From assembly GCA_950295325.1 (NCBI GenBank), contig OX485803.1:58171554-58235553 (forward strand): a stretch of 64,000 nt of DNA, given 5' to 3'. This DNA is from Polytrichum commune (Eukaryota > Streptophyta > Polytrichopsida > Polytrichales > Polytrichaceae). The notes below the pieces were generated by a model. The model searched no databases. It was not told where the DNA came from and saw only the letters and a list, made by a program, of their open reading frames with translations. This document shows positions 1-64,000 of the stretch, one piece after another. The position numbers and the translations under genes are program-made. The first letter of the stretch is position 1. Each line of letters starts with the position of its first letter.

Positions 1-1360
1 CAATACTACTCGTAAGCCGGCATGTGTAGTATCACCAACACTAGACATAAATCTAACATCATTTGCCATTCCTTGTGAAATGATTCAAATGTTGTAGATT
101 TATGATGTTACTTATTGAGTGGGTTCTCATCCAAATTTCAATCGTCCATGACAATATTTTCATCACACAATTGTCGGATGCAGAATATACCAAACTTTTG
201 TTTCAATAATTGTCATGGGTTTCATCCAAAAGTTTAGTCATCCATGACAACACTTGTGAACTAAATTCATGAGAGGTGTCATTAGATTGTTACCGTAGCA
301 CTATAAAAACCCATATGACACTAAATACAACATTTAATGAAGTAATTGGGAACCGCCATTCCCGTAGTCATTGTTTTGTCAATGAAAATCAACCAATCAC
401 TTCTCAAAAGCATACACACATAATGGTTGAGAATAAGTCTCCCAATTAGACATGACGATAGTAAACCAACCACATTATCGTAACAAGGTGACACAATGGT
501 TTAGGGTTTACATACCCTTGTGTTAAAACCCTTCCAATCCCTCACTACTATACATGCCTAATAAGTTTACCATTCAGTAATTGAATTTCGTTCCTTTTGC
601 ATGATGCTAGGGTTTGGCTTTGCTTACCCTCTAATCTAGTGAGGACACTAAATAGTGTGTTTAGTGTCACATGGCCTTTTATGTCATTGTGGTAACTTTT
701 TCACCAATGACACTTCATGTGAATGAGTCTACAAGCATTCCGTCTTATTTTTATTTCATCTAGATGCCAATTATTGAAACAAAGTTTGGTATCTTTTGCA
801 TCCCAACAAATGTGCAATAAAATATGGGCACGGATGTTTAAAGTTTGGATGAAAAAACAACAACTTTGTGAGCAACAATAATGGCACCGTTGTAGATCTA
901 TAAGACCCCCAAAAAGTTACAAGGGAAAGACAAATAATGTTAGGTTTACATTTAGTGTTGGTGACACTACACGGGCGGTTCATAATTAGTATTGAGCAAG
1001 ACAAATAGATTTGGTAACACTAAATACCATATTTAGTGTAGTGATGTTCTACATCGCTTTGAATGACATTATCCACTTACAATCTTTTTGGGGTGGATGT
1101 TGAAGCAATGCTTGAAACCCTTACTTTTTCCTTGGTCATGGAATGTATCATTTACTACTATATAAAACACTTGTTTTAGGATGAACCATTATAAAGTCAA
1201 ATGGAACACTTCAGTTGATAATGGCTGGCTTGATTGGCAAAAGAACCAAAAGGAAATATGTCAAGGCCCCACGGGTTGCTCACTAACATAGCATCCTAGC
1301 CGGGAGAAATTCCATTTAGTGTGTATAACCCTTGTTCAATTCTATTTTCTTATCATGACA

Positions 1361-1362
<2 letters not shown>
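1..1362. other. Gene-less DNA with a diverged dispersed repeat
   Basis: No coding signal is supported here. About 288-347 aligns with 61079-61141; both carry 'ccatatgacactaaa'. The phrase 'aatataccaaac' recurs near 186 and near 60998, so a longer diverged repeat probably links the first few hundred bases with about 60690-61140. A short CACTAAATA..TATTTAGTG palindrome lies at about 1014-1042 and resembles the ends of MITE family A found later in the window. Confidence 0.5.

Positions 1363-1420
<58 letters not shown>
1363..1420. repeat. (TA)n microsatellite, about 29 units
   Basis: Uninterrupted TA dinucleotides. The open frames that run through it in both directions (Tyr-Ile repeats) are artefacts of the array. 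Confidence 0.97.
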
Positions 1421-1422
<2 letters not shown>

Positions 1423-1514
1423 TGGTATGTGATTTGGTGTGGCTCCAAAAACATATACCTATCAAAAGGATACGTGTATGAAAGAGACCATACCATGCTC
1501 AATAGTCTATGATT

Positions 1515-1871
1515 GGGGGGGGGGAGACCTATATGACCATTTGATGAGGACAAGAGTTTTACTTTGATACTGAATAAGATATTCATCTAAGCTTTAAAAA
1601 TTATGATGGAAGTTGCTTGATTAGAATTTGCTAACCATCTTGTACTAATTGTATGTTTCATATCCTATTAGAAGTGAGCCAGTTGTGTTGCCGGCGCAAG
1701 GGGTGGGGGGGGGGGGGGAGCATTTCATAACATTCTTGAGCAAGAATGTCCATTTTCTAACCCAAACCCATAGGGTCCCAGGGTAGTGTTGGCCCAACCA
1801 ATATTCTCCTATCTATCGTAGTGTAAGAGGCAAGTTTATGGTAATGTGATGGGTGTCATTGGGGGGGGGGG
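1515..1871 (+). repeat. Three G homopolymers (G10, G14, G11)
   Basis: G runs occupy 1515-1524, 1705-1718 and 1861-1871 in otherwise AT-rich DNA. They belong to a window-wide excess of long G/C runs. No gene is visible around them. Confidence 0.9.
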
Positions 1872-2226
1872 TTACAAACACACAACGAGTGCATAACATT
1901 GTGCAGATCCATAACAATGTTCCATGGGACCAACAATATTCCACGTAATATTCTAGAATATTCCCCACATTCATACTGTGAGGGAGCACACACTCATATT
2001 CCCCGTCTCAAAAACTCCTTTCCTTCCCTCCCTTTTATTGGCTCAAAAGATTCTCGTTGTCAAATTTGGGGACTTGGTCACATAGGAAAAGTGGGTTAAG
2101 TTGTGTGACACCTACCCAGTGGGATAGTGAAAATTGTGACTAGTATCAAATTCCTAATATTTCAAATCAATTGAAGTCCCAAACTGGGGTCCCCTCGGTA
2201 GGTGTTGTGAATCAAAATCTAGGGAA

Positions 2227-2229
<3 letters not shown>

Positions 2230-2262
<33 letters not shown>
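2230..2262 (+). repeat. A33 homopolymer
   Basis: An uninterrupted A run on the plus strand. It could be the tail of a plus-strand retrotransposed sequence, but no recognisable body lies immediately upstream. It has the wrong orientation to be the tail of the minus-strand LINE remnant that follows. Confidence 0.85.
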
Positions 2263-2264
<2 letters not shown>

Positions 2265-2400
2265 TTTGAAAGTTCGGGAAGCTAAATGGTTTATCGGACT
2301 AAGATTACATCAGGATGGTGTCAAACCATGCTAGTTCCCTATAGTGACGGAGTGTAATTGCCTCCATGAGACATAGGCTAATGTCAACTTGATGGTTTAA

Positions 2401-2650
2401 TTAAAAGAAAGACCTAAGATTGCTTGAAACTACATCCTCAAAAATTGATTTAAATTTGTCTTCAATGGAGCTATACAAGGGACACTCCAACACAAAGTGC
2501 GCCTCATTTTCAACTACATTATAAGAGCAAAAACGGCATAATCTATTGTCTTTGAAAGTAGGGATAGTTGGCCACCATCCAATTTCAACGGGCAAGTCTA
2601 CGTTTTGAGGTGAAGGGAATCTAATTTATGCCCCAAGAGATGGAAAGAAT
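2401..2650 (-). pseudogene. LINE reverse-transcriptase C-terminal zinc-finger remnant
   Basis: Minus-strand translation of 2595-2401 contains RLCRFC followed by HFVLECPLYSSI, giving C-X2-C-X9-H-X4-C. This is the layout of the zf-RVT-like zinc finger found at the C-terminal end of many non-LTR retrotransposon polyproteins. The upstream phrase EIGWWPTIP also fits that segment. Just upstream (about 2600-2650) another minus frame reads GHKLDSLHLKT, the expected preceding residues, so a frameshift separates the two. No RT catalytic FxDD motif was found further upstream. I infer a decayed 3' fragment of a LINE. The family match comes from motif memory, not a search. Confidence 0.6.
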
Positions 2651-4430
2651 TCCACTCTTTAGTCATAGAAACCTCCTTGGCAATGTCAAATGCGATACTT
2701 GATGTTGTTGGGTTGTCATAGGTTTTCTCAATGTGATAGACCCCTTGATGCCTTTCAATAAGAAGTTAGAAGGCACCCTATACCCGTCCACCAATATATT
2801 CATGCTACATATTAACATGCCCTTTCTTTTAGTCCCTTGCACAAGGGATCCCTACTAGAGGAAGTTTTGGCCACAAATGCAGGAATTACGGGTCATCCTA
2901 GCCATCCTTAGGGTTGAATTTGATATGCAATAGGCCCATAACATGCAATAAATGAATATTCACGGTTTAATTTTCTCCACATCTACCAACTTGGATTAAG
3001 ATCTCTTCTTCTGATAGTCAACAATGCCCTCTCTCAATGATGTTACAATTATGAGAAACTCGTAGTCAATTTCTACTATATAACAAAGAAGAAGTAGAAA
3101 AGAGTGTTGCATACCAATTTAACCTTGAAACATCACAATGTTTTTGTGACAATGCTTTCGTTGAAGAAACACTTGGTGGCCTTGAAGGATTAATCCGCTC
3201 CATAACTACTTTATATACTTCTCCTTATACCTATAGTCAATTTCATTTGGCCTTTTGCAACATCCATGCACAATGCTCCAACTTCTCATGACATTCTCCC
3301 AATGTAGTAGCTTCCAAGTTTTTTTTTTCGGACAATGGAGTTATTTGTAAAGTCTTGGCATATAACTCATGTCGAGTTTGTTAAAATGCGAGTTATATGA
3401 GAGGTTGTGCATAAAGTCCACCAAGTTTTCTTAATGACCATATTATCATACTCAAAGAATGGATTTGGGCTAACAATAAAACAACTTTCTAACTTGTCCA
3501 ACTAGGATGGATGGTCCAAGCTAGTCTTGCATAGACATATCCGAGATTAAGGATGACCAGTCTCATGAGCATACATGATTTCACATCCTAAGATTATGTC
3601 AAAATTTGTTGAATGACAAGAGAAAGTCTAAAAAGTTTTAGCCAACTTTTAAAATAAGCCCCGACACATGACGAGCCCATGAGACTCTTAATAGAAGCAT
3701 TCTCAAAGACATATGAATCCCAAGGTTTTGTCCCTCTTTGAGGGACTTTACGGAGAGCTCTAATGGCCAAATATATATACTATGGATCTTTAAGGAAAGT
3801 TCCGGTGCCTTCTCGTCTCCTTTTTGTTTTCCCCATGTCAAAGAAGGTGGACTATGAAATCATAAACAAATTAAAGGGGAGCCCGTAAGAGCCTCCCCCA
3901 CCCTTGCCTCCACACGATCGTGTCCGAGAGTGTAACCAACAAATACCATGTAGATTCTTAATGTACGGATTATGCTATTTGGTGGGGGGGGGGGGGGGTA
4001 ACAAACAACGGTACAAGCTCATTTCTATTAGGGCGGTGTTTCCGGGAAGAGACGTACTATACCTACTCCATCTTTATGGGCTTCATTTCATTTTTTTGGT
4101 ACAAATTGAAAGGAATCAATTGCAAAATGATACCCACGTGCTAATGCATGGTTATTGCCATGGGGGAAAAACCTCCCAAAATGACACACGGCGCATTAGG
4201 TGATAGTACCCATATTGGGTATGTTCTCCAAGAAACACTAAAATACTTCCAGTGACAATATGGTATTTGACACATCACACCTTATCAAAAGTTATATCAA
4301 GTGTTTTCTTCAAGAATCTTAAGCGTCATTCAACATTCTTACACATTAGAGCTAACCATAAAGACACTAAACGTGGGTACTTGTTGGAAGGAATCTCCCA
4401 TATTTTGCCACTTCCACTACTTGTAGCAAT
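2651..4430. other. Gene-less stretch, possible LINE debris, G15 run
   Basis: No intact gene is supported. Minus-strand frames are broken by many stops, and some of this may be decayed body of the adjacent LINE. A G15 run lies at 3984-3998. The short open frames show no recognisable motif. Confidence 0.4.
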
Positions 4431-4630
4431 GACCTTTAGAAAAAGAATAAAGAAAAATAGGGAGGGAAGTTGTTTGTTCTAGTTCTGGGCAACAAAACTT
4501 TTGAGAAATTTGATTTCTTTTTCTTGAGTTTGGTTCTATTTGAGGAGTACACAAGCGGCGAGAGGAGCAAAGAGATGCATGTGCACATAGGTGGCAAAGA
4601 AAATGGAAAACAATCATGGGCAAATAAAGT
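4430..4630. repeat. Dispersed repeat, copy 1 (partner near 37.2 kb)
   Basis: This stretch aligns in the same orientation with 37210-37400. Shared phrases include 'agggaggga', 'caacaaaactt', 'ttgagtttggttctatttga' and 'gagaggagcaaagagat'. Both copies are non-coding as read. The repeat type is unknown. Confidence 0.7.
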
Positions 4631-7569
4631 TAAAACATGTCACTCCTTAAAACTCAAAGAATCCCTCCATTCCAATCGTACTCAATCAAGGCCCCTTTTA
4701 GGCCATTTTGACTCATGTTCATCCCTATGCTTTACAATTAACTTTATTTAGAACTAGGAAACTAGGATGAGCCCCAAGATCGCCTTCCTATCCTCAAAGA
4801 AGACCATACTAGAGAGTGAATGTATGGTATCAGTAATCAACATCAATAAATGTACCAAAGAACCTACGTGCAGGTTATCATATTCTAATACCAATCAAGT
4901 GTGTACATTTTGGTGGGTATGTTAGGGTGAGAGACTTTTTGTATGCCCAATTTATTATTTGGGTCAATACCATTCTAAATCTTATGATACTAGGGTGATT
5001 CTACCCATGTATGAAAGTGCTTGCATGGATATAGGCCCAAATGGTATCGAGAACAAAAATATCATCAATTAAATACCCTACTCGATCAAAAAACGTGACA
5101 TCCTCGTCAATTTCACCCAAACGGTAAAGAGAAGGACAATACAAGACCAACATTGGTAACAACAATGCAACATCAATATAGTAGGTCAATATTTGGAAGA
5201 GCATACTACATGTACTACAACTTTATTAGTTCAAAATATACGGATCTTCATCAGACTTACACATTTACAACTAGTAGGGTACGAGGATTTGAGATTATTT
5301 TGTTTTCGATCCAATTTGGGTCTATAGTACCACGCAAGAACCTCCCAAACCTGAGTAAAATCGTTGTAATATCAATATGGTTTAGAACGGTGCTGACCCA
5401 AATAATGGTAACTCATGTTTCACCTCGACACACCCACCAAACCTCAATATTTGACTGGTATGACAAGATTGATACACATGAGCAGGGTCTTCAATGCCAT
5501 TGTTAATATTGATTATTGACGCCATGCAATCACCTACATAACGGTCCCACATTGGTAACTACGGGAACTCGGTTGGAAGTCACCATACAAAATACAAAAT
5601 TTGGTTGGATACAAAACACAAATATGGATGAATTGGACCATGGGTCGTTTGTGAGGTATATAACTTTATGGAATATTCCTTACACTATTGTGGGATTCCC
5701 AACATCATTTGTCCTAAAAGGCCTGACATCCGTTCAATTTGTACGTCCTTTCAATCTTGTCGCAATTCAATCGATCATATGGCAATGATATTTAGATCAT
5801 TTTTGGCCATGCCATAACTTGCCGTACCATGCTCTATTGGTCCACTACCTTTTTGGCGCCGTTTTTTTCCCCCTCCCACGGGGGATTATGTGCGGTCCCA
5901 ACCAATGAGACAATGACATGTGTCAACATGCATCAAAACACATCATCTAACCCCCTAAATGCCTAAGAAGCCAGAGAATGGGTTGTTGAGCATTCTTCAT
6001 ATATATCTTTCTAAGGCGGACTTACCTCTTTTCTTTTTTCTTCGTCTTGTTTCTTTCTTGCACTTTGAACTTACCATTTGTTTCCTAGCGGGACCTTGAA
6101 GTGGTTGGAGCCCTTAATTTCCTTTGTTACAAGTTTTACTACACGGGGGAAAGTAATGACGTCAATGACATTATTTTGTGTTTATTTCGTTTTCCCCACC
6201 AAATTATGAAACTCACAGTTTTAGCCAATCACGTCAAAAATCAATCAATTTTGATACATCTTGGAGTTTTAATTATATAATGAAGAGGAATGCTTTTGAA
6301 ATGACTTGATGGAGATCGAGGAAGTTGATCCTTATTGCAACCACATGAGCATGGTCTAAAATTATCTTTTTGCAATTTCCTTTTCTATGCTAAGGTCTCT
6401 AATTCATATATTGCAATAATGTAGCACAATAGCTGGTTCGTGCACCTCGAAACGTGCCAATCTAGCCATAGAGCCTACAAAGTTCAAATCGGTTGTTTGG
6501 GTATCATAGACAATTAACATCTTCACTTGGGTAGAAACTTATAGTAACAATAAAGTGTTTAGATAGCATTGCGTGACTCCAAATAGCAAGTGACTCTAAA
6601 TACCACCACATTTCCGGGTTCCAACATCTAGAAATTTGGAATGTGAGAAATATGATTTTGAGAAAAACTATTCAGACTCGTAGCTCGTCTTATGCCCCTC
6701 GTATGGAGAATTGAACATACGAGGTATGCACATGTTATTCGGTTGGTTTTTTAATTGGACACATATATTGAATGGCGTGTGGTTGGAGTGGGCCTAGTCT
6801 AAGTAGACAAAACTCACCATACTTAGCCCATTAGACCTCATATGGGCATTATTTCTTGATTTCCCCTTGGCTTGCGCTGGTTCTCCCAAGGTGGTTGTAG
6901 TTTGGTTTCGTTCTTGCAATTGGATTTTCAATTTGTGCCCCAATTTATTTATTTTTATATTAATAATAATAATATTTGTTAGCCCAATAGAACCCACCAT
7001 TCTTATAGAAATGGGAAGCGGGTGGGCAAAAACTAGGCTCATTTATGTTAAAACCTCATTTGTGTTGGTGGAAACACAATGGAATATATCATATCATGTA
7101 AATGACTATTTTTAGATGCATTGATTCCGGAAATAGCATCAGAGATCCCACATGAGTATGGTGGAGTCTAGCTGGAATGAATCAACCCTCTACCTTGTAG
7201 GAGACACGTTTTTACTAGAGCCCTCATCCATCCTGGATGAGGGTACATAGACACTATGATTTCCCAAGCCTATGGAGGGAGAGGGAACTATCACATGTGA
7301 GTGTACCTCTCATTCATCCAACACAAAAGCCTTGAAATAGTATGCAACCCAAAGGTTGCTTTTAAAGTGGATATGATGCCGGAATTAGTATTAAAGACCC
7401 CAAATTAGTGTCTTTGAGGTCATTTGGGATGAATCAGGAACAAACTTACATGGGTCAAGTTCTTACGTTGGATGGATGCAAGGTGCGCTTGTATAGTACG
7501 ATAAGTCCCTCTCTTCCCCTTGGACAACGTTTGTGGTCCACCTCCGCTACTTCAAGTTCTTGCTTTATA
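4631..7569. other. Gene-less stretch
   Basis: Many short open frames (up to 117 codons on plus at 5153-5506), none with recognisable domains or plausible composition. The segment 5330-5480 shares weak phrase-level similarity with 18010-18110. No RNA gene or element with clear ends was recognised. Confidence 0.4.
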
Positions 7570-7693
7570 CTCCCTATGTCCCAAAATGATTGTCCTACCC
7601 TCTGGAGTTTTTTTATCCCAAAATGTTTGTCCTACAAATAGTTTGGGACATAAAACTCCGGGGGGAGGGACAATCATTTTGGGACGGAGGGAG
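7570..7693. mobile_element. Stowaway-like MITE 1
   Basis: Ends read CTCCCTATGTCCCAAAATGA and, inverted, CTCCCTCCGTCCCAAAATGA, flanked by TA on both sides. The whole 124-bp unit folds as a hairpin with a short centre. Stowaway elements are non-autonomous Tc1/mariner derivatives with TA target duplications and CTCCCTCCGT ends, so the assignment is strong. No coding capacity. Confidence 0.9.
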
Positions 7694-7738
7694 TATAAGT
7701 TAAGCATGTCATAAGGTGTCACGAGATCAATGCAAAGG

Positions 7739-8211
7739 GCTAGGTTTATGAGCCCAACGCTTTGAGTTGGCCCCACCACTATATTGTTTTGTCTAGTTAG
7801 TGTGGGTTACCATTTGAAGTTATGTGTTACTATAACTTTCTATTGACCTTATCATTTTTAAACCCACTAAGTTATATCACATTCATTGGTGTGCATACTA
7901 TCTACTTATGTTATTTGGGTAAAAAATGATACTCTCATTAAAATGCTAAAGCAATGCATAACTCCAAATGGTAACCCACACTAATTAGACAAACACATTG
8001 TACTACCAAGGTAAAGGAGGTTTAGTAAATTTGTGACTCCCATAAATTTGTCGTCAATGTATTTCAAGTGGGTTTCTCTAGAATGATTCAAGATCTTTGA
8101 TGCTAACTTTGGGGTCAAATCGTCCAAAATCTACATGCTATTATATAATGTCAAGTGTTTTCACCTCATGTAGCAGTGGTAAGGGCCCAACTCAAAGAGG
8201 TGGGCATCCAA
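7739..8211. mobile_element. MITE family D, copy 1, interrupted by family C
   Basis: The outer parts (7739-7777 and 8002-8211) align with 14776-15013: 'accaaggtaaa', 'gtctagtaaa/gtttagtaaa', 'tttgatgctaa' and 'caaagaggtggg'. Its right end 'aactcaaagaggtgggcat' is the inverted counterpart of the family D left end. A family C MITE sits inside it where the other copy reads continuously through 'accactattaccaagg', so the second copy serves as an empty site. Confidence 0.7.
7777..8002. mobile_element. MITE family C, copy 1 (nested)
   Basis: Terminal inverted repeats of about 35 bp: left 'gtctagttagtgtgggttac' with 'catttgaagttatg', right 'cataactccaaatgg' with 'taacccacactaattagac'. Two more copies lie at 11929-12150 and 54676-54898. 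It is inserted in a family D element. Non-coding; superfamily undetermined. Confidence 0.8.
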
Positions 8212-8844
8212 CCATGGCCACCACAAAGGATCCATTTTATTTAGCCTAGTTAGTCCTTGATGCCAAATTTTATGCCAAAGCTCGTGGGGCGGGCCCAATG
8301 ATGAGCACATGTGATGTATTTGTATAATAAAATGTTATTTTATTGTTGATGTTGGCGGGGCTCTTGGGGATGCTCCTAAATGTGGAACTAAGAGCATACA
8401 CCATAAAGGCACACATCAATAGTCAAAATGATTGATCTACACCTTCAAATCGATTTACTACTCTACGTTCAACTATCCACACATTCGAGGGGACTTATAT
8501 GTATCAATGTAAAGAATCAACACACATGTACCTTTCATAACCATATTTCATTAACGGTAGGTCCGAGTCTCAATCCGTTCTATGTTGATGGTTCTACATA
8601 GATTTTCTAATGACACACATATTTCAAGACGGAAATTCGATCAATAGAAAATAGAGAATAGGACAAAGAAAAGGAAAAATAGCAAAGAAAGATGAAGAAC
8701 ACCTGCTAACCTTAGTGTAGAGATTCTTAATTTTTTAATTTTTTGGGGAAGAAATTCATAAACCCAAAAGAGAAAGATGAACTTTGGAAACTAGTGGCTG
8801 GAGAAGGTATCAATGGCAAGCACGTCTTCCTTGTCCAAACACTA
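8212..8844. other. Gene-less stretch
   Basis: No coding, RNA or mobile-element signal recognised. Confidence 0.4.
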
Positions 8845-9155
8845 CACTAAATAGGTGTTTGATTATATTTAGTGTTGTTACCACCCTACCCAACTCAACA
8901 CTAATTTTCAATTCCTTGACAAGTAGTGTTGACATAAATGTGCCGCTACCTTCCTAACTACCACCTATATATATATATATAATTTATTTCATATCATTAC
9001 TAACACTAAGTTCAAACATGTAACTTCCACGTATTACCATAGTTAATATTTAGTGTTTGAGTTTACATTGAATGTTACTTACTTTCATATGGTTATTGAC
9101 ATTTAGTATATGCGTTCGTATTTAGTGTATCAAACACTAAATATCCTATTTAGTG
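8845..9155. mobile_element. MITE family A, copy 1
   Basis: Begins CACTAAATAGG and ends CCTATTTAGTG with TA on both flanks. The interior shares 'caacactaattttcaattcc', 'catgtaacttcca' and 'gcgttcgtatttagtgtatc' with copies at 56669-57069 and 61492-61809. TAGTG motifs also recur internally. The CACTA-like terminus alone should not be read as En/Spm membership; a TA target duplication suggests mariner or another TA-targeting superfamily. Confidence 0.82.
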
Positions 9156-10690
9156 TAGTAGGATTGTGGGGCTTTTCTAGCACCCCATTTAGCCAAACAT
9201 CACCCACCATTGTTGTTTCCACAAGGCTCAAAGGTGGTGGACATCATGTACCATACAATACTCGCATGTGTGAATGGGGTCAAGTGCTATAGACCATTGG
9301 CAAAGGAGTCACATGGCATGTTCAAATTTTACTTGACTTCTATTCTCGGTGGTGCGTGTCAAAATCCAACATCGTGGCTAAATTAAGTAGAATATGTGCA
9401 TACTTGCTTGAATGTATTTTCCCAAAATAAACAATGCAATTAGTTTTTATTGTTAATTTTTTCAAAATATCTATAAGAAAAGGAAAATTATATTTCACTT
9501 TCCACATTTAAGGGGATCTTTCATATTTCTAGAGTTCCTACACAATGGGAGCCTAGGGTGATAGGCTAATAGGAATGGTAGCCAAGGGGTTTGAACCCAA
9601 CGCCACAGGGATCCCCAAAGCAAGTCTTTAGGCATCAACTTCACTCTCATCACATGTGCACATAATTAGAAGGTAAGACAGTTACATAGTTACCACACAT
9701 AGTTACCGCACACAATTATTGCACATACTTATTATACATAATCATGGGCAGTCAACATAAAGTGGATAGTAAATATGAATGGAGAGTGAAAGGCCCATTT
9801 CTCAAAAAGACTTTGCCAATTTGTGTGAGTTGCATATGATTTTTTTTTAAGTTTTTGAAAAAAAATACTAGAATCTTTATAGGTTTTCAGATCTATGGTT
9901 TTTTTTAAAAAAAAATCCAAGCTATCTAACATGCCTAAAAAGCCCATTTATTTAAAATAACTCTAGGAATCTATGTAGGTTGCATATGAATTTATTTTTT
10001 TAAGGGGAAAAACCATTTGATAATTCTTTAGAGTTTTTCAAATTTATGGAATTTTATTGAAATTGTTTCAATCCATTTAAATTGCCCAAAACACGCCTTT
10101 CCTATTGGGACTTTTTGTAGGTTTATTATGAGTTTATTATATTTTGAAAAAAAAACTATAAAATCTTTATAGGTTTCCAAATATATGGATTTTTTTAAAT
10201 TTTCTAAATGATTTAACATGCTGGACATTCTTTTATCAAGCTTTTAGTTTTCATTACTATCCTAAGCTTTGCAAATTTGCCAAAAGTCACAGACCCAAAC
10301 AACGAAGCTTACAAAGTGGACATGTGCTCAAAGTAACCACATGCTCAAAATGACACAAATCTATCAACAAGTAACCACCCAAACGGTCCTCACATATATA
10401 CGACACAAAATTGTTTTGGCCAAGTGTCAAGTGTGCTCTAGACAACGTACACAAACCTACTAGTTGAAATATTGGCTTCACAAAATCCCAACGAAATTGC
10501 TTGGATTCTCCCACACACTCGAATCCACATAAAATACAAAACACTTCCCCACCATTAGTGGCTCCGGATTCTCCCACCTGCTCATGAATCAAAAGATTGT
10601 TCAACTTTTGGCAAAAGGGCCCAAAACGAGCCCAAGGTATCTCGCTACCTACACTATAATAGCTAGTACAAAGGCCACAACTTATGTAGT
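9156..10690. other. Gene-less stretch
   Basis: AT-rich with several poly-A/poly-T tracts between 9840 and 10200. The longest frame is on the minus strand at 10287-10742 (151 codons); it has no domain, no codon pattern I trust and no neighbouring support, so it is not annotated as a gene. A GGGTTTGAACCC palindrome near 9588 resembles a B box, but no A box was found at the right spacing. Confidence 0.4.
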
Positions 10691-10691
10691 G

Positions 10692-10892
10692 TCCGGGAAG
10701 ATTTTTGGGCATAATCATGGGCCACAATCCTAGTGTTTCCAAGCCCCAACCGCTTACATGTTTTGATCTTTTGGGGTTTCTTTGTTACTTTGACGTATAT
10801 TCCATATAGATTCCTCTCAAGTCTTGAACTTCAACCGGTTATTTCTCAAGCTCAACCGGTTCATTTGCAAGTAGCGGTCGGTTCTCCCCCCT
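10692..10892 (+). mobile_element. MITE family G, copy 1
   Basis: Member of a family of about 200-235 bp whose ends resemble (T)CCGGGGAAGA..TCTTCCCCGG. Shared core phrases are 'atcctagtgtttcca', 'cttcaaccggttatttctca' and 'ctcaaccggttcat'. Other copies: 19291-19502, 42961-43188, 48303-48500, 57770-57889 and 59849-60044, in both orientations. Non-coding. Confidence 0.7.
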
Positions 10893-10899
10893 TCATTGA

Positions 10900-11928
10900 A
10901 CGTATGTTGTATAATTGTGAATGTTGGACTTCGGGGCTCGGATTCCGTAGTTTGAGGTGTGAACTACATTGTTTAGGGTATTTGAGTGTCACTTAGGAGG
11001 CGCCATGCTTTACAAATAAAAAAACTTGGATTGCAAAGTCCTTGTGAGTAAAGTCTTTGATGTTCTATAATATCTAGACTACCCATTTGTACTTTGTTGA
11101 CAAAATTCAAAATTTATAGTAAGAGTTTTATAGCATCTTGTAACTACAAATACCTAGCAAGTGACACTAAATACACATAAACAATGTAGTGTGATATATG
11201 ATGTCATATTTGTATTTGAAATCACGCAATGAATTTTTTTTAATCGCTAATGTACATTTCAACCAAGTAAAGTCATTTATGTTTGATAGTGTCCAAACGC
11301 CTGGTTTAAGGGTAAACCCTAAACCCTTGTAAGGAAAAATAACATTAGATAATCCCAAATAGTAAGTGACATTTTTAGTGTCACTTACTAAAAATATATA
11401 ACGTCGTGTAACTCCAAATAATAAGTGACACGAAATATAATCTTTAGTGTAAAGAATGAATTATGTAGTTAAGTAAATATGGATATATTTTCGAAATCTA
11501 GATTCTTTGGTTGCTTCAATTCTATCACAAGATCCTCTGATACACTTTTGATACATTATGCCTAAATTTTATGGGAGATATGTGAATCCTTAGTGATTAC
11601 TTTAATTTTTATGCTATTAAAATATGACGGAAAAAATCAAATACCTATTTTTTATGTTAAATACATCAAACTAAATGTTAAATAGTGAGAATTTGTTAAA
11701 AAACATTGGTACAATATTTACGTAGTCAACTCCGCATATTCTATTGGAGGAACTCATCATACAATCCTACCCGTAATCCTATGATAAAATTCAACATGTT
11801 ATAATTTTGGACTTCAACTTAGTCCAACTATACTTGAATACTTGTTATGACCAAAATGTCAAAGTCTTCAGACTTGTATAGGCTCCAGGTTGACCCACCC
11901 CTCACCCCATTTCAATTACTACAATGGT
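10900..11928. other. Gene-less stretch with small MITE-like palindromes
   Basis: Around 11340-11450 short segments read 'aagtgacatttttagtgtcactt' and 'aactccaaataataagtgac', similar to MITE ends seen elsewhere, but complete elements could not be delimited. No gene seen. Confidence 0.4.
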
Positions 11929-12150
11929 TTGTCTAATTAGTGTGGTTTACCATTAGAATTACGCATTGCTATAACTTTTTACCAACGGTCTCGTTCTTTA
12001 CCAACTAAGTAGTCATATCATATCATTTGATGCGCATACTACTACCTACTTATGCTACTTGAGTTTAAAATGATACTCGCAATAGAATGCTACAGCAATG
12101 TGTAATTAACTCCAAATGGTAGCCCACACTAATTAGAGTAAACAATGTAG
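11929..12150. mobile_element. MITE family C, copy 2
   Basis: Left end 'ctacaatggtttgtctaatt' followed by 'agtgtggtttaccatt'. The right end is its inverse: 'aactccaaatggtagcccac', 'actaattagag', 'aaacaatgtag'. The interior is alignable to copy 1, including 'atgatactc' and 'gctaaagcaatg / gctacagcaatg'. Confidence 0.8.
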
Positions 12151-12908
12151 TTCAATATTATTTTGTGGCTTCCCAGGTGATGGGAACTAACTTAGAGTAT
12201 CCCACTTTTCATGGTTGCAGGAATCTGAATCCTTGTTAAAATTTAAGTGCCGATATTGGGTCGTTCATTCAGTCCAAATTCAACCTTTACAGGCAAGCAT
12301 GACAAGGTAAGGCATTCTCTTTAAGACACATACTAAAATAGTATTTGTACGGGTTTCTTGAGAATCATTGCAAAACAACCCAACCATTGTAACTTTGTAA
12401 GGCATCGAATCCAAATCAAGATGATCAACAAACTCTAAATTTCAACGACAAATGTCGCATAACACTATTTAGCGTGCGACTCTTGTTCCATGGGCCCTCG
12501 AAATATAGGAACGGCAAGCTCAAAAAGTTGCGCATGGTGACTCATATTCAGCCTGAACTCCCAACATCCCATTGTTATGTTCAAAGGGTTCATGTTACTG
12601 AGTGATGTTATGCAACATGATTCAAACGACATGACTTACATAACATTCCTACTTCCTTTGCACCCTTTCTAAAAGGGGGAGGGGAAGGTCCAAGACTCGA
12701 AGTTTTACCTGCGATTCAACCGCTAGTGTATTGCTCTGCTGCGAGAATAAACAAGGTATAATTCCGACTAGAATCTAGCTAATTCCCAACCCTACCTAGG
12801 GTACAAACTCAATTAAATGATGTTGTGGCATAGATCTAGGGCTTGGATATCTGACAAAATACAAGTGGTTTGTTTTATTTGAAGTCAAAATCCATGTCTC
12901 CATATATA
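12151..12908. other. Gene-less stretch
   Basis: No coding or RNA signal recognised. Confidence 0.4.
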
Positions 12909-13249
12909 AGGGCCACTTCACACACAAGATTGAAGGTCCAAGACCATTACATTTTAAGATATCTCATTAGTCTATAAGGCTGAGATTGTCCAAGTTCACT
13001 TCACACTAGAAGGTGAAGGCCTAAGGGTCCAAAGAAATCATCATGGGTGAAAAAATCTACATGGTTTCTTTGCATGGCATGCCAAAAATAATATTTCATG
13101 GGTTGCTGGAGTTTGCGTTAGGCCCACCTCCAAAACATAGGCATGATGCAAATTCTGGAACACCATCTTAGTGGTACAACCTTTGGATGATTACAAAGGG
13201 CCCTCACAATTACATGGTCACATGCCTTGGCTTGTGTGTGAAGTGGCCT
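12909..13249. mobile_element. MITE family E, copy 1
   Basis: Left end 'agggccacttcacacacaag' and right end 'cttgtgtgtgaagtggcct' are inverted repeats. A better-preserved copy lies at 59258-59775, with 'agggccgcttcacacacgag' against 'ctcgtgtgtgaagtggccct'. A probable partial copy is at 44507-44690. Non-coding. Confidence 0.78.
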
Positions 13250-14775
13250 AAGTACTCCACATGAAAATGAGCACGTACAAGATGTGTCCGGCATTGAATT
13301 TGAATTATGTATTATAAAGTATTGATTTACATTAGGGTAAGAAAGTTGCCTTTTAGTATACAAACGTTTAATTGAAGTGATTTAATTGGTCAAGAACAAA
13401 ATTTTGGACTCAAAGACTTTACACTAGGGTTTGAGTCTAAAGTATGAAATATTAAGTGGTGCTAGTGTGGTGTCACTTTCCCGCTATATTTTGTTTGTTT
13501 CAACTCAAGAATGTATCATACCCAATCAATTTGAAACACCAATCTAAAAGCGTGGGGGTCAGAAAAGGTCTGTGAAGAGGTGTTTGGGACTTGAGTTTCT
13601 TGGACATGGATCCTATTGTAATCCCGCCTTAAGAGCTCTAAGTCTATAACCTCCCAACATGCCATCAATCAATTCATAAATCTAGTGTAAGTGGGTTATA
13701 CCTTGGGACAACTTCCAATATTTGCAACTTCAGGACTTCAATAAATAATACATGGACTAGATTACCAATGGGAGGAGAGTGGACAATGAACTACGGGAAG
13801 GACGAGTCATCCACCTATTAGAATTGGTTAACTGAGCAACTCATGGACAAAATATGGGAATTATGGATGATATCGTACCTCCATGAATGAAACATACCAT
13901 GTGTGATCTCAATGGGTGCACCTATTGAGATATAGCCATGGTGCCAATGTCCTCAAATAAAGACTAGCGAACTAGTAGAAACACAAGCAACGATTTGAGA
14001 TGCATGTGGGTGTATAACCAAAACAATGTTGTGTCAACCAGGTGTATATACTTGGGTAATTTCTTCAAATGAGATATCAAGCACAAATGTTTACAAATAA
14101 CTTTTGGTTCACAAACATTCTAAACTTGTGTGAGCCTTATGTGATCTCATTTTTATGATTGGACGCATGTATTAGAGTGGGTACATAAAGTCAAGTGTCA
14201 CGATGAGACTAAACAGGACTACACTATATGCTCAAAATATAAACATCATCCTAAGTTTAACGGTAAACATAACTAGGAGTTATGTTTTGAAGAGTACATA
14301 AACAATTTTCACTTTGAACTCCTATAGTTTTTGCATATGAACTCCGAATACGATGAAACTTGAAATGAATTCTTCAAAGTTAATCACAATTGCTAATGGA
14401 GGAGACAAATCCCGAACCACGTTAACAATTCTAATTGTCAATTGTTATGGAGTTGGTAATGAATTTCAATACATAACCCCTGCCAGGGGAAATAGTAGAA
14501 ACATACCCCCTATAGGATTCATCCCAATTTAACTTCACTAGTCCAATTCAAATTCTTTGATCCCGATTTAGGAAAACCATGCTGCAAATATCAAGCCTTG
14601 AGCTCCACAATTCAACCTCCCTCTTGGTAAATATTGTGAACAATCACCCGTGGGAAGTGCCCACAATAGGGCCACATAGGATTTTGTTTCCCAACACCTA
14701 TCACAAAGGGTGCGGTGATAAACAAGCAACCTAAACCTTTAGATTTCTTACTCATTTATCCTAATTTAACCAACG
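13250..14775. other. Gene-less stretch
   Basis: No gene or well-bounded element recognised. The segment 14600-14720 shares the phrase 'ataaggccacat/atagggccacata' with about 58945-58965, a weak dispersed match. Confidence 0.35.
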
Positions 14776-15013
14776 CTAGATGCCCACCTCTTTGAGTTGT
14801 CCTCTACCACTATTACCAAGGTAAAATGGGTCTAGTAAAACCATGACCCTCATAGGTTTGTGGTTAATTCATCTCAAAGTGGGCCCCTCTAGACTAATTT
14901 GAGGCCTTTGATGCTAATTACAGGGTCACATTCTCTTTAAAAAGGAAATTCTAACAACGCTTTCGCCTCGGATAATAGTGGTCGGAGGTTGATGCAAAGA
15001 GGTGGGTGTCTAG
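14776..15013. mobile_element. MITE family D, copy 2 (uninterrupted)
   Basis: Ends CTAGATGCCCACCTCTTTGA and, inverted, CTAGACACCCACCTCTTTGC. This 238-bp copy lacks the family C insertion found in the 7.7-8.2 kb copy and gives its pre-insertion state. Confidence 0.75.
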
Positions 15014-16004
15014 TCCTGGCCCACTCGGTCACAAACCTAATGGAGTTAGTTGGAAATTTAAACCCTAACTACTTTTGGAGCCCGCTTCAAGCCTCTCATG
15101 TGTCATACGGTATTCCTAAAATTATACAATGTGATTGCTTAGTAATAAGTGAAAGCTTGTTATCTTCCACTGTTATTTTTCTTGACAATCGGATACAAAA
15201 CTACTTGGAGATGAAGATTTCATATCATCCAATATAAAGAGAGGATACACATCTACTTGAACATGCTAAAACTGGCTTGGGATTCGTGGCGTCTACATAA
15301 ACTCATCATGGATGAAGAGGCTCATGTTAAAAAAACCTCCCCTACAAGATTGAAGGCCGGTCCATTCCAATTTGATAACACTAGACTAATTCAGAGTCTC
15401 GGACTCTACTTCCAGGATCAAATTGTTTGAAAACAATCATTTATATGTTATAATAGAATTGAGTACATTTTCATCTTTACAAAGGATGAGTTTACGTAGA
15501 CACCACAAATCCCCAGCTGGTAAAAGCGTTAAGGGGTTGATATTCACAGCAATTCATAGGCGGCCAGGTTGGAAATTGGCAGTAGGCTAGTCCTTGTATC
15601 TTAGCATTCACGGGCAGAGATACTTTGGGATTTTTTTGTGGGTCATTCAATGAATTTCAATGCTGTCATGTTCGAGATCAGATTTGCTGGGCGCACTACT
15701 AATCGCCTCTCCTCTCCCACTAAGCAATGGGCACTTTGAAGCTTTCAGTCACATCCAACACTAACTTAAAGCCCTCCTCCTTACCCTCATTTTGTTTTTA
15801 ATCATCTCCCCTCCCTTTCACTTCCCATGGCTGCCAACCCTAGCTGGCTGCGTACTACATACGGCAACAGCTGGGGCAGAAATATCAATGTCCATTTCAA
15901 GGTGAGCCATTACTCTACGCAACACCACGTAGAGGGTGCTAGAACTGTGATTTAAAGCGACAAGCATGTATATAGTATTGTTAAGCTGATAAACTTTGAA
16001 TTTT
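15014..16004. other. Gene-less stretch
   Basis: No gene or RNA recognised. Confidence 0.4.
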
Positions 16005-16155
16005 GTCATTGGCAAATGAAAGGGGATTCCAACGCATCAAAGTATGTCTTATTTGGATTTTGTATGCATAAGTTATAAGGATTCAAAGTGTTATTGGTAG
16101 ATGATTCAAAATCATCAGAGAGGTATGATGTTAAGATGGTGAACATTCTCCAAAG
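16005..16155 (+). repeat. Direct repeat, left copy
   Basis: Aligns with 17576-17735: 'gggattccaacgcatcaaag / gggactccaatgcaccgaag', 'tattggtagatgattcaaaa / tattggtagatgatccaaaa', 'aagatgg / aaggtgg'. The two copies bracket about 1.4 kb containing the CpG-richer block. They could be old LTR ends or a segmental duplication; no LTR-retrotransposon gene lies between them. Confidence 0.6.
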
Positions 16156-16624
16156 CAATGTGTACTTATCGTGCGAGAGTTTAGGGTGTTGGTTTTAGCA
16201 CCCTCTTCCTTGTTCAGTTGTAAGTGGTCTCTCACTTGATATACGTTCATGTGAGTTTATATCCAAGTAGAGAAACCTTCTAGAAAGTGCTCCTTGTGGT
16301 TTTCTATCTTCACATAGAATGGTTGATCTAAAATCTCGTTTTTTTGGGGGTCCATGAGCAACCCCATGACCCCCCATAAAACGACTTGAGTAGGTGGTTG
16401 TCTTGTTGCTCTTGCAACTCACAATCCACTAATTTAATCTCTTGGCATACAAACAAGCATATCAACACCTTTTTCTGTAAAACATCTAACAAATGCAATC
16501 ACAATTGTTCACTCAACCAATACATGAGTGGAGAACCCTTCCAACAATTCCATGTTTAAAAAATAAAAATAATAATCTACGTTTAGAGAACGTTTCATCC
16601 GTAACCTCCAATCTTATATATAAT

Positions 16625-16760
16625 GGAAGATATGGTGGTGTACGTGGCCGTTGCCCTATCATTCCCCATTGTTCTAAAAGGAGTGAGGAGTCCATTAAAG
16701 TGACGTGTCATATGCATGGTGCCAAAAACTGACACGACACCAGTCCATACTGATCTATGT
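16625..16760 (+). repeat. Dispersed repeat shared with 19.02-19.15 kb
   Basis: Both copies contain 'gacgtgtcat/gatgtgtcat' followed by 'ggtgc' and then 'ccagtccatact / gggtccatact'. Type unknown. Confidence 0.45.
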
Positions 16761-16899
16761 CCAAAAGCAGATCCATTTACGTGCCATAAACGACTCCCGT
16801 GTGAGGATGCATTGTTGTCGTTCGTACCACAACTCATCATCCACTCTCATCTCGCTGATCATGTAACCCATCGCTCTAAACATCGACAAAACAACAAAC

Positions 16900-17480
16900 C
16901 CTAAAATCAAACCATGCAATCAAATGCACATCAACCGTCGATCTTGCGAGGGACCTTCTTTCGTTCCGTTGATTGCGTTCTCGGGACCACATTGCCGATT
17001 GGGTGGCTCTACCCTAGTGACCCCCTCAAACACGCTACGGTAAAGCGAAAGCCATATTGCAACCCCGGCTGCGTTGTGGTCCATTGCTGTTACCATCGGC
17101 CAAATCGTAAAGGTTGGTAAAGGGGGTGGTCCTAATGGAGACCATCGACGTTAACCCCTCCTTTCTCGACGCTTCTTTGGGAGTCCCCACGCCTCTTAAA
17201 GGTGAGCCCGGGAGCGTGACTCGAAGACGAGGGCCTTGCCGAGTCTTCCAAGTCTTCAAAGGTTTTCAAGCCGGTCGGAGTCACGTACCCACTTTCACCA
17301 CGACTCGTGCTTTCGGGGTTTAGGGTTTCACCGGGCGTGGCTTGCATGATCCCGCGAAGGGGGGGGGGGGGGTTTCCCGGACTCTCAAAACGGTCTAAAA
17401 GTGGGTTCCGTGAGTCACGAGGTTGTTCGGCCTTCCGTTCAACTTTCAAGAGCCTCGTTCTCACCAAAGAGGTCACGTGG
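16900..17480. other. CpG-richer, less decayed block
   Basis: CpG is conspicuously more frequent than in the flanks (cgtcgatcttgcg, cgttccgttgattgcg, gaccatcgacgttaac). Long open frames overlap on both strands (minus 17132-17587, 151 codons; plus 17307-17591), a pattern GC-rich DNA gives by chance. Neither frame shows a domain. Candidate explanations are a recently inserted sequence not yet mutated by cytosine methylation, or a gene fragment. A G14 run lies at 17359-17372 and a G11 run at 17561-17571. Confidence 0.4.
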
Positions 17481-17575
17481 ACAGTGCATAAACCGTCGAT
17501 TAAAGCGATTAGTGTAGATGTTGTTATTGGAGACAACAAGTGCTTTTTTTGGTGGTGGTTGGGGGGGGGGGTTAT

Positions 17576-17735
17576 TGTCGTTAGCAAGTGACTAGGGACT
17601 CCAATGCACCGAAGTGTGTTTTTTTACTTGAGTTGTGTATGCAACGGTTATAAGAGTGTGGAGTTTTATTGGTAGATGATCCAAAACCACCAACATGACA
17701 ACTCGGTGTCAAGGTGGCCGATTGTTCTCATAATC
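17576..17735 (+). repeat. Direct repeat, right copy
   Basis: Partner of 16005-16155, same orientation. Confidence 0.6.
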
Positions 17736-19290
17736 GATACCCATAGTTTCCTAGCAAGTTGTTTCACATAAAATATATAAGTAGAAGGGTGCTTGAATTT
17801 CTAGGAATTTATCGACATGGTTTGCCTAATTGTTTTTTTCCCTAAAGATCAAACGACCTCTAATGATTTTCTTTCAATTAAGTACATTTCAGACGTGGGT
17901 AGGTACTAATGTTGTATCATATTGGCTTTCTTAAATGAAAGCAAAGAAGTTTCTCATTTAAAAAATACCAATAGGATGTGGGTATTTGATGTTTTTTTAT
18001 GAAATTTATACCATTCAATCTATACACCATGCAAGAACCTTCATATCTAGGTAAAATCGCCCTGCTATCAATATGGTGTAGTATGCAGTGTCTATGTTTG
18101 ACAAATTTCATTTGACGTTCAACTTCAAATCCAAAGTGTCACGTGACGTTCTTAAAAACAAAAATGAATGTCAATTGACATCTACATTTTATTCCAAAAT
18201 GTCACCTCAATTTTAGCTTACACAATATTTTAGGAAAACTAATATTTTGAATAATCAATATGCAATCTTGATTCGTAATTAAAAAAAAAACTTATCAATC
18301 GGGCGTAAGTATCCTTCGGTCTTGCATGTTTCTCCAAATGTTGAAGATGGTAGCCCAATCCATTGCATAAATTTCGAGCCCACAGATAGAAACCCACATA
18401 AGAGCATCAAGGGTCTTCAAGTTCAACCTATTGCGCAATTGGCTTTTGATTGCATTTTGTTTGGAAAATCCTCTTTCACATTGCCTCTCCTTGTTCCCAG
18501 TTAGTCTCGCTATCTCTGATCACCGTCTCAACTCCCGGTTACAAAGAAAATTGAAGCTGAATTTAAGTATGTAAGTGAGTTTAGGAAGTTCTCCTAATGT
18601 TATGGGTACTTGATACTTGAGCCGCAGTTTATAGTACTCAAGTTGCCTACTAATACATGTCATTTGAATTTCTAGTGTGTCAATTGACATGTGGTTTTTT
18701 TCTTCACAAGTCACAGTACGTGTCAACTTCTAAAATGTGCGTGTCAATTGACGTGCATTTATTTTTTGTGCAAGTTTTTGCGTGTCAAAAGAGAAAAACT
18801 TGCAAAAACTTTGTCAAACATATACACTGGTAGTATGGTACCGACCCAAATAGTAACCCAAGTATACAAATTCTCTCACCTGGCCACTACCATCAGATAC
18901 CAATGTTTGAACAATTTTACAAATTTAATACCCACACGTAGATTCTTTACACCAAGATTGGTGTCGATTACTAATACTATGCATTCACCTATATATATGA
19001 GACGTTATCTACTATATAGAGGACAACGTGATGATGATGGTGAGGCTATTCCCCCACCGTTCAGGCACCGTTTTGAAAAGGTTTGGGGGACTGCATTGAA
19101 ATGATGTGTCATACACGGGTGCAAATAGTCGGGACGGCATGGGTCCATACTAGTGTAAGTACGTATAAGAAACCATTATAAGTTATTGTCCACTTTCGAT
19201 GTACCCACCTTAAATATCCGGCAAAGATTCACTTCACCCCCTTTCACTCTGCACCTACTTTTGTAGTACATGAAGCACGCCTATAAACAA
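17736..19290. other. Gene-less stretch
   Basis: Around 18150-18200 and 18670-18790 the phrase 'tgtcaattgac' recurs (18170, 18677, 18743), suggesting a small repeat family centred on the CAATTG palindrome. No gene supported. Confidence 0.4.
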
Positions 19291-19502
19291 GGAGAACTAA
19301 CCGCTAGTTACAAGTGAACCAGTTGAGATTGAGAAATAACTAGTCAAAGTCCAAGACTTTGGGGAAATTACCATTCATTTTAGAGGAATGTAAAGAATAT
19401 ACCTTGAATTTATAAAGAAAAACCAAAAGATGTCAACTTGTAACCGGTTGGACTTGGAAACACGAGGATCTCGACCGACAATGCCCCAAAAATCTCCCCG
19501 GA
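19291..19502 (-). mobile_element. MITE family G, copy 2
   Basis: Reverse orientation relative to the 10.7-kb copy: 'gctagttacaagtgaaccag', 'gattgagaaataactag', 'aagatgtcaacttgtaaccg', ending 'aaatctccccgg'. Confidence 0.7.
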
Positions 19503-19630
19503 AATTGAAGCATGCAATTAGGGTGAGATTATTAATAGATCCAAATCATGCCCATAAACATTTGTCTCGTAATTTTTAGAGATCATATGCATATCTTTCT
19601 TCATTACCAAAGTGAGGATTCTTATGCTCA

Positions 19631-20007
19631 CTGAGGGTGACTTTTCATGTAGGTTGCTAGCCCACTATATTCTAGATAATGATGGGTGGGAGGTGTTCAC
19701 ATGTAGATAAGCACAAGCCACCAACCAACCAAGTTCCGGTGGCCTACTAGAATGTGGAGGCATGTGGACATTGATCGCTAGACTTCCATGCGTTCACTAA
19801 TGCACTTTTTAACCTACAAGTGTTGATCACTGGAGCATTGAAGACCGGTTTTAAAAGGAGAAGGAGGTTAGTAGGTGGGCCCATATTTGAGAAGATGAGA
19901 GTAGCTAGTTGGCACATATGAACCTTACCCCACCAGATTTGGGCGGGTTTGTCCATATTCCCACTAGAATATGATGGGCGAGCAACCTACATAGAAACTC
20001 ACCCTAA
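19631..20007. mobile_element. MITE family B, copy 1
   Basis: Ends CTGAGGGTGACTTTTCATGT and, inverted, CTTAGGGTGAGTTTCTATGT, continuing through 'aggttgct..cccactatattctag' in inverted form for about 40 bp. About 377 bp. Non-coding; the short frames inside are incidental. Confidence 0.8.
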
Positions 20008-20394
20008 GATAATAGTGGGTTAGAGGAGTTCTCATGTAGTTAAGAACAAGCCGCCATCCAACCACAATCTGGTGGTCTGCTAGAATGTGGAGGGCCATAG
20101 ACACGGGCCGCTAGACTTCCGTGTGCCCACTAAAGAAACTTTAACCTACAAGTGCCAGTCACCGAAGGAGAAAGACCAGTTGAAGACTCAAGAGAACCAA
20201 TGTTTGCCTAGAACTCCATCCTTGGTAACCGGGAGGAGGAGGTTAGTAAGTGGGCCCATACTTGACAAGATGGGAGTAGCTAGTTGGCACACACGAACCC
20301 TAGCCCACCAGATTCCCTCTACACTTGGACGGGTTTGTCCTTATTCACACTAGAATATGATGGGCAAGCGGCCTACATGAAAACTCACCCTGAG
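20008..20394. mobile_element. MITE family B, copy 2 (tandem)
   Basis: Adjoins copy 1, sharing the 'ccctaag' junction, and repeats it at recognisable similarity: 'ggtctgctagaatgtggagg', 'cgctagacttccgtg', 'taacctacaagtgccagtca', 'gtgggcccatacttg', 'tagctagttggcaca'. It ends 'gaaaactcaccctgag'. The left terminus is truncated. Confidence 0.78.
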
Positions 20395-21089
20395 TCCACT
20401 AATCCCATCTACCTTAATATATTTGAAGTTTTTGATAAAATCCATTTGTGAGCCGCAAGGAATGTCTTTCATTTTGAAACTCAAGCTCTTGGGCACGTGG
20501 ATTTTCTTGCATAAAAAATTAAAGGTATTCGGTTGTTGTTTGGTGCTTTTCCTAATCAGACACCCATATTCGATTGATGTATGGTCATGTGAGGATCCAA
20601 AAAAAAAACATCACAAAGACACACATGTTTACCTAAGTTGATTACCTGAGTACTCCACACTCATCAGTGAACACAATTGAAAATATCTATGTATTTCAAT
20701 CAAAAAATCCACAAACATGCACATCTGATAACCACGACGAAATCACGAGACATCCGATTTTTGCTCAGGCTTCATCGTAAATTTCAGTGAAGCAAGACAC
20801 ACGTGTCATCGTGCAAATGGCAATCGGTAGAAGGTGGAGAAGAGCATGAAAAACGGAAGCAAATAACATACATGTATACCACTGCCACTGCCACACACTT
20901 GGTCAGTGAGTGAGAGGAGATGGATCTGACATTCAGCCGTCGCACATTGATGTATAGTAATAAGTGGGTTTCCATGTGTTGCAAACAGAGCCCATACAGA
21001 GCCTGCCTTACTAGACACATGGGAGGTCTTATCGAAAATTAAAGAATCCACGAGCAACATCAAGTAAGTTGGCTGCAAATACAGGACGA
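20395..21089. other. Gene-less stretch
   Basis: No supported gene. Overlapping minus frames at 20784-21078 are short and motif-free. Confidence 0.4.
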
Positions 21090-21466
21090 TTTGTAACTGC
21101 TTGATTTGTAAGTAAGATTATTTTGAAATGGTCATTAAGGCCAATCCAACAAGATAATCACCATATAAATTGGATCACTACAATTATATATGATGCACAT
21201 CCAATCTCGATCAAGTGTGAGGAATAGGTGCAGTTTGCATTAGTTCTTGGAACAGATTCTCAACGACTTCTCAAATACATGATGTTTTGTAACTACTTGA
21301 TTTATGAGTGACGTTGTTTTGAGAGAGATAATCACCAAGGCTAATCCACCGAGATAATTGGCATGCAAATTGGATCACCAAAGTATGTGCATCCGAACTT
21401 GCTTGAGTGTTAGGTATAGGTGTAGTTGACTTGATTCTTGAAACAAATTTTAAACGACTTCTCAAG
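21090..21466 (+). repeat. Tandem duplication, unit about 190 bp
   Basis: About 21090-21283 and 21284-21466 align in order: 'tttgtaactgcttgattt / tttgtaactacttgattt', 'aaggccaatcca / aaggctaatcca', 'aaattggatcac' in both, 'aataggtgcagtt / tataggtgtagtt', 'acgacttctcaa' in both. No coding function seen. Confidence 0.75.
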
Positions 21467-21666
21467 TTAGATGTACATACACCTTGATTGAAAGAAACCA
21501 TCAAGAAAAAGTAGATTCAGTTCGAGATGAGAGAGATTGGAAAGGGTTCGTCAATCTATAGAACCGTTCTTGCATGTTAGAGAGTTTTCCAAATTGTATT
21601 GAGGATGTGGTGTAATAGTTATTCCAATTTTTGTTTGGTTTCATGCCTATTTCGATCGATTGTTGA

Positions 21667-21780
21667 ACTCTAACCTCCATTCATATAAGTCCATTGTTCA
21701 CTTGAAACCATCTTGTCAAATAACAATAAGTTCAAAGTGTAGTTGTGATGTCTCTTTAAATGTCCCTTGACCTCTAAAAG
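21667..21780 (-). pseudogene. Fragment of an unknown protein, paralog of the 22.2-22.5 kb ORF
   Basis: Minus-strand reading gives LLEVKGHLKRHHNYTLNL followed by LLFDKMVSSEQ and then a stop at 21667-21669. The core KRHHNY-x2-N-x-LLFDK is shared with the ORF at 22200-22496. The nucleotide differences across KRHHNY are synonymous (aga/agg, aac/aat, tac/tat), which points to descent from a translated ancestor. Nothing recognisable continues on either side, so this is a broken fragment. Confidence 0.45.
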
Positions 21781-22199
21781 CCTAGGGGTTTCAGCTTGAA
21801 TCAAAGATGGAGTATGTATATGAATTAGAGACCGTATTTGGAGTTAGCTTACAAAAGAAAGTTATAACTAGTGAATTTGAGACCACACCCATACGGTTAC
21901 AATGAGGATGACTATACTTGATCTTCATCAATTTCTTCATACAAAAATGAGAATTTCAAGATGAATCAAAATTGATTGACCTTCGATTCGATCGGCTAAA
22001 AGTGTGAGTCTCTTCATGTTTGTGGTGGGAACAATCAAGAACATCCATGTCATTGACCTTGTTAATTGTTTCAAACAATGAATTTTGTAACATAGAAAAA
22101 TTAAGGGTTCCAATTATCTTAAAGTTGTTAATAGATCATCTTTATTGCTTTGGTCTAGGTAGTGTAGAACATTATTAGTTCAAAGAGCAAGAAACAAAA

Positions 22200-22496
22200 C
22201 TAAAAAAAAGCAAGTCCACCTTGAGAAATATAAAATTGAAAAATGTTTGCAACCACTTTATGGGTTTTTAGGCATTTAGGGGTTAGGTCAGCATCCATGC
22301 GTTGCAACAATGTGCATAACGTCATTAAGCCCGCTAGGCACACGTTGGGAGTTATGCCAACATGATGCTTTGGTGATGCACTTCCCAAACCATATTCAAA
22401 CTCTATCTTCTTGTCAAATAACAAGGAGTTCATAACATAATTGTGATGCCTCTTCATATCTCCCGTATACCAAAAAGTGTGAGTTGTCACATGCAT
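22200..22496 (-). pseudogene. Unknown protein fragment, 98 codons
   Basis: The minus frame starts at an ATG (22496) and reads MHVTTHTFWYTGDMKRHH then NYVMNSLLFDKKIEFEYGLG, later a segment with LAGLMTLCTLLQRMD and a Phe/Tyr-rich end. The core KRHHNY-LLFDK matches the fragment at 21667-21780. I do not recognise the family. Length and isolation suggest an exon or a captured fragment rather than a whole gene. Coding origin is inferred only from the synonymous-looking differences with its paralog. Confidence 0.4.
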
Positions 22497-22764
22497 AACA
22501 TTGTTGAGCCCACTACACCATTTATGGTGTTTAGTGTCACCTAAGTAGTAGTGTCACTTACCCTCTTATATGACATATCGTAGGTTATACTAATGACCAA
22601 CAAGGTTGACCATTAGTGTAACCACATCACACTTATCATCTGTATGCTCAAGAATATCTCTCTCTTTGCCTTCTCTTGGCCTCATCGTTATGTGGAAGTT
22701 GTCATTTACGTGGGCACATTACTTTCTTGCATATCAAAACACATAAAAACTAAACTAGGATTTC

Positions 22765-22985
22765 AATGGAATTATGCATGAATTTTGGACAATTCCGACC
22801 GCCAACGTGACTTACACTAGATCGCAAAACTACACAAATATGATGGTTGGCGAACAATGGAATACAAACATTTGAAGTTGTTATTTTTGTTTTTGATGTT
22901 GTCATTTGATATTTTTGTCCCCACAAGTGCACATTCCCTATTTTTTTGGACAACTGGTTTGTCCAAATATACTTAGGTGTCATGT
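22765..22985 (+). repeat. Dispersed repeat, copy 1 (partner at 44.86-45.09 kb)
   Basis: Aligns in the same orientation with 44860-45085: 'ttatgcatga', 'cactagat', 'atatgatggttg', 'tttttgtcc', 'cacaagtgcacat', 'tggtttgtccaaatatactt'. Non-coding, family unknown. Confidence 0.75.
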
Positions 22986-23982
22986 ACTATTATCTCAAGC
23001 ACCTCGATGTGCTATACTATATGTAATAATGTTAATAATTATGCGCTTGAATAAGTTACTTATCTTGACAAAGAGTGTCATGTTGACAATTAGCTGACTA
23101 ATATAGGTAATAAAGTGCACTCATGACTAACATCATTTTTAATCCTCAACCTAGTCATGTCGGACCAGTCGCTCCAAACAAAATGACTGGTCATATCGGA
23201 TAATTTTCGTTCCCCATAAGATTTTGGGACCTCATTTTGGATTGCCCCTTGATCCTTTGTCATTTATCACTATATTTAATCATGTGTAATCTTGTCCTTT
23301 AACTAAAATTAGTCATGTTTAGTATATACATGACTATATGATCTTCACTACGTGTAGTCATGTGACAAATACATTCGTTCATTAACGATTATTATTAGTC
23401 ATATTGTGACTAAAAATAGTTATATGATACATGATTGTTTGCTAAAATGAGCCATGTTTGGCGCTTTGCAATTTGAAGGACTAATAATTATTTTGGTATA
23501 GTAGTAAGCATTTTAATTTTGATGACTAAATGTAGTCATTTGATATGATTAAAAAATATATGATTAAGAAAACATTGAAGGTTATATTTATGATGATTAC
23601 ACTATTCATATGAACAAGATGATTAAGCATAATTATTATCTTCAAACATTATACTTCATAATATGACTTAATATAGTTATTATATTCAAAAAAACCTTAC
23701 ACCAAAATATAACTGAGCATAGCCATCATATTAAAACAATGGACTACAAGAGATAAATTTGTATAGTTGATATACTGAAATATTTTATTACAATAGATGA
23801 CAAAGCATAGTCAATATCTTCAAACACTTTACTATGAGATATTTCACGTACACACATCATCAACTGAGTAAATCCAAGCTACTGATTGCAAATGATATAT
23901 ATTATTATCCATCCTCTACCCAAAATGTGTTTATTATATTCACCTACGACTCTACACATGCATGGCGTAGAAATTCGGTGGA

Positions 23983-24282
23983 TTATATTATAGAATTCTT
24001 TACAACTTCTCCAATCTTTTTGATGGGAAGATCATCCAATTTTACGCTTTTGAAGAGGTTATACCCATCGCCATGGCTCCTCTGTACCTTTAGAAACACA
24101 CAACCTTCATATATTATAACTTCATAGTGATTCTTCTTTGTGTTGCTTTCCTCATTCATCTTTCTTATCCTCTTATGTTTTGCAATCCTTGTCATTGGCT
24201 TCCTTTGCTCCCTTGAGGTTCCTATGTTTGTCTTTGGCCTTCTTTGATAATCTACGCTAATTTGGAGCTTCTCCACCTCCAT
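23983..24282 (-). pseudogene. Lys/Arg-rich fragment inside the CACTA-like element
   Basis: A 99-codon minus frame opening MEVEKLQISVDYQRRPK, with a basic stretch (TRIAKHKRIRKM) at about residues 31-42. Further upstream on the minus strand (about 25140-24870) frames read MLKESWHDDGSNHDYLED and, after a shift, KARGGALNCKTSPFV, so a larger minus-strand gene may have decayed here. No family recognised. Confidence 0.3.
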
Positions 24283-25349
24283 GATACTTATTATCTTTTT
24301 CCAAACTTATGGAAGGGCCTTAGGCTCGATATTGAATGAACATTTTTTTTTCCTTGTTGCATTTGTTCGTTTCTTATTCCTTCATTTTTTTAGATTGTTC
24401 TTCACACTTGTTCTTCTTCTACAATGATTGTGTAGTGATAATAAGGATTTGCAATGATCAACCTCATCAACTGCGTTAAGAAATATCAAATTAATAAGTA
24501 CATCTAGTACTATTTCAGAAAATGATAACTACTACTAGTCATACACTTTACAAACATGACTACTACTAGTTATACACTACACAAATTTTACTATGCATTA
24601 CATCGCAAGCTTAATTACAAATAATCCTACATTTCTCACAGTTTATTCAAAGTCATGGTTTTTGTTCAATGTCCTCTCCATACTTTTAATTTCAAACTTA
24701 GGCGGGAACTATTATTCTTTGGGTTCTCTGCCAAGCTACTTGCAACATGTATTTGCTGCAATCTCTTTTGCACTATGAAAATATGATTTTTCTTATCACA
24801 CTGCTCTTTTTTTGTCACCCCTGCTAGTTGTTTCCTAGACACCTTCCGTCTTCAACTTTGTTGATCATATGTATGGTTCCGCAATAACACGTCCCTCTAC
24901 ACAATTGCACTTAGGGACGGTTGGCCTTGCTATCAACTTTGTCTACACAAATGGGCTCGTTTTGCAGTTAAGAGCTCCACCTCTAGCTTTGTTATTTGCA
25001 CGTCTAGGTTCTTCACCTCCAAGGTCATCAATATTCGAAGACGAGATCACTAGATCATCGATGTTGACATTTGTCTTCTAAGTAATCATGGTTGGATCCG
25101 TCATCGTGCCATGACTCCTTCAACATTTTGATTTGCTTGTGGGGTTATTTTCTACTCAATGTTTGGAAAGGAGACTTGGGCGCCTTAACCCCCTAGGGGA
25201 CTGCCGACATCGTCTACAATCGTCTTCTTATCTCTCAGATTTGAGGCTATGATGTTTGGTGTTTTTTTCTATATACATGGGCGATTCTCAAGTGAAAACA
25301 CAACCACCATTGATAACTAACTACATAACTAGTCATAATAGTGTTTTCT

Positions 25350-25500
25350 AGATTAATGACTATAATTAATCATAGTTATGACTTAGATGACTTATCTTAA
25401 TCACGTTTTCTATAGAAATGACTAGTATTAGTCATATTTTTTAAAGTAATAATTAGTCTTAGTCATATTGTTTAAACTAATGACTAGTCTTAGTTATGTT
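25350..25500. repeat. Short tandem array of TAGTCAT-bearing units, about 32 bp each
   Basis: Successive units read 'aaatgactagtattagtcat', 'taataattagtcttagtcat' and 'ctaatgactagtcttagtta', each separated by a T-rich spacer. They resemble transposase-binding subterminal repeats but sit in the interior of the composite. Confidence 0.6.
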
Positions 25501-25975
25501 CTCTAAAGGTTTTGGGTTTAGGGTTACGCATCTTTGCTTTGGGTCGTTGACTCGGTGGCGGTGTTCGCTCTTTGTCTGACTTTGTCTTCTCGTTGTCATT
25601 GTCGTCCCCATTGCCTGTGGTGCAAAGGTCCTCCTTCCTTGGTCTAACACTGGATCTAGTTATGTGTCCCTTGGAAGAAGGTCCACACCCTGTTTTGGAA
25701 CAACTACTATGAGGACTTGACCTTTTCTTGCCCGAAATAGGGACATCCTTGAAGTCCTCAAACATTTTAGGCAACAACCTTGACATTCGATCTAAAACAA
25801 CACTCGATATCTGTGGCATTCTAGCAATTCCTTGGAACACCTCTCCCACATGCTCACCTTGTAAATTGGCTACGGACCTCAGTATCACATGTCTAGAAGA
25901 AGATGGTGAGAGTGGAGGTATTTGAGTCATTTTCTTTGCAGTGGAAGACCAATGTTGAGACAACAATTGATTCAA
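25490..25975 (-). CDS. Unknown basic, low-complexity protein (161 codons)
   Basis: ATG-initiated minus-strand frame. Residues about 1-75 could be folded (SRHVILRSVANLQGEHVGEV, then a stretch with VLDRMSRLLPKMFEDF). From about residue 80 it is Ser/Lys/Arg/Asp-rich and likely disordered, ending RPKAKMRNPKPKTFREHN, which would serve as a basic nuclear-localisation-like tail. It lies between two TAGTCAT clusters of the CACTA-like composite, so it is probably an element-borne or captured coding remnant. No catalytic motif recognised; an intact short gene cannot be excluded. Confidence 0.3.
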   Translation of the reverse strand: MNQLLSQHWSSTAKKMTQIPPLSPSSSRHVILRSVANLQGEHVGEVFQGIARMPQISSVVLDRMSRLLPKMFEDFKDVPISGKKRSSPHSSCSKTGCGPSSKGHITRSSVRPRKEDLCTTGNGDDNDNEKTKSDKERTPPPSQRPKAKMRNPKPKTFREHN

Positions 25976-27450
25976 AAGTTAGAGACACGTAAAAGCAAGC
26001 TTCACACTTCAATGTAGCAACAAAATTTCAACTAAGGAGATGAAGGAGAGGACCAAACAAGTTGGACCAAAAGGGAGAACGCCAAAGAATAAAGGGAGTC
26101 GAAGAACAACACATTGGAGCAAAGAGGGAAGCGGCCACGGAAATAGGTACTCGGCCACGGAATTATAAGGAAAATGCGTGATAATAAGGCAGGTAACCCA
26201 CGGGGATAGGGTAGGCAATGGCTTCAATGAAAAATATCTCCAATGTGCAAGGGGAATTATGAATAGCAATGTCATCAATTAAAGGACCAACTTATGAGGA
26301 CATTATAGGAGAATATAAGACTAGTCTTTAACATCCAACTTGAAATTTTCTTTGCCAACTCAAATCATTTTGATTATGTCATTTGCGCCCAATCTTCACA
26401 AGATTAGGTTAGACATAAACCCTCCAACTATAAGCAATTAAGGCAAGAAGTTGTGGACACGCCAACGTTGTAGTGAATGGCAATAACGGCTTAAATGTCG
26501 GTTCTAAATTTATAGTTCAAGTGTTTAATAGGTGGCAGATGTATTAGGGTTTAGGGTTTCTGTTGCATGTCATTCACGTTGCATGTAGGTTTTAGGTTTT
26601 TTTATTCTTGGTGATTAGATGTAGTCATCGGTTTACAAAGAGTATGACTACATTTAGTCATGGTTGTCCTACATGTATGACTAGTCTTAGTCACAAATCT
26701 TCGGTTAGGTTTAGGTCCTTCTTCATTGCTTACTACATTGATGATTATTAATAGTCATTTATCTATTTTATTGAGCACTACAACTAATCCTAAGTTGATT
26801 AGGCATAGACGTGATCGACTTCATTTATGGTGAAATTCTAAAATAATCAAATCGTCATCCCTGGACTTGTATTTGTCATTTGCAGGACTATCATGCACAA
26901 GAAAAATATTAGACCCCTTTCAATTGCATAGAAACATTTGGAAATGAATCCGAGATCACGAAAGGATATTCTATAGTTGCAATTGTGGGAAATAGAGGAG
27001 AAGAAAGCAAATAGACAACAACTCACAAATTACGGATGCCCATGTAAAACATATATGGGTGCAAAATATTATCAAGGAAAACCAACCGCAAACATCTTCG
27101 AGAATACAAGTGAGATCTTGAATTCAAGAAATCAATCATGATATACTTGCTAGACATCGTTGATATTTTTTTTTCTCTTCTAACCAATGTCTAGGTGGGA
27201 TGGTGCGTAGCTTGCTATGTTGCATTCAAACTTGTAGGAAATGCGGAGACCTTATGTGCATGCCACATCAATTACTGCTTTACAATCTATAATTTCAACT
27301 ACTCTACTACTTCAAAGGGAGGGAGAGCCTAGTTCATTTAGCGACCAACAAAAGCTGGAGCATAATTTTGGGACGGATACTTTCTATGGGCAATGGGGCT
27401 CATGAGCAATTCCGAAGCTCACTTCCATTACATATTGGAATAAAAAGTGA

Positions 27451-27950
27451 AATGTTAGAGTGTTAGCGCATCGATACATGGGGTGGGGTGTGTTTGCATT
27501 GCAAGCAACAAAGGCCATGGATGAATTATTACCATTTGTAGGGCAATTGTTTTTTAAAACGGAGTTCAAAAGTATGTGCAAAGCCAACCCATGGTTTATA
27601 AAATTTGTGCTACAACTAAATAAAAACATCTACCAAGATAGGGATGTTTTGAATGGAAATATTGCATGATTCATTTATAACTCTATTGGGAGAGAGGAGA
27701 TTGCCAACGTGTAGTAGGACTATGTGTCGTTGTCTACACCGTGGAACCCCAAAGTTTGGGGACATGCCGTGTTGTAGTAACACGAGGAATTAAAGAGGGG
27801 GATGAGCTATTCACATATTACCCAAGTAAATCGAACCATTGTAGTGGCCTCGAGCGTTGGATGTTGTGGAAGAATATCCACATTTGGAAGATGATGTTGT
27901 TTGGCATTAGGAAGGGAGGTCGTATGACAAAGATAGAAGTTATAAGCGTA
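27451..27950 (+). pseudogene. Broken SET-domain methyltransferase fragment
   Basis: Plus-strand pieces follow the order of a SET domain. First comes NVRVLAHRYMGWGVFALQ (27451 on; GxG-type motif in GWGVFA), then DELLPFVGQLFFK. At 27643-27669 VLNGNIA runs into a stop followed by FIYNSIGREEIANV, the position of the cofactor-binding N-x-A-x-F-I-N-x-S motif. In another frame comes VVVTRGIKEGDELFTYYP, matching the C-terminal SET motif (I-x-x-G-x-E-L-x-x-x-Y). At least one TGA, a TAG-TAG pair and a frameshift interrupt it. Family placement is from motif memory. It sits within the CACTA-like composite, which suggests capture of a host gene fragment. It cannot encode an active enzyme as written. Confidence 0.55.
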
Positions 27951-28052
27951 TATCATTCTTTTTGTGATAGTATAGACTATGTATTTGTATATTGCAAAGC
28001 CAAGAAATAAACTATGATGTTGTGTAAAAATAATAAAACTCAAAAGCATTGC

Positions 28053-28547
28053 AAATCAATAAAATATTTTTGTATTGTCAAAATTAGTATACAACTAGCA
28101 AAATTGCTATTGCCTTAAAAACATTTGTTGAAAGGATCGAAGGCCGGGGACTCATGACATGAATAAGTACGTAGGAAATCCAAAAGCAATATAAAAACCA
28201 ATCCCTACTAGGACCCAAAAATCATAGTAAGCTAAGTATTAATCTTAGTCATGTGGTCCATTATGATTATCATGAAAAATAAAATATTGAGAGAACATGT
28301 TCCCAAAACGTTCTTTACACGGTTCCCATCTAGGTCATGTTTGATATAACTAAAAGCCTAGTCATATGATGATTGAAGTTACTTCTAGTCATCACTTTGG
28401 TTCAACATAACTGCCCTAAAACCAATAGTCATATCCAATCATGTGGCCATAGTCATTTTTTCGTGTTTTCCTTGTAGTGGGTGGGGTAAGGTTTGTATGT
28501 GCCAAATAGCTAATCCTATCTTCTCAAATTTGGGATTACATCCTAAC
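28053..28547. other. Right subterminal region of the CACTA-like element and flank
   Basis: No gene. TAGTCAT motifs continue up to the terminus at 28479. The following 68 bp are flank before the palindrome. Confidence 0.5.
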
Positions 28548-29794
28548 GGGGGATGTTAAACTCCCCCCCACGAACTTTTCGGGGGAGGTAGATTCAGGTA
28601 GGGGTGGCCGCCCAAAGAGAAATCAAGATTTTTTGGACCCAACCGAAAACTTATGCCCGCCCGCCTGACTTTGAACAAACTGTTGCCCTTGCATTCTTGA
28701 AGGCCACTTATCCACAAATCCCATATTGAGTGCACTACACCTTCAAAGTCCAAAATCCAATATACATGTTCACTTCCATTGAGTAACTAAGCAATTGATT
28801 GGGATTTCATTATCCAAGTGAAACTGTCAATAAAACATGTAAGTAACTTGGAAGTCAAAATAATTACAAAACCCTCACTAGCATTGAGGTTATAATTTTT
28901 TAACTTGCCATTGAAAGGGTCTTTGTCATTCTTAAAATGGAACTAAATTTTACCATTTTATGTTTAGTATGTTAAATATTATAGTCTAGTTTATACCTTC
29001 TACTTTCACAAAGTATTCATGTGCATTTAAACTAATTAAGTGTGATTGAATGTAATAAGTCTAATTAATTTTGATTAATCCTAATTAAGCCCAATTAAAT
29101 CACAAAGTATGCTTACCAAATTAATCAAGACTAATTAATTATCTAATATAATTCCAGTAAATCATGATTAATTCTAGTGAGTACATTCTATAATTAATTA
29201 GGCTTGATTAATTTGGTAAGCATACTTTCTGATTTATTTGGGATTAATTAGACTTAATTACATTCAATCACACTTAAATTAGTTTAATTGCATATGAATG
29301 CTTTGTGAAAATAGAAGGTATTAACTACACTATAATATTTAACATACTAAAAATAAAATAAAATATATGTATTTCTATTTTGAGAATGACAAAGACCCTT
29401 TCAATGACAAGTCACAAAAATTATAATCTCAGTGCTAGTGAGGGTTTTGTAATATTTTTTACTTCCAAGTTAATTACATGCTTTATTGATGATTTCACTT
29501 TGATAACGAATCCCGGTAAATTGCTTAGTTACTCAATGGAGGTGAACATATATATATTGGATTTTGGCCCTTGAAGGTGAAGTACACTCAATATGGGATT
29601 TGTGGATAAGTGACCTTCAAGAATGCAAGGGCAACGGTTTTTTCGAAGTCAGGTGGCCGGGCAGAAGTTTTCAGTCGGGTCCAAAAAATTTGGATTTCTC
29701 TCTTGACAGTTGCCCCTGCCCGAATCTACCTCCTCTGAAAAGTTTGTGTGAGGGGGGGGGGGGGGCGGGGCGGGGGGAGTTTAACGTCCCCCCC
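28548..29794. mobile_element. 1.25-kb near-complete palindrome (foldback-type element)
   Basis: The left arm (from about 28548) and right arm (to about 29794) are inverted copies along almost their whole length: 'gatgttaaactccccc' against 'gggggagtttaacgtcc', 'tgcattcttgaaggccactt' against 'gtgaccttcaagaatgca', 'aatcccatattgagtgca' against its inverse, and 'ttaccaaattaatcaaga' against its inverse near the centre (about 29155). A diverged single arm lies at 60298-60680. Frames inside are arm artefacts. Foldback elements or long-TIR MULE derivatives have this form. A G14 run (29752-29765) has expanded in the right arm only. Confidence 0.85.
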
Positions 29795-29819
29795 CTCCTA
29801 ACCTCCTGCTCTTTCTAAA

Positions 29820-30036
29820 ACTGGACTTTAAAAACCTTTGTGACCGACACTTGTAGGTCAAAGATTGTTTAGTAGGTCCATGAAAGTATAGTAACTTGTG
29901 CCAACCGTTTTCTACATTTTAGCAGACCGCCACAATGTGGTTGAATGGCGGCTCACGCTTAAGTACATACGAACACCTATGAGCAACTATTTATTAGGAT
30001 CTAGTGGGTGAGAGGCCTACATGAAAACTCACTCTA
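29820..30036 (-). mobile_element. MITE family B, partial copy
   Basis: Carries 'acacttgtaggt', 'gcagaccgcca', 'gtgggtgagaggcctacatg' and 'aaaactcactctaag', matching family B right-end and internal phrases. The left end is degraded. Confidence 0.5.
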
Positions 30037-30493
30037 AGACCTACCTAACCAACCAAGTCCATACATGCCAACCCAAGATGAACAAAATGGCCAAGTCATA
30101 AAGTTGCCAAATCAAGGCCACCAATTAACATTGGCAAATGAGGGCTTCCTAAGAACAACGCATCTTTAGAAACAAATAACAAAATTAAGGCCATGACACA
30201 ACATGGCAACTCCACAATAATGGCCACACTCTTTTTTGAGTGTGGGCCCACCATAAGGTTTGAGCATGCCACACTTGCACTAGGAAGCTTTAGTGAATAG
30301 GGAGAAATTTGAGTCAACTTGGTCGCTATCCTTACTTCTTAATTATCAATTGGTTATTCATTAAAATGCTTCAAATGGTTCCTTGTATTTTTACTCAAAA
30401 TAGTAAGAATCTTAAAATATAATTAATTTTGTTTCCTAAAGTTTTGAATTTGATTTGGTAATTGGGGAAAATGAACCGATTCATATGCAACTA

Positions 30494-31426
30494 GACTAAA
30501 TAGTCCTATTAGTGTGGGTGGGAAATTAGTGTGGGCCACGCTAATTTCCTATCCAAGGTGAGATTAATGTGGGTCCAAGACCCCAAGTCTTCCCCTAAGT
30601 CTTCATGAAAACTTTCGACCAACATATTGAATATTAGTTATAAGACAATAATAGCACAAAATGGAATGATCACCGACAATATTTTTCTAAAATGATCACC
30701 CTGATGTGTCCCATGCTAATTTTCTACTTGATATTTAGCATGGGGAAGCAAGCACAGTCAAGTATACATAAAATTGCTCCGGTATACTAAAACCATAATT
30801 TTTTGGTCAAATGCCTAAAAGTACTAGCAAAGTGTTGTTTAAATTAGTTTTTTCTTAATGTCGCCCTCTATTGTTGTGTTAGGTACTCAAATATAGAATA
30901 TCAAGATGAAAACCTCAAAATGTATCATTAAAAGTACTACTCAAAAGGTTATGCCTAAATTTGGTTTTGGACGTAGATTTCATGACCTTAAATATTTTGG
31001 AGTAATAGATTTTTTCATATTCCTTGAATTCATTGTAAACTTGAGGGCACCACTAAACGTTATTGTAGAAATTCATCAATTTAATATAATTTTATCATGT
31101 AATTAATCAAATTTTGGACAATTACATGTTCGATAAATCTACTTGCATGCTACTTGCACCGTCTTATAAACTTTGTAGACTTTTTGTAAGAAACTTTTGT
31201 CAACATGAATTACTTGGCTTTGTAGATCAATGTGTTATTCAAACATTTACGATTTTTTACTTCACAAAATTCATAGTTAGTATATAGTTTTGAATCATTT
31301 TCACTTAAATCATGTAGGGTACTGAAGTGGGTTGAAAAATAATGTGGCCCACATCAGTTTTCAATATGACAATTAGTGTGGACTCTAGAAAAATATCGTG
31401 ACCCACAATAATAGGATTATTTAGTG
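30494..31426. mobile_element. TIR element of 933 bp, TA-flanked
   Basis: Left end GACTAAATAGTCCTATTAGT (then GTGGG) and right end, inverted, CACTAAATAATCCTATTATT (then GTGGG), each flanked by TA. The ends resemble family A, but the internal sequence is unrelated and longer. The interior repeats 'attagtgtgggccacgctaa' and 'aatgtggcccacatcag'-type motifs. A 66-codon frame (30906-31106) shows no transposase motif. Confidence 0.7.
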
Positions 31427-33501
31427 TAGTAGCCGGTTCTCTTTATTCATTGGAAAGCTTTCCCTCCCACTGAGCTTGGGGCCTCATTTCTAATGGGTCC
31501 TCACCCTCCCTTCCAAGAGCCTCTTATCTCATTTTTGAGAAATGGCATGTGATCCCCCCCCCCCCCCCAAGGACTTCATTTGTGAGTTCAAGCACTCCAT
31601 AGTGTGATTTCGGGAGAAAAAAATCTTATTACTGAAAAATGATAATATTTCGAGTACTTTCAAGAGTTTTTGTTTTGTTTTGTTTTGTTCTTTGTTTTAT
31701 TTCTTTTCGGTTTTAGTTTGTGGTTGGTGGGTTAAGATGGCACAAAATGCAAACAATATTTTTACACTTAAACAAGATTTGTTACAAGTTATTTGAAGAT
31801 TACATCCATGCATTTGGGAGATAAATTCTACCATAACTCTCTAGCAACTTGGCCTGCTTTTCGTCTAAAAATTAATTAAAGTGCAAAAGTAAGTTAGGCA
31901 TCCCATAAAACAATATTCTAAAATTGGAAATATTAAAAAAGTAATTAAAAATAAGTTAGACACTCATCCAAGTCATTTTTATAATTCATGAATAATTTTC
32001 CTAATTTCATTTATGACAACTATAATTAACCACATGAATGTTAATTGCATTATTGTGATTTTAGACATTCTTTGAATTTAAATTTTTTTTGACACTCAAC
32101 GAAATTAATTTCCCACAAATTTAGGCACCTTTAAAATTATAATTTTCTACCCAATCTCCTAGAAAGCTACTGTTTATCTTGACATGTTGAGAAACCATGC
32201 CTTAAAATTCGATCAAAAACAAACCAATACATAGGTAATAAATGACTTAATTGCATCCCAAGGCTTAGGATAATATTATGTTGAATGTACTTGACCGTAT
32301 TTGCATGCTACATTCAAGTTATATCTTCAAAATTGTATTGGGCCAATTGATCCAAATGAATCTTTGTTATGTATCACATTCTAATTCTTCAATTTAGTGG
32401 ACTAGGCAATTTCTTGACATCCATTTCATTTTTTTTAAGTTCCAAACACCTAATTTACGAAAAGGACGAGCATGCTAAGCCTTAAAAATGAGACCAAAAA
32501 GAATCAATTCTGGTTTTTTGTTAACTTATCTTCAACACTTATTGTAAAAATAAGTTTAAGGTAAGAGAGCTTTTGTCTTCTAATGACAATCTTTCATGAA
32601 AGAAACAAGTTGAATATAGGATGCAAATGTGGTCAAGTACATTGAGCCTAAGCTATATCTAAGCATTGGAATGTGATTTCATCACAATATAAAGGTAGCT
32701 GACCCATTCCCAATCACCACCCCATTTTCACATCTCAAGCCGACCTATTTATGTGCAGCACAATATCAATCTTTGGTTAGTGCTGACATGTCATGGCTGA
32801 AATCCAACTTAGTCAAATGTCAATGACTAAGTCGATAGTTCAGTTTGGATTGCAAGCGTATGTAGATGCCACAATTTTCAATTATAGGAATTGAGCGTTC
32901 TCGGTTTTCTAACTGATTGGTGATCGAAAAGAAGTTACCCTATATCACCAATGTAGGCCCAAGAGAATATCCACGTAGAGAATTAATAATAATAATTTGA
33001 GAAATAATGAATTTCTTCTTAATTCTATTTCTTCACATGGGAATATTTCCTTTGATTATACCTAAACCACAAATATACTAAATTTTCAAATTGGTAAGGA
33101 ATGGGTCGGCTAATTTATTACCTTGGTATGGATTGTGAATGATCAAATTATGATGCATGGCTTTGTGACAAGTTTAGATGTTAGTTAAAGTATAGGTCTT
33201 GAATGTGTGGAAGTACTTTACATTACGGTTGGTCTTAGACATGCATGCAATCAAAATTTTAATTTTCAAGATGCTACATAAGATTTACAAACTCTTGTAA
33301 CCAATGACAACATGACATATGGCACTTGGGAAATATGGCATTCGTGAATAGAATCGATGATGTACAAATTTGACAGGTTCATCCGGTAATCTTCAAGTAA
33401 TGTATGACAGATTTTCTTAATGTTTAAGTGTGCTTGTGTTTTTCCTTGCCACCTTAACAACATTAAATCCAAGTTTCAAAGTTGTTTGAAGAAATATAAT
33501 G
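31427..33501. other. Gene-less stretch
   Basis: AT-rich DNA with a C15 run at 31554-31568. No gene, RNA or bounded element recognised. Confidence 0.45.
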
Positions 33502-33515
33502 TACATTGCCAAGAG

Positions 33516-33884
33516 GCACCACGGGCCTTGGCTTGGTGGTTAGGGCTCATGGCCCCCAATGAGGAGGTTGTGGGTTCTATTCCCCATGCCGGCGTGGTGC
33601 TCACCACCTTAGTCCACCCAACTATGGTGGGGGGTCCTTGGACCTTGTTGTATGGGTACCTCAAAGCCCTTTGGGGGGATACCATGTCTGGTATTTTCAA
33701 GGCACTAGTGGCTAGCTAGGAACTAGTATAGTGTGTCACTATAGTGTCCATCCTCGAAAGGGGAGAGTAGTATTGTCCCAATCTCCCCTTGTCCAGTGGG
33801 CATCGGGTCATTGGCATTACGAACCGACACTTTATTCACGCCGGCCCCTTGCTAAAAAGGGACCGGAGTTTCTATCTATCTATC
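33516..33884 (+). mobile_element. tRNA-derived SINE with perfect 14-bp target duplication
   Basis: The body is bracketed by TACATTGCCAAGAG at 33502-33515 and again at 33885-33898. An A-box-like TGGCTTGGTGG (33529-33539) and a B-box-like GGTTCTATTCC (33573-33583) sit 44 bp apart, the internal pol III promoter of a tRNA-derived SINE. The 3' end is a TCTA/TATC tail (about 33871-33884) rather than poly-A. A partial inverted copy lies at 47270-47402. Exact duplication of the target implies a fairly young insertion by LINE-type machinery. Confidence 0.88.
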
Positions 33885-34061
33885 TACATTGCCAAGAGTT
33901 TGAACTCACATGCAGACATAGTCATGAAGGAAAAAAAAAAACTTGGCCACTTCTTAACTCTTATTATCCCTTGTGTTTTATGTATTTTCAAGATCAGATG
34001 TAAAATGAGATTTGTAAGCTTGTTTTATGAAATATTCATGAAGTAGGTCCGAGATGACCCT

Positions 34062-34310
34062 AAACTACTGGGTGATAGTGGAGAGAGGTACCCATTTTCA
34101 AATGGAGTGGTTGGCGGTTCAATTCCCGCTGTGAAATTTTCTCTCTACTTGATGAAAGAAATTAGCTAGGTGGGTAGGAAACTGCCCAACACCACAAGGT
34201 AAGCAGTATAACCCCACCCTGCACCAAGAGAATTCTTGAGCAGGGTAGGGCCAACGGGCTCAAATTCACGTCAGATTACATGACGTTAGTTATTTATTTA
34301 TTTATTTATG
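34062..34310 (+). mobile_element. Second tRNA-derived SINE, TTTA-tailed
   Basis: Contains TGATAGTGGAGAGAGG as A-box region (from 34073) and a consensus B box GGTTCAATTCC at 34116-34126. A unique body follows ('gggtaggaaactgcccaaca', 'gagcagggtagggccaacgg') and then a (TTTA)n tail at about 34291-34310. The body is unrelated to the SINE 180 bp upstream. Possible short target duplications (TTTATGAA at 34024 and 34305) are not convincing, so the left boundary is approximate. Confidence 0.72.
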
Positions 34311-34317
34311 AACTACA

Positions 34318-34670
34318 ATTATTGACACAAAGTTGGAAAACACGTCCATATAGTTGGATCTTTTGTATAAGGTCATGAGCTTTGTGTAAGCATTCTCAAA
34401 ACAAAAGTTTAAGAAGAACTTCATATAATAGAGATGGCATTAGTTTGCCTAGGTATTTTGTAGATATGTTCATCTTATTAAGATTTATGACATGCTATAA
34501 AATACATGAAAGAATATGATCCTATGTGTAGAGTGTGAACAACATTTGTCATCTCTACTTTACGATTCATTTTTTTTTAAATGCTCACACAAAGCTTGTG
34601 ACCTTCCATAAAAGATCCAACCGTATGAATGTGTTCTTTGACTTCGTGTCAACACATGAATGTTCAATAA
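34318..34670. mobile_element. Palindromic element, family unknown
   Basis: Arms 34318-34410 and 34575-34670 are inverted: 'ttggatcttttgtataaggt' against 'ccttccataaaagatccaa', 'gagctttgtgtaagcat' against 'atgctcacacaaagct'. About 165 bp separate them. The minus frame 34585-34842 overlaps one arm and is not supported as a gene. Confidence 0.65.
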
Positions 34671-37209
34671 AATAAGCTTGCAAATGCTTCTTTATAATTG
34701 ATCTAAGAATACATAAAATCTTAAGGTCATCAAGGATTAAATGTCTGGGAGACCTCAAACTAGACCTCTCCATGCACAAGAACATGTTTTGAGCTACATA
34801 CTTCCATTTGAAGCTAATCATATCAAAAGTGATGCTATCCAAAATAAAATCAGTTCACAAGTGCACTTTTGAATCAACAAGTATCTTGCCGTTATTGAAG
34901 ACTTAATTTCGGATATGCAACATTTGTACCCTTGGATGGAAATACATATATATTATAATTTGACATCAATGTCAAGTACGACTATATTTCTATTTTCTCC
35001 TTGACATAAGAAAATGTTTAGTATAATATTTCAACCCCGTATATTATATACAAAACACAAGGTCTAACTTGGTGAGGCCCGTACAAAGTGTACATGTGTG
35101 TAGCCGTATATCGAGACCCTTCACCCTTTAAGGCTTAAGCTCATATGTTGGAGGTTTTGGCGCCTCAATGCCACAGTGCATGAATTGAGTGATTTTGAAT
35201 TGGAATATGCACAAAGTGATAACTGTGCAGTTTGGAAGAATATCTCTAAAATGACCATGATCATTATAAGTTAGAGAATCGTAATGAGAATGAATCAACA
35301 TTGACAATATTTTTAAAGCGTACACATGAGAGAAGGTTTTTGGAAACTTGCTTAGCCACGACATCAAGATGACTACACTAAATAGTTGATTTAGTGTGGC
35401 ATTGAAATTGATGTGTCATGTTAATCAGAGTTGTCTTTATGATTTGTCATAAAGCATCAAGTGTCAGGTGACATTTTCTCTAGTTGCTACCCAATGAGCA
35501 TATGACAAATAATGTGGATCAATGATGAACAGTTTGGGCCAAACCAAATAAGATGTTTATATTTCTTCATTTTTGAGACATGAAATCAAAAAGCTAAGTC
35601 AAAATGCTTCCAAAGACAAGGAAGACATGTTATTAGCTCTTAAAGGCCAAAGCAAAATCTTTCTAGAACTACCTAAAACATTTTAGTCCAGTTTAAAAGC
35701 TTGTTGAAGAAACAACACCTCTTATGGTGGACCGAACCGTATAGATGGAAGCTTTGTAGAATTAGGATTTGTTCACACAAAATGTTAGCCATCCAAGTGT
35801 CTAAAATAAAAACATCATAATATAAATACGTACCCTAGTATTCTTGGGCAATCACCTCTACTTGGACAAAAATGTCCGCCATGGCCTTTAGGGTTTAAAG
35901 AGGGGAAGCGGAACCCCTCGGGTGTGCCAAACTGCCACGTAATTTAAGGAACCAACAACATGAACTAAAGAACTTTATCAAGACGTTTAGTGTAACACAT
36001 GATTGTTGAAAAAAATATGTACATTAATACATGCAATTAAATTGCCTTTGTGAATAAGTTGTCTCTTTACCCATGCAAACTACCTTGGATCAGATCCAAA
36101 TAGCAAGATATTGTAATTATATTTATTTATCCATATAGAAACCATCAAAGAGAATATATTTTTGTTATTATGGTAGTAGATATTAAAAATAGTGTGGGAT
36201 GGTGATTTATTAGTGTGAGGCAACTCTTTGCTAAATGAGGTAACCTTGGTCCTCGGAAGTCTTTCTCAATGATGTAATGTTTTTTAAAAAAAAATCAACC
36301 CCTTAGCAAATTAATGAAATTCTTCAGTCTTTTTTGGTTTTTCTAGAGGAGTGGTCTCATGTGGATTATCTAGCGCCAACAAAATGATTTGGTCTTTAAT
36401 GCCCTTCAATGGCATGATGAAACACATCAAATTGTGTGGGACCCCTTGGTTGACCTTGACAAACTTGAGTGGCAATGTACTCTTCAGGACTTGGAAAAAG
36501 CTCCACACCATTGGGCACAGGTGAGGCACCCCCTTCACAAATTTGGCAACACTCTTAAGTTTTGTATTTCATCTTTCTTCAAGTTTTTTGTATGTTACTA
36601 AGGTATTCTACAAGACAATTTAGAATACAAATCATATGGTTTTAAGGCAAACATTTGAAGCTCTATTGATTATGTCTTGCACACGTTTTTGAACTTGAAC
36701 ATGTAAACTTTGGATATTTAGCACAACACTTTTGATGATTGAGGTTGTAATTTTTTACTTTGAGGAGACAAACTTATATGAGGAAACACCAAGTTAGGGA
36801 AGATACTTGAACATAGATTTTCCTTAAGGGATGGTCCCCCCCACCCTCCTGGGTATTGAAGGATACACAAATATGTAGAAGAGTGGAATGGCCTCTAAAC
36901 AAGAGGATGTGCTAAGAAATGACTAAGCTTGAAAGTAAGGATAGAATTGCTCAAGAATTGCCCAACTCTCTCTCTTGTACATACTACAAGCATCCATTGA
37001 GAAAGAGAAATGAAAAATCTAACATATATGGCAATAACCAATGCAATATCTAAGTTTGTAGTGTGTCGTTACCATGAGAGGATTACATCCTTGGAGGTGT
37101 GAGTTTTAGTTTTTTTTCCACAAATTAGAGTTAATAGTAAAGTCACAAAAAATGGGGACCAACTCAAGTTTTTTGAAGGAAGTTTTCATATATAACACTT
37201 CCAACACTT
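34671..37209. other. Gene-less stretch
   Basis: A short CACTAAATAG..TTTAGTG palindrome at about 35376-35398 resembles a family A end. Minus frame 36311-36538 has no motif. No gene supported. Confidence 0.4.
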
Positions 37210-37400
37210 CTATCAGTGGTATGCGAAAAACTAGGGAGGGAAGTCGTATTGTTCTATTCTAGGACAACAAAACTTTGAGAGATTTTTGAAAGCTTTCCTC
37301 TTGAGTTTGGTTCTATTTGAAGACTACAAAAGTGGTGAGAGGAGCAAAGAGATACACATGCACATAGAAAATGAGAAGATTTTAGTTATATTAAAAATAA
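37210..37400. repeat. Dispersed repeat, copy 2 (partner near 4.43 kb)
   Basis: See copy at 4430-4630. Same orientation, similar length. Confidence 0.7.
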
Positions 37401-39119
37401 TACATGTTGGCGCTTAAAACCCATAGAAGCTCTTTAAGAATTTCCGGTTACACTTGAACAAGAGACCATTAAGGGACATTGACCCTAGTTTATACCCAAA
37501 TATATAAATAAATAGATAGATAAACGTTATTTATGATATGGAGCAAGCATGAATGAAAAGCCTCTTTGCCCTTGGGTGACTTTGCCCTTTCAGGGGATGG
37601 GCTCTATGTGTAGTATCCGAGTAGTACAACTACATGTGACAATTTATAAGGGGTCTAGGGATATCTTTAAATGCCTTGGTCATGTGAGTTTGGACACCTT
37701 AGAGCTAAGTAAGTTGGTTGCTAGGTGTTGTTGGTGATACAATTGTGAAGGTCCAAGTTTGAACTCCATGCATTCCTTGAAGAAGCTAGTGCCGCAAGAG
37801 AAACCTATCCCTTATTGTCCATCCCCATATGTTATGGTTAACACTATTACATGCAGCCAATTTCTTTGCAATTCCAAGCTCTTGTGCATTGCAATAGCAT
37901 GTACATTAGATTGGCCTTTTGGTGTGGGCCACAATAATGATCAGGAGCCCACATTAATTTCAACCCCCACACCAAAACTCTAGTTTACAAATTAGTGTGG
38001 ACCATTTTGAGCTACATGAAAGGCAACCATACTATGGTGATACTTTATCAAAGCCAACAAAAAAAATTATTTTCTTGAGTGAGGGTGCCACATGTCATGC
38101 AATAGTTGGTTGGAACATTTGACAAAGTTGATGTGGTATGGGAATCTACTTAATTTTGGCATGCCAAGTGTCTAATTTCATAAGGTGCTAAGGCGGGTGA
38201 TGGGAGTCCTTGTGAGGTCTATGGTTGAGGCATCCATAGTCGACCATGCCCATTTAACCGCTCACTAAGGTACTTGTAATGTTGACATGGATGAGATCTA
38301 TATTTTTTCAGGTGATGAAGTTAAGGTTTATGGTGGCTTGTGATTAATTACCCTCGTAAGAGTTTTGATAATTGTCATAGCCAAAATTTAGCATTTAGAT
38401 GAGCAATTATGAGTTAACTTATAGATTGATTGTGTGTACCAATCAGCTTTACCACTTTGAAATTTGTAGTAATTTTTGTATTCATGGAATATTATAAAAA
38501 AATTGCATTTTCCTTGGAATATGTTTCTCTTTCACAAGCAAATAATTCCCCACTATCACTCTTCTTAACGTAATATTGTTCAGCTGTGTCTATACGTTGG
38601 GTGAAACTGAGAGTAAACCAAATTGTATTTGAAATTATACTCACAGTAGAACACTGCATCGTCAAATTCAGGTTGAAAAACTTGGGTGAAGTAGTGTACG
38701 AGTTTTTCAACCTGAATCTAATATCAATTGAATAATGTTATGAAACAATTGCAAATTCTCTTATTTTATCGGTCATAAAAGCCTCAATCTTTATTGTCCA
38801 ACATATCCATGCAACTATCTGTGATGGTTATTAATAGTGCTCCTTTTTTATAAGTCCACCTTCATTTTAAGTGAAGATTTTTTTTAAATAATTTGTTTTG
38901 AGTGCTTGTGCCTTCCAATGTGACGGACAACATCAAATACTACTTTTCAAATGATGGGTTGAGAAAATCTTAATTTTCCACACAAAATTGAAGATCAAGT
39001 CACATTCTTTCAAAAGTAAATATAGTGAAGTTCGATTTCCTTACAATATTTAGTCCAAACTATGAACTCTCCAATTCCTCATGTTGCGCCATAACTCACA
39101 TATTGCCCTCCTATCCATA
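37401..39119. other. Gene-less stretch with small inverted repeats
   Basis: 37918-37978 is a short hairpin (ttttggtgtgggcc..cccccacaccaaaa). 38669-38713 has tcaggttgaaaaact inverted as agtttttcaacctga. 38055-38140 aligns with 48030-48110 ('cttgagtgagggtgcc', 'acatgtcatg', 'aatagttgg'). No gene supported. Confidence 0.45.
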
Positions 39120-39122
39120 TCC

Positions 39123-39470
39123 TCATACTCTATGCCACATAATGATACTTACATCAAAGCATCCAAAGTGTTCAACTTCAATGAAGCTTGCAAGCGGCTC
39201 TTGATAGTATTTGTCTTGAAAACGTCCATTTACAAATTGCAATGCTTGAGGGAATGACAAGTATTTTTTGGCCAGAGTTTCATGAAATATGGCCAATTGG
39301 TATACCACTTGTGGATGCCCCCCCCCCACACACAAAATTGCCATGCCTCATGCATGATTTGTTTTCATATCCATGCCTCAAAGTTTCTAGAAACTCAAGC
39401 AACTTGGCTCTACGTTCATCACTTTCAATTGATGTCAACCCAAATTTTATGATCAATCTCTCCAACCATT
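39123..39470 (-). pseudogene. Exon-like coding block broken at a G10 run, ends at a GTAAGT donor
   Basis: Two minus-strand frames abut at a homopolymer (C10 on plus, 39318-39327). Upstream of it: KQWLERLIIKFGLTSIE, then ESDERRAKLLEFLETL and HGYENKSCMRHGNFVCGG. Downstream in another frame: HPQVVYQLAIFHETLAKKYL, SFPQALQFVNGRFQDKYYQE, then PLASFIEVEHFGCFD. Right after the FD codons comes GTAAGTATC (GTAAGT at plus 39152-39147), an excellent 5' splice site. Composition looks protein-like on both sides of the run. I do not recognise the family. A one-base homopolymer change or a sequencing error would explain the split. Confidence 0.42.
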
Positions 39471-39519
39471 GCTTTCCAAGTGCTCAAAGACCCTAAACCT
39501 TAAACCCTGAAAGTGCTCT

Positions 39520-41559
39520 TCCAAGAGCTCAAAGTCTCATTATAGGCGAATCTAACTTACTTTCAAAAGATTCTTGATATTTCATATTAAGAATGCATAT
39601 GGTGACGATGAGCAAGATGGCTTCATGTAGTAGAAAAAAAATATCAACTCACTTAAGAAAGAAGCTATCACCAAAAAGTAACCCAAACAAACTTCGATTG
39701 TTGAATCAAAAGTGTGCATTATGAGTATACAAATTTGCAAAACAAGACATTCACTTTGCATGATATTTATATAAAGTGTGATATTATGCTCATCCAAAAA
39801 ATTATGCATTTGCTTGTTTGAACATTCAATTTAAACCCCTGGACATTTATGAGGAGTGTTTTAGTCGTTGAATACACTTGAACATGGAATCTCAAAATTC
39901 TTAAAGGTTGAGGTTGTGATTATAAGGACTTCATAACAAAAAAAATAATTCAAACGAAGATACACAAACTTTGACATAGCAAGCTACAACTGATGATGAA
40001 TGAATGCAAAAAAATTTCTCCTTTAATTCTCCAATTGCTAATTGGGTATAAGCAAACCATACTATCCTTATTTTGATGTCACACTATAATTTTCTACAAC
40101 CCAATGATAAGCTACAATAAATCCTACACTCATTGGTATTTGCATCATATAAATTAAGACTCATTATAATATTAATAAAAAGACATTTAGAGAAAATATA
40201 TTGTCTTACCAAATGTTACATCATATAAAGGATTTTATGTCAATTACATATCCAAGGTCACAGTCCCTATGAAACATGATTATCGACTTATTCTTTTCAA
40301 CTTGTGTAAAGAAAATGTACAATATTTGTTTTAAAATTCATGAATATAGTATGAATTATATAATTGATGTTTGTAAACAATTTTGAGGACATGTTTGAAG
40401 GCTTAGGACTTTTCGAATGCCCACTAACAACATGCAATGATGAAGTCTCAAATAGCTTCATAAATATGTCTTTGCATATGTTCTTTTCATTGAAGTTATA
40501 TTATATGATGCAAAACATGATTCCAAGTACTCACCTCTTTTTTTTAAAGTATTTTTCTACATCTATTCTATACAATGATAATGTCAGTACTATGCCGTAT
40601 GTGGTGGATAGGGAGATTGGTTTGGTACATACATAATGGATAGAGTTCTGGTCTTGAATATGTGGTGGATAGGGTTTTGGGCATGTGTAGGGTTCATCCA
40701 TGGAAGTGCTTAATGGGACTTCAAAATTCCCCCAAAAATGGATACTCTAGCTTGCTTTCACTCAATTTTGGAGAACCTCAAAATTGGAAATATACAAACA
40801 CCTTGAAACCTTCAATGTATAACTAAGCCAACATCCCAAGCAAGAAATATAGAAATAGTTACTGAAGGATTTTAATGCAAAAAATCCAAATTAACCTAAA
40901 TTTGTATTGCCCTCGCATAGAATACATCAAACCAAAATTAGGTGGATGACTTGTGGAGTGTAATCAGAGCTCCTACAAATTTGCAACTCAAAGATTTCAT
41001 GGAAAAAACCAAAGCAATATTATGAACATCTTCAAATTTGACACTGTAGTTGGCATGGTTGTAAATGATACATGTTGATGCGGAGAATTTGAAGAAAGAG
41101 TGTTTTCTACATACTCGGGAAGAAGGTTTACATGTCATGTATGATGCTAATGCTAAAGCTCAAGCAAAAGCAAGGGAGGGGGGGGGGGTTAGTCTATACC
41201 ATTAAGAGTTTCTCAAACATATTTGTTTATGCCTATACAACAAGTTTTGGGTGTTTTCTTCTCTACTTACTTCTAATGTACAAGAATAAAGTTGTGCTTG
41301 AAAAATGCACTTACTTCCAATCAAGAACCTCCAACATAAACAATTATGTCCAATCCAAAATTTATGTTCGGATCTTGTTTGTGAGCATGTTGATTGGCAA
41401 TCTCCCGGAATAGTTTGAGATTGGAAACTGGAATTCACCATTGTAGATATAATTCAATTTACTATGAGAGCATGTACATAAAAAACTCAACACAAACTCA
41501 AATTGGGTTTGGTTAGGTGCCACTTATAGGTGTAGAAATTGACTCCTGTCTCCCCCAGG
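39520..41559. other. Gene-less stretch
   Basis: No supported gene. G11 run at 41178-41188. A small local duplication ('tatgtggtggataggg' twice) lies at 40597-40675. Confidence 0.4.
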
Positions 41560-42058
41560 GGGTGGACTCTTCATTGGAAACCTAAATGATGTGTGTGGAT
41601 GACCATGAAATAAAACCCCCTATATACGAGAATTTTATAGAGAAAAAAAATGTATAAGTACTTAATAGTAGGTTAAAAAATGGACCCATGTATTTATATT
41701 AAGCTTTTCAATATAATGTGATAAATGCTTCACGACATACGCAAAATATAAAACATTAAAATAAATAAGTCTATATAACGTATACAAGTCATCGGGTACT
41801 ATTACCATATGATAGCAATGGATGAACATGTAAACTAGATGAAAGTAGCACATCTATTGTCAAATTTCTCTCTAAACCATACAACCCCCTTTTGTACATC
41901 TGGATCTACTTCAAAACTCTTAATGGCCTTTTCAAATGTACACTCTGGGGGAAGAAATTACCTCTCCCTTATGTATATTGTATATGCTAATGCCTCAAAT
42001 AATACCCCCTTATTACAGTCACATTAGTTCCTACATGGTTGGAAGAGTCCACCCCAAG
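41560..42058 (+). repeat. Long direct repeat, left copy (about 0.5 kb)
   Basis: Aligns with 43570-44285: 'tcttcattggaaacctaaat / tcttcattgaaaacctaaat', 'ttatagagaaa', 'aatgtgataaatgc', 'attgtcaaatt', 'cccccttttgtacatct / cccccttttgcacatct', 'actcttaat', 'cacattagttcctacatgg / cacattagtttgtacatgg'. Relative to the right copy it lacks about 0.2 kb (43830-44040). Confidence 0.8.
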
Positions 42059-42186
42059 GGTATCCCCTAAGTCAGTATGAACTCAAAGTGTGGCTTATAT
42101 ATTACGGGAAATTAAAAGTTTGCTTGTCCATATTTATGGGATATGGTTTAGGATAATGGTTGAGGGGACCTTTCTTTTAACATGTT

Positions 42187-42230
42187 GATTATTATTATTA
42201 TTATTATTATTATTTTTATTTTTATTTTTA
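42187..42230. repeat. (ATT)n then (TTTTA)n microsatellite
   Basis: ATT triplets grade into 'atttttatttttatttt'. Confidence 0.9.
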
Positions 42231-42467
42231 CCTTTCCATGTGACAGGCAAGATGAATTTCAAACTCTACATGCCTTTCTTTTTTCTTGTGACGGGTGCAA
42301 AATGGAGGCTTTGTTACTAATGTTGAATGCAACCCTACTTTTGAGAATGCTTTTTGTGGTTCATATAAACATCATAAACTAGGTTTTTTTTAAAGGTTAT
42401 TGTAGACATTAAAAATGTTGTTCGTTGGCTTCATCAGAGCTAAGCTTACTTCCTTGAATCTAAGTTA

Positions 42468-42916
42468 CAGTTTACCCTCTATAAATGTTAACCCTCGGGA
42501 GTGGATCAAAGTTAACATTTATAGAGGTGTTAACAATTAACAATTATAAAATTATTTTTTTGAGCAATATACAAATCTTAACATTTATAAATATAAGCAA
42601 TTGTGAAGAGTCCTTGTGAGAGAATACCATTCATAAAATTGCAAACCCAATCAAAACTTTATTCAATATCAAGTTTACAAATCACAAGTGAAGTATGAAT
42701 CAATGGTTCTTTGGTGAGATTCATCTGCATGCACAACTTGCAAATTGTGTTAACTCGTTAACATTTATAAAGTCAAATTTACAAAGAAGGGAGTACCATT
42801 TTGTTAAAAGTTAACACGTTTAACATTTATAGTGTGCAATATGTGGGGAGTAGAAGAAAGTTAACATTTAGAGAGGGTTAACACTTATAGGTGTAACATT
42901 TATAGAGGGTGGACTG
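42468..42916. mobile_element. Emigrant/pogo-like MITE
   Basis: Ends CAGTTTACCCTCTATAAATG and, inverted, CAGTCCACCCTCTATAAATG, each flanked by TA. Plant Emigrant/Lemi1 (pogo-group Tc1/mariner) ends have the form CAGT-x-x-AACCTCTATAAATTAAT, so the match is close. TTAACATTTATA-type motifs recur through the 449 bp as subterminal repeats (42520, 42579, 42759, 42808, 42861, 42895). Non-coding. Confidence 0.85.
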
Positions 42917-42960
42917 TACTCTCCATGAAGATTCTCATTTGGATATTGGATCACAACAGT

Positions 42961-43188
42961 GCCCGGGAAGGAAGTTTTGGGGCATAGTTGGTCAAGATCC
43001 TAGTGATTCTAAATCCAACCAGTTACATGTTGACATCTTCCGGTTTTGCTTTCATTCATTTGAGGTATATTCTTCCATAGATTCCTCTAAAATGATCAGT
43101 AATTCTCCTCAAGTCTCCAACTTCAACCGGTTATTTCTCAAACTCAACTGGCTCATCTGCAATTAACTAATCACCGGTTCTTCCCGGA
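42961..43188 (+). mobile_element. MITE family G, copy 3 (best ends)
   Basis: Ends gcccgggaag and, inverted, gtccgggaag. Core 'ctccaacttcaaccggttat', 'ttctcaaactcaactgg'. It lies 44 bp right of the pogo-like MITE, and both lie between the arms of the long direct repeat. Confidence 0.78.
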
Positions 43189-43569
43189 CATAGGTTCACA
43201 ACACCTACCATTGGAAGGGGCACATGGAGGTATAAAACCCCACTCGCCCAAGCTTGTTTTTGAGTCCATTTCAATTGGGTACCGCTAGATGAAATCGGGT
43301 GTCCAACCCCAAGCTAGGGGTCACTTATCTTTAAAATAGAAATGTTTGGAGTATCTATTCAATGGTTCCCACCGGTAGGCAACTCAAAAAGGTACTTGCC
43401 CTCTTCTATGTGTCACATTAAGGTTTTGGAGAATATGATCAATAAATATTGTACAATATTCATCTGTATTATGTAAACCAATTGTTTTTGGTTTCATTGG
43501 CATCGAATTTGTTAAAGAGTGCTAAATCATATCATTGAAGTTTGAAACAATTTTCACAAGCCATGTGTT

Positions 43570-44285
43570 CATAACTTGGGGGCTGGACTCTTCATTGAAA
43601 ACCTAAATGACATGCATGGATCACTGTGAAATAAACCCCCTGTATATGAAAAGTTTATAGAGAAAGTAGATGTATATGTACTAACGGCAAGCTAGAAAAT
43701 GGACTCATGTATTGATATCGAACTTATCAATTTAATGTGATAAATGCCTCCACTACATATACAAAATATACACCATGAGTTAATTATGCCTTCATTGCAT
43801 ATAAAATCCATGTTCACTTTCTAATGAGAAAGTTAGTGAACGTTTTTCTCATAGATAGCATGTAACTTAATGATTGCATCAAACAAACAAAGACAAAAAG
43901 CACAATACTTAGCCACAATATGGAGAGCAATACTCAAGGGAGCCCATGTGCACTCCAAGAGGTTCTAGCTTGTCATGAACGCCTAATGTGATCCCTATCA
44001 AGAATGGACAAGGGAGTCATTCAAGAGTATGACCATGTGAGAACAAGGAGTGATTGTAAATTGGATGAAACTAACACATATTGTCAAATTTTATTTCTAA
44101 ACCTTAGGGCCCCCTTTTGCACATCTACCTTTGCTTCCAAACTCTTAATAACTTTTTAAATGTACACATTAGAGAAAGTGAATACCTCTTCCTTATGTAG
44201 ACTATGCACACTAGTGCATCGAATAATATCCCTTCTTACAATCACATTAGTTTGTACATGGTATGAAAAATCCACCCCCAGGGTC
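43570..44285 (+). repeat. Long direct repeat, right copy (about 0.7 kb)
   Basis: Partner of 41560-42058; contains an extra 0.2 kb at 43830-44040. No coding frame is conserved between the copies, so this is a duplication or a pair of non-coding element ends, not a gene pair. Confidence 0.8.
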
Positions 44286-44506
44286 CAAAACAAGCTAATC
44301 ATCCTAGCACTCCTATGTAAGGTTAGGCATACCCAAAACCAACACTATGTACCAACATGTCATACATTTGAAAACCTCCAAATGTAGTGGTACATAATGT
44401 TGGTTTCAAGCTTGGTGTTGGTTTTGGGTGTCCGTGTTTGACATCTCTTCATCTTATATAATGGAAACATCTTTAAAATATAGCAAGCTTTGATCAATTC
44501 ACTCAT

Positions 44507-44690
44507 GGCCACTTTACACTATAGCCTAGGGCCGTGATTTTGAAATTGTGACTACATGGTCCTTGGAACCTTTCCCAAGGCCATACCATGGAAAATTGAA
44601 GTTGATTTGTTTATGCTCACAAACCTTCAAGTGTAGTGCCAAAATGTATGTGATTAGACTTGGTGACCAAATGCTACTTCAATAACATCC
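44507..44690 (+). mobile_element. MITE family E, partial copy
   Basis: 'tggccactttacac', 'gccgtgattttgaaattgtga', 'cttcaagtgtagtg', 'ccaaatgctacttcaat' match family E internal phrases at 59270-59440. The right end is missing. Confidence 0.55.
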
Positions 44691-44859
44691 TACTTATGTG
44701 GACCCTTCCACAAAAACAACTTTTAAATAATCAAGGGTTGCAAGATGCCGGAGAGTCATGAATTCTTGGTTTTGTGTTGAACCCACCTTTTAACGATGGG
44801 CTTGATGCATAATTTGGTAGACCATGAAACATATCTATTAGTAAGGTTTTAAGTATATT

Positions 44860-45085
44860 TGGATTTATGCATGACTTTTAGGACAGTTCCAATGTACACT
44901 AGATGGCAAAGCGAACACTAGATTGCAATACTACACACATATGATGGTTGAAGAACATGGAATACAAAAATTTGAAGGTGTGGTTGTTGTTGTTGTTGTC
45001 AGTTGATGTTTTTGTCCTCACAAGTGCACATCCCTTATTATTTTAAACAAGTGGTTTGTCCAAATATACTTAAATGTCAATTTAT
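44860..45085 (+). repeat. Dispersed repeat, copy 2 (partner at 22.77 kb)
   Basis: See 22765-22985. A GTT microsatellite expansion ('gttgttgttgttgttg') occurs in this copy at the position of 'gttatttttgttttt' in the other. Confidence 0.75.
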
Positions 45086-47255
45086 TGCATGCCATGTAGG
45101 ACTCTATGTATATTTACTCACCCATTCAAATCTCCTTGGTCCTTGAATCCCTCGAACTCTAATAAATAATGTTTGGTAATAACACTTGAAAATAATAAAC
45201 TCTAATGCATTACATTGAAGTGGAATGTTCTCCATTTTTTTTATTGACAGTGAGAGATTTTAGATTTCAATGGTCACGGCCCCTCAAGCTCCAGTGGAAA
45301 GTGCCCCTTCATCCCAACGCTCAGTTTGCATAACTGAAAAAAATTTCCTCCCTAAATCTACACAATTTAAGCACTAGATTTGGCACTCAAAGTGAGGGTT
45401 AAAAAACCAGTCTGTTGTCACTTGGAGTTATGTGGTTCTATGGTTTATCTTGAGAACAACAATTATCTTCTATGAAGCATGTTATCTTAAGTGTTTTGCA
45501 TGCTGTAATTTTTTGCCACTCTGTCACCAATTAAGTACATAGTAAAAATACACATTAATGTGTAATCTTAAATAAATACCTTACACTATACGTATGACAT
45601 AGATATTCCAAATGTATGATCATTTACCTTTTGTATTCTGGTCCTAGTTACATAATATGGCTACATCATTTTAACTCATAATGCCATTTGTACCATATAA
45701 GGTTCCTTGAGTTCTACATACTGCAAATTTATCTATAGGTGTTTTGTAGTGAGGATTAAAATCACACCCCAGAAATGTTGAAGATAATTGGATGAAATAA
45801 AACCACATGTTTTTTTTTACCTCTCTTGCAATTGATTTTTCAATTTGTACCAAAAATAAAACAAAAAAACACATGTTTTTGTAGGCTTGAACTTTATGCT
45901 TTTGTGTGTGATTACGTTAGTAAAGTCTTTTTTTTTATAGGAAGTTGTTGTGCATGTTTGAGGTTGCAATTTGCAGATGGTGAAATTAGACTATTAGCAC
46001 CTTGACCAATTAAGTTTATAGGAATTTTTGGCCATGAATAATATTAGTTGCATGTTTCTAAGCACTTCTCATGCTCATAAGAACAATGATGCACGTAGAG
46101 CTATGATGAAGGGGTGCATACACGGGTGGGGCACCCTATTAGGAATCATGAATGTTTTCTTGTGATTGTTGCAAGGAATCTAAAAATGCCTCCCACATAT
46201 AAAATTATGTCACACAAAGTTGGTAGGGATATACAATCAATTTTATAACTTGAAGTTTTGTCCACGACCACTTGCATACTATTTCTTATGGTTATATTAT
46301 TATACACCTCATGCTTCAAGATGAATAATTGTACATGTTTTCTATGTGGTTGATATTACTTCATGTTTTAATCACTCCCTTACATCCTCATTTGGATGAA
46401 GGTCCTTTCTCATGTTGGCCTATAGTGGATAATTTGATGTCTGTGTTCAAAATCTAAAATCTATAAAAACATGGGTTTTTACAAATGTATAAGCTCCGTA
46501 GCTTTGTTATTTATAGATTGATTGAACTATGTTGCATCTTATAATATATGATATCACACGAAATAAAATAGTTTGCTCCCCTTTAAGAAAAACATGCAAT
46601 TGTGTCATTGATGCAATGGAAAGGACATTTGAAATAAATCAAAAACACTAATACTTTCAATTTTGGTGAATTTTTTTTATAAGGTAAACAAACTCAACTA
46701 TTTTATATTTACCTTTTCAGATGACCGACATACAACACAAGATGGCAAAATACACGCCCCTCATTGAAACCACTGCATCTTTAGGATGGCAAATTTGGCC
46801 ACTTATAGTCCTCACGCCATGAGAACGAGGGGGTTTACAAAAATAACCTCAACAACCTCAACCCATTCCATCAAAAAAAATCCAACTACAACTCCATACA
46901 ACTACCATCCAATCTCTCTTTGTCATCATCCTAAATAAATGGAGACTTGAAAGCAAAACCATGGTTACCTAGCAACCAAGCCACAAAAAAACCTTGTGCC
47001 AACGTTGACCCATTGGAGAAGGCATTCCTAAGCTCACATTGCAGTAGAAATAATGGTACTTGCTCTCACATATCTCTTAGTGCCCCCCCCCCCTCTAGGA
47101 TTCCTAACCGCAAACCTTCGTTACAACAAGAACACACCCTCTCCACCATCAACAACCCTGACCCAAGGTACATGCATTCCTATCTTGCATAGGGAGAGAA
47201 GAAACGTTGACCATGTGATCAGCGTGATTGGAATACCCGTTCGACCCACCCTTGG
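45086..47255. other. Gene-less stretch
   Basis: AT-rich, no gene or element with ends. A C11 run lies at 47083-47093. Overlapping plus frames at 46947-47346 run across that homopolymer into the SINE fragment and are not supported. Confidence 0.4.
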
Positions 47256-47269
47256 CATTAAACCCTCAG

Positions 47270-47402
47270 GTCATAATACCAGTGGTGCAGGATTACTAAC
47301 CCCTCTCGGGGTGGGCACTATAGTGACACACTATACTAGTTCCTAGCTAGCCACTAGTGCCTTGAGGATACCGGACATGGAATCCCCCCAAAGGGCTTTG
47401 GG
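47270..47402 (-). mobile_element. SINE fragment, inverted copy of the 33.5-kb SINE
   Basis: Reverse complement matches 33661-33767: 'caaagccctttggggggat', 'accatgtctggta / tccatgtccggta', 'aaggcactagtggctagcta', 'ggaactagtatagtgtgtca'. The tRNA-related head is absent, so it is truncated or was joined to a different 3' body. Confidence 0.75.
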
Positions 47403-48302
47403 TTAGGGTTGTTGATGGTGGAGAGGGTGTGTTCTTGCATACATATATTGACCACCCTCAACCCACCCACCCCGTCAACAGACCGTCACAACCGCCCAAT
47501 GTAACCCAACCACCCCTTGTAAGTAATTGTATTAGTTCAAGTTATAGATGCAACCACCAACATGTAGTAATAGCCTTCGGGTAGAAAGACTCTTCATGTT
47601 TGCTTGTCTCCTTGGGGGATGACATATGTATTTATCTGTCTATCTATCTTACATCCATAAAAAGTAATTCTATCATATTCATGTTTACAAGAAGGTGTAT
47701 TTATAGGTTATATTAAATCTTTTAAAATTCGACAATTTTGGTGTGATATGTTTTTTTTGGATACCCCAAACATGCATGTACCCAGAGTGGAAAATTCAAG
47801 ATTATCATGGCCGATTTTTGGACCTCTAGATGCTCCACATTTACTTACACCTTTATCAAATTATATTGGAAATCATTTAAACCAATAAACAATGTGAAAA
47901 TTTGTTATTAATGTGACACTAACGGTGTAAAAAGTCCCACGGAGGGTCCTCATTGTAAACTCCTCTCGGATTTATTTCCTAATTAAATCGATTAAAATGA
48001 ACCGTACTACCATACCAATTAACACATGATAGTTATCTTCTTGAGTGAGGGCGCCCACATGTCATGTAATAGTTGGATGGAACACATGAAAAAGTTGACG
48101 TGGCATGGACGTGCACAAGAGCCCGTGTGAAATTAAATGCCACATGCTCCAAGAGACATGCGAGTTTTGGCAGTATTCAGGGTGATGATAGATAGTGGTA
48201 TCTTCCGGCACACAAATCACCTACCTCTCTCCAGATCATGGCCTTTAAGTTACTAGGGGGTCATCACGAGTACACCCACATGCAATGCAAGCAACAATGA
48301 AC
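47403..48302. other. Gene-less stretch with a TCTA-like tail
   Basis: (TCTA)n-like tail at 47635-47650 ('ctgtctatctatctt') may mark the end of another SINE-like insertion whose head I could not identify. 48030-48110 repeats part of 38055-38140. Confidence 0.4.
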
Positions 48303-48500
48303 AGGGAGAAGTGGCTGCTAGTTACAGATGAACCAGTTGAGTTTGAGAAATAAGCGGTTGAAGCTCGAATCTCCAGGAAAAATTACTCATCATCTTAGAG
48401 AAATGGATGGAATATACCCCAATTTAATAGAGGAAAATTGCAAGATGTTGACATGTAACCGGAAACACTAGGATTTCGACCGATGATGCCCAAAACCCTT
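48303..48500 (-). mobile_element. MITE family G, copy 4
   Basis: 'gctagttacagatgaaccag', 'ttgagtttgagaaataagcgg', 'ggaatataccc', 'aagatgttgacatgtaaccgg', 'aacactaggatttcgacc'. It borders the GC-richer island on its left. Confidence 0.7.
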
Positions 48501-49131
48501 GGCCGACAATGCCAAGCAACAACGAAATCGACCAAAACAGCCCCAGACAGGAATTAGGCAGGAATTTCATACCCAAGCTAAGCTGTTGGTGATGTTGGGG
48601 AAAGTGGACGCGTTCAATTACTTGGAATGTACTTAACTGTACTTAAGCGGCAGGAATGCATTTAATCCGTTTGCAGATGTGAATCAACTTGGGTTTCTCC
48701 TTCCCCCCCAAACTACGTGCACTGTATATTACATTAATCTGACACACATTGTTAAGGCGTTGGAGACATCCAAACCAAATAATTCAATGAGACCTGCCAT
48801 GTTCATAGTGGAAAGGACACCTTTTTCACCTGCCAGCTCAACCTTCTTCGTCTCCCCCTTCAGACAGGAAGAAACTCACCATAGCAGAGCTTGCATAGCC
48901 TATAGGCTGACATTCTTGCAGCATTTTGCATTCTGGCATTTTGCACTTTGGAGTCGGTGGACGTTAACCTCTGGGAGAACTGTTTGTCTACAAGCATCCA
49001 TCTTCTTCATCCGCTCCGCCCAACTCACGCAAGGTCGGAATGCAAACCTACCGGAAGTTTGTGTGAATGTGTAGGCTGGCCGATCAGTGAGGACATGGCG
49101 ACATGGTGCTGGAAATGCTTGCAAACCAACC

Positions 49132-49159
49132 GATCACGAATGTGAGAGCATTCGTGATC
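49132..49159. repeat. Perfect 11-bp hairpin
   Basis: GATCACGAATG (49132-49142) and CATTCGTGATC (49149-49159) pair perfectly around a 6-nt loop. Too short to be a MITE; it may be a structured RNA element or a palindromic protein-binding site in the upstream region. Confidence 0.6.
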
Positions 49160-50418
49160 ATAAGTTGTGTGCAAGGTGATTGTAATGTGAGGCGGCAATT
49201 GTAGTTGAGAGGAGGAGAGCTCTGTCTTTGTCTTTCTCTCTGTCGACTCTGTCTCTCCCACTTGTGAGTTGGATGATGATTAATTGTATTGTAAAGCAGG
49301 CGGCATTGAGTGGCTGCTTCTTGACTTGGACCACTTTGGATGGAAATGCTTGCATATAATCTGCAGTCATGAATCTGAGGGGCTCTGTCCAGTTGCCCGG
49401 GAGCCTATAACAACAATGTAGGGTTAAGCATTGGAAGCGTCTCCTCTGTCTCTTGGTCTGTCTTGTCTCGCAACCGGCCCGACTCCATGTGGCTTGGATG
49501 GTTCTTAATTAGCAGCAGTTGCTACTTGATGACATGGATCACCCAAGACGGAAATCGCGTGAATCCGTCGTGCAATCTATCTCGAGTTATGCAGAACCAT
49601 GGAGTGTGCGAGGCAATTCTGGCTAAGAGAAAGAGAGAAAGACAGTGCTCTCGACATTGTCTCTCCCTCCAGTCGGAATCCACATTTACTGAATGTAGCA
49701 CAAAGAGTGGCTGCCTCCATTCCGTCGTGAGGCTGGTAGAGAGTGAAATGCTCATGACATGCTCCGCCGACTGACTTGCAATCACATTTTGTATGTATGT
49801 GAAGAACTGCATGTAGCATTTCCATGGATCATTTCCTTAGCGTTCATTGGGTTGAAGCTAGAGAGTTAGGCCATCTCCATGTGGCGTTCCACTTACCTTT
49901 GTCCGTAGAGCTGAAGGTGATGGTAACGGATTCCGAGCAGGTGTTCTGCTCCATGGAGTCGCGTAATCTTGTGCATCCAGTGCAATTCTTCTTAGCCTGC
50001 TGTATGTGAACCGGAGTGCACATCTCTCTAATGCAGCAGTAGGATTGGCTACTTCGATTCGGTCTCGAGGTAGCGCACATCACTGGAGGTGGAGCTAGCC
50101 ATGCCAAGTGTAGCACAGGGGAATTACGAAATGCTCACCGGCGACATGCTCCAGTGACTGATTTTCACCGCACTCTGTCTGTAGCAGCAGTGCCATATAC
50201 TTAAATGTCCACGGGATTAAGGGTGTAAGGGATTAAGGATTCCATCTCCATTTGGGCTTATATGGAGATTAAGGACTTAAGGATGCCATCTCCATGTGCC
50301 GGCTTCCGTAATACGTGACCTCTCTGGAAAGGGTGGTAAGAAAGCCACGCATTCGGACTAGGCGGCTGGTTGGTCCATTCAGTGGCTGGCTCTAAAGTGC
50401 TGCATTGTCACATAGTCG

Positions 50419-50458
50419 CCGCACAATGCCGCAAAATGACGCACTATGCCGCACTGTG
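50419..50458 (+). repeat. Four tandem decamers (CCGCAnnATG type)
   Basis: ccgcacaatg, ccgcaaaatg, acgcactatg and ccgcactgtg follow one another directly. Immediately after, at about 50466-50501, 'ctcgagatcgaccgatc' and 'ttggtcggtcgag' form an imperfect inverted repeat. Confidence 0.75.
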
Positions 50459-50920
50459 TCACTGTCTCGAGATCGACCGATCGCTCGGTTGGTCGGTCGA
50501 GGGCATTAATCTAGACACGGTACAGGAAATGTAGAGCTTGCTTCAAGAGGTGACGTAATGCAGTTAGTTCACTGCTTCAATTCGTCCATCTCCAGATAGT
50601 GAGCCAGACATACTTCCCTCACCTCTCGATTTTCCAAGTGGAAACCTTTGTCATGTGCAGAACCTATGTGCCGAGTCACCTTACCGCGCCTGTACATGCC
50701 TGGCCTACACCTAATCCCGTGCAACCCTGTGACTCTGTGACGTCTAGTTCTGCGTTTTAGATCGATCGGTACTACTCCCCGGGGCTGTAGTTTGAAAATG
50801 TATGTAAAGGGTTTAGCTTGCTGCTGCATGCTACTGTGGCTGGTGTTTACCTAATCTCTTGCAACGTTCATTCATGCCAACGTTCCGACTGACTCTGCGT
50901 ACTTAATTGACTCTCTGCAT

Positions 50921-50943
50921 TTCATGATTATTCCAGGTCGCGC
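50921..50943 (+). other. Possible 3' splice site upstream of the ORF
   Basis: Pyrimidine-rich 'gactctctgcatttcatgat' runs into 'tattccag|gtcgc' about 40 bp before the ORF's ATG. It fits a plant acceptor and would make the 318-codon frame part of a terminal exon, but no matching donor was identified. Confidence 0.3.
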
Positions 50944-50975
50944 AACCTGCAGTCAGCGACTCAGGCCGATCAAGG

Positions 50976-51932
50976 ATGTCTTCCAGCGACGACCTTTTTT
51001 ATTTAAATCCCCGCCGCACCATCGCGGTATGGTGCTGGGCCCAGATGGATGCCACCATGGAGGGAGTAACCCACCTTCTGTTTCTCCTAACGACCCGAAA
51101 TCTGTGGAATGCTGGGATTCCACCCCAGCTGGAGGGTTGGGGCCCGGGCTTCCACCGTCGTGGCGGATCCCTGTTTCTCGAGCGCCTGTGGCTTTACCAT
51201 GCGGCCATGATTCTGCACTTGGTGGATGACTTTTCTGACCCATGGCAGATCCTGGACGAGGGGCGTCAGCCTGGCCAGGTGTGGCCGGGGGTGCTACGTC
51301 TGCTCAGAAGCTTCTTCTTCCCGGAGCAGCCGATCCGATCGCCTCCACCCGTTCCATCCCGCCGGCGAGCTGCGCCAACGGAGCCTATTTATATAATATC
51401 CCTACCGACTATCACCGAGGTCTCCTCAGATGAGGAGCTCTTTGATGAGTACTCACCGAGGTGCACCGATCATCGCGATGCACCGCCCAGTGTAACTGAA
51501 TCGGAGGTCTCCGAATTCGAACTAGTCGAGGAGGATGCGGAGGAGGCAGAGCAACTGATCTTTGGGCCTATGTCTCCAAACCACAGTCCACGTCCTGAAA
51601 CCATGGCAATTGCAGATGAAGATCTCCATGGATCAGTACTCCCCATGACAACTAAGCCGCATCCTCCTCATGCGATCTTTTCATTCGATGAGGAGTTCTC
51701 CGGACCCATCTCGCCGCCGAGGGCGAATCCTGTCATGATTGTTACTTTTCCAGATGATGACCACTTTGCACCGATGCCGCCGGTGGAAACTAGAGAGGTT
51801 GTCCACGGAGTTGACCACTTTCCACCGCTGCCGCCGGTGGTAATTACCGAGATCCTCGACGAAGAGGAACTCTTTCCGCCGCTGCCGCCGGTGACAGTTA
51901 CCGAAATCTTTCTCGACTCCGACTTGGCTTGA
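50976..51932 (+). CDS. Unknown protein with acidic/aromatic/proline repeats (318 residues)
   Basis: This is the longest, most gene-like frame in the window. The ATG has A at -3. It ends at TGA 51930-51932. I recognise no family. Residues about 15-115 are Trp/Leu-rich and could fold (TRNLWNAGIPPQLEGWGPGF; LWLYHAAMILHLVDDF; VWPGVLRLLRSFFFPEQP). Residues 120-135 are Pro/Arg-rich. From about residue 145 the protein is acidic and carries a degenerate repeat, roughly [IV]-T-E-[IV]-x-x-D-[DE]-E-[LH]-F-x-P-[LM]-P-P: 146-161, 234-248, 255-269, 274-287, 290-305 and a truncated 308-318, with a weaker copy at 191-201. The acidic-hydrophobic pattern recalls transcriptional activation segments or docking motifs (inference). 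It may be a terminal exon or a complete small gene. CpG-rich third positions differ from the AT-rich flanks. Confidence 0.6.
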   Translation: MSSSDDLFYLNPRRTIAVWCWAQMDATMEGVTHLLFLLTTRNLWNAGIPPQLEGWGPGFHRRGGSLFLERLWLYHAAMILHLVDDFSDPWQILDEGRQPGQVWPGVLRLLRSFFFPEQPIRSPPPVPSRRRAAPTEPIYIISLPTITEVSSDEELFDEYSPRCTDHRDAPPSVTESEVSEFELVEEDAEEAEQLIFGPMSPNHSPRPETMAIADEDLHGSVLPMTTKPHPPHAIFSFDEEFSGPISPPRANPVMIVTFPDDDHFAPMPPVETREVVHGVDHFPPLPPVVITEILDEEELFPPLPPVTVTEIFLDSDLA

Positions 51933-52042
51933 GATTCTTGGAGGGAAGGGAGGCTGGCTGGCTGGCTGGACACCCTCATCACATACTTACCGTCTTCCGA
52001 CCTTCGTCCGCCTTTACATGTACATGGGCAATATCAGCACGC

Positions 52043-52064
52043 AGATAGATAGATAGATAGATAG
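52043..52064 (+). repeat. (AGAT)n microsatellite
   Basis: 'agatagatagatagatag' some 110 bp after the ORF stop, possibly within its 3' UTR. (AGAT)n tails also resemble the tail of the window's SINE, but no SINE body precedes it. Confidence 0.9.
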
Positions 52065-52065
52065 A

Positions 52066-53026
52066 CGACTCACTGCAGGCACAACACCTGCTTCAGAATA
52101 GTGTCCATTTCTAGAGTTTCAGGTCCAGGATGAACACCTTGTCATTCCCTTATGTCTTTACGTGCAATCCCAAATGCATCCACTACTGTAGTGTAAGACT
52201 GTTGTTAGGCGCTGCAATGAGAGATACTCTGATTGTGGAGCACTACACTGTATTCAGTGTCACGCACACTATTTTGCAAAAGGCCTAAACTGGATGCCTG
52301 GAGGTCTCAAAGTGTTGCACCTGCTAATCATCAATATGACACTATTTGTCAACCTAAGTAGAAAAATTTCAAGTAAAAATTTACCTATAGTATGACATCT
52401 ACCGTAACATATTGGGAGACTTGAGATTCTAGTTTTGCGTCTTAGTTTGCAAGGGGAAGATGTTGTTGAGCATTCTAATGTCAAGTGTCGATAATGTACA
52501 CTTTAGTCAACTTGTAGACCATTATGCAAGATAGGCATAGAGCCCATACCACTATCGAACATACTCATGCCAAGATATTAGGAAGCTCACTTGAACGCCG
52601 AGTGTCATGAGGTGACACTAATGACGAAGTTGTTGATCATTAGTGCAACCTAACATATGCCTCGAACTAGGGTAAGTGACACTGTTACACATGTCACACT
52701 GAATACCATAAGCGTCGTAGCACCCATGGAACATGGTTTGAATGAGTATAATGCGCGATACGTTCTGTGGTTGGTCGGACACACACACCATAGCCGAAGA
52801 ATCTTGGCGTTGTGTTTGAATAGTAGGTGACATGAGTACGACCTCCTGTTGAGGACACCAGTGTGCAACTAGATATGATATGTTTATGGATGATGGCTTC
52901 ATCAGTGGCATGATCCAGTTGTTCCTCAATACGGCTCCCTTGGAGGTGGAGAACTGTTGGGTGAATCGAAGTTACTCCGAGTCTTCCAGCGTAATTGATG
53001 ATTGAATGATGGCTGCATGCTGGTAC
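52066..53026. other. Gene-less stretch
   Basis: No gene supported. A minus frame at 52618-52929 (103 codons) shows no domain. The boundary between the GC-richer island and AT-rich DNA falls at about 52.1 kb. Confidence 0.4.
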
Positions 53027-53662
53027 ACCCTACTACTGTGTCTTCCATCCACTCACCCTGGCAGTGCCGTTGCCTTTGTACAAGTCAATAGGCACCATAA
53101 ACATCTTTGTTTAATACTGTGGGCCACACTATTTATCATCATCAGCCCACATTAATTGTCTTGTGATGATGATTTGAAGGGAGGCTAGCTAGAGAGGGTG
53201 TCACATGGCACTTGGTGTAGCTACATCACAAGTCACGAAGACCATTGTGGTTAACATGACACACTGACTCCAATCTCACATTTCATAATAATAATAATAA
53301 TAATATAGGTGATGCACTTAGAGGAGTTACAGTTCTTGACATAGGTACTTGCCATTGTGTCATCCATCCACCTGTCTTTGGATATGTTGTTGTCTTTGTA
53401 CAAAGTCAATAGGCGCACTAAACATCCATGTTGAATAGTGTGGGCCACACTATATATCATCGTCAACTCACATTGATTGTCTTGCAATGACTTGGGGGCA
53501 AGCTAGAGAGGGTGTGACATGGCACTTGGTGCAGCTATATGACAAATCACGAAGGCTGCTCTAATTAACATGGCACACTGATTTGAATCATGCATTAAAT
53601 CAAATATTTAGTGTAGCTATTGCATTTACAGGAAGTTATAGCTTACATTCTTGGCATATAAG
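53027..53662 (+). repeat. Tandem duplication, unit about 0.32 kb
   Basis: 53027-53345 and 53346-53662 align in order: 'tttgtacaagtcaataggca / tttgtacaaagtcaataggc', 'gtgggccacactat' in both, 'gctagagagggtgt', 'acatggcacttggtg', 'gacacactgac / ggcacactgat', 'gatgcacttagaggagttac / attgcatttacaggaagtta'. An (AAT)n expansion (53285-53305) occurs only in the first copy. Non-coding. Confidence 0.85.
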
Positions 53663-54675
53663 TGTCAAGGTTCACTGCCAAGTTGTTTACATGGCTTTTT
53701 CTTGTTTAATTGTAGAATTTTGCGTGTGAACATGATCTGTATAAGAAAGATGTTAAGGTGAGAATGAGTGTTTCAAAGTGGGCAACTATATACTTCACAA
53801 TGAATACTATTGATTATAAGGATTTAAAAAACACAATTCATCTGTTGAGTTTGCCAAAAATCAACACTTAACACTATCCATTTTGGTGGGGGCCTAGGGG
53901 AGCATAACCACTTTGGAGTAAAGGCGCCCATAACCAATCACTTAAGAGATCATGTGCCAGATTTGGAGACGTATAAGGTGGTGCAGGTGGTGCATGACAT
54001 TAAAGTAAAGGCGCCTACTCTCGGTCCAGATCCCATGGGCAATCTATAGGGTATCGGAATTTCTATCAGGTTAGGACTAAGTCTTGATCATGCTGGGGTT
54101 GAATTTTGATCAAGCCGGAACCAATAATGTCATGGCACATGTCCTAATGCTTTTGAGTGCTAATGTGAAGAGGAACGAGTAGTTATGACAAACTCTAGAC
54201 ATTGGTAATGTGTTCGAGTCAAGTTTTGGCTTCAAAAATTCATAGGAATTTCAATTTAAGAAATAATATTACCGAAAAATTTACAGTCCTCCCAATTTCT
54301 ATCTTCCTGCACGGAAAAAATTACACCGCCTTATTTTTCTCCAGATTTGACACAAAATCTCTTAAGTGATCGGTTATGAAACGCCGAGGGCTGCCAACAT
54401 GAAGGTTTGGGCACTTGGCTCCTAGTTGGTGGGACCAAGAAGGCATTGGGTGGCAAGTAGGCTACGGTGAAGGCAGGCATGTGGGAAGCAGCTCGAGGGG
54501 TTTCCGTTTACAATAGGCCCCGCAATTCAGGGCCATGGCTATAAGGAAGATGCTGGCTGTTAAGCAACGCCATGCCTACATGCCTTGTTGTCCAAGCTAG
54601 GCCCCAAACTAAATTAATGGGGGCAATTTAACCACAATTTACTTAGGGGGGGGGGGGTGGGGGGTTGAGTTTGTA
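53663..54675. other. Gene-less stretch
   Basis: No gene supported. G12 run at 54646-54657. Confidence 0.4.
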
Positions 54676-54898
54676 CTACACCGATTATCTTAAGTAGTGT
54701 GTGTTACTATTTGGAGTTATGCAGTGCAATAACGTCTTACTCATGAGTTTCATTTTTACTAACAAAAGTTCAATAAGTTGTTCAAACATTATAGGACATA
54801 AAGGATTTTGCTTGGTTAAGTATTACATTCTCAATAAATAGTTATAGGACTACGTGACTCCGAATAGCAACATGCACTAATTGGGGTGATCGATGTAG
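54676..54898. mobile_element. MITE family C, copy 3 (diverged)
   Basis: Left 'ctacaccgattatcttaagt' then 'gtgtgttactatttggagtt'. The right end is inverted: 'gactccgaatagcaacatgc', 'actaattggggtgatcgatg', 'tag'. More diverged than the two copies at 7.8 and 11.9 kb. Confidence 0.7.
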
Positions 54899-55558
54899 AT
54901 TTCTATTGTCACAGTAAAAGTGATGAGGGTGCATGGCCTAGTTCAAAGAGCATGGCATCTAGCCTTGCCGTCGATGAGTGAGGGCCAAGTAGACCCATTT
55001 TATACATGGCTTGGGGCCAACCCGAGCATCGGCCTGATTCATGTGCAATCAAGATTTCAATCTAGCCCAAACTTTATCAACTGTTTGTAGGCCCAACCTT
55101 GTCACATGTGAAGTGATGAGGCCCGATTCTAGGTCATGATATTCTTGAGGGGAAAGTGTAGTGGAGAGAATTAACCTTTTATGGACTGACGGTAGAGATG
55201 TTTAGTTTCCAATGGATAAGCCCAATCCGGCCCATGTTGAGATTTCAAGCCAAGGAAAAGCTTGTCCCGATTTCTTCAAGCCGGCCCAAAAGGTTGGCGC
55301 CAAAATTATGCCACCTTGGATGCCACATGGGATGAGTGAGCGTTTGGGCCCAACTTTAGTATAAAACCTTTGGGTTAGATTTGATAAATCAAGCAATCCT
55401 ATTGGGCCATAATTTTAGAGTTTGGGTTGACCCTCAATCCAACCCCAGGTATAAAGTGGGCACAATCATTTCCATATTAAGGGCGTTATGGTCTTGAAAG
55501 GCAATTTTCGGTCTCTTTGAGAGTCCTTGGATTCTTTTCCCACACTTGTAATAAGATA
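54899..55558. other. Gene-less stretch with family D trace
   Basis: 'ttcaaagagcatggcatcta' near 54935-54960 resembles a family D end. No gene supported. Confidence 0.4.
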
Positions 55559-55665
55559 CTCCCTCCGTCCCAAAATTATAGTCCTACTCCCCGGAGTTTA
55601 ATATCCCAAACATTTTGGGATATTAAACTCCGGGGAGTGGGACTATAATTTTGGGACGGAGGGAG
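55559..55665. mobile_element. Stowaway-like MITE 2 (near-perfect hairpin)
   Basis: CTCCCTCCGTCCCAAAATTA at the left and its inverse at the right, TA-flanked, 107 bp. Almost the entire unit is a palindrome centred on 'caaacattttgg'. The low arm divergence suggests a young copy. Confidence 0.92.
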
Positions 55666-56668
55666 TATATGTTTACGAAAACGAAAGAAAAGAAAAGAAA
55701 AGAAAAAACACCTCTTCTTTGTTGAGGAACTCATTCACATATGCAAAAATGACTTTAAAAGGAGGTTGGAAACAAGGTTTGCTTCATATGGAAAATTTTA
55801 TGTTTTTTCTACATATCTCTTTTCCATCACTTCCCAATACATGTTACATACTGTGAGGGATCAATGTCATTCATTCATTCAATGTTTGGGAATAAACCCA
55901 TAGTTTAATCTCCTTTCCTTTACCAATGACTTTTAACATGCTCAAAATAAAAACACTTGGATATATACCAAGCGGATATTGGCCAATTCCGGTATAGAGT
56001 CTCATTGCGTAATTTTAGCAATTGCATGAACTTTGAAGTACATACAAAAGCTAGCTTGCGTATCCAGCTTCCCTTTTGTAGTACCCGGCAGTACAAATTC
56101 CCACATGTACTACTACTCCACTTGTAGTACGTGTGTGCCCCCATATTGTGGGCAAAATATAGGAGAGTGGCGTTTGGCTGGCATTACTTAAAAACCCACT
56201 CCAATTCATTGCAACTCCTAATAAGTCCATTGTATGAGGCCGCCGCCTGTGGAATAAGCGAGCCTGAATAATAATTTGTTGTTCCCCTAATTTTGAAGAG
56301 AGGACCACTTGTTACAATTTTTGGACTCACGAAGCCCCATGTGGATGAATTTACAAAACTACATCCATATGTACACTACACACATTCGTCCCAAAGTTTA
56401 TTTTTAAAAAAAATCATCCAATTTCTACGATTATTTGCTCATTTGGCAGTTCATCCATGGAAAGACATGAAAATTCATAAACCGTTTCGTTTCCATTTCT
56501 AGAATCACAAAGTAGCAATTGATTCTCAGGTTAAACATCACTGATGCCCATACCATGGTGTCATGTTTTTTGGTTTTATTACCAAGCCATTGCTTATGGA
56601 GGAATTTGTAGAGATTCCATACCATTAACCCATTGGTACCTCTTAAAGGAGAAACGAGAGCAACATTA
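55666..56668. other. Gene-less stretch
   Basis: A (GAAAA)n tract follows the MITE at about 55683-55707. No gene supported. Confidence 0.4.
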
Positions 56669-57069
56669 CACTAAATATGATATTTAGTGTTTGATATACT
56701 AAATACGAACGCATACACTAAATGTCAATAACCCTATGAAAGTAAGTAACATTAACTGTAAACTCAATCACTAAATATCAACTATGGTAATATGTGGAAG
56801 TTACATGTTTGATTTTAGTGTAAGTAAGGATATGAAAAGAATGACATCGACTTCGGCAGATGAGAAATCAACGAGTAGGAAGGTGGGGCGCCATCCCTAA
56901 AGTCACTAGTCCAATGAAATTCATGCTTCACAAGAAGGGAGGTGCCAATAGGGAAGGTATCGGCACATTTATGTCTAACACTTATTGTCTAGGAATTGAA
57001 AATTTGTGTTGAGCAATTGGGGTGTTAACATTATTAAATATAATCAAACACTAAATATCATATTTAGTG
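56669..57069. mobile_element. MITE family A, copy 2 (inverted, longest)
   Basis: CACTAAATATGATATTTAGTG at the left end and CACTAAATATCATATTTAGTG at the right, TA-flanked. Internal order is the reverse of copies 1 and 3 ('gaacgcatacactaaatgtc', 'tggaagttacatgtt', 'aggaattgaaaat'). It is about 85 bp longer than the others in the middle. Confidence 0.82.
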
Positions 57070-57769
57070 TAGTTCAAACATCTGCAAGGTGAAATGTTGA
57101 CATCCGGACTTTGACCAAGGGTTGAATAATTGGGTTACACTACTAAGTTGGTACCATGCAATGACTTAGAGGGATTCATGGTTTAAGAATGCCATTTGAT
57201 ATTAAAGCAAAACACACACTTTGTTTATTACATTGGAGAAACTTACCACAACACTATGGGCGGACCACTTTTTATGTTCATTTCAATATTACCCTGCTTA
57301 TACCCTTCAAAAAGTATTCTCCCAATCCTATTTATCATTATTACAAATTCTCAATATATACATATAAATAAAAAGCATATATAAATCACATACAAGATCT
57401 CACAAGATAAATGAATAAGTGAATCATGTATTATCTGCAATATTTTAGAGTTTAGTAGAGGATATCTAATTCACTTTCTAACATCTACTTTAGAATTTTG
57501 AATGCACCATATGACTTCACGTTATTCTTAAATACATTTTAATAAATGAAAATACCGCTTACTTCGATTCAAAGGGGTAATTGACCTTCGTTTGTAGGTT
57601 ATAGCATTGCAACCTTACTGGGTTTGGAGGTTAAAATGTCAATGGCAACTGGCCTCTGCATCCATTGTTAGTGACTATTTGCATCTGGAGCTTCAGTTTT
57701 AGATCAACTGCTTACAGAGTAGTTTGGGCGTCATGTGGCAATGAATGGGCCTTCTATCATTTTAGAAGA
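57070..57769. other. Gene-less stretch
   Basis: No gene or bounded element recognised. Confidence 0.4.
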
Positions 57770-57889
57770 ATCTATAGAACATATCTCAAATTTTATAAAG
57801 GAAATCCAAAAGATGTCAACATGTAACTAGTTGAACTAGGAAACACTAGGATTGTGACCGATTGTGCCCAAAAATCTCCCTGGACAATG
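57770..57889 (-). mobile_element. MITE family G, partial copy
   Basis: 'agaagaatctatagaacata', 'aaaagatgtcaacatgtaac', 'ggaaacactaggattgtgac' and 'aaaaatctccctgg' match the family G right half. The left half is degraded. Confidence 0.6.
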
Positions 57890-59257
57890 TTATGTAGTAC
57901 CTCTTCTTAACCTTCTATTGTCCACACGTGCATTCCAATGAACTTGGAACTTTCATACCACCCTTGATGTTGAGGGCTTTTCAACTAACATATTCTATGA
58001 TTTGCCACTTATATGTGGAAACTTCCAACTCCATAATGAAGATATGAGAAGTTTTCTTTTTTTCTTTTTTTCCGTTTCAACAGAAATTTGTGAAGATCCT
58101 AGGGTTACAAAGTTGAAGTTCTCATGAAGTTGGAGCAACTAATGAGAATATTTTTTCTAAATTTGGATGATGGGATGGATGAGGACCCTTAAAACTAGAA
58201 CTCGTCTTACATGTTTAGAATACATATGTGTGATAACTTAATTGTTTGAATTTGAAGTTCATATGCCTGCTCTAGAGGTGGTCAAAGTTCATTGACCAGA
58301 TGATGAGTGTCCCTCACAATGAGCTTGAATATTATTTATGAATCATGTTTGCTTTAGGGTATTTTTCGCATCACTAATTTGATGGTTGATTTTACAATGA
58401 CCAACACCCCACTGGCAAGAAAAAAAGTGCTTCCTCAATCAAATCGTAGTGACCTATGAGTTCCCGAATCACCTTGGAGCATCATTCCTTCTCAAATTAA
58501 TATAAAATAGAAACTCGCACTCATTTGTTCCTGAAATGTAGAATGGTTGTTATACGGTGACTTCTCTATTTGAGGGATGGTGTGGCCAATATATAAAGGG
58601 TCAATTAGACACTAGTATTTAAGTGGTAGATGGCAAGGCTTGTAGTTCCTGACCCCCCAAAAAAAATGTATGTTAGAATGAGCTTGGAGTATGTGCACAT
58701 CATATAAACATCATTTCCAGTTCAACAATGAATGCATACAAGAGAACCTACATGATGCTTCAAAAAAGAAGAAAACAACATTAACTTTGATCCCTCATAA
58801 CTTTTGCATTTCAACTCTAATTACGAAACTTCAAACGACAATTTCCGTTATTTACAATTGCAAACTCGATGAGATGATTCCCTATCCAATCCAAGGGCAA
58901 AAGGATTGATTGCAAGTGCAATTGGAAGTTGGAAGAGACCACAATAAGGCCACATACCTTGCTTACTCGCAACTCCTGCTATTTACTTACTTATTTATTT
59001 ATTTATTTAGAATTGACAACTAACTACAACGTACAGGGCCAGAACAACAGTACTTGAACCTTTTAATTTTGGTGATAAGGCTTGAGCACTTATAGCTTAT
59101 AGCAGCACTCGCATGGCAAGGCATGGCAGGCTTATACGGAAATGTGCAGAATTGAGCCCTGAACATAATAATAATAAAAGAGTACTAGAACTAAGTACCA
59201 ATAAATGAATGAATGAATGAATGTGAGGAGCATGGAAGCTCATGACTTGAATGTGTA
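57890..59257. other. Gene-less stretch
   Basis: Contains (TTTA)n at about 58988-59010 and (AATG)n at about 59203-59222. No gene supported. Confidence 0.4.
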
Positions 59258-59775
59258 AGGGCCGCTTCACACACGAGACTAGGAGCCGTGACCATGAAAT
59301 TGTGAGAGCCCAAAAGAAAAGTGTCCAAAGGCCGTCCCCAACACACTTCCACATGATGCATGTAGTGTGGTCACGGGCCCTCAAGTGTAATGTGAAGTCA
59401 TATGTGACCGGCTCCTGAATCAAATGCTATTTCAATGAATTTTTATTGATGCGGGACCTCACGCATGATAAAGTAGAATAAACCAGTGATTGTGAATGTT
59501 TGGAGTGGCATGGTCTCCCAGTGCTTTTGTGTTAGGCCTACCTCCAAGAGGTGGTTTTTAAAAATAGTCTAAGTGATCATGAAACATGGTCCATTCGATG
59601 CCATGTACGAATCCATGTAGGCTTTTACATCCATATTGCATTCGCTTATATACTCCGTCGGTCCCTCAAGCGTAGTGTGAAGCAGTGAACTTGGACCGGC
59701 TCCACCTTTTGCACCAAATGAGAGTGCTTGAAGTGCAATGGTCATGGGCTCTCAGTCTCGTGTGTGAAGTGGCCC
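59258..59775. mobile_element. MITE family E, copy 2 (best ends)
   Basis: AGGGCCGCTTCACACACGAG at the left; AGGGCCACTTCACACACGAG when the right end is inverted. The inverted match continues through 'actaggagcc / actgagagcc' to 'catga..', so TIRs are at least 35 bp. 518 bp. The 108-codon minus frame at 59097-59423 straddles its left end and is incidental. Confidence 0.85.
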
Positions 59776-59848
59776 TAAGTTCTTTAGGTCCACATGGTAG
59801 TTGGTGTGCCTGTTGACAATTCCTAAACCCAAAGACTTTAACAATTAA

Positions 59849-60044
59849 CGGGGAGAACCAAATGCTAGTTACAGATGAGCTGGTTGAGTTTGGGAAATAA
59901 ACGGTAGCAGTTCAAGACTTTAAAAAAATGACCGATCCTTTTAAGAGGAATCTATGGAATATACCCCATTATCAAGAAAAACCAAAAGATGTCAACATGC
60001 AACACTAGGATCTCAACCGATTATTTCCAAAACTCTCCCCGGAG
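59849..60044 (-). mobile_element. MITE family G, copy 6
   Basis: Begins 'cggggagaacc', core 'gctagttacagatgagctgg', 'aaaagatgtcaacatg', ends 'aactctccccgg', so the two ends are inverted repeats. Confidence 0.75.
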
Positions 60045-60297
60045 ATTGGACTTTAACAACCAAGTAAAGTAAGTGGGTCTTGAACGAACATTTTTTAAGT
60101 TGCACCCACTTATCATAGGATATGAAACACACAATAAGTGTGAGATAATTAGCAAATCCAAAATGTGCATGTAGCCACCTTCCGGATAATTTTGGGAGTT
60201 CATATGAATATCACATCCATTGTCTCGGCAGAGCTTTGCAAGTTAGTAATAGATCCTCTCAATTATGTTGACTATTAAGTTTAGAATGGGTAACAAG

Positions 60298-60680
60298 TTT
60301 TGGTGGATGTTAAACACCCCCGCACGAACTTTCGGGGGTGTCAGATCCGGGCTCAGGCAACCCTCTAGGGAAATTTCTGAACCCGACCGAAAACTCTTGC
60401 CCGCCCCGCCCAACTTCGACCAAAAAAAAAAATCGTTGTTGCATTCTTGAAGGCCGCTTGACCATATTGAGTGCACTTCAACTTCAAGGTCTAAAATCCA
60501 ATATATATGTGCACTTCCAATTAGTAAATAAGCAATTGATTGGGATTTCATTCCGGAAGTGAAACCATCAATGAAGCACGTAATTAACTTGGAGGTCAAA
60601 AACATTACAAAAATCTCATTAACATTGAGGTTATATTTTTTGTGACTTACCATTTGAAATTGTCTTTGTCATTGTCTCTT
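60298..60680 (+). repeat. Diverged single arm of the 28.5-kb palindrome
   Basis: 'gatgttaaacacccccgcac', 'gaactttcgggggtg', 'ttgcattcttgaaggccgct', 'catattgagtgcacttcaac' and 'attgattgggatttcatt' follow the order of the left arm at 28548-28925. The second arm is missing, so this may be a deleted copy of the foldback element. Confidence 0.75.
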
Positions 60681-60689
60681 ACTAAGTGA

Positions 60690-61141
60690 ATTTTCATCCA
60701 AATGTCAACCATCCCAGAGAATTTTTTGTTACAATTACTTTTGATTTTTTTAAATTTTGAGACATTTAAAACATTTATTCCAAAGCCAAAAAATCATACA
60801 AAGTCACCATGACATGTGCAAGAGAGTGTGGTGAGCTCTCTTGGGTGCACTCAGCGAAATCAAAACAACCCCTGTCTCGTAAACACCCTATACATGGTCA
60901 ACTAAGCCCACATCATGCACTCTAATATTCCAATGCATGGTTCTAGTGCTATCCTATGATAGAGGAGTTTGTGTCTTCCCCACGTGCTAAGATGCTAAAT
61001 ATACCAAACTTTGTTTTAATAAAAGTAAGTTGGGATGATAGTATTTGTATACTTATTCATAAGAAAAGTCATTAAAAAGGTAACCGCAGTGATATAAAAT
61101 GCCATATGACACTAAACACAACATTCAATGTAGTGTTGGGC
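60690..61141. repeat. Diverged repeat shared with the window start
   Basis: 'ttttcatccaaatgtcaacc', 'aatataccaaactttgtttt' and 'ccatatgacactaaacacaa' recur from the first 350 bp of the window, in the same order. Confidence 0.5.
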
Positions 61142-61207
61142 TAGTATATAGATGGGTGCATAATGCCAATATACAAGATCAACAAATTATGATATCAAAA
61201 CTACCTA

Positions 61208-61485
61208 CTCCCTCCATCCCAAAATGATTGTCCTACCTCCTGGATTTTTTTTGTCCCAAATTGATTGTTCGGCTTATCTGCCCAGCTAGAAATTTGAGGC
61301 TCAAAGTCAGATATTTTCGCCAAACTTTCATCATCAAGAAGTCTTTCAACATTGCAACTTCGGGGGGTGTTTTGGAGCAGTTGATGTTTTCTATTTTAAG
61401 ACTCTTACTTATACCTACTCGGTCAATGGTCAACAGAATCTCACCAAAGCTAGGAACACATACAATCATTTTGAAACGGAGGGAG
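61208..61485. mobile_element. Stowaway-like MITE 3 (long, 278 bp)
   Basis: CTCCCTCCATCCCAAAATGA at the left and CTCCCTCCGTTTCAAAATGA inverted at the right, TA-flanked. Unlike copies 1 and 2, its interior is not palindromic. An 86-codon plus frame (61228-61488) spans it but contains no transposase DDE segment; it may be a deletion derivative of a longer element or have picked up filler. Confidence 0.85.
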
Positions 61486-61491
61486 TAACTA

Positions 61492-61809
61492 CACTAAATA
61501 TGATGCTTAGTGTTTGATTGTATTTAATGTTATTACCATCCTACCATGTTCAACACTAATTTTCAATTCCTTGACAATTAGTGTTAGAAGATATGCTAGA
61601 AGATATGTTGGAATTCTCCTTTTATCATTGTAATATTTTTTCCCATAAATTTTCTAACACTAAATTGAAACATGTAACTTCCACAGATTACCATAGTTGA
61701 TATTTAGTGTTTGAGTTTACATTTAATGTTACTTACTTTCATAGGGTAATTGACATTTAGTGTATGCGTTCGTATTTAGTGTATCGAACACTAAATATCA
61801 TATTTAGTG
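61492..61809. mobile_element. MITE family A, copy 3
   Basis: CACTAAATATGATGCTTAGTG to CACTAAATATCATATTTAGTG (as read on plus), TA-flanked, starting 7 bp after Stowaway copy 3. The internal sequence aligns with copy 1 over most of its length. Confidence 0.85.
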
Positions 61810-62467
61810 TAGTATCAAAATGATACTACCAGTCAAATATCATTATATTCGGTAATCGGAGACTTTTTCATGATTTTGAGATTATTTAAGGATGTGGTTT
61901 TCAACTAAAGAACAAGAAAAACACAAAATATATTCAATGTGACTTTATAAAGTGATTTGCATGGGCGGCACTAACCAACTTGGCACAAATACATGTCATC
62001 AGAATAAGAAATTGAACTAGATATTAAACCATTTGGATTTATTATTTTGAGACTTTCCAAAATCTCTAATTAACGAATATAGTGATAAATGTTAAAAATG
62101 TGGAACACCGGTAAGATACATGGCATTGTGTTGGTTTCAAGTGAGTGGCTTTAATTTCGATGGAGCATTTCCCGCGTTGAATGTAAGGATGCTCAAAGCT
62201 GGAAATGTGCATCAAGAAACTGCAAATGTGATGGATTGGGAGAAAATAATAAGAACACCGGATTTGCTGCAAAATGAATTGGAGTATTGAGCCATTCCGG
62301 TTTCTCGGAATGAATTTGAACGTGGACTTTGAAATTTAAGGGGGCCATAAGATTCTTTGACCCGCGTATGCGATATGCATAGTAGACATGGGTAGAGGGC
62401 AAGTCAAGGACGCAAGTCGCTCATTTGATCTTTGTTGACTCCCTCGCTCGTCCGATTCCATAAAACT
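61810..62467. other. Gene-less stretch
   Basis: No supported gene. Overlapping minus frames at 62066-62402 are motif-free. Confidence 0.4.
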
Positions 62468-62755
62468 TAGGGTGAGTTTCCATGTAAATCTCTTGTCCAC
62501 TAGATTCTAAAGAATAGTGGGTTGGAGGTGTTGGCATGTCGTTATATAAGTGCAAACGCTATCCAACCACACCATGGCGGTCTGCCGGACTTCCGTGCGT
62601 CCACTAAATAGTCTTTAACTTAGAAATGATGGTGATTGAGGAATTAAGACTTGTTGGAAACTTAAGAGAATCGATGATGGTCTAGAATTCCATCCTCAGT
62701 AACCGGGGGGAGGTTAGTAGGTGGGCCCAAATGTGAGATGATGGGAGTAGCTACA
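62468..62755 (+). mobile_element. MITE family B, copy with missing right end
   Basis: Starts CTTAGGGTGAGTTTCCATGT and follows the family order ('tggcggtctgc', 'gacttccgtgcgtccactaa', 'taaccggggggaggttagta', 'ggtgggccca', 'gggagtagcta'). It then stops where the next copy's left end begins. Confidence 0.75.
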
Positions 62756-63371
62756 CTAAGGGTGAGTTTCCACGTAGGTTGCTTGCCCACCATATTCTAG
62801 TGTGAATAACGACAAACTTGCTCAAATGTAGAGGGAGTCTAGTGGGACAGGGTTCGTATGTGCCAACTGGCTACTACCTTTCGTCTCATATCCAGGTCCA
62901 CTGACTAACCTCCTCCTCCTTCTAAAATAGGTCTTCAATCCTTTGGTGTCCGGCATTTGTAGGTAAAAGATTCTTAGTGAACACATGGAGGTCTAGCGGT
63001 TTACTAGAATGTGAAGGGCCGTGGACACGGGCCACTAGACTTCCATGCGTCCACTAAAGAATATTTTACCTACAAGTGCCAGTCACCAATGGATTGAAGA
63101 CCAAGTTTTACAAGGAGGAGGAGGTTAGTCAGGTTCGCTACAGGGCATGCTGACCCGAAAAGAACTTTGATTCTTTATAGAAGCTCTATGATCTTGTTAT
63201 ATATATATAAATAATTTAGCAAGCGCCAGTGACCTAGATATGAGAAAATGGGAGTAGTTAGTTGGTACATAGGAACCCTACCTCATTAGACTCCCTCTAC
63301 ATTTGGAGAGATTTGTCCTTATTCACACTAGAATATGATGGACCAGCGGCATACATGGAAACTCACCCTTA
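62756..63371. mobile_element. MITE family B, large copy with internal inversion and insertion
   Basis: Starts CTAAGGGTGAGTTTCCACGT and ends 'gaaactcacccttag'. The left arm (62760-62970) is the inverse of much of the right half (63010-63371): 'gtcctta', 'actaacctcctcctcctt' against 'aaggaggaggaggttagt'. About 100 bp (near 63135-63228, including a short TA tract) interrupts the right half relative to other copies. Confidence 0.7.
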
Positions 63372-64000
63372 GACCACTTCGAGACCCGCCATTATAAGAA
63401 TCTTGAATTTTGGGTTGTCAACCTTAGGTGAAGGGAGTGCTTGGGCTTCTAGTTCCGTTGCCTTCCTTTATGAATTGAAAATGGACTCCAAGAGGCTCCA
63501 AGAGGCTCATGAAACCTTTGGATGGAAACGGACTGCCACATCGGCTAAAGTTCATTAACTCAATCAAGAAATATGGATCTAGCCCAACAACATTTCCCGT
63601 AAATTTTTATGGGCAAGGTCACTCCCAGGCTGTTCACATAGGATGAATCATCAACCCCTTCATCAAGTATGGCTTGGAACAATGTGACACAAAGTTGAGT
63701 TTGAATGTGTGATTGAGGGACAACATTTCCCCTGTTGCGATATTTGAAGCATACACTTGGACTTGGTTTCATCATACCTACCAAGGAGGTCATAATATTA
63801 ATTAAAAATTAAAAATAACGGCATGAATGTGAGTCTGTTGATCTTGTGCTGATCACAGCGTTCTGTGATGCAACATAAGGTTTTTTTGCCTTCTTTAGGA
63901 GGTGAGCTCTGATGGTGTAATAGTTATCTCTTTTCAATAGGGTGGGGAAACCAGTGCTTATTTGTTGTCTAGTTTTCTTTTGTTTAAGATTAAGTGAGGT
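63372..64000. other. Gene-less stretch to the window end
   Basis: No coding or RNA signal supported. A minus frame at 63560-63793 has no recognisable motif. Confidence 0.4.

Follow-up and report, generated by a model that had tools for sequence, protein, structure and literature searches.

A very probable single-copy gene with a short C-terminal array of acidic, proline-cored units in gene-poor, plant-like DNA apparently eroded by methylation

PPLP is the ligand core of class II WW domains, and short proline motifs of this kind also arise by chance. The FY-type ligands of the FCA WW domain are an example from plants: they carry PPLPP cores near the C-terminus, and FY itself is a WD40 protein. 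The HUA2/HULK proteins of plants have an RPR domain, among others, and PPLP repeats in the C-terminal region that are implicated in protein-protein interactions, according to PMC4283595. A further class of proline-cored ligand is bound by the EVH1 domain of Ena/VASP; PMC8789275 gives its motif as [FWYL]PXPhiP and states that acidic flanks can raise the affinity of the ligand.

The protein that we describe here has 318 residues, and it shares with HUA2/HULK the repeated PPLP-type cores in the C-terminal region. Unlike those proteins, it has its cores in acidic, tandem units of 18 aa, and neither an RPR domain nor any other Pfam family was found in the whole protein or its halves at E<=10. Thus, RPR plus C-terminal PPLP repeats, the combination that marks HUA2/HULK, does not occur in it. 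The same lack of any Pfam domain sets it apart from the WD40 protein FY. Its gene lies in a window of 64 kb (the whole stretch of DNA analysed, positions 58171554-58235553) on a 77.85-Mb contig of an assembly that comprises 408 Mb in 64 contigs.

50976..51932, + strand: coding frame, 318 aa plus stop (openness, period-3 power, single copy; ATG context by eye)

The first-pass annotation had pointed to a long, CpG-rich, gene-like frame at this place. Both coordinates and translation were reproduced, and the frame far exceeds in length the other six of the seven ORFs with 120 aa or more that the window holds, the next having 161 aa. Its richness in CpG stands insofar as its 2-kb segment ranks first of 32 both in GC content (53%) and in CpG o/e (0.83), with 16001-18000 close behind at a CpG o/e of 0.81. 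By eye, an A occupies position -3 of the ATG. From stop to stop the frame is open for 334 codons. Order-2 simulations based on the 48-53 kb island described below never attained this length in 1000 trials (maximum 324); with the 1005-base open stretch as the training sequence, 2 of 1000 did. The period-3 power, a measure independent of openness, is 7.81; in the 610 windows of the same length taken from the rest of the 64 kb, it averages 0.96 and never exceeds 3.03. Residues 1-130 have the lowest value of the three parts of the frame (2.85), followed by residues 131-252 (4.80) and 253-318 (5.71); the first, second and third codon positions have a GC content of 65, 45 and 60%. Residues 131-252 belong to the acidic tail and precede its repeats, and their strong periodicity therefore marks the tail as a whole as coding. 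Given its openness, its period-3 power and the retention of CAG/CTG sites around it, the frame is very probably a real coding gene and deserves a place in an annotation.

48001..53000, no strand: gene island of about 5 kb that keeps its CWG (CAG/CTG) sites (CWG o/e per kb)

In the window as a whole, CpG o/e is 0.49, and CAG and CTG reach 0.37 and 0.39 of what a first-order model predicts. Such a double depletion is the residue to be expected of long-term methylation at CG and CHG, and for this reason we read the genome as plant-like. The five 1-kb windows of 48001-53000 have CWG o/e values of 1.06, 1.03, 1.34, 1.10 and 0.99, the five highest of the 64; values outside range from 0.09 to 0.93, with 0.80 in the kilobase that starts at 53001. 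We infer that 48001-53000 is an unmethylated genic region. An HLH-like frame on C7 (L007), which scores 20.5 bits with Pfam HLH, just below the cut-off of 20.7, served as a yardstick. The 239 CWG sites of that entire locus are fewer than the shuffle mean of 305. Of the 200 of them that were listed, the first 3.6 kb contain 20 and the following 4.4 kb contain 180. Because the sites cluster in this manner, CWG retention seems to accompany genes in this genome, as judged from one yardstick locus. The 40 kb of flanking sequence (L008-L011) hold seven ORFs with 120 aa or more, none longer than 191 aa; by ORF length, the surroundings thus look gene-poor. The computed evidence supports a single-copy, protein-coding gene, set in plant-like chromosomal DNA that is poor in genes and eroded by methylation.

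Elsewhere in the window, CWG o/e is also raised at 15001-16000 (0.93) and 20001-21000 (0.72), amid depleted DNA, and no open stretch of more than 103 codons overlaps either kilobase. On the minus strand, 17135-17623 is a 163-codon open stretch in a kilobase with a CpG o/e of 0.89 yet a CWG o/e of 0.14; it has no match in Pfam at E<=1.

The first-pass annotation had named a repeat-family consensus, scattered over the genome, as what the frame might otherwise be. This proved not to be so for the protein or for the surrounding 3.6 kb of DNA. The 318-aa protein matches itself alone in the 408-Mb assembly at E<=0.001, and residues 1-135 match themselves alone at E<=10, with two candidates scored. 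The 3.6 kb from 48601 match themselves and three places that share a piece of about 90 nt (about 50522-50611). These copy numbers are lower bounds; with one copy found, the frame is not a dispersed repeat or a transposon family within the reach of the search. The hunt for relatives covered the viral contigs of IMG/VR, GTDB genomes, phages, PDB sequences and collections of curated families. The earlier remark that the protein belongs to no recognised family agrees with this survey: Pfam, NCBIfam and PHROGs gave no match, and the PDB sequences gave a single one to the whole protein, at E 2.5. Residues 1-123 alone found nothing in Pfam or the PDB sequences at E<=10. None of the 111 pattern stretches from IMG/VR or the 280 from GTDB genomes was confirmed as a relative, and tblastn found none in phages.

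50919..50936, + strand: candidate 3' splice site, ATTTCATGATTATTCCAG/GTCGCG (by eye and pattern listing)
50522..50655, + strand: short dispersed element upstream of the ORF (search match 50522-50611; extended by eye in the alignment)

The candidate 3' splice site just upstream, one of eight YAG sites in 50700-50975, is plausible and has its end 39 bases ahead of the ATG, at 50936; an intron in the 5'-UTR is therefore possible. The element at 50522-50655 is matched over 50522-50611 at C1:10329457 (82%), C7:18278465 (78%) and C7:18278247 (76%). Its positions elsewhere are 1501-1579 in L003, 1501-1590 in L004, 1501-1582 in L005 and about 6005-6110 in L007. It measures about 90-130 nt, and the two copies on C7, a contig other than that of the window, lie just upstream of the start of the HLH-like frame or overlap it; what looks by eye like a third copy follows closely behind, maybe in an intron of that frame. 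Possibly this is a short interspersed element or a shared leader. The copies have no consistent RNA fold in common (z -2.05, -0.54, 0.67 and 0.44).

Several short repeats spaced 387-408 bases apart (families D5, D10, D13 and D15) at 49240-50167 suggest an eroded tandem duplication of about 400 bp upstream of the gene. A second such duplication lies just downstream of the island at 53082-53596, as two stretches of about 190 bp, 80-84% alike and 314-321 bases apart (D2 and D3). A 131-codon open stretch (49379-49771, + strand) also lies in the island upstream of the gene; its match to PF21904, the N-terminal domain of CAND6/7, has an E value of 0.027 and, at 15.1 bits, stays below the cut-off of 27.4, and is probably due to chance. 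Among the 84 open stretches with 80 codons or more, 20 besides the gene were scanned against Pfam; they gave this and one other weak match, PF15255 (E 0.28), which is likewise below its cut-off and was taken as chance. No Rfam family reaches its gathering score in the window, with three matches below that score in 48-53 kb, and the window holds no tRNA.

51009..51317, + strand: residues 12-114, Trp/Leu-rich N-terminal half, predicted to be mostly alpha-helical (single-sequence AlphaFold2)
51366..51929, + strand: residues 131-318, acidic Pro/Glu-rich tail, predicted to be almost structureless (charge count, AlphaFold2)

A Trp/Leu-rich N-terminus and an acidic C-terminus had been described for the protein at first pass, and the composition agrees. 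There are seven Trp and a single Lys among the 318 residues; residues 1-130 are neutral overall (net charge 0), and the 188 residues from 131 to 318 add up to -33. The sole short basic run is RRR at 129, a possible basic signal. AlphaFold2 on the single sequence returned a mean pLDDT of 39.9, with 34-60 in the block of residues 12-114; at such low values only the helix tendency is usable. A copy of the tail motif that we thought to see in the N-terminal half (MSSSDDLF...NPRR beside VSSDEELF...SPR) was rejected: the best profile match in that half lies elsewhere (p 0.11), as does the best cross-match to residues 131-252 (p 0.24). Patterns of the Atg8 and SH3 types match in places and are too common to carry weight.

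51408..51461, + strand: best marginal upstream unit-like place, residues 145-162, TITEVSSDEELFDEYSPR (profile score)
51732..51785, + strand: unit 1, residues 253-270, VMIVTFPDDDHFAPMPPV (TRF, self-match, unit comparison)
51786..51839, + strand: unit 2, residues 271-288, ETREVVHGVDHFPPLPPV (TRF, self-match, unit comparison; FPPLP and PPLP patterns)
51840..51893, + strand: unit 3, residues 289-306, VITEILDEEELFPPLPPV (TRF, self-match, unit comparison; FPPLP and PPLP patterns)
51894..51929, + strand: truncated unit 4, residues 307-318, TVTEIFLDSDLA (self-match, unit comparison)

The tail ends in a strict tandem array. TRF reports a 54-nt unit in 2.7 copies at 51749-51893, and by comparison of the units, three full ones of 18 aa and a truncated fourth adjoin without gaps. 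The self-match of the last units scores 108, whereas the maximum of 500 shuffles is 61. That the array closes in a truncated unit at the C-terminus (residues 307-318), as first described, is correct. The earlier count of at least six copies is overstated: the three full units and the fragment are secure, but those upstream are marginal. Once the last three units are removed, the highest internal score is 31, no better than that of shuffled sequences (mean 29, 95% value 38). A profile of the three units scores 16.3, 9.7, 4.3 and 3.7 at the places that start at residues 145, 208, 231 and 185, with rank-wise p values of 0.08, 0.09, 0.17 and 0.045, respectively; the 95% value of the null for the first of these is 17.3. 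Compared directly with the last full unit, residues 146-161 score 40, the 95% value of the shuffles being 43. The summed p is 0.036 for the best four places and 0.08 for the best five, uncorrected for the choice of number. These four places may be worn copies of the unit. By eye, the consensus proposed at first pass is matched in full nowhere: unit 289-306 differs from it once, with E in place of D, and residues 147-156 match only its first ten positions.

The core of the unit reads acidic-F-P-P-L-P-P-V; its FPPLPP is present twice, and unit 253-270 has FAPMPP instead. The shorter patterns fall accordingly, FPPLP at residues 282 and 300 and PPLP at 283 and 301. The cores of units 2 and 3 are identical at all synonymous sites but one, as in a young duplication. 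Between the three full units, pS is 0.31, 0.47 and 0.22, and pN is 0.36, 0.34 and 0.27; since the two are about equal, there is no sign of purifying selection on the array, in a comparison to which 18 codons per unit give little power. The earlier proposal, that repetition of the motif speaks for multivalent docking or transcription activation, is not established by the array, given the overstated copy number and this parity of pN and pS.

We favour a more modest form of docking, to which we give roughly one chance in three. The N-terminal half would provide folding, dimerisation or localisation, and the acidic tail, unstructured by prediction, would be a docking strip of low valency, on which PPLPP cores with acidic flanks would bind proline-recognition domains of the WW type or a similar one. 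In favour of this, PPLP, the core that class II WW domains bind, is present in exact form twice, plant HUA2/HULK proteins carry C-terminal PPLP repeats, and WW domains are available in the same genome. Fifteen matches were found, all above the Pfam cut-off and one with an in-frame TGA; two form a pair on C1 with starts 360 bases apart, and three of the frames were confirmed on rescanning. A reading frame on C4 combines a SacI homology domain with a WW domain, a pairing that resembles that of plant SAC9 and, like the depletion of CG and CAG/CTG, fits a plant-like genome. The WH1 domain (PF00568), by comparison, has no match in this genome, in a search to which 14 controls were also silent and in which exons were searched singly, so that domains split by introns can escape. 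Set beside the empty WH1 search, which had no working control, those 15 WW matches favour partners of the WW type, which appear to be the likeliest for the tail. Against docking, only two units have the exact PPLP core, unit 1 offering APMPP; pN (0.27-0.36) is about equal to pS (0.22-0.47) between full units; the cores of units 2 and 3 agree at synonymous sites as after a young duplication; and short proline motifs arise by chance. A literature search with the cores FPPLPP, EELFPP and PPLPPV gave nothing on plants, judged by title.

The same substitution pattern is the first argument for an explanation that needs no binding partner, and that we rank close behind and hold to be somewhat unlikely. 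The array would be a coding minisatellite that drifts almost neutrally in a young or fast-evolving gene, and any function would reside outside it, in the rest of the tail or the N-terminal half. It would account for the strict 54-nt tandem at the very 3' end, for the truncation of its last unit and for the marginal nature of the unit-like places upstream. It sits less well with the F-x-P core, which is kept behind acidic residues in all three full units, and with the period-3 power of the tail ahead of the array. A more radical possibility, that the open frame is a product of chance or decay in a GC-rich, unmethylated island, or part of a long non-coding transcript, strikes us as very unlikely. 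The want of relatives in every collection searched, save the PDB match noted above, is in keeping with it, and so are the two simulations in 1000 that reached 334 codons under the model trained on the open stretch. Against it stand a period-3 power more than twice the maximum found elsewhere, a frame intact from ATG to stop, and CWG sites that are kept at 48-53 kb as they are around the HLH-like frame.

Other readings grant the tail a function of a different kind. It may be an acidic transcription-activation domain, which we consider unlikely and place just after the minisatellite: Asp and Glu with spaced Phe and Leu (DEELF, DEEELF, DDDHF, FDEEF) would recruit coactivators, the prolines would merely hold the chain open, and the N-terminal half would join a DNA-bound partner. 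The strongly negative charge of the tail, its near lack of predicted structure, the acidic and Phe/Leu clusters visible in its sequence and the possible basic signal at 129 are all compatible with this role. Such acidic and aromatic content is unspecific by itself, however, and a crude activation-domain pattern of our own finds four places, none of them in the array. Further, Pfam reveals no DNA-binding domain at E<=10 (a partner could supply one), and one Lys and one short basic run are few. Far less probable is that the cores are EVH1 ligands, with acidic-flanked FPPLP tethering an actin regulator. Plants are not known to have Ena/VASP. FPPLP at 282 and 300 does fit [FWYL]PXPhiP, the motif given in PMC8789275, and the likeness to FP4 motif proteins extends to acidic flanks and to more than one copy. 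A WH1 partner did not turn up in this genome, in the search whose controls were silent too.

The docking tail thus remains the reading that we favour, and a stronger version of it is improbable in our judgement: a lineage-restricted gene in a methylated gene desert would have gained a new docking strip through in-frame expansion of a 54-nt unit, with copy number tuning the number of partners. If true, this would be multivalency of short motifs at a young stage, with the expansion of an acidic-Phe-Pro unit caught early. The clearer lesson concerns method: with no help from homology, CAG/CTG retention and period-3 power singled out the only convincing gene in the eroded 64 kb. Should orthologues confirm it, the locus would offer a plant protein, hitherto uncharacterised, whose compact and testable docking array varies in steps of entire 54-nt units, and would aid the study of how motif valency evolves.
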